Assembly: GCA_945860265.1 (NCBI GenBank)
Contig: CAMAQF010000004.1
Coordinates: forward strand, 1-64,000
DNA length: 64,000 bases
Origin: Emticicia agri
Lineage (GTDB): Bacteria > Bacteroidota > Bacteroidia > Cytophagales > Spirosomataceae
Direction of reading: 5' to 3'
A program made the position numbers and the translations under genes. Positions 1-64,000 of the stretch are shown here, piece by piece (within the stretch, counting starts at the first letter, position 1; every line of letters begins with the position of its first letter). The notes beneath the pieces are model-generated. The model ran no database searches, was not told where the DNA came from, and saw only the letters and a program-made list of their open reading frames with translations.

Positions 1-1944
1 TTGAGAAGAAGTTTCGAACAGGTAGAGAAGCTTGGTGACCAACATAAGTATCCCGAACTTTACGACAAATTGGGTAAACGTAAACCAGAAATTGAAAATA
101 TGCTTAATGATGAAAAATCTAAGGGTTTGGGAATGTCTTTTGAGTCGGCTATAAAAGCTTATAATTATGGCGGTAGCGTCGTAGGTGATAAAGATAAAAT
201 AATTGTCAAAAATGCTAATGAATTGGTGCTGATTCTTTCTTCCGCCACAAGTTTTAATGGCTTTGACAAAAGCCCTGCCTATGAAGGTAAAGACCCGAGA
301 AAACTAGTCGAGAAATATTTTAAAGCAATTCAAGGTAAATCATTTAATGTTCTTTATAATAATCACCTTGCAGACTATAAAAAACTATACGATAGAGTTG
401 AACTTAAATTGGCTGCGGAAAGTACACAATCAATATTACCAACTGATAAACGTATTGAGTTATTTTATAATCATAATGATCCTTCTTTTCCTGCACTTTA
501 TTTCAATTATGGTCGATATTTGATGATTGCAGGTTCGAGAATTGGTGGGCAACCGCTCAATCTTCAAGGAATTTGGAATGATCAAATGACTCCACCTTGG
601 AATGGTGCTTACACAATCAATATTAATGCTCAAATGAATTATTGGCCTGCCGAAATTACAAATTTATCGGAGTGTCAAGAGCCTTTTTTTCAAGCAATTA
701 AAGAAATGGCAATTAATGGCCAAGAAACTGCTCGCAATATGTATGGAAATGAAGGTTGGGTTGCTCATCATAATACTGATATTTGGCGACACACCGAACC
801 TATTGATAACTGTAATTGTTCGTTTTGACCAATGGCAGCGGGTTGGCTAACGAGTCATTTTTGGGAGAAATATCTATATAATGGAGACAAAAGGTTTTTA
901 AAAGAAGAAGTCTTTCCGCTGTTAAAAGGTGCTGTGCAATTTTATCAAGGTTGGTTAGTAAAGAATGAAAATGGGTATTTAGTTACGCCAGTTGGACATT
1001 CACCTGAACAGAATTTTCTATACAATCAAAATAAACAAGGTACATTTAGTGCTGGACCAACGATGGATATGGCCATTATTCGAGAATCAATGTATAGGTA
1101 TATTGAATCCTGCAAAATTCTTGGGATTAATGAACCATTGTTGTTAGAAGTTCAACATAATTTGAGAATACTTTTACCTTATCAAATTGGTAAATACGGT
1201 CAATTGCAAGAGTGGCAAGAAGATTTTGAAGATGCTGATATACAGCATCGCCATTTTTCACATTTATATGCTTTTCATCCAAGTAATCAAATAAATCAGT
1301 TTACACCTGAATTAATTTCGGCAGTAAAGAAAGTCATGGAACGTCGAGGAGACTTAGCCACTGGGTGGTCTATGGGTTGGAAAGTTAATATTTGGGCGAG
1401 ATTGAAAGATGGAGACCATGCGTTAAAATTATTGACAAATTTGTTCAAATTCGTTAGAAGCCACACAACAAACATGGAAGGTGGAGGAACTTACCCGAAT
1501 TTGTTTGATGCTCATCCTCCATTCCAAATTGATGGTAATTTTGGTGCAACCGCTGGAATTGCAGAAATGCTTATTCAAAGTCATGCAGGAGAAATTTACT
1601 TATTACCAGCCCTGCCAAAAGAATGGCATACGGGAAGTGTCAAAGGGTTGAGAGTGCGAGGAGGATTTGAAATTGATATGGCTTGGAAAAATGGGAAATT
1701 GATAAAAGTTATTATTTACTCAAAAAATGGTGGAAATTGTAGAATTAGGACTAAAGAAAAGTTGACCCTCAAAGATTTGCAATACAAAATTGCCAAAGGC
1801 GAAAACCCTAATCAGCTCTTTAATTTTGTTAAAGTTGAAAGCCCGATTATTAAAGACCCTTCAAAACTTTTAGAGATTAAAGAGCGAGGTAGTTTTGTTA
1901 TTGATTTTTTGACAAAAAAAGGTAAAAAGTATGAAATTTTGTAG
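1..1944 (+). pseudogene. GH95-family alpha-L-fucosidase-like glycoside hydrolase, interrupted by in-frame TGA at 826-828; 5' end outside window
   Basis: ORFs 1..828 and 832..1944 are in the same frame; translation reads ...[50 protein letters not shown]..., continuous GH95 catalytic-domain sequence across the stop; also GGQPLNLQGIWNDQMTPPWNGAYTININAQMNYWP and [18 protein letters not shown] motifs. Confidence 0.85.
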
Positions 1945-1952
1945 CATAAAGC

Positions 1953-3428
1953 CTACAAAATCTCACGAATTACTTTTCCCGAAACATCAGTTAATCTAAA
2001 ATTTCGTCCTTGAAAAGGAAAAGTAAATTGTTCGTGGTCGAAGCCCATCACGTGCATAATGGTGGCTTGCAAATCGTGTACATGGGTTTTTCCTTTGATA
2101 CCATAATAACCAATCTCATCCGTTTCACCGTGCGAATATCCTTTTTTGATTCCTGCACCAGCCATAAACATAGTGAAAGCATCGACATGGTGGTCACGGC
2201 CTTTTAATGGCGTATTATTATCGCCCGCTCGGTTTTCCATCATTGGTGTACGCCCAAATTCCCCTCCCCAAACAATCAATGTTTCATCTAAAAGTCCACG
2301 TTGTTTAAGGTCTTTTATGAGTGCTGTGATTGGTTTATCGACGTACTCAACATTTCTACGTAAACCAATGTCAACTCCGCTACCCTCGTCAGTTCCATGA
2401 TTATCCCATCGGCGGTCGAAGAGTTGAACGATTCTTACGCCTTTTTCGATTAATTTTCTTGCTAATAAACAATTATTGGCAAAACTGGCTTTGCCGACCT
2501 CCGTTCCATACATTTCGTGAATATAAGCCGGCTCAGTAGAAATATCCATTGTTTCAGGCACTTCTGCTTGCATTCTGAATGCCATTTCATACTGCGAAAT
2601 CCGAGTAAGCGTTTCAGGATCGCCAATTTCTTTATAAGTCAGTTCATTTATTTTATTAATGGTTTCTATTGATTTCTTGCGTAGTTCTGTATCTATTGCC
2701 TTTGGATTATTGAGATAAAGTACTGGGTCACCTTTTGACCTGCATTGAACACCTTGATAAACTGAAGGCAAAAAACCATTTCCCCACAAATATTTGCCTG
2801 CACTTGGTTCAGAACCCGAAACTAAAACAACATAAGCAGGTAAATTCTGATTTTCTGATCCCAAACCGTAAGTAATCCATGAGCCTAAACTTGGCCTGCC
2901 AACTCTTGCACTTCCAGTATGCATAAAAAGCTGGGCGGGTGCGTGGTTAAACTCATCTGTGTGCATGGCTTTCAGGAAAGTCAAATCATCGGCGAGTTCT
3001 GGTAAATGCTTAAAATAATCCGAAAACCAAGCACCTGACTGTCCATATTGTTGAAAAGTAGCTTGTGGACCAAGCATTTTAGGGGTTCCTTTGATGAAGG
3101 CAAAACGCTTGCCTTCTAAAAGTGAAGGTGGACAAAGTTGACCATCAAGTTTTGCAAGTTCTGGTTTATAATCAAATAATTCGAGCTGCGATGGAGCTCC
3201 CTCCATGTGCAGAAAAATAATATGTTTGGCTTTGGCAGGAAAATGCGGTGGCTTAACTGCAAATGGGTTTTCATCTACAGTTTTTTGTTCTGAATTAAAA
3301 CAACCTCCAAGAATTGAAGATAAGGCGATACCACCCAAACCTGAAGTACATTGTTTTAGAAAATGGCGACGAGTATTGAACGTGGCTTGCTCAAAAAAAG
3401 CTTTGTCAAATATAGTTTTTCTGTTCAT
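1953..3428 (-). CDS. DUF1501 (sulfatase-like) protein with Tat-like signal
   Basis: RRHFLKQCTSGLGGIAL N-terminus; HMEGAPSQLELFDYKPEL, GGEFGRTPMMENRAGDNNTPLKGRDHHVDAFTMFMAGAGIKKG motifs typical of DUF1501. Confidence 0.9.
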   Translation of the reverse strand: MNRKTIFDKAFFEQATFNTRRHFLKQCTSGLGGIALSSILGGCFNSEQKTVDENPFAVKPPHFPAKAKHIIFLHMEGAPSQLELFDYKPELAKLDGQLCPPSLLEGKRFAFIKGTPKMLGPQATFQQYGQSGAWFSDYFKHLPELADDLTFLKAMHTDEFNHAPAQLFMHTGSARVGRPSLGSWITYGLGSENQNLPAYVVLVSGSEPSAGKYLWGNGFLPSVYQGVQCRSKGDPVLYLNNPKAIDTELRKKSIETINKINELTYKEIGDPETLTRISQYEMAFRMQAEVPETMDISTEPAYIHEMYGTEVGKASFANNCLLARKLIEKGVRIVQLFDRRWDNHGTDEGSGVDIGLRRNVEYVDKPITALIKDLKQRGLLDETLIVWGGEFGRTPMMENRAGDNNTPLKGRDHHVDAFTMFMAGAGIKKGYSHGETDEIGYYGIKGKTHVHDLQATIMHVMGFDHEQFTFPFQGRNFRLTDVSGKVIREIL

Positions 3429-6178
3429 TTTGTAAGGAATTCATCTAAATTTAACATCGTATTTGCCGTAAGTGTTAGTGCTAAAAGTTCGGCTTTTGTA
3501 CTTTTTTTCTTTCTGAAATCAATCAATGCTTCATTATAGAGATTTTCAAGTAATGCTGTTTTCGACTGACTTGGTTGTTTTTGAAAAATATGCATATAAC
3601 CCGCACGAATTTTGTCTTTAATACTTTTTGCTTGTGACATTTGCATTTTTAAAGCAATATTTTGGGCAGCAGCGTAGTAAACAGTATCGTTTAGCGTGGT
3701 AAGTGCCTGCAAAGGTGTATTTGTGCGAACCCTTCTCGAAACACAAACATTTCGCTGTGGACTATCAAAAGTTATCATCGATGGGTACGGATTTGTTCGC
3801 CTCCAATAAGTATATATGGCTCTGCGAAATTGATTTCCGCTTTTTTCTCTTCGCCAAGCTCCATCAGTCGGGTTGGGTGGACGAACACTCGGGCCATACA
3901 TTGTTGGATTTAGCAAACCACTGATTGATAATGCTTGGTCACGAATTTGCTCGGACGAAAGTCGAACTCTCGGTCCACGAGCCAAAAGTAAATTTCGAGG
4001 GTCTTTTGCACCTAATTTTTTAGAAATCAATGAGGATTGTTGATAAGTGGCCGACATTACGATGGTTTTGAGTAAACTTTTTACTTTCCAATCCATTTTG
4101 TTAGAAAATTTAACTGCTAACCAGTCCAACAATTCAGGATGTGTTGGTTTCGATCCCATACTGCCAAAATCCTCTAAAGACTCTAAAATTCCGGTACCAA
4201 ATATTTGTTCCCAAAAACGATTCACGATTACTCTTGAAGTAAGCGGATTTTGTTTATTTACCATCCATTCTGCAAAACCAAGACGGTTTTTAGGGTAGTT
4301 TTTCATATTTGGTAAAATTGCTGGTACGCCTGCTTGTACTTCACTTCCTTTTGCCATCCAATTACCTCTGATGAAAACATTGGTTTTTCTTGCCTTATTT
4401 TGTGTTCGTTCGAGCATAATTGGCGTAGCAATCGCATCAATCATTGCCAATTTCTCAATAGAATCTTGCACAGATTTAGGTAAAGTTCTGATTGGCATTT
4501 TGCTTGATTGTAGCTCCATCCAATCGAGATGCATTAAATCTGTCCAAAAGTTTTTCCCTTTTCTAAATACTAAATAAACATCATGAATTCCTCTCTTTGG
4601 TTTCACTTTTCCCGATGAAGTTGTATATTGATTCCATCTCGACCAACCAACATTTACTTCTTTTTCGCTGCATTTTGTTTCTACCTTACTAATTAATTCC
4701 CCATCAACGCTGCCGATTCTCATTTCGATAAAAGCATTTTCTGCTCCACTTTGGTAGCGATATTTTACTGCTTCAATATTGCTTAAATCAATATCTTCAT
4801 AGACAGTAAAGGCACCTTCGGTTGTTTGCATAATTTCTTTTTGATTGTTCCAAAGCTCGATATGACGACTTGTACTATCAAACGATTCAGCTTCTATTCG
4901 ATAAAAACCCAATTGTCTTAAATAATCATTTGTTTTTTCTGCTAAAAGTGGTTTATCAGAATGTTTTATTCTTGAAAGGTTTGCGGGAAGTTTATTATTT
5001 ATCCAATTCGTTAGCTTAATAACTTCCTGTTCTTTTTCTTTAGAATAAGTTCTGAAAAGTGGTTTTTCGTTATATAAATCTCGGTCTTGGGTATTATTGA
5101 AAAAAGCAGCCAATTTGTAAAAATCTTCATGACGAAACGGGTCGTACGGATGGCTATGGCACTGAACACAAGCCATTGTTGTGCCTTGCCAAACTTCCAT
5201 CGTGGTAGAAACACGGTCAATGATTGCCATATTTCTAAACTCTTCGTCGTTGGTGCCACCTTCGTCATTGGCCATTGTATTTCTATGAAAAGCAGTTGCA
5301 ATGTGGCGGTTTTCGAGCGATTCAATACTTTCGTTGGGAGTTTGTGGTAATAAATCACCTGCCAACTGCTGTATCGTAAATTGGTCGAATGGCATATCTG
5401 CATTAAAAGCTTTTATAACCCAATCACGGTATTTCCAAATACTTCGGTCGAGGTCTTTTTCGTAACCTTTCGAGTCAGCATATCGAGCTAAGTCAAGCCA
5501 CATAGAAGCCCATCGCTCACCAAATGCAGGCGATTTTAATAGTCTATCAACTTGCTTTTCGTAAGCGTATTGCGATTTATCATTGACAAAATCTTTGGAT
5601 TCTTGCGGCGTTGGTGGAAGTCCAATCAAGTCTAAACTTAATCTGCGAAGTAGGGTAGGGCGGTCGGCTTCTTTTGATGGCGAAAGTCCTTCTTGTTTTA
5701 GTTTTTCAAATACAAAATTATCAATTTCATTTTTTGCCCATTCTTTTCCTTCCCTTGGAATGTTTATATTAGTTTTTGGTGCCGAATAAGCCCAATAATT
5801 TCCCCATTTTGCACCTTGATTTATCCATTTTTCAATTTTTGTTATTTCCTCGTCTGTTAGTGGGTCTTTATCTTTTGGCATTCGCTCTTCTAGGTCGTGC
5901 GACTTGATTCTTTTCATTACCTCCGAATTATCAGCATCAAAAGGAATAATAGCAAACTTTCCTGACTTAGCTTTTGCAAAAGCTTCTTCAGGGAAAAGTA
6001 AACTAAAATTGCCATTTTTCTTTACACCACCGTGACAAACAATGCATTTTTTATTAAAAATTGGTCTAATTTCTTCATTATAACTAATGTCGTCAGAAGA
6101 CCCATGATTATAAAAATAAAATAAAGTAGAAATAGGTATTGCAACAATAAAAATCCATTTGAAATATGAAGCATTCAT
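3425..6178 (-). CDS. PSCyt1/DUF1549/DUF1553 domain protein with haem-binding CxxCH
   Basis: IRPIFNKKCIVCHGG; LRRLSLDLIGLPPTPQE; WASMWLDLARYADSKGYEKD; ACVQCHSHPYDPF; stop/start overlap with the downstream DUF1501 gene. Confidence 0.9.
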   Translation of the reverse strand: MNASYFKWIFIVAIPISTLFYFYNHGSSDDISYNEEIRPIFNKKCIVCHGGVKKNGNFSLLFPEEAFAKAKSGKFAIIPFDADNSEVMKRIKSHDLEERMPKDKDPLTDEEITKIEKWINQGAKWGNYWAYSAPKTNINIPREGKEWAKNEIDNFVFEKLKQEGLSPSKEADRPTLLRRLSLDLIGLPPTPQESKDFVNDKSQYAYEKQVDRLLKSPAFGERWASMWLDLARYADSKGYEKDLDRSIWKYRDWVIKAFNADMPFDQFTIQQLAGDLLPQTPNESIESLENRHIATAFHRNTMANDEGGTNDEEFRNMAIIDRVSTTMEVWQGTTMACVQCHSHPYDPFRHEDFYKLAAFFNNTQDRDLYNEKPLFRTYSKEKEQEVIKLTNWINNKLPANLSRIKHSDKPLLAEKTNDYLRQLGFYRIEAESFDSTSRHIELWNNQKEIMQTTEGAFTVYEDIDLSNIEAVKYRYQSGAENAFIEMRIGSVDGELISKVETKCSEKEVNVGWSRWNQYTTSSGKVKPKRGIHDVYLVFRKGKNFWTDLMHLDWMELQSSKMPIRTLPKSVQDSIEKLAMIDAIATPIMLERTQNKARKTNVFIRGNWMAKGSEVQAGVPAILPNMKNYPKNRLGFAEWMVNKQNPLTSRVIVNRFWEQIFGTGILESLEDFGSMGSKPTHPELLDWLAVKFSNKMDWKVKSLLKTIVMSATYQQSSLISKKLGAKDPRNLLLARGPRVRLSSEQIRDQALSISGLLNPTMYGPSVRPPNPTDGAWRREKSGNQFRRAIYTYWRRTNPYPSMITFDSPQRNVCVSRRVRTNTPLQALTTLNDTVYYAAAQNIALKMQMSQAKSIKDKIRAGYMHIFQKQPSQSKTALLENLYNEALIDFRKKKSTKAELLALTLTANTMLNLDEFLTK

Positions 6179-6331
6179 GCGATTAATAAAAATGTATTAT
6201 TTCAATGATAAATTGCACTAATATAATTACAAATTTGATAAGTATTTTAATTTTTTTTAATAATTTTGAAGAATAAGATTTAAGCATCCTTAAATTCTAA
6301 CAAAAAAGCAAAATCCTTAATCTAAATTATT

Positions 6332-7654
6332 ATGTCAACTAAAAATAACAATATTTCTCGCCGTGATTTCGTGGGTAAAGCTTCTTTAGCTTTAGGAAGT
6401 TTTTTAATTGTACCACGTCATGTTTTAGGAGGAAAGAAAGCCGATGGGAGTCGATATTTAGCCCCAAGTGATATAATTTCACTCGGTTTTATAGGTACAG
6501 GAAAGCAAGGTCGTGGACTTACCACATCATTTTTGAGTACAAACGAAGTCCGTATTGCTGCACTGAGTGAAGTATATCGAGCAAAGGCACAATTAACTCT
6601 ACACCGAATTAAAACGCATTATGAGAAAAATACTCAACTTGGTGCTTTTTCCGACATTCCTGTTTATCAAGACTTTAGAGAACTTTTAAATCGTAAAGAC
6701 ATTGATGCCGTTGTGATAGCAACGCCTGACCATTGGCACGCAGCTATGGCAGTGAGAGCAGCCGAAGCAGGTAAGGATATTTATTGTGAAAAACCTCTTT
6801 CTTTGACTGTTCGAGAGGGACGTGCGATGGTGAATGCAGCTCGAAAATACAAAAAAGTTTTTCAGACAGGCAGTATGCAACGTTCATGGCCAGAGTTCCG
6901 CCAAACTGCCGAATTGATTAGAAATGGTTATATAGGGGAGGTTAAAAGTATTAAAGTTAATGTTGGAGCTCCACCAATTGCTTATAATTTAGCAGAAGAA
7001 AAATTACCAGAAGGACTTGACTGGGGGAAATGGCTAGGGCCAAATGAATCAGTATTATTTAACTCAGAATTGGCTCCACCGACTTCTAAAGATGTTTTCC
7101 CAAATTGGCGATTATACCGTGAGTTCGGTGGTGGAATGGTAACAGATTGGGGAGCTCACATGTTTGATATTGTACAATGGTCGCTTGGAATGGATGATAG
7201 CGGCCCAGTAGAAGTGTTAGCACCAGATGGAAAAGAAATTAAGTTTCTTACTTATAAATATGAAAATGGTATCACGATGACCCACGAAAAATGGGAATGG
7301 AACAATGCGATACATTTTGTGGGAACCGAGGGTGAAATTAAAGTTCAAAGAAAGAAAATTGAAACAACGCCAATTTCTCTAAAAGACAAAGTTATTGGTG
7401 AAACAGAAAAACACGTTTATAAATCTGAGAATCATTATAAAGATTTCTTGGATGCGATAAGAAACCGTAGTAAACCAATTTGTGATGTTGAGGTTGGCCA
7501 TCGTACAGCTTCGGTTTGCAATATCGGAAATATTGCTTATCGCCTTAATCGTTCGTTAAAATGGGATCCTAAAAAAGAAATTTTTATTGATGATAAGGAA
7601 GCAAATGCTATTCTAGGACGACCAATGAATAAAGAATGGGGAATAAAAATCTAA
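6332..7654 (+). CDS. Gfo/Idh/MocA family oxidoreductase, Tat-like signal
   Basis: SRRDFVGKASLALGSF signal, FIGTGKQGRG Rossmann motif, DAVVIATPDHWHAAMAVRAAEAGKDIYCEKPLS. Confidence 0.9.
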   Translation: MSTKNNNISRRDFVGKASLALGSFLIVPRHVLGGKKADGSRYLAPSDIISLGFIGTGKQGRGLTTSFLSTNEVRIAALSEVYRAKAQLTLHRIKTHYEKNTQLGAFSDIPVYQDFRELLNRKDIDAVVIATPDHWHAAMAVRAAEAGKDIYCEKPLSLTVREGRAMVNAARKYKKVFQTGSMQRSWPEFRQTAELIRNGYIGEVKSIKVNVGAPPIAYNLAEEKLPEGLDWGKWLGPNESVLFNSELAPPTSKDVFPNWRLYREFGGGMVTDWGAHMFDIVQWSLGMDDSGPVEVLAPDGKEIKFLTYKYENGITMTHEKWEWNNAIHFVGTEGEIKVQRKKIETTPISLKDKVIGETEKHVYKSENHYKDFLDAIRNRSKPICDVEVGHRTASVCNIGNIAYRLNRSLKWDPKKEIFIDDKEANAILGRPMNKEWGIKI

Positions 7655-7735
7655 TATTTTTAATTTACTTGGAAGTCGCCTTGAAGAATTGCGAGGTGAC
7701 TTACTTTTTTTTACTTCAAATAATAACCTTAACCG

Positions 7736-9277
7736 ATGCAAATTAAATTTTTACCTTTAGTTTTTATGAGTTTTTGTGCATTTTCACAATCTCCTGTATC
7801 AAAAACTCCATCTTCTCCTGCTGCACCCTCTACTCCAAAAGAAGAGAAATCAACTTCTCTGACTATTCCTTTCAATCCTGATTCTTATGTTACAACAGAG
7901 CACGTGACGACCATCAAAGGTCTGAAAGTCCCATTTCAAGCGATGACTGGAACAATGCCAGTTTGGGACGAGGAAGGAAAAGCAATCGCTGGATTGTTTT
8001 ATACATATTATGAACGCACAGATGTAAAAGACAGAGCGAGCCGTCCGTTGGTGATTTCATTTAATGGTGGTCCAGGTTCGGCTTCGGTTTGGATGCACAT
8101 TGCATATACTGGCCCGCATTTACTAAATATTGATGACGAGGGTTATCCTCTTCAACCTTATGGAATTAAAGAAAATCCTTACTCAATATTAGATATTGCT
8201 GATATTGTTTTCGTAAATCCAGTTAATACAGGATATTCACGCCCAACTAGCAAAGATGTGCCAACTTCAAAGTTTTTTGGAGTAAATGCCGACATTAAGT
8301 ATTTAGCGGATTGGATAAACACCTTTGTTACTCGAACAAATCGTTGGGCCTCACCAAAATATTTGATTGGTGAAAGCTACGGCACAACTCGTGTTTCAGG
8401 TTTGGCTTTGCAATTACAAAATACTCAGTGGATGTATTTGAATGGCGTAATATTGGTTTCGCCAACAACGCTTGGAATTGAGCGTGGAACTGCTTCGGGT
8501 GCAGCTTTGAAATTGCCATACTTTGCTGCTACAGCTTGGTTTCATAAAATGTTACCTGCAGATTTACAGAAGAAAGACCTAACCGAAATGCTTCCAGAAG
8601 TAGAAAATTTCACGATTAATGAACTTTTACCAGCTATTAGCAAAGGAGGTTTTTTAGAAGATTCTAAGAGAAAAGAAATTGCAGCCAAGATGTCTCGCTA
8701 TTCTGGATTATCAGAAAAAGTGATTTTACAACAAAATTTAGATATTCCTTTAGATTTTTTCTGGAAAGAATTATTGCGTGAAAAGGGAAATACAGTTGGA
8801 CGTTTAGATTCAAGATATAAAGGAATTGACCGAAAAGATGCAGGCGAAAAACCAGATTTTAATTCCGAACTTACTTCGTGGTTACATTCATTTACACCTG
8901 CAATCAATATCTATTTAAGAAATGAATTGAATTACAAGACCGACCTTAAATATTATATGTTTGGCCCGACCAATCCTTGGGATAGAACTGGTGATAACAC
9001 TGGAGAAAATTTACGACAAGCAATGGCACAGAATCCGTATCTGAATGTAATGGTTCAATCAGGTTATTATGATGGTGCTTGCGATTATTTTAACGCTAAA
9101 TATAATATGTGGCAAATGGATATGAGTGGCAAACTGAAAGACCGTATGTCATGGAAAGGATATAGAAGTGGCCACATGATGTATTTACGTCGAGAAGATT
9201 TACAAACCGCAAATGAAGATATTAGAGACTTTATCAAGAAATCTTTACCGAAGCCAAATCAGCCAGCAAAGTATTGA
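7736..9277 (+). CDS. Secreted S10 family serine carboxypeptidase-like protein
   Basis: FNGGPGSASVWMH, LIGESYGTTR nucleophile motif, GYRSGHMMYLR C-terminal His motif. Confidence 0.9.
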   Translation: MQIKFLPLVFMSFCAFSQSPVSKTPSSPAAPSTPKEEKSTSLTIPFNPDSYVTTEHVTTIKGLKVPFQAMTGTMPVWDEEGKAIAGLFYTYYERTDVKDRASRPLVISFNGGPGSASVWMHIAYTGPHLLNIDDEGYPLQPYGIKENPYSILDIADIVFVNPVNTGYSRPTSKDVPTSKFFGVNADIKYLADWINTFVTRTNRWASPKYLIGESYGTTRVSGLALQLQNTQWMYLNGVILVSPTTLGIERGTASGAALKLPYFAATAWFHKMLPADLQKKDLTEMLPEVENFTINELLPAISKGGFLEDSKRKEIAAKMSRYSGLSEKVILQQNLDIPLDFFWKELLREKGNTVGRLDSRYKGIDRKDAGEKPDFNSELTSWLHSFTPAINIYLRNELNYKTDLKYYMFGPTNPWDRTGDNTGENLRQAMAQNPYLNVMVQSGYYDGACDYFNAKYNMWQMDMSGKLKDRMSWKGYRSGHMMYLRREDLQTANEDIRDFIKKSLPKPNQPAKY

Positions 9278-9326
9278 TATTATTTTAATTAAATAAAGGT
9301 CTAAATAATTGAATTCGTTTTTAAAT

Positions 9327-9356
9327 AAAGTCATAACCATCTGTTATGACTTTTTT
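9327..9356 (+). terminator. Rho-independent terminator after S10 peptidase gene
   Basis: AAAGTCATAAC-CATCT-GTTATGACTTT stem-loop followed by T run. Confidence 0.75.
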
Positions 9357-9609
9357 AATACCCTATATTTGGTAAATATTGCCTAAAAATTTTATTGTTC
9401 AGAAAAAGACATTTTTTTAGCAATGTGACAATATTAATCGAAAAATTGAAATGATGTAAATAATGATTTTAGTATTTTGTCACTACTGCGAACCCTTTCT
9501 TGTCTCGAAACTAATGTCTTTTGTCTCAGTTTCATTAACAATAATTTAATATTTTCTTCATATAATTAATTTTTTTTTATATTCTTTAGAAATTGAATTT
9601 TAAATAATT

Positions 9610-9617
9610 TATCTTTG
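9610..9617 (+). promoter_or_regulatory. Candidate Bacteroidota -7 element (TAnnTTTG) upstream of susC-like gene
   Basis: TATCTTTG about 45 bp upstream of the ATG at 9662; no clear -33 element seen. Confidence 0.35.
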
Positions 9618-9661
9618 ATTTTAAATATTTTTAAAACATAATCTTTATTATTTATTTATTT

Positions 9662-12600
9662 ATGAAACACTCATACCCAATTCTTATTAAAGTAAGGGCA
9701 TTGATGCTTTTGTTTTTTTTCACGAGCTCAATGGTTTTTGCTCAAAAAAAAATTACAGGTAAAGTAACAGATGCAGAAAGTGGAATCAGCTTGCCTGGTG
9801 CAACAATTCAAGTAAAGGGAACTAATAAAGGAACTTCTTCGGATGCCAATGGTGCATTTTCATTTGAAGTGCCTTCGGGTTCTACTATCGTAATCTCTTC
9901 AATCGGTTATTTAGCTGTTGAAGAAGTTGTTGGTAATCGTTCAATTATTGAAGTTGCATTACAATCTGATACTAAAGTATTAGGAGAAGTAGTCGTGACT
10001 GGTTACGGTTCACAATCGAAAAAAGATATTACTGGTGCTGTAGCTACCGTAAATATGAAGGATGTTTTGGCTGTTCCTGCAACAAACCTTGCACAAGCTA
10101 TCCAAGGCCGTGTGGCTGGAGTAAATGTTGGAACTGATAACTCTCCGGGTGGCGGTGTTATGGTTCGTATTCGTGGTTTTGGCACTGTAAACGATAACTC
10201 TCCATTGTATGTTGTTGATGGTACACCAACTAAAGGCAATCTAAATACACTTAACCTTAATGACATCGAAACAATGCAAGTATTGAAAGATGCTTCTGCT
10301 GCTTCAATTTATGGTTCGCGTGCTGGTAATGGTGTTATTATTATTACTACAAAAAGAGGCAAATCGGGTAAACCTAAATTTACTTACGATACCTATTATG
10401 GCATTCAAAATCCAAGAAAAGGTTTTGATTTGGCCAATTCTCAGCAATATTTAGATGTATTCTGGAAATCATTTATAAATGCAAATAATACTTTGGTCAA
10501 TGGTGTAGCTACTCCAAATGCTGGAAGTACAACTCTAAGATATCCTTCTAGTGTTCATTTTGGTAGTGGAGCAACTCCAGTAATGCCAGACTATATTGTG
10601 AAGTCAGGTGGTGTGAATGAAGGCAGTCCTTTGGCTGATCCAAAACTCTATGTAAGAGATTTGTTGAACCCTAATACTCGGAATTTAATTCAAAAAACAA
10701 ATAAACAAGGAACCAATTGGTTCGATGAAGCTTTTAAACCTGCTTTAATGCAAAATCATCAAATTGGTGTTTCAGGGGCAACTGAAGCTGCTCGTTATTC
10801 GATGTCGCTCAACTATTTCGACCAACCTGGTATTATGCTACATACGGGCTACAAGAGATATTCATTGAGAGCAAATACCGAATTTAATGTAAATAAACGT
10901 GTAAGAATTGGTGAGAATATTCAGGTTGCTTATGATGAAACTGTACAGCAAAGAAATGGTAATCAAAGTGAAAGTAATCCAATTTCTTTTATTTATCGTC
11001 AGCAACCATTTATTCCAGTTTATGATATTTTGGGCAATTTTGGCGGAACTTATAGTGCAGGTTTAGATAATTCAAGAAACCCGATTGCTGATTTGTTTAC
11101 TCAAAAGGACAATAAGCAAAAAAATGCAAGATTCTTTGGGAATGCTTTTATTGAAGCAGATGTATTAAAAGATTTGACTGCAAGAAGCCAATTTGGTATT
11201 GATTATAATAATTTTAATGTTAGAAACTTCTTCCCCGTTGATATTCAAAATGCTGAGGTTGCGGCCAATAATAGCTTCAATCAAACTAATGCTTTTGAAT
11301 GGACTTGGACTTGGTATAACACATTGACCTATAAAAAATCCTTGCTCAATAACCGTTTGAATCTAAATGTAATTGCAGGTACTGAATCTATTAAAAACTA
11401 TAGTGAGTTTTTTACAGGTAGTCGCCAGAGATATGCAAGTGATGATTTAGAAAATCGATACCTAGATGCTGGAAATGCAGGAACTCAAACTAACGGTGGT
11501 TCAGCGTCAAACTGGCGTTTAGCATCGGAATTTGCGAAAGCAAACTTTGGCTTAGATGATAAATATCTATTAGATTTGACCGTTCGCCGTGACCGCTCTT
11601 CAAGATTTGCACCAGAATTTAGAACTGCTATTTTTCCAGCGGTTTCTGTTGGCTGGAGATTATCAAACGAAGCCTTCATGAAAGAAATTAGTTGGTTATC
11701 TGACTTTAAATTGAGAGCTGCTTATGGTCAAACTGGTAATCAAGAAATTGGAAATTATAACTCTTTCGCACTTTTTGGAACAAACGTAGTTCAAAACTTC
11801 TATGATTTAGGTGGTACAAGGTCTTCATCTTTGCAAGGTTATGACCGCACACAATTTAGTAACGTTAACGCAAAATGGGAAAGCACTGAATCGGTTGATA
11901 TTGGTTTTGATGCAACATTGTTGAAAGGGAAAATTGATGTTTCGTTTGACTGGTTTAATCGTACTACTTCTGATATGTTATTCCCTGTTGAAGTACAAAG
12001 AAGTCAAGGTTTTGCGGCTGCCCCATTCCAAAATATCGGTAAAATGAGTAACAAAGGAATTGAATTAGGGCTCAATCATAGTGGAAAATTGTTAAACGAC
12101 CAATTGACTTACTCTATAGGTACACAATTTTCAACCTATCGTAATGAGGTTCTAAAAACTGACGGAAATCCTTCTACACAGTATTTTGGATTTACAACAC
12201 GTCTTCCAGCCATGAGTGTTACTCAACAAGGCTTTCCAATTGCATCATTCTTCGGATATCATATTGATGGTTTTATCGAAACTGATGAGCAAGGTTCAAA
12301 TCTTCCTGCTCAATTTGCTACTGATTCTAAGACAATTAATAACAAGGCGGGTAATTTTAAATTTAGAGACGTAAATGGTGACGGCAAGATTACTGCTGCT
12401 GATAGAGAGGTTATTGGTAGCCCACATCCTGATTTTACATATGGTATTAATCTGAGCCTAGGCTATAAAGCATTTAGATTAGATGTTTTTGGACAAGGTG
12501 TACAAGGAAACCAAATTTTTAATTATGTACGTTATTGGACTGATTTTCCAACTTTTGCAGGAAATCGTTCTCTAAGAATGGTTAATGAGTCGTGGGAACC

Positions 12601-12946
12601 AGGTAAGGCAAATCCTAAATTGCCAATTCTACGTTCAAATGATAATATTAGCTCAAGTCCATCGACATATTATTTAGAAGATGGTTCGTATTTCAGATTA
12701 AAAAATATCCAGCTGAATTACCAAATCCCTTCAGTTTTACTCAGAAAAGTTGGTTTGAGTGCCGCGACAATTTATATTCAAGGTCAGAACCTGTTGACAG
12801 CAACAAAATATACAGGAATCGACCCAGAAATTAATTTGAGAAACTCAACTGCTGGAACTGTTGGTCAAGACCGTCACATTGGTGTTGACGAAGGTGCATA
12901 TCCAACTTACAAAGCCACAGTTATTGGTTTAAATATTGGATTTTAA
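9662..12946 (+). CDS. SusC/RagA family TonB-linked outer membrane protein
   Basis: Signal peptide, ITGKVTDAESGISLPGATIQVKGTNKGTSSDANGAFSF carboxypeptidase-regulatory-like domain, plug domain VVVTGYGSQSKKDITGAVATV, DASAASIYGSRAGNGVIIITTKRGK. Confidence 0.95.
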   Translation: MKHSYPILIKVRALMLLFFFTSSMVFAQKKITGKVTDAESGISLPGATIQVKGTNKGTSSDANGAFSFEVPSGSTIVISSIGYLAVEEVVGNRSIIEVALQSDTKVLGEVVVTGYGSQSKKDITGAVATVNMKDVLAVPATNLAQAIQGRVAGVNVGTDNSPGGGVMVRIRGFGTVNDNSPLYVVDGTPTKGNLNTLNLNDIETMQVLKDASAASIYGSRAGNGVIIITTKRGKSGKPKFTYDTYYGIQNPRKGFDLANSQQYLDVFWKSFINANNTLVNGVATPNAGSTTLRYPSSVHFGSGATPVMPDYIVKSGGVNEGSPLADPKLYVRDLLNPNTRNLIQKTNKQGTNWFDEAFKPALMQNHQIGVSGATEAARYSMSLNYFDQPGIMLHTGYKRYSLRANTEFNVNKRVRIGENIQVAYDETVQQRNGNQSESNPISFIYRQQPFIPVYDILGNFGGTYSAGLDNSRNPIADLFTQKDNKQKNARFFGNAFIEADVLKDLTARSQFGIDYNNFNVRNFFPVDIQNAEVAANNSFNQTNAFEWTWTWYNTLTYKKSLLNNRLNLNVIAGTESIKNYSEFFTGSRQRYASDDLENRYLDAGNAGTQTNGGSASNWRLASEFAKANFGLDDKYLLDLTVRRDRSSRFAPEFRTAIFPAVSVGWRLSNEAFMKEISWLSDFKLRAAYGQTGNQEIGNYNSFALFGTNVVQNFYDLGGTRSSSLQGYDRTQFSNVNAKWESTESVDIGFDATLLKGKIDVSFDWFNRTTSDMLFPVEVQRSQGFAAAPFQNIGKMSNKGIELGLNHSGKLLNDQLTYSIGTQFSTYRNEVLKTDGNPSTQYFGFTTRLPAMSVTQQGFPIASFFGYHIDGFIETDEQGSNLPAQFATDSKTINNKAGNFKFRDVNGDGKITAADREVIGSPHPDFTYGINLSLGYKAFRLDVFGQGVQGNQIFNYVRYWTDFPTFAGNRSLRMVNESWEPGKANPKLPILRSNDNISSSPSTYYLEDGSYFRLKNIQLNYQIPSVLLRKVGLSAATIYIQGQNLLTATKYTGIDPEINLRNSTAGTVGQDRHIGVDEGAYPTYKATVIGLNIGF

Positions 12947-12981
12947 TTAAAACATTTAGAATTTTTAAATTATTATACAAA

Positions 12982-14706
12982 ATGAAAAGAATATTATGGT
13001 TTACATTCATCCTTTCTGTGGGCTTCATAAGTTCATGTCAGGATAAATTTTTGGACGTACAACCCAAAGGGGTTCTTTCGCTTGCTACATTATCAAATAA
13101 GCCAGGCGTGAATTATTTATTAGTAGGTGCTTACGCTTTAATTGATGGTACAGGCACAAACAATACAGCTGGCTTTTCTTCATGGCACGGTTCGGCTGAT
13201 AATTGGATTTATGGCGAAGTTTCGGCTGATAATGCCTATAAAGGTACAACTTCTGGTGACCAACCAGAGATTTCATTTATTGAACAAAAAAACATTTTAT
13301 CTGATAACACGCATTTCAGAGGGAAATGGTCAGCATGTTATGATGGTATCGCACGTGCAAATGATGTGCTTTTAGTAATGGCAAAAGCGACAGATATGAC
13401 TGATGCAGAAAAGGCTCAAGTTAATGCTGAGGTTAGATTTTTGAGAGGTCATTTTCATTTTGAACTAAAGAAAGTGTTCAATATGGTGCCTTACATTGAT
13501 GAGAAAATTTATAATCCTGATGATTTTAGTAGCACAAAATTGCCGAATGATAAAAACATTTGGTCTAATATTGAAGCTGATCTTAAAGCAGCTTATGATG
13601 TTTTACCTGAAAATCAATCTCAACCAGGGCGTCCTACCAAATGGGCTGCAGGGGCAATGTTGGCAAAAGCATATATGTTTCAACAGAAATTTGCTGAAGC
13701 AAAACCAATTTTGCAAGCAATCGTTGATAGTAAGAAATACTCATTGATGCCAAAGTATCATGATAATTTCCGTGCTGTCACAAATAATAACGCTGAATCG
13801 GTTTTCTCAATTCAGTTTTCGGTCAATGATGGTGCAGGTGGAAACGAAAACGGTAATTCTGGTGCAACACTTAATTACCCATCTTTCGGTGGTGTTACTA
13901 CTTGTTGCGGATTTTATCAACCATCACAAAATTTGGTAAATGCTTTTAAAACAAATACAAATGGTTTACCTCTCATTGATACATTCAATGATGTTGATGT
14001 AAAAAATGATCAAGGTTTATCGGTTACAGCTCCATTTACGCCTGACGGTGGTACGTTTGACCCACGTTTAGATTGGACAGTTGGTCGCCGTGGTATTACA
14101 TTCTTGGATTGGGGAGTGCATACTGGAGCTGGTTTTATTCGCGACCAAGCTTATGCTGGCCCATATTCGCCTAAAAAACATCTGCCTTATAGGTCTGATA
14201 TTGGTGTAAATACTGGCCCAAATCCTCGTTTGAATGCAAATAATTATCGAATGATTAGATATGCTCATGTACTTTTGTTATTAGCTGAATGTGAAGTTGA
14301 GGTAGGTGATTTGGAAAAAGCACGTGAATATGTAAATATGATTCGTAATCGAGCAGCTAATCCCGAAGGTTTTGTTGTAGGTTCTGATGGTAAGCCTGCG
14401 GCAAATTATGTAGTTAAACCTTATAGTGAAACTTGGAGAGATAAAATAGCTGCAAGAAATGCAGTTCGATTTGAAACTCGTATTGAAATAGCAATGGAAG
14501 GTCATCGCTATTTTGATTTGGTGCGTTGGGGAATCGCTGACCAAGTTCTAAATGCATATTACGCTAAAGAAAAAATAAAACGTGCCTATTTTAACGGTGT
14601 TTCGTTTATAAAAGGAAAGCATGAATATTATCCAATACCTCTTCAAGAAATTTTGAATAGTAAAAGGGATGGTAAAGAAACATTGAAACAAAATCCTGGA
14701 TATTAA
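12982..14706 (+). CDS. SusD/RagB family nutrient-binding lipoprotein
   Basis: SSCQDKFLDVQPKGVLS lipobox and start; EVRFLRGHFHFELKKVFNMVPYID; FETRIEIAMEGHRYFDLVRWG. Confidence 0.95.
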   Translation: MKRILWFTFILSVGFISSCQDKFLDVQPKGVLSLATLSNKPGVNYLLVGAYALIDGTGTNNTAGFSSWHGSADNWIYGEVSADNAYKGTTSGDQPEISFIEQKNILSDNTHFRGKWSACYDGIARANDVLLVMAKATDMTDAEKAQVNAEVRFLRGHFHFELKKVFNMVPYIDEKIYNPDDFSSTKLPNDKNIWSNIEADLKAAYDVLPENQSQPGRPTKWAAGAMLAKAYMFQQKFAEAKPILQAIVDSKKYSLMPKYHDNFRAVTNNNAESVFSIQFSVNDGAGGNENGNSGATLNYPSFGGVTTCCGFYQPSQNLVNAFKTNTNGLPLIDTFNDVDVKNDQGLSVTAPFTPDGGTFDPRLDWTVGRRGITFLDWGVHTGAGFIRDQAYAGPYSPKKHLPYRSDIGVNTGPNPRLNANNYRMIRYAHVLLLLAECEVEVGDLEKAREYVNMIRNRAANPEGFVVGSDGKPAANYVVKPYSETWRDKIAARNAVRFETRIEIAMEGHRYFDLVRWGIADQVLNAYYAKEKIKRAYFNGVSFIKGKHEYYPIPLQEILNSKRDGKETLKQNPGY

Positions 14707-14730
14707 TATTTAGATTTTCTTTTTTTCAAA

Positions 14731-14766
14731 ATTGCCAAAATACGTTTGTATTTTGGCAATTTTTTT
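14731..14766 (+). terminator. Rho-independent terminator after susCD pair
   Basis: Perfect 13-bp stem ATTGCCAAAATAC-GTTT-GTATTTTGGCAAT followed by TTTTTT. Confidence 0.9.
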
Positions 14767-14850
14767 GTTATTTAGTTAACGCTTAGCTTTGTTTCCTGCC
14801 AATAGATTTTTATTTTTGGTATATAATCGTATTCAAAATTACCTACCTCT

Positions 14851-16368
14851 ATGATTCTTGTTTCTGTTACGGAGTGGCTGTCTTTCATCGGACGATTTCA
14901 TCCTTTGGCCGTCCACCTTCCAATTGGTTTCTTGGTTTTAATAGTATTTTTTGAACTATTAAATAAATACAGTAAAATCACAATCTCATCCGAAATATTA
15001 ACTGTTTCCCTTTTGGTAACAGCGATAAGTGCAAGTTTTGCTTGCTTGTTAGGTTACTTTTTATCAGAAGAAGGAGGATATAATAAAGAAATATTGGAAG
15101 AACATCAGTGGCAAGGTATCGGTCTTGCTAGCCTTAGTTGGCTTTCCTATTTTGTACATTCAAATTGGCTTAGAGTAAAGTTTGATTTTGATAAATATCT
15201 TTATTTACCGCTTTTAGTGTTTTCATTTGTCTTGATGATAGTAGCTGGGCATCATGGCGGCAATTTGACACATGGAGAAGCTTATTTAACTGAAAACACA
15301 CCAAATCCTTTTCGTAGCTGGTTGGGTATGTCCGAAAAAAGTGATATTCCAAAAAATGAAATTGCATTAAAGAAACTGAATCCGACTGAAGCTCAAGTAT
15401 ATCAAGATATTGTTAAACCAATTTTTAAACAAAAATGTGAGCAATGTCACAACGCAAATAAGATGAAAGGAGATTTGCGAATGGATGAGATCAATCTTTT
15501 TATAAAAGGAGGGAAGCATGGCGTAATTTTTAAGGCGAATGATGTTCAAGGAAGCGAATTTATAAAACGTATCTTATTACCAGAATCTGATGAAGAACAC
15601 ATGCCTCCAAAAGGTAAAACACAAATTACAGAAAATGAACTAATTATTTTAAAATGGTGGCTTGAGCAAGGAGCGTCATTTAACAAAAAGGTTTCACAGT
15701 TAGCTGTCAGTAATGAAGTTAAACCAATTTTGGCTTCACTAGGGATTGGTGACAAAATGAACATACCAAGCGAAATAAAACAAGATAAATATATAGTCGA
15801 AGAAAGCATTTTAGCAAATAATGTTGATGCAGTTGAAATATCAGTTATTGAAAAAGTAAAAAACTCAGGAGGGTTGGTTTTGCCACTTTCGCAAAATAAT
15901 AATTATGTTGAAATTACTTTTTTAAATAATCCAAAATTTTCAGATAAAGATGCTTCTTTGATTGCAATTGCACCAGCTCAAACTCTATGGTTAAAGCTGT
16001 CAAAGACTCAAATAAGCGATATTTCTATTGAATTTATAATAAAACTTTCGAACCTTACAAGATTGCATCTTGAAAATACCAAGATTACCGATAATGCTAT
16101 AAATTCTATCAGTGTTTTACAGAATCTTGAGTATCTTAACCTTATCGGAACGAATATTACTGATGCATCAATTCAGAATTTAAGCAATCTCAAAAACCTC
16201 AAAAAACTATACTTGTGGAAGACAAATATTACTTTATCGGGTGTTGAAACCTTAAAAAAAGTTTTACCCAATCTGATTGTAGATTTAGGAATAACAGAGG
16301 AACAAATGGCTGTACTCGAAAAAACCAAAGCGAATGAAGTCAGTGATGATGTCTATAAGAAAAAATGA
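14851..16368 (+). CDS. DUF2231-like membrane domain + planctomycete-type cytochrome c domain + leucine-rich repeat region
   Basis: N-terminal TM helices (GRFHPLAVHLPIGFLVL), KPIFKQKCEQCHNANKMKGDLRMD haem motif, C-terminal LTRLHLENTKITDNAI / LEYLNLIGTNITDASIQNLSNLKNLKKLYLWKTNIT repeats. Confidence 0.85.
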   Translation: MILVSVTEWLSFIGRFHPLAVHLPIGFLVLIVFFELLNKYSKITISSEILTVSLLVTAISASFACLLGYFLSEEGGYNKEILEEHQWQGIGLASLSWLSYFVHSNWLRVKFDFDKYLYLPLLVFSFVLMIVAGHHGGNLTHGEAYLTENTPNPFRSWLGMSEKSDIPKNEIALKKLNPTEAQVYQDIVKPIFKQKCEQCHNANKMKGDLRMDEINLFIKGGKHGVIFKANDVQGSEFIKRILLPESDEEHMPPKGKTQITENELIILKWWLEQGASFNKKVSQLAVSNEVKPILASLGIGDKMNIPSEIKQDKYIVEESILANNVDAVEISVIEKVKNSGGLVLPLSQNNNYVEITFLNNPKFSDKDASLIAIAPAQTLWLKLSKTQISDISIEFIIKLSNLTRLHLENTKITDNAINSISVLQNLEYLNLIGTNITDASIQNLSNLKNLKKLYLWKTNITLSGVETLKKVLPNLIVDLGITEEQMAVLEKTKANEVSDDVYKKK

Positions 16369-16381
16369 AATTATTAGGTAA

Positions 16382-16417
16382 CAAAAAGATGATTGATTTT
16401 CATCAATCCTCTTTTTG
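16382..16417. terminator. Bidirectional terminator between convergent genes
   Basis: AAAAAGATGATTGAT...ATCAATCCTCTTTTT imperfect inverted repeat between stop codons of 14851..16368(+) and 16403..16825(-); overlaps the end of the minus CDS. Confidence 0.45.
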
Positions 16418-16825
16418 ATTATTTTCAATGGCTAGAAGCTCATTTATTTCATTTTGAGTATCAGTATAACTCGGGTAAATATAGTCCTCAGGATCGTAAT
16501 TTTCATTTGAAACAACCAAAATAATGGCATTATCTGAAATATTCTCTAAGGTATGCCAATCTTGAGGTTCAAGAATCAATACTTTGTTTGGTTCGTCAAG
16601 ATTAAAAACCAATTTTTTATCTAGAGTTTCAACGTAAATATTACATGAACCTTGTATACATATTAATCCCTGCCATGCTCTTATATGTCTATGTCCACCT
16701 CTTGTTTCACCGTCAGCATTGGTAATATAAAATATACGCTTTAGTGAACCAGGTAAAATATTCTCAAAAACAGTTAAATCTCCTCTAATACTCGAATGAA
16801 CAGGTAAAGTAAAAATTTTCGGCAT
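16403..16825 (-). CDS. WxcM-like/FdtA-type sugar 3,4-ketoisomerase-family cupin
   Basis: RIFYITNADGETRGGHRHIRAWQGLICIQGSCNIYVE, LEPQDWHTLENISDNAIILVVSNENYDPEDYI. Confidence 0.8.
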   Translation of the reverse strand: MPKIFTLPVHSSIRGDLTVFENILPGSLKRIFYITNADGETRGGHRHIRAWQGLICIQGSCNIYVETLDKKLVFNLDEPNKVLILEPQDWHTLENISDNAIILVVSNENYDPEDYIYPSYTDTQNEINELLAIENNQKED

Positions 16826-17092
16826 AAAGTTTGATTATAATTTAATTGTAAAGATAATAAAAACTTAGGTAATATTTCGTTATTTAATTGTTCTTTATTG
16901 TTATTGTTCGCTACGTATTAAACTCTTAATATTCCTTTTTTTCATCACTAAATTATTATCAAACATGAATTAAAAAAATAAATGCGTACTTAGCTAATAA
17001 GTTAAAGGACGTAACGGTGAACCGTCTCGCATCACATGTCCCTTTTCTTGGCTCTTAAATATGAATAAGAAATTAAACAAAAACTTCAAATA

Positions 17093-18130
17093 TTATTTAA
17101 AAGACTCTAAGGTTTGAATTGTACCATCTATATTATATTTTAATTCAGTCGCTTTAACGTTTCTTAAATGGGTTTTGCCCGAAATTTCAGTATCATGGTA
17201 ATATAGATAAGTTTTACCTTTAAAATCCACGATTGAATGATGGTTTGTCCATCCCAAAACTGGTTTTAATACAATTCCTTTATATGTAAACGGACCATAG
17301 GGATTATCTCCAATTGCATAGCAAATATTATGGGTATCGCCTGTCGAGTAGGATAGATAATATTTTCCTTTGTATTTATGTACCCATGCAGCTTCAAAGA
17401 AACGTTTATCATTATTATTTTCCATGAAAAGATTCCCTTTTTCATCTATAATTTTAACTTCTTTCGCTTCTTCTACAAGGCTTTTCATATCAGCCGATAA
17501 CTTAGCAATTCTTGGCAATCTTGCAACTTCGCCCTTTTTAGGATTATCTGTTTTTCCTTGATACTGATTGTCTTTCCAACGTTGTAATTGACCACCCCAA
17601 ATTCCCCCAAAATACATATAGTGATTCTCATCTGAATCTTTAAAAACGGCAGGGTCAATACTATAAGTGCCTTTTATTGGTTCAGGTTCAGCTTTGAAAG
17701 GTCCAATTGGGCTTTTACTCGTAGCAACGCCAATTCTAAAAATATCTTCTTTATCTTTTGCTGGAAAATACAAAAAATATGTGCCGTTTTTGTAAGCAGC
17801 ATCAGGAGCCCACATTTGTCGGCCTGCCCATTTGACATTTTTAATATCCAGTGCTACTCCATTATCCTTCACCTTTGATGTTGGCGAATCCATTGATAAT
17901 ATTCTGTAATCTTTCATATCAAAGTGTCCACCTTCATCGTCTTCTTTTGTACCTGCATCAATATCGTGCGAAGGGTAAATATAGATTTTTCCATTAAAGA
18001 CATGGGCCGATGGGTCCGCTGTATAAATATGCGAAACTAATGGTTTAGAAATGGGTGTTTTCCCTTGTCCAAAAGTATTAAGAACGTTCAAAATTAAGAG
18101 AGACGCAATTGAGATTTTATGATTACTCAT
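17093..18130 (-). CDS. GH43 family glycosidase (xylosidase/arabinofuranosidase-like)
   Basis: ADPSAHVFNGKIYIYPSHD, WAPDAAYKNGTYFLYFPAKD, SIDPAVFKDSDENHYMYFGG, FEAAWVHKYKGKYYLSYSTG. Confidence 0.9.
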   Translation of the reverse strand: MSNHKISIASLLILNVLNTFGQGKTPISKPLVSHIYTADPSAHVFNGKIYIYPSHDIDAGTKEDDEGGHFDMKDYRILSMDSPTSKVKDNGVALDIKNVKWAGRQMWAPDAAYKNGTYFLYFPAKDKEDIFRIGVATSKSPIGPFKAEPEPIKGTYSIDPAVFKDSDENHYMYFGGIWGGQLQRWKDNQYQGKTDNPKKGEVARLPRIAKLSADMKSLVEEAKEVKIIDEKGNLFMENNNDKRFFEAAWVHKYKGKYYLSYSTGDTHNICYAIGDNPYGPFTYKGIVLKPVLGWTNHHSIVDFKGKTYLYYHDTEISGKTHLRNVKATELKYNIDGTIQTLESFK

Positions 18131-18186
18131 TTTATGAATGAATTTATTTAAATGTTATTTCGGTTAAAAGCAGTTTATTGGGAACA

Positions 18187-18990
18187 TTAAAATCCAATTG
18201 AGTTTCCTCCGTCAACTGGCAGAGAAACTCCTGTAATATATCTTGCGGCATCAGATGCTAAGAAAACTGCTGCCCAACCAATATCTGAGGGTTTACCAAA
18301 TTTGCCAATTGGCGTTCTATTTAAGGCACGATTCATGCGGTCAGGGTCACTTCCCATTGCAGTTTTCATCATACTTGTTTCAATAAAACCTGGTGCAATT
18401 GCATTTATTCGTACGTTTTGTGGTGAAAACTCTGATGCTAAGACTTTTACCATGCCCTCTACACCAGATTTTGAGGCTGCATAGGCTACCACTCGGTCGA
18501 TACCGTAATAGGCGGCCATTGAAGAAATCATGATAATTGAACCACTCTTTCTGGCAAGCATGCGTGAGGCACAAGCACGTGTTAGGGAAAATACAGCACT
18601 TAAATTAGTTTGAATTATTCGGTTAAAATCTTCATCTGAAACTTCTAAAGCCGAGCGTTTCATATTAACACCGGCATTGTTAACCAAAATATTAATTGGG
18701 CCGTGGCTCGATTCAATTTCATTTACTAATCCTTCTAAAGATGATAATTCTGTTACATCATTGACAATATAATGGGCATTTTCGCCTAATTCGGCTATAG
18801 CTGCTTTTAATGGTTCTTCTCTACGGCCTGTTATAACTACTTTTGCCCCTGAATAAATCATACTTTTGGCTATGTCAAATCCAATTCCACTACCGCCGCC
18901 AGTTATCAAACATAATTTGTCCATAAGTGCAAAAGCCGTATTATGTGAAATATGTTTACTCTCTTCTGTAAAAATTGCTCTTTCTGTCAT
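18187..18990 (-). CDS. SDR-family dehydrogenase (candidate fructuronate reductase/gluconate-type dehydrogenase)
   Basis: LITGGGSGIGFDIAKSM, NNAGVNMKR, YAASKSGVEGMVKVLA, ATG overlaps end of GH67 gene. Confidence 0.85.
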   Translation of the reverse strand: MTERAIFTEESKHISHNTAFALMDKLCLITGGGSGIGFDIAKSMIYSGAKVVITGRREEPLKAAIAELGENAHYIVNDVTELSSLEGLVNEIESSHGPINILVNNAGVNMKRSALEVSDEDFNRIIQTNLSAVFSLTRACASRMLARKSGSIIMISSMAAYYGIDRVVAYAASKSGVEGMVKVLASEFSPQNVRINAIAPGFIETSMMKTAMGSDPDRMNRALNRTPIGKFGKPSDIGWAAVFLASDAARYITGVSLPVDGGNSIGF

Positions 18991-21092
18991 CTTAAATGAT
19001 ATATTTCTACTATTTTTTTAACTTCTTCTAAACTTCTATTTGGTGGAGTAAGTGAACTCGGTATTGACATTTTTGAAAATTCTTTGAAATACAAAACACA
19101 AGCATCTCTCCACCAAATGGATTCTTTTTTTTGTGTTTTTAGCCTAGAATTTACACTTATAAATGTCTCTTTATCAATGAAAGGTTGTAATTTTAGCCAA
19201 TCTTTTTGAAGTTTTTCAACCTCAACAACGCCATTATAATACCTGAAACATAGTTCTTCCCATAGTGTATTTCCTGAACTGAGTTTTTTATTCCATGCAA
19301 TATGATGAAACCATAATAAATAATTCAAATCACATTTTTCTGCATTTCCCCATGTCTCATATATTTCTTTTGAATATAGTTTTACGGCATTGCTTAAATT
19401 TCCAGTTCTATCGAAGCCTAAACCGATTGAGTCTGCTCGGTGATAATAAATGGATGTCCAATCTGGTCGTGCGGCTTTCGTAAGCCAAGGTTCGGGGCCA
19501 TAATGATGACCTTCGCCCATCATGTGATGCAATCCAAGCGGATAGGTATAATTTATATATGTTGGCAATGATTTTTGCATAATTTCACTGATTTGAACTT
19601 TTGCTTTTGTATCATTTGTCAATGTCATTCCAATCCATTCATTGGCTATTTTTTCAGAACTAAGCGTATAATCCCAAGCTAAACGACCGAAAGCATACCA
19701 ATTAGCTTGATTAAATGGGTGTCCACACCAATTAGCATCCGAACCTGTGTTTGCCACTCCAGCGATTAATGAATTTTGGTTATTATATAAACTTCCATCA
19801 ATTACTTTTGCTACAGTTGAGCCTTTTCCTTTGGCATAAGTATCTGAATCAAGGCATTCTTTAAACATGGGTGCCAAGAATGTGAGGTGGGTAGATTGGC
19901 CCAAATATTCTTGGGTAATCTGAAACTCAATTCCTAATTTGGTATCAGGAAAACCACCAAACATTGGATGAAATGGTTCCCGTGGCATGAAGTCAATCGG
20001 CCCATTTTTTACTTGCACAATTACTTTTTCATCAAATTTTCCATCAAGTGGTTTGAATTGTTCGTATGCTTCTTTAAAACGGTCGCCCTTAGGGTCTGCA
20101 TTATACACAAATGCTCTCCAAATGACAATTCCAGAAAATGGCTTCATTGTTTCGGCGAGCATATTTGCTCCTTCGGCGTGTGTACGACCATAATCTTGAG
20201 GGCCAGGTTCGCCTTCCGAATTAGCTTTTACCAAATATCCACCGAAATCTGGAATATACTGATGAATTTCCTTCGTTTTTTCATTCCACCAATTTCTTAC
20301 TTCGCGGTCGAGAGGGTCAGATGTTTTTAGCCCTCCAAGTGTTCGTGGTGAACGAAAGTTTACTGATATAAAAACTTTGATCCCGTATGGACGAAGTACA
20401 TCGGCTACTGCTTTTATTTTTTCTAGATATTCGGCTGTTAGAAATCTTGAACTTGCATTTACATTATTGATTGAGGTAGCGTTGATACCCAAAGAAGCAT
20501 TGGCACGTGCATAAGCAATGTATCTTGGGTCGATTCTGAAAGGCAATTCGTTCCATTTCCAAATAGATGAACCTGCATAACCACGCTCGACATTTCCATT
20601 GGCGTTGTCCCAATGATTAAGCATTCTAATTTTAATTTTTGGACTGCTTACAATATTTTCATTCAACGATTGCCCAATCTGAATACGTCTTAAAAATTCA
20701 AAAGCCCCGTATAATACACCCGCTTCTGATTTTGAACTAATAATTAAATTTCCTTTTTCAAAAAATATCGCAAATCCATCAATGGCTAATTTGCTTGTAA
20801 GTGATTGATTATTAGATACTTCCAGAATAAATCCACCGGTTTGATTACTATTTGTAACAATTTGTGTTTTTGAACCTAAAAGACCAGCTAAACCTATTTG
20901 AAGCTCTTCGGCAGCTTTTTGTAAAATTGGATTTACAGTTTTTATTGAAATAAATTTTGTATATTTTAGATAAACCAGCTTCTGTTTTTGGTCTTTTATT
21001 AAGTCGTATTTCAGCCATAGCCTTGAACCATCGTCGGCCATTGAGAAAAACGAAATTAAAAAAAATATGACTGTAAAAATTCTTTTTTGCAT
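18987..21092 (-). CDS. GH67 alpha-glucuronidase
   Basis: RMLNHWDNANGNVERGYAGSSIWKW, GYLVKANSEGEPGPQDYGRTHAEGANMLA, EFQITQEYLGQSTHLTFLAPMFKE, HHMMGEGHHYGPEPW. Confidence 0.95.
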   Translation of the reverse strand: MQKRIFTVIFFLISFFSMADDGSRLWLKYDLIKDQKQKLVYLKYTKFISIKTVNPILQKAAEELQIGLAGLLGSKTQIVTNSNQTGGFILEVSNNQSLTSKLAIDGFAIFFEKGNLIISSKSEAGVLYGAFEFLRRIQIGQSLNENIVSSPKIKIRMLNHWDNANGNVERGYAGSSIWKWNELPFRIDPRYIAYARANASLGINATSINNVNASSRFLTAEYLEKIKAVADVLRPYGIKVFISVNFRSPRTLGGLKTSDPLDREVRNWWNEKTKEIHQYIPDFGGYLVKANSEGEPGPQDYGRTHAEGANMLAETMKPFSGIVIWRAFVYNADPKGDRFKEAYEQFKPLDGKFDEKVIVQVKNGPIDFMPREPFHPMFGGFPDTKLGIEFQITQEYLGQSTHLTFLAPMFKECLDSDTYAKGKGSTVAKVIDGSLYNNQNSLIAGVANTGSDANWCGHPFNQANWYAFGRLAWDYTLSSEKIANEWIGMTLTNDTKAKVQISEIMQKSLPTYINYTYPLGLHHMMGEGHHYGPEPWLTKAARPDWTSIYYHRADSIGLGFDRTGNLSNAVKLYSKEIYETWGNAEKCDLNYLLWFHHIAWNKKLSSGNTLWEELCFRYYNGVVEVEKLQKDWLKLQPFIDKETFISVNSRLKTQKKESIWWRDACVLYFKEFSKMSIPSSLTPPNRSLEEVKKIVEIYHLR

Positions 21093-21117
21093 TTAATTTT
21101 GTTTATTACTGGTTTTT

Positions 21118-21513
21118 TTATTTGCTTTTTGGCTCTAGTAAATCCCATTGATTTCCGTATAAATCAGCAAAAAACGCTACTGTGGCATATACTTCTTCTT
21201 TTGGCTCTCTTACGAATTTCACACCTTTTTCTACCATCAGGTGGTAGTCTCTCCAGAAATTATCAGTATAAAGAAACATAAAAACTCGACCTCCCGTTTG
21301 ATTACCTATTCGACTTTTTTGTTCTGTATTCGCTGCTTTTGCTAGTAAAATCGCTGTTTCAGTTGCTCCCTTAGGTTTTACCAATACCCAGCGTTTTTCT
21401 TCGCTGAGTTTAGTATCTTCTATTAATTCAAAACCTATTTTTTGTGTATAAAAATTAATTGCATCGTCGTAGTCCTCCACAACCAATGAAATATGTGCTA
21501 TATGTTGTTTCAT
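21118..21513 (-). CDS. VOC/glyoxalase-family protein
   Basis: HISLVVEDYDDAINFYTQKIGFEL...FADLYGNQWDLLEP. Confidence 0.85.
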   Translation of the reverse strand: MKQHIAHISLVVEDYDDAINFYTQKIGFELIEDTKLSEEKRWVLVKPKGATETAILLAKAANTEQKSRIGNQTGGRVFMFLYTDNFWRDYHLMVEKGVKFVREPKEEVYATVAFFADLYGNQWDLLEPKSK

Positions 21514-22739
21514 TCGCTTAAATTCCTTTCGATTGCCATTTGGAGGCCTCTTATTTCCGCCAATCCTTTAAGCCGTCCAATAGCAGAATAACCTGGATAG
21601 GTTTTACGTTTTGTAATTCCTTCTTGTAAATCATCGAGCATTTGGAGGCCGTGGTCTGGTCTAATAGGTATCTGATAATTTTCTTGACCAGCCGCTTTTC
21701 TACGGTTTTGTTCTTCAATGACCGCTTTTACGACTTCAAACATATCAACATCACCATCCAAATGAGCAGCTTCGTGGAAGTTCAACGAAGTGTCGCCCAC
21801 TGTATTTTCTTCTCTTTTGGTAGTGCGTAAATGCAAAAATTGAATCCGATTAGCAAATCGTTTTACCATTTTCACTAAATCGTTATCACTTCGTACACCC
21901 AAAGAGCCTGTACAAAAGGTGATACCATTGGCTGGCACATTACAGGCTTTCATGAGTTGTGCTAAATCATTTTCGGTACTAACAACTCTCGGTAAACCTA
22001 AAAGGGATTTTGGAGGGTCGTCAGGGTGAATACAAAGATTAATGCCTATTTCTAGAGCAAAAGGTGCTATTTGCTGAACGAAATAATACAAATTGGCTCT
22101 CAATTCAGCATCGCCAATATTGGCATAATTATCAAGTAAACCTTGAAAAGTATTTAAGTCAAAAGCCTCTTCTGAACCAGGCAAACCCAATAATGCTGTA
22201 TTTTTTAGTATTTCAATTGCTTCAGAAGTCATCTGTTCAAATTTTATCATGGCAGATTCTCTAACTTCTGGCTCATAATCTTTGTCAGCATTTGGGCGTT
22301 TGAGAATATATAAATCGAAAATAGCAAAGTCTTTCCAAACAAATTTAAGTGCCTTTGATCCATCTGGCATTTCATAATTAAGGTTTGTACGTGACCAATC
22401 AAGAACAGGCATGAAATTATAGCAAACAATCTTAATTCCGCATTTGGCTAAGTTTTGTAATGATTGTTTATAATTTTCAATAAAAATATCTCTTGATGGC
22501 AAACCTTTCTTAATGTCTTCATGAACAGGAAGGCTCTCGACGACTAACCATTTTAATTCAGAATAATGGTTGTTGTCTTTTTCAATGATATTTATTCTCT
22601 CTTTGATTGCCTCAATTGACCAAATCTCACCAACTGGAATTTGATGCAAAGCGGATACAATTCCTGTACAACCCGCTTGTCGAATATCCATGAGTGAAAC
22701 TGGGTCGTTTGGCCCAAACCAACGCATTGTATGTTGCAT
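21510..22739 (-). CDS. uxuA: Mannonate dehydratase
   Basis: MRWFGPNDPVSLMDIRQAGCTGIVSALHQIPVGEIW, CIHPDDPPKSLLGLPRVVST, IPIRPDHGLQMLDD; overlaps VOC gene by 4 bp. Confidence 0.95.
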   Translation of the reverse strand: MQHTMRWFGPNDPVSLMDIRQAGCTGIVSALHQIPVGEIWSIEAIKERINIIEKDNNHYSELKWLVVESLPVHEDIKKGLPSRDIFIENYKQSLQNLAKCGIKIVCYNFMPVLDWSRTNLNYEMPDGSKALKFVWKDFAIFDLYILKRPNADKDYEPEVRESAMIKFEQMTSEAIEILKNTALLGLPGSEEAFDLNTFQGLLDNYANIGDAELRANLYYFVQQIAPFALEIGINLCIHPDDPPKSLLGLPRVVSTENDLAQLMKACNVPANGITFCTGSLGVRSDNDLVKMVKRFANRIQFLHLRTTKREENTVGDTSLNFHEAAHLDGDVDMFEVVKAVIEEQNRRKAAGQENYQIPIRPDHGLQMLDDLQEGITKRKTYPGYSAIGRLKGLAEIRGLQMAIERNLSE

Positions 22740-22844
22740 TTAGAAATACGACGGGGTCTCCCGTTCGATTTTGAATTACGATTTAAGAATTACACGCTCA
22801 TAGTTTTTCTTCCATATTCGTCATTCGTAAATCATCATTCGTCA

Positions 22845-24008
22845 TTATTTTATTAAACTTATTTTTTGAGCATTTTTCTGTGCTTTTAAAGCTAATTCCG
22901 TTGCCAAAAAACAATGTTCTTGGGTCATAGCAGTTTCAGTACGATTCAAAATATCATCAACTAACTGTAGGCCGTAAGGAAGAACTTGAGCCGAACAGTC
23001 GAAATATTTTGTTTCTTTATTATCTGTTAAGAATAAATGACTGCCACCTTCACGACCACCAATGTCTATGTTTTTTCTGATTTCGATGAAACCCTCAGTT
23101 CCAAGTATTGTCAAGCGTCCATCTCCCCATGTTTTTAGGCCATCTGGTGTAAACCAATCGACTCTAATATAGCCCATTCCTCCATTTCCTCTGAGCATGG
23201 CATCTCCAAAATCTTCAAATTTTGGAAATTCTGGGTGATGAACATTCCCGATTTGAGAAGCTACAACTTCAGCCTTAGTTGAGTTTGTGAAATGTAAATA
23301 TTGGTCGAACTGGTGAGAAGCGATATCTGTTATGATTCCACCAAATAAATCTTTATCAAAAAACCACGCTGGGCGACTTTTTGTGCTCATTCTATGTGGC
23401 CCAAGCCCAATCGTTTGAATAACATTACCAATTGCTCCTGCTTTTACAAGTTCTCCAGCTTTTATAGTTGCTTTATTCTCAAAACGTTCGCTGTACATTA
23501 TTGAATAGATTCGACCAGTAGCTTTTTGTACCTTACGAACTTCAGCCAATTGCTCAAGTGTAGTTATGCCTGGTTTATCAGACATGAAGTCTTTTCCCGA
23601 TTGCATAACTCTGATACCCAGTGGAGCTCTTTCTGAGGCGATTGCCGAACTCAAAACCAATTGAATAGATTTATCATCTAAGATTTCTTTTTCATCTTTG
23701 GCTAATTTGGTATTAGGATAACGTTTGGAAAAATCAGCAATCAAATTAGCCTCTTTTGCAAAAAAAGCAACTAACTGACCACCTCCTTTTTTTACGGCCT
23801 CAACTTGACTATAAATATGGCCATGATTCATACCAATAACGGCAAATTTGATACGCGGAGTATCATAAACCTTTTCGGTAATACCTTTTACAATTTCAAT
23901 GTTATAATGTTCAAAACTATTATTTTGAAATAATGGAAAAGTCATTAATCCTGCTGCTGTTGACGAGCTTTTCTTTAAAAAACTACGTCTATCATTACTT
24001 TTATTCAT
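22845..24008 (-). CDS. Gfo/Idh/MocA family oxidoreductase with signal sequence
   Basis: DRRSFLKKSSSTAAGLMTF signal; FAVIGMNHGHIYSQVEAVKKGG; MQSGKDFMSDKPG. Confidence 0.85.
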   Translation of the reverse strand: MNKSNDRRSFLKKSSSTAAGLMTFPLFQNNSFEHYNIEIVKGITEKVYDTPRIKFAVIGMNHGHIYSQVEAVKKGGGQLVAFFAKEANLIADFSKRYPNTKLAKDEKEILDDKSIQLVLSSAIASERAPLGIRVMQSGKDFMSDKPGITTLEQLAEVRKVQKATGRIYSIMYSERFENKATIKAGELVKAGAIGNVIQTIGLGPHRMSTKSRPAWFFDKDLFGGIITDIASHQFDQYLHFTNSTKAEVVASQIGNVHHPEFPKFEDFGDAMLRGNGGMGYIRVDWFTPDGLKTWGDGRLTILGTEGFIEIRKNIDIGGREGGSHLFLTDNKETKYFDCSAQVLPYGLQLVDDILNRTETAMTQEHCFLATELALKAQKNAQKISLIK

Positions 24009-24100
24009 TTTTTTAAATTTTAATGAAACAGATTTTTATACTAATAATTTGAATTTATAAGGATTTAGGAGTTTAAGACTACCTAAACCCTACATTATTT

Positions 24101-25480
24101 TCACATTTTGATATAATTAGTACCGTAAGGCTTTCTTTGTGTACGAGACAACATTGCGTTAGCTTCACTATCGTTTACAAACTTCTCAGTTGTTGGATTC
24201 CAAGTAAGTTTTCTTGGAAGTTTCATTGCAATATGGCTAATCAAACAGACAGTACAAGCCCTGTGACCTATTTCAACTGGTGAAATTGGTTCTATTCGGC
24301 TTTGGATACAATCTAGCCAGTTACCATGTTGTTCGTCACTTTTATATAAATGAATTTCTTTTTCGCCAATAACAGATTCTAATATTTTTGGGTTGCTGGC
24401 ATCAAGTGCTTTGCTGCTTTTAGCTTTTGTAGTTGGGTCGCTTGCAGAAGCAACATAATCGCCACGAGAAACAAAAATCCAACCTTCAGTTCCCTCATAT
24501 CTGATACCATTAGGAAAACCACCACTTGTATACATCGTTACACCATTGGCATAATCAGCTTTTACCATAAAATCTCCATGTACATTCCAAAGACCTGATT
24601 TTGGAAATTCAGCAACTGCTTGCACTGAAGTTGGACCGGTGTATTCGGTATCCATACCCCAAGCCGCTGAATCAAAATGGTGCTGTCCCCAACCAGTAAT
24701 CATACCTGCTCCAAATTGCTCAAGTCGTAACCAACCTGGGCGACCATATCCAACTTGTGGATGCACGCCTGTTTCTGTATATGGAACTTCAGGTGTTGAC
24801 CCCAGCCACATATCATAATTGAATCCCTTAGGAACTGGCATAGCCGGTGCTGCTGGGCCAGATGGATCACCTGGTAAGCCAACTTTTACTGTATGTAATT
24901 TACCTATTCGTCCGTTACGTACCAATTCTGCTGCAATTCTAAATTGTGGCGATGAACGTTGTTGGGTTCCAACTTGAAGTATTTTGCCCGTTTTTTTGAT
25001 AATATCGCTCAATAAACGTCCTTCGGAAACTGTCAACGAAGTAGGTTTTTGTAAATAAATATCCTTTCCTGCCAAGGCTGCTTCAATGGCTGGTTGAGCG
25101 TGCCAAAAATCTGGTGTACTGATAATTACGGCATCAATATCTTTGTTTAACAGCATTTCACGATAATCATCGTACATTTTTACATCTACATATTTATCTT
25201 GACCTGTTTTTTTCTTGTAATAATTTTCAATTAGCAATTTTCCGTCTTTCAGACGATTGCTATCTAAATCACAAACTGACATTAGACGAGCAATATCGTG
25301 TTGCATTGTACCAACCATATCGTGCTCACGGCCAATACGTCCGCAGCCAATTTGTCCAATATTGATTTTATTACTTGGAGCATTTTTACCAAAAACCGTT
25401 GAAGGTACGATTGTTGGAATGCCAAACGCTGCAGCAGCTACACCTGTAATAGTTTGACCAATAAATTTTCTACGTTCCAT
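24101..25480 (-). CDS. Gfo/Idh/MocA family oxidoreductase with Tat-like signal
   Basis: MERRKFIGQTITGVAAAAFG; IGQIGCGRIGREHD; DAVIISTPDFWHAQPAIEAALAGKDIYLQKPTS. Confidence 0.9.
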   Translation of the reverse strand: MERRKFIGQTITGVAAAAFGIPTIVPSTVFGKNAPSNKINIGQIGCGRIGREHDMVGTMQHDIARLMSVCDLDSNRLKDGKLLIENYYKKKTGQDKYVDVKMYDDYREMLLNKDIDAVIISTPDFWHAQPAIEAALAGKDIYLQKPTSLTVSEGRLLSDIIKKTGKILQVGTQQRSSPQFRIAAELVRNGRIGKLHTVKVGLPGDPSGPAAPAMPVPKGFNYDMWLGSTPEVPYTETGVHPQVGYGRPGWLRLEQFGAGMITGWGQHHFDSAAWGMDTEYTGPTSVQAVAEFPKSGLWNVHGDFMVKADYANGVTMYTSGGFPNGIRYEGTEGWIFVSRGDYVASASDPTTKAKSSKALDASNPKILESVIGEKEIHLYKSDEQHGNWLDCIQSRIEPISPVEIGHRACTVCLISHIAMKLPRKLTWNPTTEKFVNDSEANAMLSRTQRKPYGTNYIKM

Positions 25481-25600
25481 TTATTTAATTTTTAAGGTTG
25501 AGAGTTTAATGATTTGAACATTTGTCGATTTGTAAATTTGGTGGTTAGAAAAATAATTAGGGTTGGTTAATAAACAAATTACCAAACTTTAAAATCTTTT

Positions 25601-26491
25601 TTACTCCGATTTGTATTTTTCAAATTGTTCGGCTATTTTGGCATTTGAGGTATCGCCTGAATGAACCAATACTCTATACTTTAATTTTACAGTTTGTCCT
25701 TTTTTTAATACAGTTTCCTTATCATTTTGTGGCCAATACATTGGTGTAGGCGAGAAAAAGCCATAATCACGCGTAAACCAAGGTGCAGGATACCATTCGT
25801 TTGATGGGTGTTGCATAATAGCCATTCCTTCTTGTTTATCTCCACGTTTGCCATAAAAATCAATCCAAGCAGCTTTTTTTCCAAATGTTTCTTTTTCTCC
25901 TTTTTCACCATTTGAATTAATCATTGTGCCACCGTTTATTACTGCCAAATCAGCGTCCATTCTTCCACTAAAAAGTGAGTGATTGGTTTTTTCAATAATT
26001 ACGTCCATTAGCATTTCGAGTGTTACATCGAAATCTATTTGGTATATGTCGTTTGAAGGTGCCGTAATTGTAATTTTACGAGTATCTTTGATCGGAGCAC
26101 TGGCATTTGGTCTTCGCCAAATACATTCATTTTCAATAATTACCTTGTCGTTTCCAGACTCTATTATATCAGCCCTTATCGATATAATTTGACCCCTTTC
26201 GAGTCCTTCTTGCCAATAATTGCCCCCATTTACCCTATCACATCCGAAAAACAATGAACTGTGGTGCGGATAATTTGCATTTCGCATTGATGTTACGCTG
26301 GCATTCGATGGGCCATTGACTGGAAAGAAAAATGGATATTTTTCGTCTTCTGATAAAATATAGCTCGTAAATAAATTTTTATTGATTATAATATCAATTT
26401 TCGAATTAAATTTTTGTGCTATAATTTTAGTTTGAGCAAATGTATTTGACAAACTAATAATTACTAATAATATTGAAATATTTTTTTTCAT
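25601..26491 (-). CDS. DUF6807 / PmoA-like family protein
   Basis: YPFFFPVNGPSNASVTSMRNANYPHHSSLFFGCDRVNGGNYW...; MQHPSNEWYPAPWFTRDYGFFSPTPMYWP. Confidence 0.75.
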   Translation of the reverse strand: MKKNISILLVIISLSNTFAQTKIIAQKFNSKIDIIINKNLFTSYILSEDEKYPFFFPVNGPSNASVTSMRNANYPHHSSLFFGCDRVNGGNYWQEGLERGQIISIRADIIESGNDKVIIENECIWRRPNASAPIKDTRKITITAPSNDIYQIDFDVTLEMLMDVIIEKTNHSLFSGRMDADLAVINGGTMINSNGEKGEKETFGKKAAWIDFYGKRGDKQEGMAIMQHPSNEWYPAPWFTRDYGFFSPTPMYWPQNDKETVLKKGQTVKLKYRVLVHSGDTSNAKIAEQFEKYKSE

Positions 26492-26567
26492 ATCATGTTA
26501 TTTTTGAATAAATAGATGCTTTGTAAATACAAGGATTGTGTTGTATTTATATTTATTAAAATGATTT

Positions 26568-27908
26568 TTATTTTTTCTTAGCCAATTCTAATGACTTTGT
26601 AGTTGTATAATATTTAACTAACATATTTGGCACCTCCCACTCAGGCATTTTATTTTTAGATTTATAATCCAAGAATCTTTCCATTACCTCTCCAAAATGT
26701 GCTTCATGCCCTGTGCGATATGTGTCTGGAATTTCGACCAACCATTCATTTCCGTGTTTTTTTAAATTGACTCCTGCATATTTGCTTTTTATTGCTTCAA
26801 ATGCTTGTAGAAGTTCATTTTCGTTTAAATTAGTTGATTTTATATAAAGTTGAGGAATAAACTTTTCTTCTTTTCCTTGTCTAATTTCTAAATTTGCTTT
26901 CGTTCCCCTGATTACCGAATAATGTGTATCTCCTCCTTCAGTTGCACTATAATTCCACAAGGCACGAAGTTTTGTATGTACCCCTCGCAAGCTGTAATTA
27001 ATTTCACCGTTGGCATATACATTTATTGTCGAATCATTTTTCAAATCTTTTTTCAAAAAGTCTGGAAAAGTTTTTGCTCCCGTAATCAAAGAAAATTGAC
27101 TCAATGTCATTGGCGTTGGCCAACGAGTAGCAGAATTGAATTTGATATCATTATTAGATAGTATTACATTCGGAAAAATTGTCCATTGAGCTAAATCGAC
27201 TAAATGTACCATTACATCAGCAATTCCTTCGCCTTGTTGATTTACATCCATAAACCATGTTGGTCTTTTTAGCGGGCTTCCAGAAACATATTTATAAAAA
27301 AAATGAACGCTTTCTGTAAAAATAGCTGGATTTTCTGCTGTTCCTTTCTCAAGTTGCCCAAAAATAGCTGGTATTTGTATTAGTTCTTTTTGTATAATAG
27401 TTGTGATTTCAGACCTTTCTGTCATGATATCGTAAAGCAATACATTGTTTTTCTTGGCAACTTCAAATGCTTTTTGAAGCTGTGTATAGCCTTTACTATC
27501 AATACACATAGGCTTATCTCCTAAAATATTGATTCCAGCTTGAGCTGCTTTTAAAATGTATTCAGTTTTCTTTTGATTGTTTCCTGCAATAACCAACAAA
27601 TTGCCTTTTTTCTCGGAAATCATTTTTTCAAAATAGTCATTTCCCTCATAAACATTTTCTTTCCATTTTGTTGGGTTCTTCGCACGCGAATTGTAGCTTT
27701 CAATTCTTTTTAAATGGTCTTGCAAATCCTGTCCAGCGGGAGCATATACATTAACGACCGATGAAACATTATTATATGTTTTATTCTGAACCAAAGCCGC
27801 ATGAAAATGACCTGGATCAAGCGTAATAAACTGAATTGGTTCATTTTGAGCAAACATTTGATGAACTCCGAGAAGCATTAAGGTTGAAAGAGTGATTTTT
27901 TTTAACAT
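26568..27908 (-). CDS. Oxidoreductase with Gfo/Idh-like N-terminal and putative oxidoreductase C-terminal domain
   Basis: FITLDPGHFHAALVQNKTYNNVSSVVNVYAPAGQDLQDHLKRIESYNSR; AGINILGDKPMCID. Confidence 0.8.
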   Translation of the reverse strand: MLKKITLSTLMLLGVHQMFAQNEPIQFITLDPGHFHAALVQNKTYNNVSSVVNVYAPAGQDLQDHLKRIESYNSRAKNPTKWKENVYEGNDYFEKMISEKKGNLLVIAGNNQKKTEYILKAAQAGINILGDKPMCIDSKGYTQLQKAFEVAKKNNVLLYDIMTERSEITTIIQKELIQIPAIFGQLEKGTAENPAIFTESVHFFYKYVSGSPLKRPTWFMDVNQQGEGIADVMVHLVDLAQWTIFPNVILSNNDIKFNSATRWPTPMTLSQFSLITGAKTFPDFLKKDLKNDSTINVYANGEINYSLRGVHTKLRALWNYSATEGGDTHYSVIRGTKANLEIRQGKEEKFIPQLYIKSTNLNENELLQAFEAIKSKYAGVNLKKHGNEWLVEIPDTYRTGHEAHFGEVMERFLDYKSKNKMPEWEVPNMLVKYYTTTKSLELAKKK

Positions 27909-28320
27909 GTTTTATTAATTTTTGAAAAACAATTTCTGAAAATAATTTTATACTTTATTGAATAATTTTGATTAAGGTAAAATTTGTACCATTAATCAGT
28001 AATTTTTCATCGGTTAATTTTTAACTACAATCTTCGGCTCAAAAAAGTTAAATAGTAGTTGTCATTTGCAATAAATATAAATGACATTCTAAACTACATT
28101 ATCTCTCTTGCACGTAATTTATTGAAAATGAATTAAAGTGAAGGGGTTGCCGTTTTTTCAATCTTTGAAAAGTACAATTTGACTTGTATTTGATAAACCA
28201 ACTCATTTTTACGCATTGTTTACAACTATTTCCTTTAATTCGTTTTTTGTATAATATTATCCTTAAATTTAGGATTAAAAAAAGAATATTCTTCCTATTT
28301 TTAAGTTTGTATAGCTGTAA

Positions 28321-28356
28321 ACTATCGGTTACGTTTTCGGAAACGTTTGCGATAGT
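28321..28356. promoter_or_regulatory. 36-bp operator-like palindrome upstream of lacI-family gene
   Basis: ACTATCG-GTT-ACGTTT-TCGG-AAACGT-TTG-CGATAGT: nested inverted repeats (7 bp outer, 6 bp inner) with exact symmetry, 127 bp upstream of the ATG. Confidence 0.6.
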
Positions 28357-28483
28357 CAATTTAGTGATACATTTTTCAAAATATAAAATCTGTAAATTTA
28401 TTCTTTGAGTGTTTAGAAAAATAAAAATACATGCGTTTAATTAGGAATAATAATTGGGTTTTATTAGAAAAATATAAATTATT

Positions 28484-29644
28484 ATGATAGCTTGTTCGAA
28501 ATGTGGTAAAGTTGAAACTATCGTAAAGTCGGGTTTTGTAAGAGGTAAACAAAGACTTTATTGTAAAGACTGTGAATTGTATTTTTCGGTAACTCCGCCA
28601 AATGTTAATTCCAGTAAAAAACATCATCAAACCACGATTGTAGATATTGCTAAAACTTTAGGTATTTCGCCATCAACTGTTTCTAGGGCTTTGAATAATA
28701 GTCTAGAAATTAATGAAAATACAAGAAATGAGGTAATTAGAGTTGCGAATGAACTTGATTATCGCCCAAATTTACTTGCTCAAAGCTTGCACCGGGGTGA
28801 AACTCACACTATTGGGGTTGTGATTCCTGATATACAACGGCCTTTTTTTGCTGGGGTTGTGGCTGGAATTCAGAAAGTAGCATCAGAAGCTGGTTATAGA
28901 GTAATGATTTGTCAGTCGAATGAATCGCACAATACCGAAACGCTCAATGTTCAAGCACTTATGGCAAGCAGAGTTGATGGACTTTTGATTAGCCACACCA
29001 AGGAAACCAATTCGTTTGAACATATAAAATTACAATTGCGAAAAGGTATACCAATTGTGCATTTTGATAGGGTGTGTGATGAACTCCAAACCGCTAAGGT
29101 AATTCTAGAAGATTTTGAGGGAAGTTTTGCTTTAGTTGAACATCTAATAAAACAAGGTTGTAGGCGTATTGCTGCTTGTGCTGGACCCGAAGATTTATTG
29201 ATAAGTCATAAAAGATTGAATGGATATAAAGCTGCATTACAAAAATACGGTTTGCCTATTGAAGCTGATATTATTTTTCATAGTAGTTTTAAGCAAGAAG
29301 ACTCAATCAATGCCTTGAATAATTGGTTGGATTTAAGCAAACGTCCCGACGGCATTTTTACTGTTCACTATGCCAATGCCATTGAAATGATTATGTCTTT
29401 AAAGCAAAAAGGTATAAAAATTCCGGATGAAATTGCTTTGGCGGCTTTTGGCGATGATTTGGTAGCTTCAATGATTGAACCATCGCTGACTGTATATAAT
29501 CAGTTTCCGTTTACGGTTGGACAAGAAGCGGCCGCAATCTTGATTGACAATATAATTAATAAAGAAACATTTATGCCGTTTACGAAAGTCATTAAAGGTG
29601 AATTAATCGTTCGACAGTCGTCGAAGAAAAACCTGATTAATTAA
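28484..29644 (+). CDS. LacI-family transcriptional regulator with N-terminal zinc-ribbon (IS1 InsA-like)
   Basis: CSKCGKVETIVKSGFVRGKQRLYCKDC ribbon, then TTIVDIAKTLGISPSTVSRALNN HTH and a full periplasmic-binding-like domain. Confidence 0.92.
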   Translation: MIACSKCGKVETIVKSGFVRGKQRLYCKDCELYFSVTPPNVNSSKKHHQTTIVDIAKTLGISPSTVSRALNNSLEINENTRNEVIRVANELDYRPNLLAQSLHRGETHTIGVVIPDIQRPFFAGVVAGIQKVASEAGYRVMICQSNESHNTETLNVQALMASRVDGLLISHTKETNSFEHIKLQLRKGIPIVHFDRVCDELQTAKVILEDFEGSFALVEHLIKQGCRRIAACAGPEDLLISHKRLNGYKAALQKYGLPIEADIIFHSSFKQEDSINALNNWLDLSKRPDGIFTVHYANAIEMIMSLKQKGIKIPDEIALAAFGDDLVASMIEPSLTVYNQFPFTVGQEAAAILIDNIINKETFMPFTKVIKGELIVRQSSKKNLIN

Positions 29645-29678
29645 AATTTAAAGTTAAATAAATATTCTAAACTCTTTT

Positions 29679-30665
29679 ATGAAATACAGGAAATTAGGTA
29701 AAACAGGTTTTGAAATCTCTGAAATTAGTCTTGGCACATGGCAAGTAGGAGGCGTTTGGGGCGATGAATTTAGTCATGAAAATGCCGAAAAAATATTGAA
29801 TTCAGCAGTTGATGTTGGAATTAATTTTATAGATACGGCTGATGTTTATGGTGATGGAGAAAGTGAAAAAGCCGTAGGTCGATTTGTAAAAAATCGTTCT
29901 GAACGCATTTATGTGGCTACTAAATGTGGTCGCCAACTCAATCCACATACAAATGAAGCATATCAACCTGCTGTTTTACGCAAATTCGTTGAAAATAGCC
30001 TCAAAAACATGGGTCTCGAAACCCTCGATTTGATTCAGCTCCATTGCCCACCAACCGAAGTTTATTATCGCCCCGAAATTTTTGAATTGTTTGATAGACT
30101 AAAAGACGAAGGCAAAATTTTGAATCTCGGAATTAGTGTTGAAAAAGTTGAGGAAGCATTGAAAGGAATTGAATTTGATAACGTTACGACGGTTCAGATA
30201 ATTTTCAATACTTTCCGCCAACGCCCTTCTGAATTATTCTTTGAACAAGCAAAAAAGAAAGATATAGGAGTAATTGTACGTGTGCCTTTGGCAAGTGGCT
30301 TGTTGACAGGTAAATTTTCGAAGCAATCTACATTTACTGCTGGCGACCACCGAAACTTTAATAGAAATGGTGAAATGTTTGATAAAGGCGAAACTTTTTC
30401 GGGTATTGATTACGAAACAGGGCTCGCTGCCGTTGGAGAATTGAAAGAATCATTTCCAAATCAAGCTAATTTAGCTCCTATTGCATTGAAATGGATTTTG
30501 GGTTTTGATGCCGTAAGTACTATTATACCTGGTGCTTCTCGACCCGAGCAAGTATCGGCCAATGTGGCTGCCTTAGATTTTCCTGACTTGAATGCTGTGC
30601 AAATTTCTCATATTAATTCAATTTATGAAAAACACATCAAGAATTTGGTACATCATTTATGGTAG
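29679..30665 (+). CDS. Aldo/keto reductase
   Basis: MKYRKLGKTGFEISEISLGTWQVGG; NFIDTADVYGDGESEKAVGRF; LDLIQLHCPP. Confidence 0.92.
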   Translation: MKYRKLGKTGFEISEISLGTWQVGGVWGDEFSHENAEKILNSAVDVGINFIDTADVYGDGESEKAVGRFVKNRSERIYVATKCGRQLNPHTNEAYQPAVLRKFVENSLKNMGLETLDLIQLHCPPTEVYYRPEIFELFDRLKDEGKILNLGISVEKVEEALKGIEFDNVTTVQIIFNTFRQRPSELFFEQAKKKDIGVIVRVPLASGLLTGKFSKQSTFTAGDHRNFNRNGEMFDKGETFSGIDYETGLAAVGELKESFPNQANLAPIALKWILGFDAVSTIIPGASRPEQVSANVAALDFPDLNAVQISHINSIYEKHIKNLVHHLW

Positions 30666-30728
30666 TCTATTTCGTTTCAAAAGTATTAGTCAAAATTTTG
30701 GTTCAATCTTAAGAAAATATTTCGTTTA

Positions 30729-32480
30729 ATGAAGAAATTCAGCCCTGTAATTAAAACTATTGCCTTTTTGATGGCGTATATCCCTTTGGTTTATGCTCAA
30801 AATCCGAATATACGGATTAATCAAGTTGGCTTTTATCCTAGTGCCACAAAAATAGCTGTTTGGGTAGGCAATCAGTATGAGAACTTTTATTTGTTTGATG
30901 TCATCAGCATGGATACGGTTTTTAAGGGAAAGCTTTCAAAGCAAAGAGTAAACGCTATTTCTCAAAAAACTACCCAAATTGCAGATTTTTCAACATTTAC
31001 TAAATCAGGAAAGTATTTCTTGGGTATTCCTGAAGTAGGTGTTTCTTATACCTTTGAAATTAAAACCAATGTGCATCGTGAAGCCGCAAAGGCTGCTTTA
31101 AAAGCTTTTTATTTTCAAAGAGCTTCTGCTTTTTTACCTGAAAAATATGCAGGAAAATGGCATCGAGAAGCAGGACACCCCGACAATAAAGTGTTGATTC
31201 ATGCCTCAGCGGCAACGTCTCAGCGTCCCGAAGGAATGCTCATTTCTTCACCAAAAGGTTGGTATGATGCCGGAGATTACAATAAATATATTGTTAATTC
31301 TGGCATCACAATGGCAACTTTACTTTCACTTTATGAAGATTATCCTGTCTTTTTCAAAACTTTTGAAGCCAATATTCCAGAAAGTGGCAATAAGATTCCA
31401 GATGTATTAGATGAAACGTTATGGAATTTACGTTGGATGCTTACTATGCAAGACCCAAATGATGGAGGTGTTTATCATAAGTTAACCAATCCTTCGTTTG
31501 ATGGAATGCTTATGCCTGAAAAAGCCACAAAACTTCGTTATTTAATTCAAAAAAATACAATTGCAACATTAGATTTTGCCGCAGTAATGGCTCAGGCAAG
31601 TCGAATTTTTAAGGATTATAAAAAAGAGCTTCCAGGTTTAGCCGATTCTTGTTTAATTGCTTCGATTAAAGCTTGGAATTGGGCAAAAGAAAATCCTAAA
31701 GTTGTATATCGTCAGAATGAAATGAATAAAAATTTTGAGCCTGATATTGTTACTGGTGGTTATGAAGACAAAAGCGATGCAGATGAATGGATTTGGGCAG
31801 CTACCGAACTCTATATTACCACAAAAGATGATAATTATTACACGGCGATTGAACTTTACCCCAATAAACCTTTTTCGATTCCAACTTGGAATCAAGTACA
31901 ATTATTAGCTTATTATTCTCTTTTAAGAAATGAAAAAAAACTTACAGATTTAGCTAGAAATGATTTACCAAATTTAAAGAAAAGGCTTACCGATTTTGGT
32001 GATGAATTATTATTAGGTATTGATAATCAAGCTTTTAATACAGTTATGGGAAAATCTTCCAAAGATTTCATGTGGGGTAGTAGCTCTTATGCAGCAAATC
32101 AAGGTATTGCTCTTTTGCAGGTCTATAAAATAAATGCTGATAAAAAGTATCTCGCCGCTGCATTGGGTAATTTAGACTATTTATTGGGGAGAAATGCCAC
32201 AGGATATTCATTTTTAACAGGTTTTGGAAATAAAAAAGTAATGTTTCCGCATCATCGTCAGTCGGAAGCAGATGGAATTATAGAACCAATTCCCGGTTTG
32301 CTATCTGGTGGGCCAAACCCTGGTCAACAGGATAAGTGTGAAGGTTATCCAAGCAAAATTGCGGATGAGTCATTTTTGGATGTATCATGCTCATATTCAA
32401 CCAACGAAATTGCAATAAACTGGAATGCACCGATGGTCTATTTAACGGCCGCTATCGAAGCTTTGCAGAAGAGTTTTTAA
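30729..32480 (+). CDS. GH9 family cellulase/glucanase
   Basis: GWYDAGDYNKYIVNSGI, DVLDETLWNLRWMLTMQDPNDGGVYHKLT, ATGYSFLTGFGNKKVMFPHHRQS, NEIAINWNAPMVYLTAAI. Confidence 0.92.
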   Translation: MKKFSPVIKTIAFLMAYIPLVYAQNPNIRINQVGFYPSATKIAVWVGNQYENFYLFDVISMDTVFKGKLSKQRVNAISQKTTQIADFSTFTKSGKYFLGIPEVGVSYTFEIKTNVHREAAKAALKAFYFQRASAFLPEKYAGKWHREAGHPDNKVLIHASAATSQRPEGMLISSPKGWYDAGDYNKYIVNSGITMATLLSLYEDYPVFFKTFEANIPESGNKIPDVLDETLWNLRWMLTMQDPNDGGVYHKLTNPSFDGMLMPEKATKLRYLIQKNTIATLDFAAVMAQASRIFKDYKKELPGLADSCLIASIKAWNWAKENPKVVYRQNEMNKNFEPDIVTGGYEDKSDADEWIWAATELYITTKDDNYYTAIELYPNKPFSIPTWNQVQLLAYYSLLRNEKKLTDLARNDLPNLKKRLTDFGDELLLGIDNQAFNTVMGKSSKDFMWGSSSYAANQGIALLQVYKINADKKYLAAALGNLDYLLGRNATGYSFLTGFGNKKVMFPHHRQSEADGIIEPIPGLLSGGPNPGQQDKCEGYPSKIADESFLDVSCSYSTNEIAINWNAPMVYLTAAIEALQKSF

Positions 32481-32505
32481 TATTTTACTATTTAACCTAG
32501 TTTTT

Positions 32506-33303
32506 ATGAAAAATTTTGAGATTTTAATTATTGTAATGTTTTTTGTTCAAAGTGTTGTGTATTCACAAGGCAAACTTATCGAATCGAAGGTTTACAAATG
32601 GGATGATTTGGTGCTTGCAAATAGACCTCAAGGTGAAGCTCGACAAATTTTTGAAGGAACAACGCCACATTTTAAACTTTGTAAAGTTCATGCCTCAACA
32701 CTTCTTCCAAAAGGACGAATGCGTCCAGAAGCATACAGACAAGAAAATGAAGAGTTAATTATTGTGAAAGAAGGCGAATTAACCGTAACTATTGAAGGTA
32801 AAACGAAAGTTTTGAAGGCAGGTGGAATTGCTCTTATTATGTCCGGAGATATGCGAGAAAATGTTAATATGAGCGATAATAATACCACTTATTATGTATT
32901 TCAACTAAATTCTGTTGAGCCAGTTGATATTGAAAGAGGTAAAAAAGCAGGAGGTTCTTTATTGCTAAATTGGGATGAAATTGCTTTCAAATCACACGAA
33001 AAAGGAGGTAGAAGAGATTTTTTTAATCGACCTACAAGTATGTGTAAGCGATTTGAAATGCATGTTACCACCCTAAAAGAAGGTTTGATGAGCCATGATG
33101 CCCATCAACATAACCCAGCAGAAATTATTTTTTTAATAAATAGCCAAGAAAACGAAAAAGATAGTAAAGCACAAGAAACTATCAATGGCGTTTGGCAAGA
33201 CTCAAAAGTTGGCGATATAATATTTTTACAATCAAATGATTTACACGGTATCAAAAACGTTGGCAAAGGAACTTGTACCTACTTTGCTTTTCAGTTTGAC
33301 TAG
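32506..33303 (+). CDS. Secreted double-cupin domain protein
   Basis: Two cupin-like segments: MRPEAYRQENEELIIVKEGELTVTIEGK and MSHDAHQHNPAEIIFLINS...SNDLHGIKNVG. Confidence 0.8.
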   Translation: MKNFEILIIVMFFVQSVVYSQGKLIESKVYKWDDLVLANRPQGEARQIFEGTTPHFKLCKVHASTLLPKGRMRPEAYRQENEELIIVKEGELTVTIEGKTKVLKAGGIALIMSGDMRENVNMSDNNTTYYVFQLNSVEPVDIERGKKAGGSLLLNWDEIAFKSHEKGGRRDFFNRPTSMCKRFEMHVTTLKEGLMSHDAHQHNPAEIIFLINSQENEKDSKAQETINGVWQDSKVGDIIFLQSNDLHGIKNVGKGTCTYFAFQFD

Positions 33304-33602
33304 AGGATATTGATTAGGTTTTATACGAAAAAGGCACAGAGTTGCTAAGGTTCAGAGGCGACAGTCGCTCGGTGCAAATTGCTAATAATGAGGCAATTAA
33401 ATATTTGAATTTTCGCAAACCATTTTTGGTTAAGTATAAAAATCAAAATGTGTACGTTTGTACGATTTTATTTTTCTTGAAATATACGTTCTAAACCCTA
33501 AGTTCGTCGCAAAAAATTACCATTTTGTCTAACACAACTTATTTATAATCAAATCTTTAGATAGATTTAGTAATAGTTTACTTTTCAACGTGATTTATAA
33601 AA

Positions 33603-34115
33603 ATGAAACGAAGAACTGCACTCAAAAATGTGCTTTCTACCGCAGGATTTATTACACTCCCTGCGTGGGGAAATAGCTGGAATTCAGAAACTTTCATACA
33701 AACGACCTCAATTTTTACTCAAAATCAGGCAAAAACTCTTGATATTTTGGTTGATGCCTTGATTCCAAGTTCAGAAATAATCGGAGCAAAAGATTTAGGT
33801 ACATCGGCATTTATTGATAAAATGTTGGGCGATTGTTATGAAAAAAAAGTGCAAGAAAACTTTAAGATTAGCTTAGAAAATGCCGAAAAATTGGCAAAAG
33901 AAACTTTTTCAAAGTCGCTCGCCGATTGCGAAAAACTACTGTTGAACGAGCTTTTATTTAAACTTTCTGCTTCGGTCGATACTCAACAAAAAGACTTTTT
34001 TTCACTTTTAAAACAACTCACTGTTTTGGCTTATACCACTTCTGAGTATGTAATGACAAAGCATTATAATTACGTAATGGCACCTGGTCATTATTATGGC
34101 TGTGTGAATGTTTAA
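33603..34115 (+). CDS. Gluconate 2-dehydrogenase subunit 3-like protein
   Basis: MKRRTALKNVLSTAGFITLPAWG signal; QNQAKTLDILVDALIPSSEIIGAKDLGTSAFIDKML; directly precedes GMC oxidoreductase. Confidence 0.8.
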   Translation: MKRRTALKNVLSTAGFITLPAWGNSWNSETFIQTTSIFTQNQAKTLDILVDALIPSSEIIGAKDLGTSAFIDKMLGDCYEKKVQENFKISLENAEKLAKETFSKSLADCEKLLLNELLFKLSASVDTQQKDFFSLLKQLTVLAYTTSEYVMTKHYNYVMAPGHYYGCVNV

Positions 34116-34218
34116 GTTTTTGGCTATAAGTTGTTTGCCATTAGTTTTTTAGGGATTAAAAAAGTATGTATTTTCAATGCTAAAAGACTAATTCTTTTAG
34201 TTAAAAGCAATTAAAAGT

Positions 34219-35928
34219 ATGAGTTTTCTAAATATAGATTCAGTTAAAAAGCGAACTTTCGATGCGATTGTCATAGGTTCGGGTATTAGTGGTGGTTGGT
34301 CAGCCAAGGAATTGTGTGACCGAGGTCTAAAAACCTTGATCTTGGAGCGAGGACGTGACGTTAAACACGTAACAGATTATCCAACAACGATGAAAAATCC
34401 ATGGGAATTTGAGCATCGTGGTCAAGTTCCTTTGGAAATCAGAAATCAATATCAAAGCGGTCGTACAAGTTTTATGCGAGAAGAAACTTTGCATTGGGCA
34501 TTAAAACCAGACGAACAACCATTTGTGGAAGAAAAGCCTTTTCAATGGACTCGCGGCTATCATGTAGGCGGAAAGTCTTTGCTTTGGGCAAGACAAACCC
34601 AACGTTGGTCAGATTTAGATTTTGAAGGCCCAAAACGTGACGGTTATGCTGTCGATTGGCCAATTAGATACGCCGATTTAGCTCCTTGGTATAGTCATGT
34701 TGAAAAATTTGCTGGAATTTCAGGAAATAAAGATAATTTACCACAGTTGCCAGATGGCGATTTTTTGCCAGCCTTCGAGATGAGTTGCGTCGAACAACAT
34801 TTTAGAGACGTGGTGGGAAAAACCTACATAGACCGCCCAATCATTCACGGTCGTTGTGCACACGTTACTGAGCCAAAACAAATACATTATGACCAAGGAC
34901 GTGCATCTTGTCAAAACCGAAATCTTTGTAACCGTGGTTGTCCTTATGGTGGATATTTTAGTAGTAATTCTTCGACTTTGCCATGGGCGATGAAAACTGG
35001 CAAAATGATTCTCAGGCCGCATTCGGTAGTTCATTCAATCATTTATGATGAAAAAAAACAGAAAGCGACTGGCGTAAGAGTAGTCGATGCCAGTACCAAA
35101 GAAATTATAGAGTATTACGCAAAAATTATTTTTGTCAATGCTTCTTCAATAAATTCTAATATGATTTTGATGAATTCTATCTCAAATCGTTTTCGGAATG
35201 GCCTTGGAAATGATAGCGGAACACTTGGGAAATATTTTGCATGTCATAATTACAGAGGAAAACTCAGTGCAGACGTAGAAGGTTTTTTAGAAAAAAAGAC
35301 TAATGGTAAAAATCCAAGTAATGCGTATTTGCCACGTTTTAGAAATCTGTACAAACAAGAAACTGATTTTCTGAGAGGATATTCTGTAGGTATTGGTAGT
35401 GGTCGAGGTTTAGGGCAAAACAGTAGTGGAGTGGGAGAAGAATTAAAGCAAAATCTATTGAATCCAAAACTTGGAAATTGGCATATAAGTAGTTGGATGC
35501 AAGGCGAAACCGTACCAATTGAAAGCAATCATTTAAGACTTCACGAAACTCTTAAAGATAAGTATGGTATTCCACAACTGGTTACGTCGGTTGCTTGGAC
35601 AGAAAACGATGATAAAATGGTGAAAGATTATATCAAAGAAATGACAGAAATGTTTACATTAGCAGGCTTTAAGAATGTCAGAGGGGGAGATTCTCATTCA
35701 AATCCAGGCTCCGATATTCACGAAATGGGTGGCGTAAGAATGGGAGTTGATCCAAAAACTTCAATGCTCAATAAATGGAATCAATTACATGCCTGTAATA
35801 ATGTATTTGTTACTGATGGTGCGTGTATGACTTCAACTAGCACACAAAATCCATCTTTGACGTACATGGCTCTTACTGCTCGTGCCGTTGATTATGCTGT
35901 AAAAGAATTAAAAAAACGTAATTTATAG
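34219..35928 (+). CDS. GMC-family FAD oxidoreductase
   Basis: FDAIVIGSGISGGWSAKELCDRGLKTLILERG; GGKSLLWARQTQRW; HEMGGVRMGVDPKTSMLNKWNQLHACNNVFVTDGACMTSTSTQNPSLTYMALTARA. Confidence 0.92.
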   Translation: MSFLNIDSVKKRTFDAIVIGSGISGGWSAKELCDRGLKTLILERGRDVKHVTDYPTTMKNPWEFEHRGQVPLEIRNQYQSGRTSFMREETLHWALKPDEQPFVEEKPFQWTRGYHVGGKSLLWARQTQRWSDLDFEGPKRDGYAVDWPIRYADLAPWYSHVEKFAGISGNKDNLPQLPDGDFLPAFEMSCVEQHFRDVVGKTYIDRPIIHGRCAHVTEPKQIHYDQGRASCQNRNLCNRGCPYGGYFSSNSSTLPWAMKTGKMILRPHSVVHSIIYDEKKQKATGVRVVDASTKEIIEYYAKIIFVNASSINSNMILMNSISNRFRNGLGNDSGTLGKYFACHNYRGKLSADVEGFLEKKTNGKNPSNAYLPRFRNLYKQETDFLRGYSVGIGSGRGLGQNSSGVGEELKQNLLNPKLGNWHISSWMQGETVPIESNHLRLHETLKDKYGIPQLVTSVAWTENDDKMVKDYIKEMTEMFTLAGFKNVRGGDSHSNPGSDIHEMGGVRMGVDPKTSMLNKWNQLHACNNVFVTDGACMTSTSTQNPSLTYMALTARAVDYAVKELKKRNL

Positions 35929-35978
35929 TAGCAAAATTTTCTAAATTATACTTTAAAATTCAACTTCAAATTAATAAA

Positions 35979-36845
35979 ATGAAAAAACTTGCAATTTCAA
36001 CATCATGTGCTTTACTTTTTGTGCTTACTTTCTCCCAAGAAACTTTTGCCCAACCAAGTAGCAAAAACCTTTATACCTATCCATTTGGCGTACAAGCCTA
36101 TACATTCAGAAATCATTTTCCGAATGATGTATCGGGAACTTTGGATAAAATTAAAAAAATGGGTATAACCGAAATAGAAACGAGTGGAGCAAAAGGCGTT
36201 ACAGACGAAGAATATAAAAAAATGTGCGATGCTCGTGGAATTGCGATTCCTTCAATTGGAGCTGGTTATGACCAATTAGAAAAACTTTCGATGGATATTG
36301 TTAAGAAAGCTAAGGTTTTCGGAGCAAAATATGTAATGTGTGCTTGGATTCCCCACAAAGGTGATAATTTTACAATCGAAGATGCTCAGAAAGCAGTTGA
36401 GGTATTCAATAAAGCTGGTAAGTTTTTAAAAGATAACGGTCTAACTTTCTGCTATCACCCACATGGATATGAATTCCGTCCTTATGAAAAAGGAACTTTA
36501 CTTGATTATATGGTTAAAAATACAAATCCTGAAGATGTATCTTTTGAAATGGATGTTTTGTGGGTGCTTCACGGCGGCGGAAATCCTGTAAAATTATTGA
36601 AAACATACGGTAATCGTTGGAAATTGATGCACGTAAAAGATTTGAAAAAAGGAATTGTTGGGAATTTTTCAGGAAATACACCCGCTGAAAATGACGTAGT
36701 TTTAGGAACTGGTCAAGCTGATTGGAAAAATATTTTTAAACTCTCTAAAAAGTTCGGTATTAAGCATTATTTTATTGAAGATGAAAGTGAGCACGAACTC
36801 GAAAATGTTCCTTTAAGTATTGAATATTTGAAGAATTTGAAGTAA
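35979..36845 (+). CDS. Secreted sugar phosphate isomerase/epimerase-like TIM barrel protein
   Basis: FGVQAYTFRNHFPNDVSGTLDKIKKMGITEIETSG; FCYHPHGYEF; FEMDVLWVLHGGGNPVKLLKTYGNRWKLMHVKDLKKG. Confidence 0.88.
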   Translation: MKKLAISTSCALLFVLTFSQETFAQPSSKNLYTYPFGVQAYTFRNHFPNDVSGTLDKIKKMGITEIETSGAKGVTDEEYKKMCDARGIAIPSIGAGYDQLEKLSMDIVKKAKVFGAKYVMCAWIPHKGDNFTIEDAQKAVEVFNKAGKFLKDNGLTFCYHPHGYEFRPYEKGTLLDYMVKNTNPEDVSFEMDVLWVLHGGGNPVKLLKTYGNRWKLMHVKDLKKGIVGNFSGNTPAENDVVLGTGQADWKNIFKLSKKFGIKHYFIEDESEHELENVPLSIEYLKNLK

Positions 36846-36851
36846 AAATTG

Positions 36852-36877
36852 AAAAGCCAAGCTGTAGTTTGGCTTTT
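36852..36877 (+). terminator. Rho-independent terminator
   Basis: AAAAGCCAA-GCTGTAGT-TTGGCTTTT. Confidence 0.65.
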
Positions 36878-36998
36878 ATTAGAATATTCATTTTGAGTAA
36901 CAAATTCCTACATTGTTTATCTTGTAAAAGTTTTAAAATATAAAGTTTTTTCATAAATTTTGATATTACTGATGAGCTTCACCAAACCCTTTAAATGT

Positions 36999-39974
36999 AT
37001 GAAAATTAAAGTTTTTAGTATAATATTCTCACTAATAAGTATTTACAGCACTGCCCAAAGCTATAACCCAAAGTTGTTTGATAGCATGAAATGGCGAATG
37101 ATTGGTCCTCATCGTGGCGGTCGAACCGTTGGAGCAGTCGGTGTTCCGCAAAAGCCCAACGTTTTTTATATCGGCGTAAATAATGGGGGTGTTTGGAAAA
37201 CAACCGACTATGGACGAACATGGTCGCCAATTTTTGATGACCAAGCAACTGGTTCGGTGGGTGATGTGGCCGTTGCCCCATCAAATCCAAATGTAATTTA
37301 TGTCGCTTCGGGTGAAGGTATTCAACGACCAGATTTATCAGTAGGAAATGGTGTTTACAAATCGACAGATGAAGGTAAAACTTGGATAAATACTGGACTA
37401 AAAGATGGACAGCAAATTGGCGGTTTGGCGATTGACCCAACCAACGAAAATAGAGTTTTTGCTGCTGTTTTGGGGCATCCGTATGGGCCTAATACGGAAA
37501 GAGGAGTTTATCGAACAACCAATGGCGGTAAAACTTGGGAACGAGTTTTGTACAAAGATGAAAATACAGGAGCGATTCAAGTAACAATTGACCCTAAAAA
37601 TCCAAATGTAGTATATGCCGACCTTTGGGCGGCTCGCCAAGGGCCTTGGGAAAATGGTGCTTGGCAAGGCCCCGAAAGTGGAATGTATAAATCAACTGAT
37701 GGAGGCACAACTTGGAAAAAACTAACTAAAGGTTTACCAACCTACGAACAAGGTTTAGGTCGAATTGGATTTTGTATTGCCCCAAGCGACCCCAATCGCC
37801 TATATGCAACCGTTGATTCGCCCGAAGGTGGCGGAGTTTTCAAATCAACTGATGCGGGTGAATCTTGGACACTCGCGAGTCAAGACCCAAGAATTTGGGG
37901 ACGAGGAAGCGATTTTGCCGAAGTAAAAGTTCATCCAACAAACCCCGATATTGTTTTTAGTGCCGATGTTGACACTTGGAAGTCAGAAGATGCAGGAAAA
38001 ACTTGGACAGCCTTTCGTGGAGCTCCAGGTGGCGATGATTATCACAGACTTTGGATAAATCCAAACAATCCTGATATTATGCTTTTGGCGGCTGACCAAG
38101 GAGCAATCATTACTGTCAATGGCGGACAAACTTTTTCTTCATGGTATAATCAACCAACGGCACAATTTTATCATGTAAGCACCGATAATGCTTTTCCATA
38201 TAATGTTTATGGTGGGCAGCAAGAAAGTGGTTCGGTCGGTGTTACCTCTCGTGGAAATGATGGTATCATAACCTTTCGTGATTGGCATCCAGTAGGAGTA
38301 GAGGAGTACGGATATGTAGCTGCTGACCCACTTGACCCCAATATTATTTACGGAGGAAAAGTTACGAAATATGACAAACGAACTGGGCAAACACAAAATA
38401 TTGCCCCAGAAGCAGTTCGTTCTGGAAAGTATCGTTTTATTCGAACCGCACCTGTTTTATTTTCACCAATTGATAAAAAATCGTTGTTTTTTGCTGGAAA
38501 TGTATTATTCAAGACAAAAACAGGAGGTGATTCATGGGAGATAATTAGCCCAGATTTGACGCGTGTTAGCTATGATAAACTCCCGAAAAGCTTCAATGTT
38601 TTCACTACTGAGGCTATAAAAAAAATGCCTCGGCGTGGAGTAATTTATGCCGTTGCACCTTCACCAAAAGACATAAATATAATTTGGGCAGGAACTGACG
38701 ATGGATTGATTCATATAACAAAGGATGGCGGAAAAACTTGGCAAAATGTAACTCCACCAATACCTAAGGGTGAGCAAAATGATTTTTGGATTTGGTCTAA
38801 AATTTCACAAATTGATGCAGGGCATTATGATAAAAATGTGGCTTATGTGGCAGTAAACAGAATTAGACTTGACGACCAACGTCCGCATATTTTCCGTACA
38901 AAAGATGGTGGAAAAACTTGGCAAGAAATCGTTAAAGGCTTGCCAAATGAACCAATCAATACAGTTCGTGAAGACCCTTCTCGCAAAGGATTATTATATG
39001 CGGGTTCTGAAAATGCCGTATATGTATCGTTTGATGATGGTGAAAATTGGCAATCATTAAGGCTGAATATGCCCGCAACAAGCATAAGAGATTTGGTAAT
39101 TAAAGATGATGATATTGTGGTTGGTACTCACGGGCGTAGTTTCTGGATTTTAGATGATATTACACCTTTACGCCAAATGTCTGATGAAATTTTCAAAACT
39201 GAAGCATTTTTATTCAAACCACAAAATACTTATCGAGTGCGTTGGAGTACTTATACCGATACGCCAATTACACAAGAAGAACCGCAAGGACAAAATCCAC
39301 CCGATGGAGCAATTCTTAATTATTTCTTGAAAGAAAAAATCAATAATCCAGTTGTTCTTGAGATTTTCGATGCATCAAAAAAACTAATTCGTAAATTTTC
39401 TAGCGATGATAAACCTTACGAATTGCCCGATTTGAATATTCCACATTATTGGATTCGTCCACAACAAATTCTTTCGGCCGATGCTGGTTCGCATCGTTTT
39501 ATGTGGGATTTGCATTATCCTCCGTTGAATTTGCCACCATCTTATCCGATTTCGGCAGTTTATCAGAATACTGCTCCTGATGCTACTTCACCGTGGGTGA
39601 TGCCTGGCTATTATATCGCCAAATTGACAGTTGATGGAAAATCTAGCGAACAAACTTTTTTAGTAAAAATGGATCCACGCGTAAAAACCTCAGCTGTTGA
39701 TTTAAAACTTCAACATGACTTATCGCTGGCTTGCTACGAAGGACGAATGAAAATTGAAGCTGAATTAGCAAAAATGAAAAATTTGCGTAAGAGATTCAGA
39801 CTGACGGAGGAAAGTTTGAAACAGTTTGATTCAAAAGAAGCTAATTTAAAAAAGATTCAATCAGGTTTAGCTACAATTCACAATATTTTACAGGATGCTG
39901 ATAGTAAACCTACTACGCAAGTTATTGCAAATGCAAAAGACTTATTGAATCGGTTAAATGTTGTATTTAAGTGA
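36999..39974 (+). CDS. VPS10/sortilin-like beta-propeller repeat protein (secreted)
   Basis: ORF begins at 36960 but the ATG at 36999 gives signal peptide MKIKVFSIIFSLISIYSTAQS; many GGVWKTTDYGRTWSP / GVYRTTNGGKTWERV / GMYKSTDGGTTWKKL repeats. Confidence 0.88.
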   Translation: MKIKVFSIIFSLISIYSTAQSYNPKLFDSMKWRMIGPHRGGRTVGAVGVPQKPNVFYIGVNNGGVWKTTDYGRTWSPIFDDQATGSVGDVAVAPSNPNVIYVASGEGIQRPDLSVGNGVYKSTDEGKTWINTGLKDGQQIGGLAIDPTNENRVFAAVLGHPYGPNTERGVYRTTNGGKTWERVLYKDENTGAIQVTIDPKNPNVVYADLWAARQGPWENGAWQGPESGMYKSTDGGTTWKKLTKGLPTYEQGLGRIGFCIAPSDPNRLYATVDSPEGGGVFKSTDAGESWTLASQDPRIWGRGSDFAEVKVHPTNPDIVFSADVDTWKSEDAGKTWTAFRGAPGGDDYHRLWINPNNPDIMLLAADQGAIITVNGGQTFSSWYNQPTAQFYHVSTDNAFPYNVYGGQQESGSVGVTSRGNDGIITFRDWHPVGVEEYGYVAADPLDPNIIYGGKVTKYDKRTGQTQNIAPEAVRSGKYRFIRTAPVLFSPIDKKSLFFAGNVLFKTKTGGDSWEIISPDLTRVSYDKLPKSFNVFTTEAIKKMPRRGVIYAVAPSPKDINIIWAGTDDGLIHITKDGGKTWQNVTPPIPKGEQNDFWIWSKISQIDAGHYDKNVAYVAVNRIRLDDQRPHIFRTKDGGKTWQEIVKGLPNEPINTVREDPSRKGLLYAGSENAVYVSFDDGENWQSLRLNMPATSIRDLVIKDDDIVVGTHGRSFWILDDITPLRQMSDEIFKTEAFLFKPQNTYRVRWSTYTDTPITQEEPQGQNPPDGAILNYFLKEKINNPVVLEIFDASKKLIRKFSSDDKPYELPDLNIPHYWIRPQQILSADAGSHRFMWDLHYPPLNLPPSYPISAVYQNTAPDATSPWVMPGYYIAKLTVDGKSSEQTFLVKMDPRVKTSAVDLKLQHDLSLACYEGRMKIEAELAKMKNLRKRFRLTEESLKQFDSKEANLKKIQSGLATIHNILQDADSKPTTQVIANAKDLLNRLNVVFK

Positions 39975-39992
39975 GTTTTATAAAATTTTGAG

Positions 39993-40026
39993 AGCCACAA
40001 TTATTATAAGTTGTGGCTTTTTTTTA
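39993..40026 (+). terminator. Rho-independent terminator
   Basis: AGCCACAA-TTATTATAAG-TTGTGGCT followed by T run. Confidence 0.75.
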
Positions 40027-40058
40027 TCTTTAGGAATCAAAATACTTAAACTAAACCC

Positions 40059-41600
40059 ATGAAAAACCTCATTTTAGTTACATTCATTTTATTTAGTTTG
40101 GCTTTCCAACAAAAAAAAGACACCACAAATACCTCTTATAAGGAGCAGCACCGTCCTCAGTTCCATTTTACTCCAGAAAAAGGTTGGATGAATGACCCCA
40201 ACGGCCTTGTATATTACGATGGCGAATACCACCTATTTTATCAACATTATCCTGATAGTACCGTTTGGGGGCCAATGCATTGGGGACATGCTATAAGCAA
40301 AGATTTAGTTTCGTGGAAACATCTGCCGATTGCTTTATATCCTGATTCGCTCGGTTATATTTTTTCGGGAAGCATTGTCGTAGATGAAGACAATACAACT
40401 GGTTTTCAGACTGGGAAAGAAAAACCTTTGGTTGCGATTTTTACCTATCACGATATGGTGAAAGAAAAAGCAGGACGAAACGATCGTGAATCGCAAGGAA
40501 TTGCTTATAGTTTGGATAAAGGCCGAACTTGGATAAAGTATGAGAAAAATCCAGTAATTGCTAACAAAGGCGATACCGATTTTCGTGACCCAAAAGTGTT
40601 TTGGCATGAAGCTTCTAAAAACTGGATTATGCCTTTGGCAGTTGGGAAAAAATTAGAAATCTTCACCTCACCAAACTTAAAAAACTGGCAAAAAGTAAGC
40701 GAATTTGGCTTAAAAGAAAGCGTAAATGATGGGGTTTGGGAATGCCCAGATTTGATTTCTTTCAAGACCGATGATGGCACTGAAAAATGGGTTTTGATAC
40801 AAAATATTGGTCGTGGAGCTGTAAATGGTGGCTCAGGAACACAATATTTTGTTGGCAATTTTGATGGTAAAATCTTCACCAACGATAATTCGCCTGAAAC
40901 AAAACTTTGGTTAGATTATGGAGCGGATAATTATGCTGGTGTTTCGTGGTTTAATGCACCAAATAACGAAAAAATTTACATCGGATGGATGTCGAACTGG
41001 GACGATTATGCAAACCTTGTTCCAACTAAAGCTTGGAGAAGTGGCATGACTGTTCCTCGAAAATTATCTTTAAACAAATCTCCTGAAGGTTATCGCTTGG
41101 CTCAAATGCCTGTCAAACAACTTGAATCTTTACGGATTTCGAGTTCTAATATTCCAAAACAAAAGATTATAAATACGCTATTAATTGAAAATAAATCGGT
41201 TTTAAATGAACTTGATTTGTCTTTCGATTTAACAACATCAACCGCAATTGAGCTTGGATTTATTTTATCTAATTCAAAAAATGAAAAACTGATTGTTGGT
41301 TTAGATAGAGTCTCAAAGCAAATTTTTATCGACCGAAGAAATGCAGGAAAATCTGATTTTTCTTCAAAATTTGCCAAGAAACATATCGCACCTTTTACTT
41401 ATGTTAAGGAATTGACAATTAAGGCTTTAGTTGATAAGGCATCAATCGAAGTTTTTGTTAATGGTGGAAAAATTGCCTTAACAGACTTGTTTTTTCCTTC
41501 TGAAGAATACACTAAAATTGAACTTTACGGTAAAGGTGGTAATGCCGAGTTAACTACTGGTAAATTATATCCATTGAAATCAGTTTGGGCTAAAAAATAG
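40059..41600 (+). CDS. GH32 levanase/fructanase
   Basis: HFTPEKGWMNDPNGLVYYDGEYHLFYQHYP; DFRDPKVFWHE; WECPDLISF; KIYIGWMSNWDDYA. Confidence 0.95.
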   Translation: MKNLILVTFILFSLAFQQKKDTTNTSYKEQHRPQFHFTPEKGWMNDPNGLVYYDGEYHLFYQHYPDSTVWGPMHWGHAISKDLVSWKHLPIALYPDSLGYIFSGSIVVDEDNTTGFQTGKEKPLVAIFTYHDMVKEKAGRNDRESQGIAYSLDKGRTWIKYEKNPVIANKGDTDFRDPKVFWHEASKNWIMPLAVGKKLEIFTSPNLKNWQKVSEFGLKESVNDGVWECPDLISFKTDDGTEKWVLIQNIGRGAVNGGSGTQYFVGNFDGKIFTNDNSPETKLWLDYGADNYAGVSWFNAPNNEKIYIGWMSNWDDYANLVPTKAWRSGMTVPRKLSLNKSPEGYRLAQMPVKQLESLRISSSNIPKQKIINTLLIENKSVLNELDLSFDLTTSTAIELGFILSNSKNEKLIVGLDRVSKQIFIDRRNAGKSDFSSKFAKKHIAPFTYVKELTIKALVDKASIEVFVNGGKIALTDLFFPSEEYTKIELYGKGGNAELTTGKLYPLKSVWAKK

Positions 41601-41694
41601 ATTTTATTGTTTAAATTTTCCTCGAAGGAACGTCAAATTTTTACGCTCTTTCGAATATTTTATAATTTGAACAATTAGTCATTATCAAAGAAAA

Positions 41695-42576
41695 ATGTCA
41701 AAGAAAAATATAGTTTGTTTTGGAGAAGTATTATGGGATTTGCTTCCTTCTGGCAAAATTGCTGGTGGAGCTCCAATGAATGTGGCGGTTCATGCCAGTC
41801 AATTAGGCTTGAACGCTATAATGATTAGTGCCGTTGGAAATGATGAACTGGGAGAAGGAATTACGTCTTTTTTATTAAGCAGAGGTTTATCAATAGAAAA
41901 TATTCAAAAAAATGAATACCAAACGGGCATTGTAGAGGTTACTTTAGATGCAAAAGGGAGTCCGTCCTATTCAATCATTGAACCAGTTGCTTGGGATTTT
42001 ATTAGATTGACTGATGCTGCAAAAAGTACCATTCAAGTAGCAGATGCTCTGGTTTTTGGGAGCTTAGCTTTAAGAAATGAAATTTCAAAACTAACGCTTT
42101 TGCAATTACAAATAGATTCCAAACTGAAAATTTTAGATTTAAATCTCAGGAAACCATTTTATTCACCAAAATTGACTGATGAACTTTTGCGAGTTGCCGA
42201 TATTGTAAAAGTCAATGATGAAGAATTAGAAATGATTTGTACTTGGTTCGGTTCATTTGGTAATCAAATAGACAATGCTAGTTTTCTGAAAGCACGATTT
42301 AAACTCAAAGGAATTTTAGTGACGAGAGGAGCAAATGGTGCTTTTTTTATTGATGAAAATAATGAAGTATTTGAACATCAAGGATTTAAAGTAATCGTAA
42401 ATGATACCATCGGAAGTGGAGATTCATTTTTGGCTGCGTTCATAACCAAATGGCTCAGTGGTGAAACGCCAGGTGAAGCCCTAAAATATGCTTGTGCGGT
42501 AGGTGCGTTTGTTGCAACACAGAAAGGTGCAACGCCAGCAATTTCTGAAGAAGATATTATGAAAGCTATGAAATAA
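41695..42576 (+). CDS. PfkB-family fructokinase
   Basis: FGEVLWDLLPSGKIAGGAPMNVAVHASQLG; VNDTIGSGDSFLAAFITKWL; adjacent to GH32. Confidence 0.92.
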   Translation: MSKKNIVCFGEVLWDLLPSGKIAGGAPMNVAVHASQLGLNAIMISAVGNDELGEGITSFLLSRGLSIENIQKNEYQTGIVEVTLDAKGSPSYSIIEPVAWDFIRLTDAAKSTIQVADALVFGSLALRNEISKLTLLQLQIDSKLKILDLNLRKPFYSPKLTDELLRVADIVKVNDEELEMICTWFGSFGNQIDNASFLKARFKLKGILVTRGANGAFFIDENNEVFEHQGFKVIVNDTIGSGDSFLAAFITKWLSGETPGEALKYACAVGAFVATQKGATPAISEEDIMKAMK

Positions 42577-42589
42577 TCAAGTGAAATAA

Positions 42590-42952
42590 TTATATTGTAT
42601 AAAAATACGCCCAAGCAATCATGATAATTTGTAGAGGAAGTCTTAACCATAGTATCCAATTCGGTATTTTTTTGAATTTACCCGAAGTGACCATATATAT
42701 ATTGGCAGGAAAAACAGCAATGAATAATAAAATAATTCCCCAAGCAGCAAATGATTTTGTTTGGCTAAAAAGCAATCCAATTCCTAAAATAATTTCTGTA
42801 ATTCCGCTAATAATCACCATTTCTTCATGTTTTGGAATGTACGGTGGCATGGTTTTCATAAAAAAGTTTTTCTTTGTAAAGTGCGAAATTCCCGCAAAAA
42901 CTAAAAAACCTGCCATTATATAAAGAGCAATATTCTCCATAAGTCTCATCAT
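42590..42952 (-). CDS. DoxX-like membrane protein
   Basis: Four hydrophobic segments; FAGISHFTKKNFFMKTMPPYIPKHEEMVIISGITEIILGIGLL. Confidence 0.85.
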   Translation of the reverse strand: MMRLMENIALYIMAGFLVFAGISHFTKKNFFMKTMPPYIPKHEEMVIISGITEIILGIGLLFSQTKSFAAWGIILLFIAVFPANIYMVTSGKFKKIPNWILWLRLPLQIIMIAWAYFYTI

Positions 42953-43040
42953 TAAATTTATTCATCGCAAATTAAGTCAAAAAATAATTTTAATGGTTTA
43001 TTTTACATATAATCTTTATCGACAAAAATAATATAACATT

Positions 43041-44270
43041 ATGAATAAAGTTTTCTTATACAGTTTTACTCTGCTTTTTTCAATAATTTTCCCGATTTGT
43101 TTTGCACAAAAAAACAAAACTGAAGCATATTTTCCTGCTTATAACCAATGGATTTCAAAGAATCCCACTGAATTAGGACTTAATATAGATAAAATAAATG
43201 AAACCATAAAATTTGCCAAAGATAATGAAATAAAAAATCCAAGAAATATGGAAGTGTCTCATTATCAGTCTTTTGGAAAAGAACCTTTCGGTTTTGCGGT
43301 TGGACCTTTTGCCGAGCGAGGCGAACCAACAGGTTTAATTATTCACAAAGGTTATATTGTGGCTCAGTGGGGAGAACCAAACCGCTGCGATATTACACAT
43401 AGTGTGACAAAAAGTTTTTTATCAAGTGTTGTTGGATTAGCTGTTGATCGTAGCCTAATCAAAAATGTTTCGGATACGGTTGCTCCATACGTTCCACCAA
43501 TCGAAATTTATGGAAACCCAGTCAACCGTTCGGCTGATGAGTTTGGAAAGCCAGAATTACTGCAACTTTTTGATACACCTCATAATAAAACGATTACTTG
43601 GAATTCACTTCTTCGTCAAACTAGCGATTGGGAAGGTACACTTTGGGGGAAACCAGATTGGGCTGACCGCCCAGACAAAGATGCTACAAAATGGCTAAAT
43701 AGACCCAGAAATAAACAAGGAAGCTTTTATGAATATAATGATGTGAGAGTTAATGTACTTTCTTTAGCGGCACTGAGCGTTTGGAGAAAACCTTTGCCAC
43801 AAGTTTTGAAAGAGAACTTAATGGATAAAATAGGTGCTTCAAATACCTGGCGTTGGACGGGCTATCGAAACTCTTGGATTGTCTTGGATGGGCAAGCCGT
43901 TCAGTCAGTTAGTGGAGGTGGACATTGGGGTGGAGGAATGTTTATTAATGCATTTGACATGGGGCGTTTTGGTTTGCTCTCATTAAATAGGGGAAAATGG
44001 AAAGACCAACAGGTTTTATCAGAAAACTGGGTAAATCAAGCACTTACACCCACACCTGCTCAACCTACTTATGGTTATATGAATTGGTTTTTGAATACAG
44101 ACCAAAAACTCTTACCGAGTGCTTCAGCAAAATCATTTTATCATCTCGGAAACGGCACAAATTTGATTTATATTGACCCGGAGCATGATTTGGTAATGGT
44201 TGTTAGATGGATTTCTTCTGAGGCAATGGATGGCATAGTAAAGAAAGTTTTAGAAGCATTTCCAAAATAA
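43041..44270 (+). CDS. Serine hydrolase, beta-lactamase/class C fold
   Basis: CDITHSVTKSFLSSVVGLAVD (SxxK), YEYNDVRVNVLSLAAL (YxN), GGGHWGGGMFINAFDMGRFG. Confidence 0.88.
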   Translation: MNKVFLYSFTLLFSIIFPICFAQKNKTEAYFPAYNQWISKNPTELGLNIDKINETIKFAKDNEIKNPRNMEVSHYQSFGKEPFGFAVGPFAERGEPTGLIIHKGYIVAQWGEPNRCDITHSVTKSFLSSVVGLAVDRSLIKNVSDTVAPYVPPIEIYGNPVNRSADEFGKPELLQLFDTPHNKTITWNSLLRQTSDWEGTLWGKPDWADRPDKDATKWLNRPRNKQGSFYEYNDVRVNVLSLAALSVWRKPLPQVLKENLMDKIGASNTWRWTGYRNSWIVLDGQAVQSVSGGGHWGGGMFINAFDMGRFGLLSLNRGKWKDQQVLSENWVNQALTPTPAQPTYGYMNWFLNTDQKLLPSASAKSFYHLGNGTNLIYIDPEHDLVMVVRWISSEAMDGIVKKVLEAFPK

Positions 44271-44316
44271 ATAAGCTTATTTTTTTTTATACTTATCTAT
44301 TCAAAACAAATTAAAA

Positions 44317-45066
44317 ATGAAAAAAATCAACCTAATTTTATTCTTCTTATTTTTAGCTATTGGTGCGTTTGCCCAAGTAAAAAAAGAATTTTATGAACTT
44401 CGTACCTACGAATTAAAGTTTGGTTCGTCACGTACAAATATCGAAAATTATTTTAAAAATGCTCTTTTTCCGACTTTGAATAAATACGGCGTAAAAAACA
44501 TTGGAGCATTTGGAGAAATGGGACTTTCTGACCCTGGAAAAATCTATATATTGATTCCTTATGCTTCAATTGAAGAGTTTTCGAGAGTTAATGAAAAAAT
44601 TAAAGCGGATGAAGATTTCCTGAAAGCAACTCAAGAATATAATGCTTTACCACCCGAAAAAGCTCCATATACTCGTTTTACATCTTCAATTATGAATGCT
44701 TTTGACGGAATACCACAGTTGGTAAAACCAACTACTGACCAAAAAATATTTGAATTAAGAATTTATCAAAGCTATTCAGAGGATGCAGCTCGTCGTAAAA
44801 GAAAAATGTTCAATGATGAAGAATTGAAGATTTTCAGAGATACTAAACTCAATTCGGTGTTTTTCGGAGAGGTTATTGCAGGTGAATACATGCCATGCCT
44901 CACTTATATGTTGGCTTTCAAAAACATGGAAGAACGTGATGCTAATTGGAAAGTTTTTAGTGCAAACCCAGATTGGAAACGTATTTCAAGTGCTGCCGAA
45001 TATGCCAATTCAGTTTCGCATATCATCAGAGTTTTCTTAGTGCCTTTATCTTATACTCAACTCTAA
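44317..45066 (+). CDS. NIPSNAP-domain secreted protein
   Basis: KKEFYELRTYELKFGSSRTNIENYF; KIFELRIYQSYSEDAARRKRKMFNDEELKIFRDTKLNSVFFGEVIAG. Confidence 0.85.
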   Translation: MKKINLILFFLFLAIGAFAQVKKEFYELRTYELKFGSSRTNIENYFKNALFPTLNKYGVKNIGAFGEMGLSDPGKIYILIPYASIEEFSRVNEKIKADEDFLKATQEYNALPPEKAPYTRFTSSIMNAFDGIPQLVKPTTDQKIFELRIYQSYSEDAARRKRKMFNDEELKIFRDTKLNSVFFGEVIAGEYMPCLTYMLAFKNMEERDANWKVFSANPDWKRISSAAEYANSVSHIIRVFLVPLSYTQL

Positions 45067-45070
45067 AATC

Positions 45071-46063
45071 ATGAAAAAATACTTCATATTCTTATTTATG
45101 ATGTGCTTTGCATTATTACTGAAAGCACAAAATGAAACATTCGCTGAGAAATTAGGCTTTCCAAAAGGAGCGAAAGTCATAATCATGCACGTTGATGACG
45201 TTGGAATGTCTTATGACTCAAACGTTGGGGCAATCAAATCAGTTGAAGAGGGAGTTGCTACTTCAATGAGCGTTATGATGCCTTGTTCGTGGGTACCATC
45301 GTTTGTGCATTACCTTAAAAATCATCCTCAAATCGATGCGGGATTACACCTTACCTTAACTTCTGAATGGAAAGATTATCGTTGGGGTCCTTTGGCTGGT
45401 AAACCAACTGTACCGAATTTGGTCGATTCAGAGGGAGCAATGTGGCGAAGTGTTGAAGAAACTGCCAAACACGCTTCAGCAGATGATATTGAGAAAGAAA
45501 TAAGAAGCCAATTGGAAAGAGCAAGAGCAATGGGTTTTGAGCCAACGCACATGGACTCTCACATGGGAACATTATTTGCACGCCAAGATTATTTAGAACG
45601 CTATTTCAAAGTTGGTATCGAAAATAAAATACCAGTTATGTTTCCTGGTGGACATGATACCATGATTTTGCGTGATGGTGCCTCAGGTTTAACAATTCAA
45701 CAAGCTCAAAAAATTGGAAAAATGCTTTGGGATGCTGGTTTGCCAGTTTTAGATGATTTGCACAATATAAGTTATGGCTGGACGATGGATAAAGTAAAAA
45801 ATCCAGATGAAAAGGCTTTGCAGAAATATAAAACCCAAAAATACATTGATTCATTTAAAGATTTACAGGCAGGTGTAACTATGGTGATTATGCACTGTAC
45901 TTCTCCAACTGAGGTTTTTGAACATATTTCAGATTCGGGAAATACTCGTCGGGGTGATATGTTGGCCATGATCGACCCAGCTTTAAAAAAGTATATTCAA
46001 GACAATGGAATTATTTTGACAACTTGGAGGGAATTGAAACAAAGAAGAGACAAAATTAAATAA
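45071..46063 (+). CDS. ChbG/YdjC-family polysaccharide deacetylase, secreted
   Basis: AKVIIMHVDDVGMSYDSNVGAIKSVEEGVATSMSVMMPC; GLHLTLTSEW; THMDSHMGTLF. Confidence 0.88.
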   Translation: MKKYFIFLFMMCFALLLKAQNETFAEKLGFPKGAKVIIMHVDDVGMSYDSNVGAIKSVEEGVATSMSVMMPCSWVPSFVHYLKNHPQIDAGLHLTLTSEWKDYRWGPLAGKPTVPNLVDSEGAMWRSVEETAKHASADDIEKEIRSQLERARAMGFEPTHMDSHMGTLFARQDYLERYFKVGIENKIPVMFPGGHDTMILRDGASGLTIQQAQKIGKMLWDAGLPVLDDLHNISYGWTMDKVKNPDEKALQKYKTQKYIDSFKDLQAGVTMVIMHCTSPTEVFEHISDSGNTRRGDMLAMIDPALKKYIQDNGIILTTWRELKQRRDKIK

Positions 46064-46073
46064 GATTGTTTGC

Positions 46074-46100
46074 AATGCCCATTTCTTATAAATGGGCATT
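46074..46100. terminator. Bidirectional terminator between convergent genes
   Basis: AATGCCCATTT-CTTAT-AAATGGGCATT perfect 11-bp stem. Confidence 0.8.
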
Positions 46101-46103
46101 GTT

Positions 46104-47234
46104 TTACATTCTATCGAAGACATCATTCATATCTAAACTTCTATTTTTTCTACTTTTTTGTTCTTGACGATATTTGTCAATTAGGTATTTCACCTGCACA
46201 TTATCTTTATAAAACGGAGCTTGTTTCTCTTCATTTTTGATAGTTTTCTTCAAATTTGCAATTTCTTTCCTAAACTTATTTTCTAAACTTTGGTATTTAT
46301 CTGACCCATAACGGTCATAAATAGAAGGTCCAAAATAATATCTTTGACCAAAAGAAATTACTTCCGCAAATTCTTGTTCCAACTCTGCAACTTGTTGTAT
46401 CAATAGTTTTACATAATATTTGAGACTTTCATCGTTGCTATGCTCAAAGTCAGTTCCCAAGAGTTCGAGTCTTAGTCGAAGCAATTCAAAAAGGTCATCT
46501 TTTTCGTTTGCCTCCGTTATACGGTGCATCAAAAGTGTTTTTCGTTCTTTTTCTAGTTCATCTTTTTCACGGTCAGGGTGAAATGCTTTCACCAATTCCA
46601 TATAAATTTGTCGACTCGTTTTGTTTAAATTCTTTGCTTCTTGTCGTTGTTTTTCTTCTTTCTCTATTTGTTTGGCTGTTTTCTTTTTACTAGCTTTTCT
46701 TGCTTCATATTTAGCTTCATCGGCTGCCACTTGTTGGTCGAGGTATTCTTGTAATTTTTCTGGGTCGCTCAAATCTGCATCATCATCGAATTTCATTTCA
46801 AAAATTGAAGAAAGTGAATCTTTTAATGTTTCAGAGGCTTTTTTATTAGCTTCCTCATAGGCTTCTTCAAAACTTATACCATCATTATGTCGTGTAAAAA
46901 TTTCTTCTAGTTCAGGTGAATCTGTTCTGTTTATTAGCTCGCTGATCCACTCAATTATCATTTCAGAAAGTGTATCATTGTCACGCTTTTTGAATATATT
47001 TTGTTGAAAAAGAGCATCTAAGTAAAATATTTTTTTAACCTGTACCTCGATTAGTTTTTTCTCCAACGGAAAAATTTCAGAAGTAATCTTTACTTGAATT
47101 TGGTCCATTTCAGCTTTCACAAATACAATTTCCCTTTTCAATCGATCTATTTTCTGAATATTGGTATTAAATTGTTTTTGTAGTTTTGTTAAAATTGCCG
47201 AATTTTCTGTTTTAATTTGAATAAGTTCTTGCAT
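46104..47234 (-). CDS. Coiled-coil protein with J-domain-like HPD segment
   Basis: RQIYMELVKAFHPDREKDELEKERKTLLMHRITEANEKDDLFELLRLRLEL; heptad-like N- and C-terminal helices. Confidence 0.7.
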   Translation of the reverse strand: MQELIQIKTENSAILTKLQKQFNTNIQKIDRLKREIVFVKAEMDQIQVKITSEIFPLEKKLIEVQVKKIFYLDALFQQNIFKKRDNDTLSEMIIEWISELINRTDSPELEEIFTRHNDGISFEEAYEEANKKASETLKDSLSSIFEMKFDDDADLSDPEKLQEYLDQQVAADEAKYEARKASKKKTAKQIEKEEKQRQEAKNLNKTSRQIYMELVKAFHPDREKDELEKERKTLLMHRITEANEKDDLFELLRLRLELLGTDFEHSNDESLKYYVKLLIQQVAELEQEFAEVISFGQRYYFGPSIYDRYGSDKYQSLENKFRKEIANLKKTIKNEEKQAPFYKDNVQVKYLIDKYRQEQKSRKNRSLDMNDVFDRM

Positions 47235-47721
47235 AGATATAAAATTTGATGATTTTGAGATAAGTTGCTGTTTATGATTAGTTTATATCAGTAGAAAACT
47301 TAGAGTTCAAACCTCTTTCGAGCTAGCATTTCAGTAGAAAATGAATTGTTTGCTACTAATATGCTACCCCGAATGGGGTCAAACAAAATCACGATAATAT
47401 AAACTATTTTCAGCCATATACTTACAAAAAGAACAAGTTATTAGTGCTTGAAAATAATTAGTTTGTTGAGTTATTTGTATTTAAAGTGCTTGTATTCAGC
47501 ATTTTACGAAAACTACAACGACCTGCTTAAATAAATGTAGATTCATTTTATGGATGCAAGATATTAGAATATAAGTGTTTTATCAAATAAATTTATTAAC
47601 AAAAAAACTATTCTTGACATTTTGTCAATAGAAAGAAATCTTAATAGCGGATATAGATTTCAAAAATATTTCAGTTTAAAATTCGTTGTATTTGTACCAA
47701 TCAGAATTAATTTATTTATAT

Positions 47722-48309
47722 ATGGTAGCAATAAAAAATATTTTAAGTTTAGTATTAGTTTCTTTAATTTTTCTGAATTGCTCTAAAATTGAAGATTTTA
47801 AAAGCAAAGATGCTGTAAATAAAGGTGAAAGCTATCGAATTAAAACAAAATTGACCTTAGCTCAATCACAAAATTATATGATTGAGTCCCCTAGAACAAT
47901 CGTTAATGCTGGACGTATATTTATTGAGGGCGATTATCTTTTTATTGGTGAATTTGGCTTAGGTATACATGTTTTAGATAATACCTTGCCCACCATTCCT
48001 CTACCATTGGCATTTTTGAGTATTCCTGCCAGCACCGATTACTTCGTTAAGAATGATGTTTTGATAGTTGATAATGGGAATGACCTCGTTTCAATGGCAA
48101 TAGATTCTTTGGATAAATTGATAAAGAAAGAAAAAACAATTGTCGAACTTAATCGTAGCCTATTAGTAAATAAGCGAACCTCAAAAGTTTTTGTTTATCC
48201 AAACTATCCTATTCAGCAAAATGTATATTTTGAATGCCCTGATAAAGAGCATTTTGTGGTCGCTTGGGAAAAAGGAGATTTTTTAAATGTCTCCAATTGT
48301 TATCGTTAA
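47722..48309 (+). CDS. Lipoprotein with LVIVD-like repeat region
   Basis: MVAIKNILSLVLVSLIFLNCSKIED lipobox; GRIFIEGDYLFIGEFGLGIHVLDNTLPTIPLPLAFLSIP. Confidence 0.6.
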   Translation: MVAIKNILSLVLVSLIFLNCSKIEDFKSKDAVNKGESYRIKTKLTLAQSQNYMIESPRTIVNAGRIFIEGDYLFIGEFGLGIHVLDNTLPTIPLPLAFLSIPASTDYFVKNDVLIVDNGNDLVSMAIDSLDKLIKKEKTIVELNRSLLVNKRTSKVFVYPNYPIQQNVYFECPDKEHFVVAWEKGDFLNVSNCYR

Positions 48310-48342
48310 AGAAATAAATATCAACAATACTCTACAAATTTA

Positions 48343-49095
48343 ATGTCAAAAATCCCTTATTTTTTTGTAATTCTGCTGTTTTTTGTGTCGTGCAAAGGCT
48401 ATCTCGCTCCTGAGCCTATCCGTATAGTCGGTAGTCAAAAAGAATTTCAGCATTTTCATCCTACAAGTAATCCTTTACAGTATTTTGTGTTGGCAAATCG
48501 CACAATTAATTTTTTAAATGTTAATACTCCCTTAACTTTAAATCTCAGTTCGGTTTTACCGCTCGAAATAGATTTTGAGAAAGTGGCTGGCAATACAGAT
48601 ACTTTGTTTGTGCAGACTGCTTCTGAATTGAAAATGATGCACCTCGACGCAAGTGCATGGCGAGAATTAGGGGTAATCAGGGACTTAAAACCTTGTGATA
48701 ATTTTTTAACAATGAATAAATTCATAGTTATCGCAAAAGGAAATGATGTTTGTAGAACCAGCAATGAAGTGCCAACAATTACCGTTTATAAATCAGAAAG
48801 CCTTGCAGTTCCAGTTTATAGTATTGTTGCGAACAGGTCTTTAGTTACAAAAAGTTATACTTTACAGCGTTATGGAAAAACAATATTTGTAGCTGACCCA
48901 ATTGATGGTTTAGCTATTTATGATATTTCGGCAACTGGCAAACTAACAATAATCTCAAACTATCCGCAGATAAAAACAGACCGTATTGACATTTTTGAAT
49001 CAAAAAAGATTGCTATTTTTAAAACCTTAAAAGGGATTACTCAGTATTCATTAGCCGATTTGAAAAACTTGAAAGAACTTAGTAGCGTAAAATGA
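48343..49095 (+). CDS. Lipoprotein of unknown function (possible LVIVD-like repeats)
   Basis: FVILLFFVSCKGYLAPEP lipobox; DPIDGLAIYDISATGKLTIISNYPQIKTDRIDIFESKKIAIFKTLKGITQYSLADLKNLKELSS. Confidence 0.55.
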   Translation: MSKIPYFFVILLFFVSCKGYLAPEPIRIVGSQKEFQHFHPTSNPLQYFVLANRTINFLNVNTPLTLNLSSVLPLEIDFEKVAGNTDTLFVQTASELKMMHLDASAWRELGVIRDLKPCDNFLTMNKFIVIAKGNDVCRTSNEVPTITVYKSESLAVPVYSIVANRSLVTKSYTLQRYGKTIFVADPIDGLAIYDISATGKLTIISNYPQIKTDRIDIFESKKIAIFKTLKGITQYSLADLKNLKELSSVK

Positions 49096-49802
49096 AAAAC
49101 AGAGCTATGAATAAATATTTTGTATATGGTTTTGTGACATTTTTTTGTTTACAAACTGCAGTTGCACAAAAACGTGAACCGATTTCTTTTACGCATCAAC
49201 CTATTTTGTTATTGAAATTTACGCCTTTGCCATTACTTGCAACTGAAAATGCGTTTCAGATTGGTGCAGAGTTAGCTCCCCCAATTGGTAAAATAAGTTT
49301 TAATTTTGACTATGGAATAGGTAAAGGAAAACTGAATGTTGATAAATATATTCGAAAAAATATGCCAGATATGAAAACCCAATATTTTAGGGGTGAAATT
49401 CGAGGGTATTTTTCAGATTGGTATCCTTTTTATGCACTTGATAGAAAACCTTTTGGCCGTTATTGGGCTTTAGAATATGCTCAAAAGAAAATAAACCGTC
49501 AAGAAGTCAATGCATTGGCGATTGGAGCGGCAAGTTTGCCTAATTATGCAGTATTTGAAAAGACAAATGTCTTACAAACAGAACAAATACTCAATATTAA
49601 ATGGGGAAAAAATTTACGGATCAATAGACATTTCTTTATTGATGTTTATATAGGTGCTGGTGTAAGAAAATACAAAGTGTCAAGTGAAAATGATTTGATT
49701 TTACACAGTGGTTTTTTATCGAAATGGAAGTTTTGGGAAGTAGGAAGTAAAGGGATATTACCAAACGCAACAGCTGGATTTCGACTTTGTTTAGTTATTT
49801 AA
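49092..49802 (+). CDS. Secreted DUF3575-like / outer-membrane beta-barrel-like protein
   Basis: Signal peptide ending AVAQ, alternating beta-strand-like pattern, NATAGFRLCLVI C-terminus; 4-bp overlap with upstream lipoprotein gene. Confidence 0.5.
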   Translation: MKNRAMNKYFVYGFVTFFCLQTAVAQKREPISFTHQPILLLKFTPLPLLATENAFQIGAELAPPIGKISFNFDYGIGKGKLNVDKYIRKNMPDMKTQYFRGEIRGYFSDWYPFYALDRKPFGRYWALEYAQKKINRQEVNALAIGAASLPNYAVFEKTNVLQTEQILNIKWGKNLRINRHFFIDVYIGAGVRKYKVSSENDLILHSGFLSKWKFWEVGSKGILPNATAGFRLCLVI

Positions 49803-49814
49803 TTTATACTTTCA

Positions 49815-50135
49815 ATGAAAATATTGCTTATCTCGAACAGCCTTAAAAACTACTTTACTGTGCTTATTTGCACGTTAGTCTTAGCTTCTTGTTGGGCTCC
49901 ACGTTGCCCAATTCAAAGTTGTAAGTCGAAATATGAGCATAAGCATACGTCAATGGTTTCGGGTTATTTTTCTTCTCGGAAACTAAGTGTGCCTACATTC
50001 CATTTTATCTGGGATAAGAAAAAAGACAATTTAGGAACATTGAAATTAGAAATTCAACCTAAAAATGGAAAACAAGGTATGAGAAAAAAGAGTAAAAAAA
50101 TTAAATTGTTTCCTTGGGAAAAAGGATATAACTAA
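49815..50135 (+). CDS. Small lipoprotein, unknown function
   Basis: Lipobox LVLASCW; conserved-looking CPIQSCKSKYEHKH segment. Confidence 0.5.
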   Translation: MKILLISNSLKNYFTVLICTLVLASCWAPRCPIQSCKSKYEHKHTSMVSGYFSSRKLSVPTFHFIWDKKKDNLGTLKLEIQPKNGKQGMRKKSKKIKLFPWEKGYN

Positions 50136-50405
50136 TTATGTTTATTTAACTTTCCTATTAAATAACTAAAAACCTATTGTCTTTAGTCTGTTAGGTCAAA
50201 CCAACGAGTTTAAAAAAAGCCTGCATTGGTCTGCTTTCAGAATGCCGTAGTTATTCTACAAGTAGGTTTCTTAGTGGTATATCTGCTGTATTCTTGTTAT
50301 ACCATTTATATTGGATGCTTCCACAATAAAAATCCTGCGGCTAAATGTTTATGGTTTAATTAATTATTCCCTTTTTGTCATTTTAATTGAAAACGTGTGT
50401 GTTAT

Positions 50406-50858
50406 CTAAAAATCCAAATGACAATTTAACCAACCTTCATCAAAGCGGGTTGGGAAGTTTTTACGGTAAAAATTAATAGCAGGTTCATTCCAATCAAGTA
50501 CTTGCCACATCATGCCAGTGCATTCGGTATTTTTAGCTTCTTCAATCACTTTATCGAATAGAAGTTTTCCTAAGCCATTGCCACGCATAGACTCTGTGAC
50601 TACAATGTCTTCAAGGTATAAACGCTTACCTTTCCAAGTCGAATAACGATAATAATATATTGAAATTCCTTGAACAAAACCATCAACTTCGGCTACAAAG
50701 CAACCAAAGATTTTATTTTTACCAAATCCATCTTTGACCATCATCTCAACAGTATTTGTTACTTGATGAGGCTCTTTTTCATAAACTGCTAGTTCATAAA
50801 CAAGCTCATATACTCGCTTAACGTCGGCTTTTTCTATTCGTCTTATCTTGATTTTCAT
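50406..50858 (-). CDS. GNAT family N-acetyltransferase
   Basis: IRRIEKADVKRVYELVYELAVYE...LYLEDIVVTESMRGNGLGKLLFDKVIEEAK...INFYRKNF. Confidence 0.92.
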   Translation of the reverse strand: MKIKIRRIEKADVKRVYELVYELAVYEKEPHQVTNTVEMMVKDGFGKNKIFGCFVAEVDGFVQGISIYYYRYSTWKGKRLYLEDIVVTESMRGNGLGKLLFDKVIEEAKNTECTGMMWQVLDWNEPAINFYRKNFPTRFDEGWLNCHLDF

Positions 50859-50894
50859 AGAATTTTGTGTTTTATATTTAATCCAGAAGATTTT

Positions 50895-51935
50895 TCATTC
50901 ATTATTCACGTATCCTTCCCATTTTTCGAGAACGGTTTTAAAATCATCGGGTAATTCGGTGTCGAACTGCATCCATTCTTTTGTTCGTGGATGCACAAAG
51001 CCCAAAGTTTTTGCATGGAGTGCCTGTCTAGGTAATACTTCAAAGCAATTTTCAACAAATTTCTTATAGCTAGAAAACTGTTGACCTCTTAAAATTTTAT
51101 CTCCACCATAATCTGAATCGCTAAAAAGGGTATGCCCTAAAAATTTCATGTGAACCCTGATTTGATGGGTTCGACCAGTTTCTAAATTACATTGAAGGAG
51201 TGAAACGTAGCGAAAATCTTTCAGAATTTTATAATGAGTTATAGATTCTTTGCCGTATGAAGCATCCAAAAATACTTCACTCAGTTTTCTATTTTTTGGG
51301 CTACGTCCGATAAAATTATGGATAGTCCCTGTGGCTTCTTTCGGAACTCCCCAAACAAGTGCATAATAGGTGCGTTCGATTGAATGTTCGAAGAACTGTT
51401 TGGCCATAAAAGTCATCGCAAAATCATTTTTGGCAATGACCAAAAGTCCTGAAGTATCTTTATCAATGCGATGAACCAAACCTGGGCGAATCTCACCGTT
51501 ACGGTGAGTTGGCAAGTTTTTAAGATAATAAATTAAACCATTAACGAGAGTACCAGACCAATTGCCAACCGCAGGATGAACAACCATTCCTGCTGGCTTA
51601 TTGACAACCATTAAATCGTCGTCTTCATAAACAATATTAAGCGGAATATCTTCTTCTAGCAACTCGAAAACTCTTGGAGGGCTGGGCAACGAAAATGTGA
51701 CAACATCCAAAGGTTTTACTTTATAGCTGGCTTTGACTGTAATACCATTTACTTTTATTGCTTCTGCATCAATTGAGTTTTGGATTTTATTGCGAGAAAT
51801 GTTTTTCGTGAAATGGGGCAAATATTTATCCAAACGCATCGAGACTTGGCCTTTATCAACCACAATTCGTTGATGTTCAAATAGTTCGTCTTCTTCTTCG
51901 CTGTCAAAAATATCTTTTTCTTCGTTCATTTTCAT
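50895..51935 (-). CDS. RluA/RluD-family pseudouridine synthase with S4 domain
   Basis: RLDKYLPHFTKNISRNKIQNSI S4; NKPAGMVVHPAVGNWSGTLVN; RPGLVHRIDKDTSGLLVIAK; ETGRTHQIRVHM. Confidence 0.95.
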   Translation of the reverse strand: MKMNEEKDIFDSEEEDELFEHQRIVVDKGQVSMRLDKYLPHFTKNISRNKIQNSIDAEAIKVNGITVKASYKVKPLDVVTFSLPSPPRVFELLEEDIPLNIVYEDDDLMVVNKPAGMVVHPAVGNWSGTLVNGLIYYLKNLPTHRNGEIRPGLVHRIDKDTSGLLVIAKNDFAMTFMAKQFFEHSIERTYYALVWGVPKEATGTIHNFIGRSPKNRKLSEVFLDASYGKESITHYKILKDFRYVSLLQCNLETGRTHQIRVHMKFLGHTLFSDSDYGGDKILRGQQFSSYKKFVENCFEVLPRQALHAKTLGFVHPRTKEWMQFDTELPDDFKTVLEKWEGYVNNE

Positions 51936-51961
51936 TAAATTTACGGCAAATTTAAGATAAA

Positions 51962-52942
51962 ATGAACGACTTTCCTGTTAATGATGCTTTTTCTGAACGA
52001 ATAAATCAAGTTTTATCATTGCCTTCGCCTTTACAAAAATTGGAAGATGCGTTGTTTACAGCAAATGGTTTAAAAGTTTTTGTGAAACGAGATGATTTAA
52101 TTCACCCAGAAATTTCGGGCAATAAATGGCGAAAATTAAAATATAATTTAAATGATGCTCAGAATCAAGGTGCCAAACAAATCATTACTTTTGGTGGAGC
52201 GTACTCCAATCATATTTATGCGATGGCAGCAGCAGGAAAATATTTTGGTTTTAAAACAGTTGGAATTGTTCGTGGGGAGGAGCTGAATAAAAAATCGTCA
52301 GAAACACTGAGGTTTGCCTCTGAATGTGGAATGAGACTTCATTTTGTGACACGGACAGAGTATCGTGATATGCGTGAAAATCCTCAAAATCAATTGTCTA
52401 TTATTCACGAACTTACAGGTTTGGATATAAATAACTCAAAAGTAATTCCTGAGGGCGGCACGAATTACTTAGCTTTAGCTGGAGTAGGAGAGATGTTTGA
52501 AGAGATTATTTGCCAATTAGGTTCAGCTCCTGATTATATTTTTTGTCCCGTCGGTACGGCTGGAACGATTTCGGGAATTTTAGCTAATTCTGATAAAAAA
52601 ACGAAAGTTATTGGCATTTGTGTCTTGAAAAACGGACAATATTTGCTAAATGAAATAGATACTTTATTGAAAAGTACCTCGGTATCGAACGTTGGTAGTA
52701 ATCTGAATCCTTCCAACGTTAATTTTGAAGTTTTATGGAATGAACATCATGGCGGATATGCAAAAAAAACAGCCGAATTGATTGAATTTATATCAAAATT
52801 TAATGCTGAACGTGATTTTGTTATTGAACCAATTTATTCTGGTAAAATGTTTTTTACCTTTTATAAATATTTTTCCTCTTTAATAGAGCCTAATTCGAAA
52901 GTGGTCTTAATTCATACAGGAGGACTCAGGAATTTATTTTGA
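51962..52942 (+). CDS. PLP-dependent D-cysteine desulfhydrase / ACC deaminase family
   Basis: VFVKRDDLIHPEISGNKWRKLKYNL; TFGGAYSNHIYAMAAAGKYFGF; PVGTAGTISGIL. Confidence 0.9.
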   Translation: MNDFPVNDAFSERINQVLSLPSPLQKLEDALFTANGLKVFVKRDDLIHPEISGNKWRKLKYNLNDAQNQGAKQIITFGGAYSNHIYAMAAAGKYFGFKTVGIVRGEELNKKSSETLRFASECGMRLHFVTRTEYRDMRENPQNQLSIIHELTGLDINNSKVIPEGGTNYLALAGVGEMFEEIICQLGSAPDYIFCPVGTAGTISGILANSDKKTKVIGICVLKNGQYLLNEIDTLLKSTSVSNVGSNLNPSNVNFEVLWNEHHGGYAKKTAELIEFISKFNAERDFVIEPIYSGKMFFTFYKYFSSLIEPNSKVVLIHTGGLRNLF

Positions 52943-52967
52943 ACTGCCAGTCTTAAAAACACTTTTT

Positions 52968-54025
52968 TCATTTCCTGTTGTAATGATGGGGGAAATCTAA
53001 AATTTCCAAGTTATATGTTTTTATATCGCCATAACTTATAACTCCATTGGAAATAATATAAGCTCTATAATACAGGTCGGCTGTTGAATTTAAATTATAA
53101 ATATCAATTACATGTGTTTTTGGAAAAACAGTTATATTTTCAAGTATTTTAGCTTTTGAATGGTCCAAGGTTGGAGTTGTGAAACGTTGCGACCAACAAA
53201 TTCCATATTCAGTGATGTTATCTGAGTTTCCACCAAATTCAACCAATCCTTTAATTTTAACTGAGGTTGTGGTGGTAGTATTCGCTTCTAAAGTTTTTAT
53301 AGTAGGTTGAGTGATTGCTAAGGTTTTGAAAGTGAGCGTGTTTCCATAAGAATATACCCCATTAGACACAACAAATGCTCGAAAATAATAGCTTGTGTTT
53401 GGAATAAGATTTGTGGCATCTTCGCTATAAATTGAAGGATAAACGCCTAAAGTCCCTACTTTACTTAATTTAGAATCGCTCATAGTAGGAAGATTGTTAC
53501 TTGCAGACCAGCAAATACCATACTCACTAACATCAAAAGTTCCTTTGGTTTCTACTATTCCCCGAAGTTTGGCTGTTGTTGTAAATACCAAAAGCACAGC
53601 ATCTGTTTTTATTGAAGGTTGAAAATTAAATCCGCTGTTTTAAATATTGTTACTGGACCAAAGAAAGTATTAGAAGAAATGGTTGAATAAGCTCTTACAT
53701 AATAATTTGAGCTTGTTTTAAAGCCTTTAATTACCTCAGAAAATTTTAATGGTACTACATCTGCAGTCGAAATTGCACCAAGCGAAATTTTAGAGTCAGC
53801 CAGAGTAGGTGTCGCATTGTTTTCGGAGTACACAAATCCATAATCAGATATATATTGATTGCCAACATCAGTAATAGCACTCGAAAATCTTGCAGAGGAA
53901 ATTGTGGTTTCTGAAACGGTGGTTGTGTCTAAAATTGGTGGAATCGGGATAATTTCTTTTGTTTTTCAAGTAACAACTATTATCAGAAAAAGGAAAGTAA
54001 TTATAGCTTTTAAGTAAGTTTTCAT
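52968..54025 (-). pseudogene. Disrupted lipoprotein with tandem fibronectin-like repeats
   Basis: Reading from ATG at 54025: MKTYLKAIITFLFLIIVVT*KTKEIIPIPP (TGA at 53966-53968), then repeats YGFVYSENNATPTLADSK / YGICWSASNNLPTMSDSK / YGICWSQRFTTPTLDHSK; 1-nt frame shift near 53620-53630. Confidence 0.75.
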
Positions 54026-54319
54026 ATTTATTGATAGATTTTATTTTGAGTTGTGAAGTTATAGTTTTGAAGGTATTACTTAATACTGCTTACTTTTATA
54101 TGCAGTCATCTTTATAATACCATACAAATATTAGTAGAAATTTATTTATTAATTATGAGTTTGAGCATATAATCAATAAAAATCCCAAAAAATGTGCTTA
54201 ACAAAATTCAGAAGTTTTTTAATGGATCAATTTTACAATGTTAATTTTAGAATGAAATGTTTTATATGAATAATTCCAAAGATATTTATTGAGAAATTGT
54301 AAATATAAAATTTATATGA

Positions 54320-54327
54320 TAGCTTTG
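54320..54327 (+). promoter_or_regulatory. Candidate Bacteroidota -7 element (TAnnTTTG)
   Basis: TAGCTTTG 28 bp upstream of the ATG at 54356. Confidence 0.4.
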
Positions 54328-54355
54328 AATTGTTCAAATTCAATCTTTTTTATTA

Positions 54356-55072
54356 ATGCAACTACAAACCTTTCAAAACTCTGAGCAACTCGCCACTCAC
54401 ACTGCCAATTATATTATTGATTTAGTCAGAAATAAACCAAGTGCAACATTAATTCTGACTTCAGGAGATACACCTGTTTTGACATACAAAAAAATTGTTG
54501 AACTTGCTCAACCTTCTGATTTTGAGCAGGTTACCATAATTGGCCTTGATGAATGGGTCGGTATTCCAGCTACGAGCGTAGGTAGCTGCAGGTACATCGT
54601 TGAAGAAAACTTGTTAAAACCACTTGGAGTTAACCCGGCACATTATACTTTTTTTGACTCAATGACAAATGACCTCGAATCAGAGTGTAAGCGAGTAGAT
54701 GAATTGATTTATAGCAAAGGTGGGGCAGATTTAATTATTGTTGGAGTGGGAGTAAACGGGCATATTGGTTTGAATGAACCTGGTTATAGTTTTGATAATT
54801 ATTGTCACATTACGCAACTCGCAGATGTTACGATTACTATTGGACAGAAATATTTTAAAGAAAATACACCACTTATACAAGGTATTACAATCGGCTTAAA
54901 ACATCTTTTGGAAGCAAATGTTGCGATTTTGATTGCAACAGGTCAGCGTAAAGCAGAGGTTTTAAAACAAACTTTTGTGCAAGAACCAAGCATAGAACTG
55001 CCCTCTACGGTATTTAAATTACATTCAAACGCTTTTGTTTGGATTGATGAAGCGGCTGCTCAACTATTGTAA
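54356..55072 (+). CDS. NagB/6-phosphogluconolactonase-like sugar isomerase family protein
   Basis: LTSGDTPVLTYKKIVELAQ, IGLDEWVGIPATSVGSCRYIVEENLLKPLGV, GVGVNGHIGLNEPG. Confidence 0.9.
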   Translation: MQLQTFQNSEQLATHTANYIIDLVRNKPSATLILTSGDTPVLTYKKIVELAQPSDFEQVTIIGLDEWVGIPATSVGSCRYIVEENLLKPLGVNPAHYTFFDSMTNDLESECKRVDELIYSKGGADLIIVGVGVNGHIGLNEPGYSFDNYCHITQLADVTITIGQKYFKENTPLIQGITIGLKHLLEANVAILIATGQRKAEVLKQTFVQEPSIELPSTVFKLHSNAFVWIDEAAAQLL

Positions 55073-55082
55073 TGCTAATTTA

Positions 55083-56963
55083 ATGTCTCAAAAAAATCTA
55101 GATATACTATTTATAGCCGCCGCCATATTTTCGCCAATATTATATGGTGTCTTTTTTATACGAAATTTTTCAATGCCACTTTCAGGTGGTGGCGATATTG
55201 ATGAATGGGAATATGTAGGCTATTATCTTTCTCATCATATTAGTTTTAAGCCTTTTCCAAGTTTAGAATTTAATAATAATCAAAGTTTTTATCCATTTGG
55301 CACCACTCAAGTTTTTTCCGATTGGTCGCTCGAAAGCAATTATTGGTTTGCTTTGTTTTATAATTATTTCGGTCACGGAGCTTGGCTCAATTTTTATTAT
55401 ATACTTAGCCTAATTGTTTCATATTTAGGGACTTATCTTATTATAAAGAAAGACTTTGGTCAGAACAAAGCCTTTTTTGTCGGCTTTATTGTTACGTTCT
55501 TCAATTTCTATGCCCTAAATAAATACCCCCATCATTATAATCATAGTACAATTCATTGGGCTGTTTTAAGTTTTTTTACTGACTTTACTTTTGTTAAACG
55601 GATAGTTTTGAGAGAAAATATTTCATTAAAGTGGGTTTTCTTGAAGGCTTTTATTTTATTAGCAACTCTCGGAATGAACCTCGGTTATATTTGCGGTTTT
55701 GCTCTTAATAGCTTCGTAATTAGCTTATTTGTTATGCTGGTGGTTGTTTTAATAAGGATTCTGAAAGGCGAAAATCAACTGAAGAAATATTTTTTCGACT
55801 GGTTTTCTGATTTAAAGAGTTCTCCGAGGCTTTATTTAATGTTGAGTATTCCAAGTCTGATTTTTATTTTTCTGTATCTGCCTTTAGTTTTACAAATTTA
55901 TTTTGAAGCAAAGTCCTTTCATCTTGACAACGTCAATGCACCACATTTCTGGAGTCATCCATTACGAATGTTGCTTCCATATTTTCCAGGTTTTAGTGCT
56001 TTATATAATCCATTTACGCACATATTGAAGGATATGCCCGAAGGACTTGGTTCAGGAAGCCCAGGTTGGCTTTGCTTAAGTTTGGGAATTATAGGTTTTT
56101 TTAAAAATAGAAAACAGTTTTGGCTAGTATTTCTTCCAATGATGATTCTTCTGTTGATTTCTACATTTTATCATCCAAATAAAATTCCTACACTAAAAAT
56201 CTTCCCGTGGGGAGCGTACAATCGTGTACCTTCGCGATTTACATCTTTGTTACCTGTTATTTTCTCGTGCTTTTTTCTTCCTACTGATCTAAGGAAATTG
56301 CCTTTTAATAAAATTTTATTATTTCCTTTGATAATTTTTTTTATCCTTGAACTGTCAGAAGTTTACAAATACCGATATTCACAAAAACCATTTGAGTTTG
56401 ACAAAAACTTTTTTGGTTATATGCAACAAGTAAAATTACAAAAAGGTGAAGCAGTAATGGATTTTCCATTTTGTATTGTTGGCGGTGATGGTACTGGTCT
56501 TAGAGAAAAACTTTGTCCGATTTTTCAACGAACTTGCAATGTTTATGCTTTAAGCCGTTTTCATGAAAAGAAAGTCATAGGAGGATACTATAGCCACGTT
56601 CCTGAATCAGCCATTAAAGGTTTTGTTTCTGCGGGAATTGGCAAATGGGTAGTTCCAAATGATAGTACATACATAGAAGGTTGGAAGAATGCCACTAAAA
56701 TTATTAATATTCTCGATGATAAGCAATTGGAGCATTTTGTGAGTTATTTTAAATATAATGATTTTGCAGGAATAAACCTAAGTGTCGATTTGATTCCCTA
56801 CGAAATGTATAAGCAAATAACAAATGTTATTGGTTCTCCTACGCTAAGGACTATTTTTCCAGGTGCTGGCAAAATAGTATTTATACCCAAACCTAAATTA
56901 TGGCAAAAATTTGTTAATAAAGAAAAAGCAATGGCAATTAAATTTCCTTGCGGTTGTGATTAA
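55083..56963 (+). CDS. Polytopic membrane protein, GT-C glycosyltransferase-like
   Basis: ATG at 55083 in frame with the 55035 ORF; many TM helices, GGDIDEWEYVGYYLSHHI and NNNQSFYPFGTTQVFSDWS extracytoplasmic loops, soluble C-terminal region. Confidence 0.6.
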   Translation: MSQKNLDILFIAAAIFSPILYGVFFIRNFSMPLSGGGDIDEWEYVGYYLSHHISFKPFPSLEFNNNQSFYPFGTTQVFSDWSLESNYWFALFYNYFGHGAWLNFYYILSLIVSYLGTYLIIKKDFGQNKAFFVGFIVTFFNFYALNKYPHHYNHSTIHWAVLSFFTDFTFVKRIVLRENISLKWVFLKAFILLATLGMNLGYICGFALNSFVISLFVMLVVVLIRILKGENQLKKYFFDWFSDLKSSPRLYLMLSIPSLIFIFLYLPLVLQIYFEAKSFHLDNVNAPHFWSHPLRMLLPYFPGFSALYNPFTHILKDMPEGLGSGSPGWLCLSLGIIGFFKNRKQFWLVFLPMMILLLISTFYHPNKIPTLKIFPWGAYNRVPSRFTSLLPVIFSCFFLPTDLRKLPFNKILLFPLIIFFILELSEVYKYRYSQKPFEFDKNFFGYMQQVKLQKGEAVMDFPFCIVGGDGTGLREKLCPIFQRTCNVYALSRFHEKKVIGGYYSHVPESAIKGFVSAGIGKWVVPNDSTYIEGWKNATKIINILDDKQLEHFVSYFKYNDFAGINLSVDLIPYEMYKQITNVIGSPTLRTIFPGAGKIVFIPKPKLWQKFVNKEKAMAIKFPCGCD

Positions 56964-57046
56964 TGATTCATTTTTTCATTGAGATCGTTTTTATGAGTTA
57001 TTATGTTAATTTTTAGTTTTAGTTGTATAAATTAATGAAATAAAGA

Positions 57047-57054
57047 TAACTTTG
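57047..57054 (+). promoter_or_regulatory. Candidate Bacteroidota -7 element (TAnnTTTG)
   Basis: TAACTTTG 26 bp upstream of the ATG at 57081. Confidence 0.45.
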
Positions 57055-57080
57055 CATTTTAGTTAGAAAATAATATTTGC

Positions 57081-57464
57081 ATGGCAGTCTTATTGGAATT
57101 ACAAACATTTTTATCGGAAAAGGGTAGTTTAACAGTTTTTGAAAAGGTTCTAACAAATGGCATTAAAAGAATTTTTTATATCTATAATGCTTTTAATCAA
57201 ATTCGCGGGGGGCATCGTCATAAACTTGCTTATAATGCACTTACTTGTGTGAGTGGTACATGTAAGGTATATGTTCATAATGGTGGCTACGAAGAAATTT
57301 TCGCGTTAGATTCACCAGATAAATGTGTGTTGGTCGAACCTAGAGATTGGCATACGATGTACGATTTTTCCGAAAATGCAGTTTTGTTAGTTCTCTCTGA
57401 TAGGTATTATGAAAAAGAAGACTATGTCTATGAAAAATATGTTGCGTTGGGTGTAAAAGAGTAA
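57081..57464 (+). CDS. WxcM-like/FdtA-type sugar 3,4-ketoisomerase-family cupin (paralogue of 16403..16825)
   Basis: KGSLTVFEKVLTNGIKRIFYIYNAFNQIRGGHRHKLAYNALTCVSGTCKVYVHN; VEPRDWHTMYDFSENAVLLVLSDRYYEKEDYVYEKY. Confidence 0.85.
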   Translation: MAVLLELQTFLSEKGSLTVFEKVLTNGIKRIFYIYNAFNQIRGGHRHKLAYNALTCVSGTCKVYVHNGGYEEIFALDSPDKCVLVEPRDWHTMYDFSENAVLLVLSDRYYEKEDYVYEKYVALGVKE

Positions 57465-57517
57465 AGAAAAAGATTTTTATAAAATTTGTCACTTTTTGTT
57501 TACTGGTCTTAGTCCAT

Positions 57518-58054
57518 TTAAAGCGTCTCAATAATTATATTATGATTAGTATAAATACAAATATCTGCTGCAATATTTAAACTTTCTTGCACCATTTGTT
57601 CGGCCGTCATGCCATCAGCATGTCGTTTTAGGGCAATCGCTGCCGACTGTGCGTACATACTTCCAGAGCCAATCGAAGCAATTTGATTGTCTGGTTCAAG
57701 AACATCGCCTGTACCTGATATAATCAACATTTCGGTTTCATTTGCAACAATGAGCATAGCTTCTAATTTTCTTAGAAAACGGTCAGTACGCCAATCTTTT
57801 GCCAATTCGATAGCTGCACGCTTCATGTTACCTCCATAAGCATTGAGTTTCTCTTCAAAACGTTCGATTAATGTAAAAGCATCGGCAGTTGAACCAGCAA
57901 ATCCTGCAAGTATTTTGCCACCGAATAGTTTTCTGACCTTGCGGACATTACTTTTTGCCACGGTGTTACCCATTGTTGCCTGACCATCAGCCCCAAGGGC
58001 TATTTTTCCGTTGTGAATTACCCCCAAAACGGTGGTTGCATGTATTTTTTGCAT
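57518..58054 (-). CDS. hslV: ATP-dependent protease proteolytic subunit HslV
   Basis: [57 protein letters not shown]. Confidence 0.95.
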
Positions 58055-58058
58055 TAAA

Positions 58059-58604
58059 TTATTTCGATTCTATTTTTGATAATTTCCAAACATTATTCTC
58101 AAAATCTAAAGAATAAATAAAACTAATTTTATAAGGTTTCTTTAAATTAACTACCACTTTTACCTTATTTGTGTTAATGGTAGACGTTGAGCTATTATTT
58201 AAAGCAAAAAGCAAATCTTTGAAAGAAGGTGGGTCTTGCGATAACGTATATCTATCATAGTCAATTCCGGAGGTATAACCATTTTTTTTAATGTCAGCTT
58301 GTTTTTGAAAAAACTCTTGTTGTAAACCTTTAATGTAAATGCTTGAAAAAAAGCCAGTTGCTTCAACTGACTTAATATATTTTTCAATACATTTCATATC
58401 AATTTTAGTAACGTCAACACCATCTGATACGTAGCAATCACCTTCAAATGGAATAGCATCAGTTTTGCCATACCATTTATAAAAATTCATGATTCTTTGT
58501 TTAGGTGTTTCTTTGATTTGAGCCGAAACTATGAAACACGACAAAAAACAAATCCCCCATAGAGAGATTATTAGCCAACTACATGGAGGATTTGTCTTTT
58601 TCAT
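58059..58604 (-). CDS. Secreted DUF3828-like protein
   Basis: Signal sequence; [17 protein letters not shown]... and C-terminal [32 protein letters not shown]. Confidence 0.5.
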
Positions 58605-58631
58605 TAATATTTTATAACTCTTTGAGGCTTA

Positions 58632-60257
58632 TTAAACCAATAATTTGTACGGCTCTTCAAGCAATTCTTTCAATGTTACCAAGAATGCAGCACCGGTTGC
58701 ACCATCAACTACACGGTGGTCGCAAGTAAGTGTAACTTTCATGACGCTTGTGGCATAGAATTGACCGTTTTTAACTGCAACTATTTCTTTAATACCACCT
58801 ACTGAAAGAATACAAGATTCATTTTTAGGATTATTGATAATTGAAGTGAAAGATTCAATACCAAACATGCCTAAATTACTTACTGTAAATGTATTTCCTT
58901 CCCACTCTTTTGGCTGAAGTTTGCCATTTTTAGCTTTACCACCCAAATCTTTTGTTGTTGCGGCCAAAACCGAAAGTGAAAGTGTATCTACAAATCTGAT
59001 TACTGGTACAACCAAACCTTCTGCAATTGCTACTGCCATACCAATATGCACATGGTCATTGCGTCTGATGTGGTCTTCTCTCCAAGATGAATTTACGTTT
59101 GGATGCTTTTTCAAAGCAACTCCACACGCTTTTAACACCAAATCATTAAATGAAATCTTCACAGGAGATGCTTGATTCATCACTTCACGGGCTTGGATGG
59201 CTTTATCCATACAGATTTCCATTGTTAATTGGAAATCTACCGCCGATGATTGTGAATCAGCTAAACTTCTTGCAATTGCCTTACGCATTTGCGTTAAAGG
59301 TATTTCCTCAAAACTTTCTACGCCAGCCGCTATTGCAACTATTGCACTAGAAGTCTCTGCTTTTGTTTCTGATACTTTTGGTGTAAAGCTATCAACGTCT
59401 GATTTTACAATTCTACCACCTTCTCCTGAGCCGCTCACTTCAGTTAGTTTGATACCTTTTTCCTCGGCCATTTTTTTGGCAAGTGGGGAAGCAAGGATGC
59501 GTCCATTACTGTTTGAGGCTTGTAAAGGAGTGTTAGTTGAAGATGTAGCTACTGGTACAACGTTTTCAGTTTTAGGATTTTCTGTTGACGAAGGAGTAAC
59601 TGCTAGAACTGGTGCAGCAAATGCGGTTGTCGTACTAAGTAGTGCTTGGTAGTTTGCACCTTCTTCGCCAATTATTGCAATAATAGCATTTATTTTTGCT
59701 GCTTGTCCGGCTCCTATACCAATGTATAATAAGGTTCCGTCTTCATAGGCTTCAAGTTCCATTGTAGCTTTATCAGTTTCGATTTCAGCCAAAATATCTC
59801 CAGATTTTACTTTATCACCAACTTTTTTCAACCAAGCATGAATTACACCTTCGGTCATAGTATCGCTCAAAAGTGGCATCGTTACCACCTTAGCTTTAAT
59901 ATTTGAAATATCAACTGCTTGAGTAGCCGAAACAGGGAGAGTTTCTGTAACTGGGGCTGGCTCAGCGGGAGGTGTTACTGCATTAGTACTTCCGCTTAAT
60001 AAACTTTGAAAATCTTCGCCTGGTTTACCGATTACTGCCATAATAGCATCCACTGCAACGGCCTGACCTTTTTCAATACCTATATAAAGTAGCGTTCCAT
60101 CATAATATGACTCCATATCCATGGTAGCCTTATCTGTCTCGATCTCAGCTAAAATATCACCTGATTTTACAACATCACCAACTTTCTTGTTCCATGCCGC
60201 AATTACACCCTCTGTCATGGTGTCGCTCATCTTGGGCATTCTGATTACTTCTGCCAT
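58632..60257 (-). CDS. Pyruvate dehydrogenase complex dihydrolipoamide acetyltransferase (E2), two lipoyl domains
   Basis: Two GDILAEIETDKATM lipoyl sites, peripheral subunit-binding domain ILASPLAKKMAEEKGIKLTEVSGSGEGGRIVKSDV, C-terminal LTCDHRVVDGATGAAFL. Confidence 0.95.
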   Translation of the reverse strand: MAEVIRMPKMSDTMTEGVIAAWNKKVGDVVKSGDILAEIETDKATMDMESYYDGTLLYIGIEKGQAVAVDAIMAVIGKPGEDFQSLLSGSTNAVTPPAEPAPVTETLPVSATQAVDISNIKAKVVTMPLLSDTMTEGVIHAWLKKVGDKVKSGDILAEIETDKATMELEAYEDGTLLYIGIGAGQAAKINAIIAIIGEEGANYQALLSTTTAFAAPVLAVTPSSTENPKTENVVPVATSSTNTPLQASNSNGRILASPLAKKMAEEKGIKLTEVSGSGEGGRIVKSDVDSFTPKVSETKAETSSAIVAIAAGVESFEEIPLTQMRKAIARSLADSQSSAVDFQLTMEICMDKAIQAREVMNQASPVKISFNDLVLKACGVALKKHPNVNSSWREDHIRRNDHVHIGMAVAIAEGLVVPVIRFVDTLSLSVLAATTKDLGGKAKNGKLQPKEWEGNTFTVSNLGMFGIESFTSIINNPKNESCILSVGGIKEIVAVKNGQFYATSVMKVTLTCDHRVVDGATGAAFLVTLKELLEEPYKLLV

Positions 60258-60599
60258 TTTTTAAAAATTTGCTTAGATTTTGGATAGTATCATTTTTCAA
60301 CCCTCAAAATTATAACAAAGTTTTGGATGTCCTTAAAAAACTAATAAGAAAGTTTGTAATAAGTTTAATTTTGCCTTTTTTTGCCCACTACATAAGAAAA
60401 TTGTATCAAGTATATGGCTATTGCTCTAAATTTATTATCAATGCAATTCTTTTAATTAAGGTTTTTTTAATTTTTCTTGGCGTTTGTGTTTTTGTTTGTC
60501 TTGTGCTAACCGGTAATTATTGGATAATTAAATGATAGAAATTTAGAGACTTTAAGCACAGATTTTTATCTTCTTTTGAGTTATTTTTTCATTTCTATG

Positions 60600-60935
60600 T
60601 CATACTTGAGTAAATATTTATAGGTGCTTTGAAAGTTAATGCCTTCATGTATTCTCCCAAAATTTTAAAAACTTCTAAACTCCTCCAATGTTTTTCGAGC
60701 TTCAGTCAAATCTTTAAACTTAAATCTCTGACGTATGAAGCTTTCCATGATTGAATGATAGGCTTCAATGTGTGCATCTTGCTGGGGTGTCGCAGGTTTT
60801 GTAAATTCTTGTTTGACATTTTTGCCTCAAAAATATTCTTGGACGTCGGTTCCTATTTAGCGGTATGCCACCGCCGCGGTGGCTGCCATTGTCGCTTCTA
60901 ACACAGATTCCTTTAGGTAAATCATAGCTTTCAAA
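60600..60935 (-). pseudogene. IS3-family (IS150-type) OrfB transposase remnant
   Basis: Minus-strand reading across frames: YDLPKGICVRSDNGS ... VQEYF*GKNVKQEFTKPATPQQDAHIEAYHSIMESFIRQRFKFKDLTEARKTLEEFRSF*NFGRIHEGINFQSTYKYLLKYD; rve C-terminal motifs with stops and a frame change. Confidence 0.8.
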
Positions 60936-61130
60936 AAGGGTATCAAATAATCAAATGACATCTTAATTTTTGATTGTAAAAGCACAATATTGTAATGCAA
61001 CTGGCAAAAAAATGAGCAAGGGTTTTCATAAATATCAAAAATCTTATCAACATGATTTACTTCATTGCTGGTACACTCAAATTTAATTACCCACTCTTTT
61101 TAACATAGACCCAAGAATCATTTTCTATCG

Positions 61131-61357
61131 AATGGGTGAAAGAAAATAGTGTTTTGAAGAAAACGGTTGGCTTTACTGCTTTGCTTAAAACTCTACCTAA
61201 ATTAATAGAAATAGGTAAAGAATAACTGGATTTGTCTCAATCCTTTTTTGAAACAAAATTTGAACTTTCAAGAAATATGGACTTTTCAGATATTCAATTG
61301 AGTAGCAAAGGTGTAAATCAACTTGTTCAAAGCTTTAACTTAAATATACCTTTGTAA
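61131..61357 (+). pseudogene. Unidentified ORF remnant with internal TAA (61223-61225)
   Basis: Reading FSIEWVKENSVLKKTVGFTALLKTLPKLIEIGKE*LDLSQSFFETKFELSRNMDFSDIQLSSKGVNQLVQSFNLNIPL stop. Confidence 0.4.
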
Positions 61358-61405
61358 AACTGATTTTTATGAAGTATTTTTTGTTTAAGTCGAACAACAA
61401 AGTTT

Positions 61406-61592
61406 AACCCTTGCAGGGTTATCGAGCCTATTTATTTTTATTCCGTAGGTTTCACCTACGGCTATTCATGTTCAAGCCCTTCGGACTTTGGTGGGAAAAA
61501 ATTAAGCAAGCCTGCAAGGCTTAAACCTAAATAACCACGAGTGCAACTCGTGGAAAGAAAAACGGAGAAAAATTTCAACCCTGCAAGGGTTG
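61406..61592. repeat. Cluster of short palindromes with 3-nt loops (REP-like)
   Basis: AACCCT-TGC-AGGGTT (61406-61420), CCGTAGGT-TTC-ACCTACGG (61443-61461), AAGCCC-TTC-GGACTT (61474-61488, one mismatched pair), AAGCCT-GCA-AGGCTT (61508-61522), CCACGAGT-GCA-ACTCGTGG (61535-61553), CAACCCT-GCA-AGGGTTG (61576-61592). Confidence 0.85.
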
Positions 61593-61705
61593 AACAATCA
61601 AAGTTTCTAATTTACAAAAGTACTTTTTCGTACTAAAAGAAAAGATTGAAATTTGAAAATAAATATTATTTCTACTATCTTCACATCATAAATTATTATA
61701 AAATC

Positions 61706-61867
61706 ATGACAATTATTCTCAAAAAGGGTCAACATTTAGAAGAAATATTGCCTAAAAGCACTTCAAAGGTTAGTAAAAGACTCAATGCTAAGAAATATGT
61801 TGGGGTATTAAAATTAAAAGAAGACCCATTAGAAATTCAAAAAAGAATGCGTGATGAATGGGAGTAA
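61706..61867 (+). CDS. Small antitoxin-like protein upstream of PIN-domain toxin
   Basis: MTIILKKGQHLEEILPKSTSKVSKRLNAKKYVGVLKLKEDPLEIQKRMRDEWE; stop overlaps the PIN gene start. Confidence 0.7.
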   Translation: MTIILKKGQHLEEILPKSTSKVSKRLNAKKYVGVLKLKEDPLEIQKRMRDEWE

Positions 61868-62224
61868 AATATTAATCGACACCAATATTGCTCTTTATTT
61901 ATTTAATGGTGACGAAGATTTAGCCGCAGAACTTCAAGATAAAGAAGCCTACGTTTCTTTTATTAATGAACTTGAATTATTGGGGTACAAAGGAATAAAA
62001 CCCCATGAAGTGAATTGGATGGAATTATTTTTATAGGAATGTTCTATCATGGATTTTAACCAAGGAATCAAAGATATTGCCATTGATTTACGTCGAAACT
62101 ACAAACTGAAATTACCTGATGCAATTATTGCGGCTACTGCTATTTTTCTGGGTATTCCATTAATTTCCGCAGATGGTCATTTGATAAAATTGAAGATTTG
62201 GTATTTATTAAATACCAGCCCTAA
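61851..62224 (+). pseudogene. PIN-domain (VapC-like) toxin, disrupted
   Basis: SKILIDTNIALYLFNGDEDLAAELQDKEAYVSFINELELLGYKGI...MELFL*ECSIMDFNQGIKDIAIDLRRNYKLKLPDAIIAATAIFLGIPLISAD: in-frame TAG at 62034-62036, then apparent -1 shift near 62181 after which the other frame gives FDKIEDLVFIKYQP stop. Confidence 0.8.
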
Positions 62225-62271
62225 GATGGCATAATACTAGAATTTATGACGCATTTCGTTACACATTTCGT

Positions 62272-63421
62272 TCAATTCCAAGCCCTTAAATTTTCCACCA
62301 CTTTCTGCACAGCCGCTACCACGGAGGATACTTCATCAGTCGTATTGAATCGCCCAAAACTAAAACGAATACACGAAAATGCTTCGGTTTCGGTCATGCC
62401 CAAAGCCATCAACACATGAGAAGGCTCAACCGATGCCGAAGTACAAGCCGAACCATTTGAAACCGCAATATCATGCAAACCCATAATCAAAGCATCTGAA
62501 TCACAACCTTCAAATTTGATATTGGTCATGTTATACAAACGATTTTCGACATTGCCATTTACTTCAGTATTCGGAATTTCGAGCAAAGCCTTTTCTAAAT
62601 CATCTTTAAATGCTCTAATTCTTTTGGTTTCGGCTTTCATTTTTTTCTGACAGAGTTCGGCTGCGTGTCCCATGCCTACAATTCCCGCCACATCGAGCGT
62701 TCCCGAACGACGACTTCCTTCGTATCCGCCTCCGTGAAGTAGAGCTTCGAGTTTGATGCGTTTTTGTCAGCGTTGCCTTACAAACAAAGCCTAACACCTT
62801 TTGGGTCATAAAATTTATGTGCCGACATCGCCATTAAATCAATATCGAATTCATCAACTTTTAAATCTAATTTACCAACTGCCTGCGTTCCATCCTTCCT
62901 AAAAATTGCACCTACTTCGTGCATCAATTTTGCCAATTCTTCAATTGGCTGAATCACCCCTAATTAATTATTGCCTAGCATCACCGAAACCAATATTGTA
63001 TCGGATTGATTGCCGCTTTTAAAACTTAAATATCAACCAAACCATCTTTTTTTACAGGAAGAAAAGAGATTTCAAAGCCTTTAGTTTCGAGGTATTTACA
63101 GACATCCAGTACGGCAGAATGTTCAGTCTGAAGTGTAATAATATGTTTGCCTTTGTTTGAATAATTTTCGGCTATTCCCTTGATAGCCAAGTTAATAGCC
63201 TCAGTTGCACCCGATGTAAAAACGATTTCGTGTATTTCTGTACCAATCAAATCAGCCATTTGTTGACGAGCATTTTTAACAGCCTCGCTTGCACTAAGTC
63301 CAAATGCGTGAGTTGAGCTTGCATTTGCAAAATTATCGGTCAAGAATGGCAGCATTATTTCCAAAACTTCTGGATCGATTTTGGTTGTTGCATTATTATC
63401 GAGATAAATCATAAGTTTCAA
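62272..63421 (-). pseudogene. NifS/IscS-type cysteine desulfurase, multiply disrupted
   Basis: MIYLDNNATTKIDPEVLEIMLPFLTDNFANASSTHAFG ... GATEAINLAIKG ... GLVDI*VLKAAINP ... LVSVMLGNN*LGVIQPIEELAKLMHEVGAIFRKDGTQAVGKLDLKVDEFDIDLMAMSAHKFYDPKGV ... [49 protein letters not shown] ... NGSACTSASVEPSHVL. Confidence 0.9.
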
Positions 63422-63432
63422 ATTTACAAAAC

Positions 63433-63466
63433 AAATAAGGCATGAACATTAAATTTCATGCCTTAA
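63433..63466. terminator. Inverted repeat between NifS pseudogene start and the upstream minus-strand GH3 gene end
   Basis: AAGGCATGAA...TTCATGCCTT stem; flanked by A/T runs. Confidence 0.55.
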
Positions 63467-63476
63467 AACTTTATTT

Positions 63477-63983
63477 TTATGAATAATTTTCTTTCAAAAA
63501 TTCTTGCCATTCATCAACTAATTTTCCTTTTAGCACTCTAGGAAATTTATGTTGTCCGCCAACTTTCCCTTTAAGTTTCATCCAATCATAAAAGACTTGA
63601 CTTGGGAGTGCCTTAACGAAGATGTTTTTCAAACCATGTTTACGTTCAACTGCATAATCATCATTCAGTTCACAAATATTTTTGTCAATCAAATCGCATA
63701 ATTGTTGTTCATCTACTATATCATCGGTAGCAATGTACCATTGATGGGCAAACAGCGGATCATGTTTGATGCCAATTACGGTAAACTCTCTAATATCAAG
63801 TCCTAATTCTTTTGATGCCAACTCAAGGGCGTGATTCATATTATCGACTGAAAGATGTTCACCACAGAGACTCAAAAAATGTTTAGTTCGCCCAGTTATT
63901 TTAATTTCCATTCGTTTTTTGTCAATAAACTTTACAGTATCACCAATCAAATAACGCCATGCACCTGCACAAGTCGAAATCAA
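63477..63983 (-). CDS. GH3 auxin-responsive promoter-family (acyl-adenylate) protein, C-terminal part; N-terminus outside window
   Basis: STCAGAWRYLIGDTVKFIDKKRMEIKITGRTKHFLSLCGEHLSVDNMNHAL. Confidence 0.8.
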   Translation of the reverse strand: MISTCAGAWRYLIGDTVKFIDKKRMEIKITGRTKHFLSLCGEHLSVDNMNHALELASKELGLDIREFTVIGIKHDPLFAHQWYIATDDIVDEQQLCDLIDKNICELNDDYAVERKHGLKNIFVKALPSQVFYDWMKLKGKVGGQHKFPRVLKGKLVDEWQEFLKENYS

Positions 63984-64000
63984 TAAAGCATAATCTATAT

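Follow-up and report, generated by a model that had tools for sequence, protein, structure and literature searches.

A mirror-ordered hairpin cluster of Emticicia agri, probably an orphan pair of terminal units from a Bacteroidota IS200-like element family

Introduction

The window analyzed here, a stretch of 64,000 nucleotides of Emticicia agri DNA, holds a compact cluster of six short hairpins that share one geometry and differ in stem sequence. What kind of element is built in this way, and which enzyme, if any, does it belong to? A preliminary description, made from the letters alone, treated the hairpins as six independent palindromes of a REP/BIME-like nature. We argue, at a probability of roughly 0.7, that two orphaned terminal units make up the cluster and that they belong to IS200-like HuH/Y1 elements, a family of the Bacteroidota, the cluster being REP-like in kind.

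Results

Anatomy of the cluster

Rather than six independent palindromes, the cluster has two hairpins of each of three types, arranged in the mirror order A-B-C and then C'-B'-A' (Table 1). The preliminary description had placed six hairpins of the same design at 61406-61592. The location and the 3-nt loops stand, but only five of the six hairpins in these 190 bp are perfect, the third (C) having a single mismatch, and the stems, given as 6-8 bp, range from 6 to 9 bp. Its observations that the first and last hairpins are reverse complements and that the two ends face each other were borne out: A and A' share the core stem AACCCT, and half-unit A-B-C on the plus strand opposes the inverse half-unit C'-B'-A' on the minus strand.

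Table 1. Positions of the hairpins, linkers, half-units, and flanking repeats in the window
Feature	Position	Strand	Basis
Flanking direct repeat, left copy, GAACAACAAAGTTT	61392..61405	+	Sequence; like the G074 spacer
Half-unit A-B-C	61403..61492	+	Covariance model R1 (this half-unit is one of the 36 sequences that built it), full length, 87.7 bits, E 1.3e-13
Hairpin A, TAACCCT-TGC-AGGGTTA	61405..61421	+	Sequence
Hairpin B, CCGTAGGT-TTC-ACCTACGG	61443..61461	+	Sequence
Linker CTATTCATGTTC, conserved, unpaired, joining B to C	61462..61473	+	Sequence; conserved across loci
Hairpin C, AAGCCC-TTC-GGaCTT, single C/A mismatch	61474..61488	+	Sequence and covariance model
Inverted half-unit, C'-B'-A' on the + strand	61504..61594	-	Covariance model R1 (this half-unit was left out of model building), full length, 80.9 bits, E 2e-12
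Hairpin C', AAGCCT-GCA-AGGCTT	61508..61522	-	Sequence
Linker between C' and B', TTATTTAGGTTT as read on the - strand	61523..61534	-	Sequence
Hairpin B', CCACGAGT-GCA-ACTCGTGG, stem unlike B	61535..61553	-	Sequence
Hairpin A', TTCAACCCT-GCA-AGGGTTGAA	61574..61594	-	Sequence
Flanking direct repeat, right copy, GAACAATCAAAGTTT	61592..61606	+	Sequence; like the G074 spacer

The cluster is real and far from chance. Stems of 6 bp or more that have a 3-nt loop and three or more G/C number 11 in the window, 5 of them inside 190 bp, whereas 60 simulated windows, drawn from a first-order Markov null with the dinucleotide composition of the 64 kb, gave a mean of 4.5 such stems and a maximum of 2 per 190 bp; the comparison with random expectation proposed in the preliminary description thus comes out in favor of the cluster. 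Two neighboring features lie to its left: a perfect G+C-rich hairpin, GCCACCG-CCG-CGGTGGC, ~500 bp away (60867-60883), and, just beside the array, ~130 bp (60994-61124) of another small repeat family, 92% identical to copies at C73:22098-22228 and C35:238-356.

A unit defined by order, spacing, and linker

Genome-wide exact searches found the A stem nowhere outside its two window sites and the B hairpin only once, and we rejected exact palindrome matching as a family test; its matches are near-unique and uninformative, as the stems vary. The preliminary description had named uniqueness of each palindrome in the genome as a refuting result, a criterion that would mislead: when shape and linker are modeled together, about six half-units are recovered from this genome. 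A search with the YTATTCAnnTT-type linker, allowing 2 mismatches, performed no better in the window's genome than its reversed control, and for this reason the covariance model was used there.

The unit consists of hairpins A and B, the linker YTATTCAnnTT, and hairpin C, and its order, spacing, 3-nt loops, and linker are conserved across the Bacteroidota, where relatives carry arrays in the same order with other stems. A pattern that combined the linker with a portion of hairpin C, and that took in only the last two bases of hairpin B, had over 117 matching stretches among GTDB genomes; every title listed is from the Bacteroidota, and the matches listed include Bacteroidales, Cytophagales, Chitinophagales, Saprospirales, and others. 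At loci devoid of hairpin B, CTATTC is retained 5' of hairpin C. A REP reading predicts a GTAG/GTGG foot, but the conserved single-stranded motif is YTATTCA, and GTAG, which falls inside one stem-B variant in 7 of the 126 linker matches listed, is not conserved. None of the units matched an Rfam family at gathering score, the best matches falling far below it, and we found no description of Bacteroidota hairpins of the A-B-C kind in open-license full texts of the literature. Units that have no stem sequence in common nevertheless form one family in the Bacteroidota, one that similarity searches tend to miss or scatter.

Linkage to one clade of Y1 transposases

At locus L019 of genome G094, two arrays bracket a 148-aa gene (L019:1010-1453) that matches Y1_Tnp. 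We delimited clade I as the genes with ~49% identity or more to this protein, together with one at 46%; the clade is monophyletic (support, 100/99), and its protein, besides matching Y1_Tnp, is distantly similar to IS200/IS605 transposases of solved structure, that of ISHp608 among them. Units bracket the genes as C'-B'-A'-tnpA-A-B-C, a layout that persists when all of the stems differ. Within the window's family, a unit scoring at least 33 bits with the covariance model lies within 150 bp of tnpA at 14 of 21 clade I genes versus 0 of 39 other Y1 genes (P = 7e-9), all loci having been fetched by protein or Pfam searches and not by hairpins, with the exception of the query gene, which came from an array locus. 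A phylum-wide hold-out of 198 genomes placed a unit within ~100 bp of 10/10 clade I genes. The same linkage is visible at the level of whole genomes: the survey covered 151 members of the family, with units in 15 of the 21 genomes that carry clade I tnpA versus 15 of the 130 that do not (P = 2e-8); half of the unit-bearing genomes lack the gene. For 5 of the 21 clade I genes, units were absent at every threshold tested; two of these five contain internal stop codons.

Clade I proteins are ~148 aa long and bear the motifs DH[IVL]H, WQ, and Y---Q--HH. As far as motifs tell, the hairpin-bearing clade is a subset of TnpAY1 subclass 1.2, a signature of which, Y---Q--HH, is also carried by Y1 genes without A-B-C units. 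The preliminary description, which had likened the cluster to REP/BIME elements and suggested a test for association with a RAYT-like gene, therefore had the REP-like kind and the Y1 link right and the family wrong: the clade bracketed by units is of the class 1 type, with Y---Q--HH, and not a class 2 RAYT, with Y---NP. Several other Y1 genes have hairpins of their own design. One of them (L246 in G065) has on both sides perfect hairpins of 27-28 bp with the loop TTAA, ending in GAGGGGT, an end structure unlike that of clade I.

An orphan copy in the window's genome

That no transposase is encoded alongside the cluster, as the preliminary description held, was confirmed by a profile search that returned zero Y1_Tnp matches at C4:1-64000. 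Clade I tnpA was not found in the rest of this genome either (assembly 90% complete; best match, 43% identity). The half-units recovered by the covariance model are the window pair, a second pair at C16:27602-27806, a single copy at C1:37792-37881, and one more. We rejected the genome's other Y1 genes as the cognate, as they have no adjacent unit, only a weak match ~250-300 bp from one of them (L003). Also rejected was a 218-aa Y1 gene on contig C32, which is flanked by different hairpins of its own. This gene (L008, G000:C32:19864-20118 plus flanks) sits among three GACAGGTT-NNN-AACCTGTC hairpins with loops TTC, GAA, and TGC, a separate gene-hairpin pairing with the same geometry.

The window locus can be recognized by its flanks in two congeners: G124 has a single half-unit there, compared with the two here, and G074 has five and a fragment. 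Its neighboring genes differ between congeners. The window copy is flanked by a direct repeat of 14-15 bases, GAACAA-CAAAGTTT, which resembles the spacer of the tandem copies at the G074 locus; unequal recombination can therefore explain the change in copy number. To the right of the array (61706-62234, plus strand) lies a VapBC-like pair, with 86% similar DNA in G124, formed by a small upstream ORF without a Pfam match and a PIN-domain gene interrupted near 62034-62036 by an in-frame stop, with the two halves of the domain at 61851-62033 and 62052-62231. Beyond it, at 62272-63421 on the minus strand, a NifS-like class-V aminotransferase is split into two ORFs (profile positions 256-370 and 1-128) and is apparently broken; G074 lacks ~700 bp of this gene.

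Dispersed copies inside elements with terminal inverted repeats

Several genomes carry the unit within terminal inverted repeats (TIRs) that are accompanied by target duplications, features that are foreign to REPs and that depart from the REP reading of the preliminary description. They raise a rival explanation: ordinary DDE transposases would move MITEs that carry the core as cargo, the Y1 gene would likewise ride along as a passenger, and the cluster in the window would be what decay has left of such a MITE. One case for it is genome G028, where at least 28 near-identical copies of C'-B'-A-B-C lie between TIRs CAGCAATTTCTTTTTTGGC in elements of ~195 bp (L254-L273) with a target duplication of exactly 9 bp (at least 8 of 9 bases matching in 6 of 12, none in mismatched pairs). 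Copies in Bacteroidales have the TIR CAATGTCRTTWAGTTAAG and 10-bp duplications, and this TIR family also carries unrelated hairpin cargo; further, different TIRs surround the unit in G088 and in Prolixibacteraceae. The very variety of these ends weighs against the MITE-cargo explanation, since at least three to four unrelated TIRs around the same hairpin core leave no single DDE family to account for it. Moreover, none of the seven clade I tnpA loci examined has a clear TIR, the inverted repeat at the window flanks is at chance level (score, 7; chance median, 6; 95%, 10), and the explanation leaves the specificity of the core for one Y1 clade without a cause. We consider it unlikely.

How the TIR-borne copies moved is a separate matter. 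No Y1 enzyme is known to make target duplications, and for that reason DDE transposases are the most likely agents of movement for the dispersed copies. Pattern searches revealed no full-length IS with the CAGCAATTTCTTTTTTGGC or CAATGTCRTTWAGTTAAG TIRs, and the G028 MAG contains neither clade I tnpA nor a visible full-length partner IS. The two modes may be related through MITEs that captured a Y1 end or through a Y1 gene acquired later by what began as MITE cargo. Tentatively, A-B-C could be a dual-use module, a HuH/Y1 recognition end captured repeatedly by unrelated DDE-type MITEs, the chimeras of which would move by Y1 single-strand chemistry or by IS cut-and-paste; we find this conceivable, if somewhat doubtful. 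Another MITE family, in G152 (L324, L336, and L347), has the TIR CAATGTCGTTTAGTTAAG and carries a different hairpin array, with stems GCCTCAGTC, GCCTTGC, and GCCTGTC and loops AGA/TCT; its members shrink to a full palindrome of 75 bp.

Compensated changes in the stems

The preliminary description held that shape, and not sequence, is the conserved trait, and the compensating changes by which stems vary between copies bear it out. Among the 126 linker matches listed, 89 show at least 7 of 8 Watson-Crick pairs in the hairpin B register, with 50 stem sequences, whereas sliding the register by 1-3 bases leaves only 0-2 matches with such pairing. An alignment of 36 half-units contains 144 pair cells changed on both sides, compared with 39 +/- 5 in shuffles; these half-units were picked for paired stems, which biases their percentage of pairing but does not explain the count of compensated changes. 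The covariation score of the same alignment, 0.51 versus 0.16, is destroyed by sliding the register. Near-perfect B stems include 57 non-Watson-Crick cells, 22 of them A.C and 14 G.T. Because G.T is not preferred over A.C, there is no sign of the G.U tolerance expected of RNA, nor any indication that on this strand the stem functions as RNA; the constraint on stem B looks as if it acts on DNA.

Covariation of this sort could also arise without functional meaning if template switching at replication forks perfected imperfect palindromes. The orthologous C16 locus, common to four congeners, shows just the product expected of such templated correction: its B stem differs with compensation at multiple sites, two congeners having CCGTGGGT-TTC-ACCCACGG and another having CCGTAGGC-GTT-GCCTACGG. 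Template switching, however, leaves the unpaired linker, the order and spacing of A-B-C, and the link to tnpA unexplained, and as a full account of the family it strikes us as improbable. Least credible of all is a role in gene expression that would preserve the hairpins as intrinsic terminators or as RNA elements of another kind, for although a consensus scan found four terminator-like sites on the minus strand versus 0.3 expected in shuffles, and G028 copies lie mostly outside long open frames, none of the sites reads in the plus direction of the next gene, termination needs neither a fixed order, a linker, nor inverted pairing, G.T is not favored in the stems, no Rfam family exceeds threshold, and the link to one transposase clade is tight.

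Discussion

Conserved shape, a constant unit order, and linkage to a single transposase clade carry the reading of the window cluster as an orphan pair of terminal units. Against it stand the genomes that have units and no clade I gene, this one and G028 included, the clade I genes without a unit, and the dispersed copies whose target duplications point to another enzyme. By analogy with characterized relatives, we infer that the clade I enzyme recognizes, cleaves, and moves such units in trans. Like the enzymes of IS200/IS605 and REP elements, the transposase would recognize the hairpins once single-stranded DNA has folded into them, and the TATTCA that precedes hairpin C at its 5' foot would be a candidate guide or cleavage sequence. 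The linker is the best candidate for this role because of its persistence beside hairpin C where hairpin B is missing and because of the analogy with IS608 and REP elements. Gene-less units could then be moved or amplified in trans, much like REP/BIME elements, and the window copy would by now be inert, its copy number shifting through recombination between its repeats.

The G028 and Bacteroidales MAG copies resemble MITEs in their length (~185-275 bp), TIRs, fixed target duplications, and want of genes; unlike a MITE family, the core is common to MITEs of unrelated TIRs and also surrounds tnpA without a clear TIR, and the window copy has no TIR above chance. TIRYT elements, in their summarized form (PMC3733652, as summarized in PMC6006769), likewise link Y1 genes to terminal inverted repeats; they belong mostly to subclass 2.1, with GGGG[AT][CG]A[CG] repeats, and in that summary correspond neither to clade I nor to its sequence. 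REP/BIME/REPIN elements with their RAYT (TnpAREP) enzymes share with our units the inverted pairs of extragenic palindromic units, several per genome, dispersed without genes and tied to one Y1 clade. The differences are that the cognate here is of class 1 (Y---Q--HH), whereas RAYTs are of class 2 (Y---NP), and that a 90-nt three-hairpin unit without a conserved GTAG/GTGG foot takes the place of the REP.

There are also the IS200/IS605 elements (IS608 and ISDra2), which the tnpA-bearing relatives match in their Y1 HuH gene, in the subterminal hairpins at both ends, and in a protein sequence that matches TnpA of solved structure. Here, in contrast, each end has three hairpins in mirror symmetry with stems that are free to change, dispersed copies in some genomes have TIRs and target duplications, and the window copy has no Y1 HuH transposase gene inside, although its relatives do. 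On the protein side, the comparison is with TnpAY1 subclass 1.2, described from Cyanobacteria and Bacteroidetes with Y---Q--HH, WQ, and a length of ~148 aa (Quentin et al. 2018, PMC6006769). Clade I proteins agree with it in motifs (DH[IVL]H included), length, and Bacteroidetes host. The subclass, however, is "generally without typical terminal IS200 secondary structure features" and does not share IS properties (PMC6006769), whereas clade I has a three-hairpin unit on both sides. These widespread, supposedly structureless HuH enzymes thereby gain a concrete, testable candidate for a DNA substrate, in which YTATTCA is a candidate guide motif and the natural variety of the stems amounts to a mutational scan.
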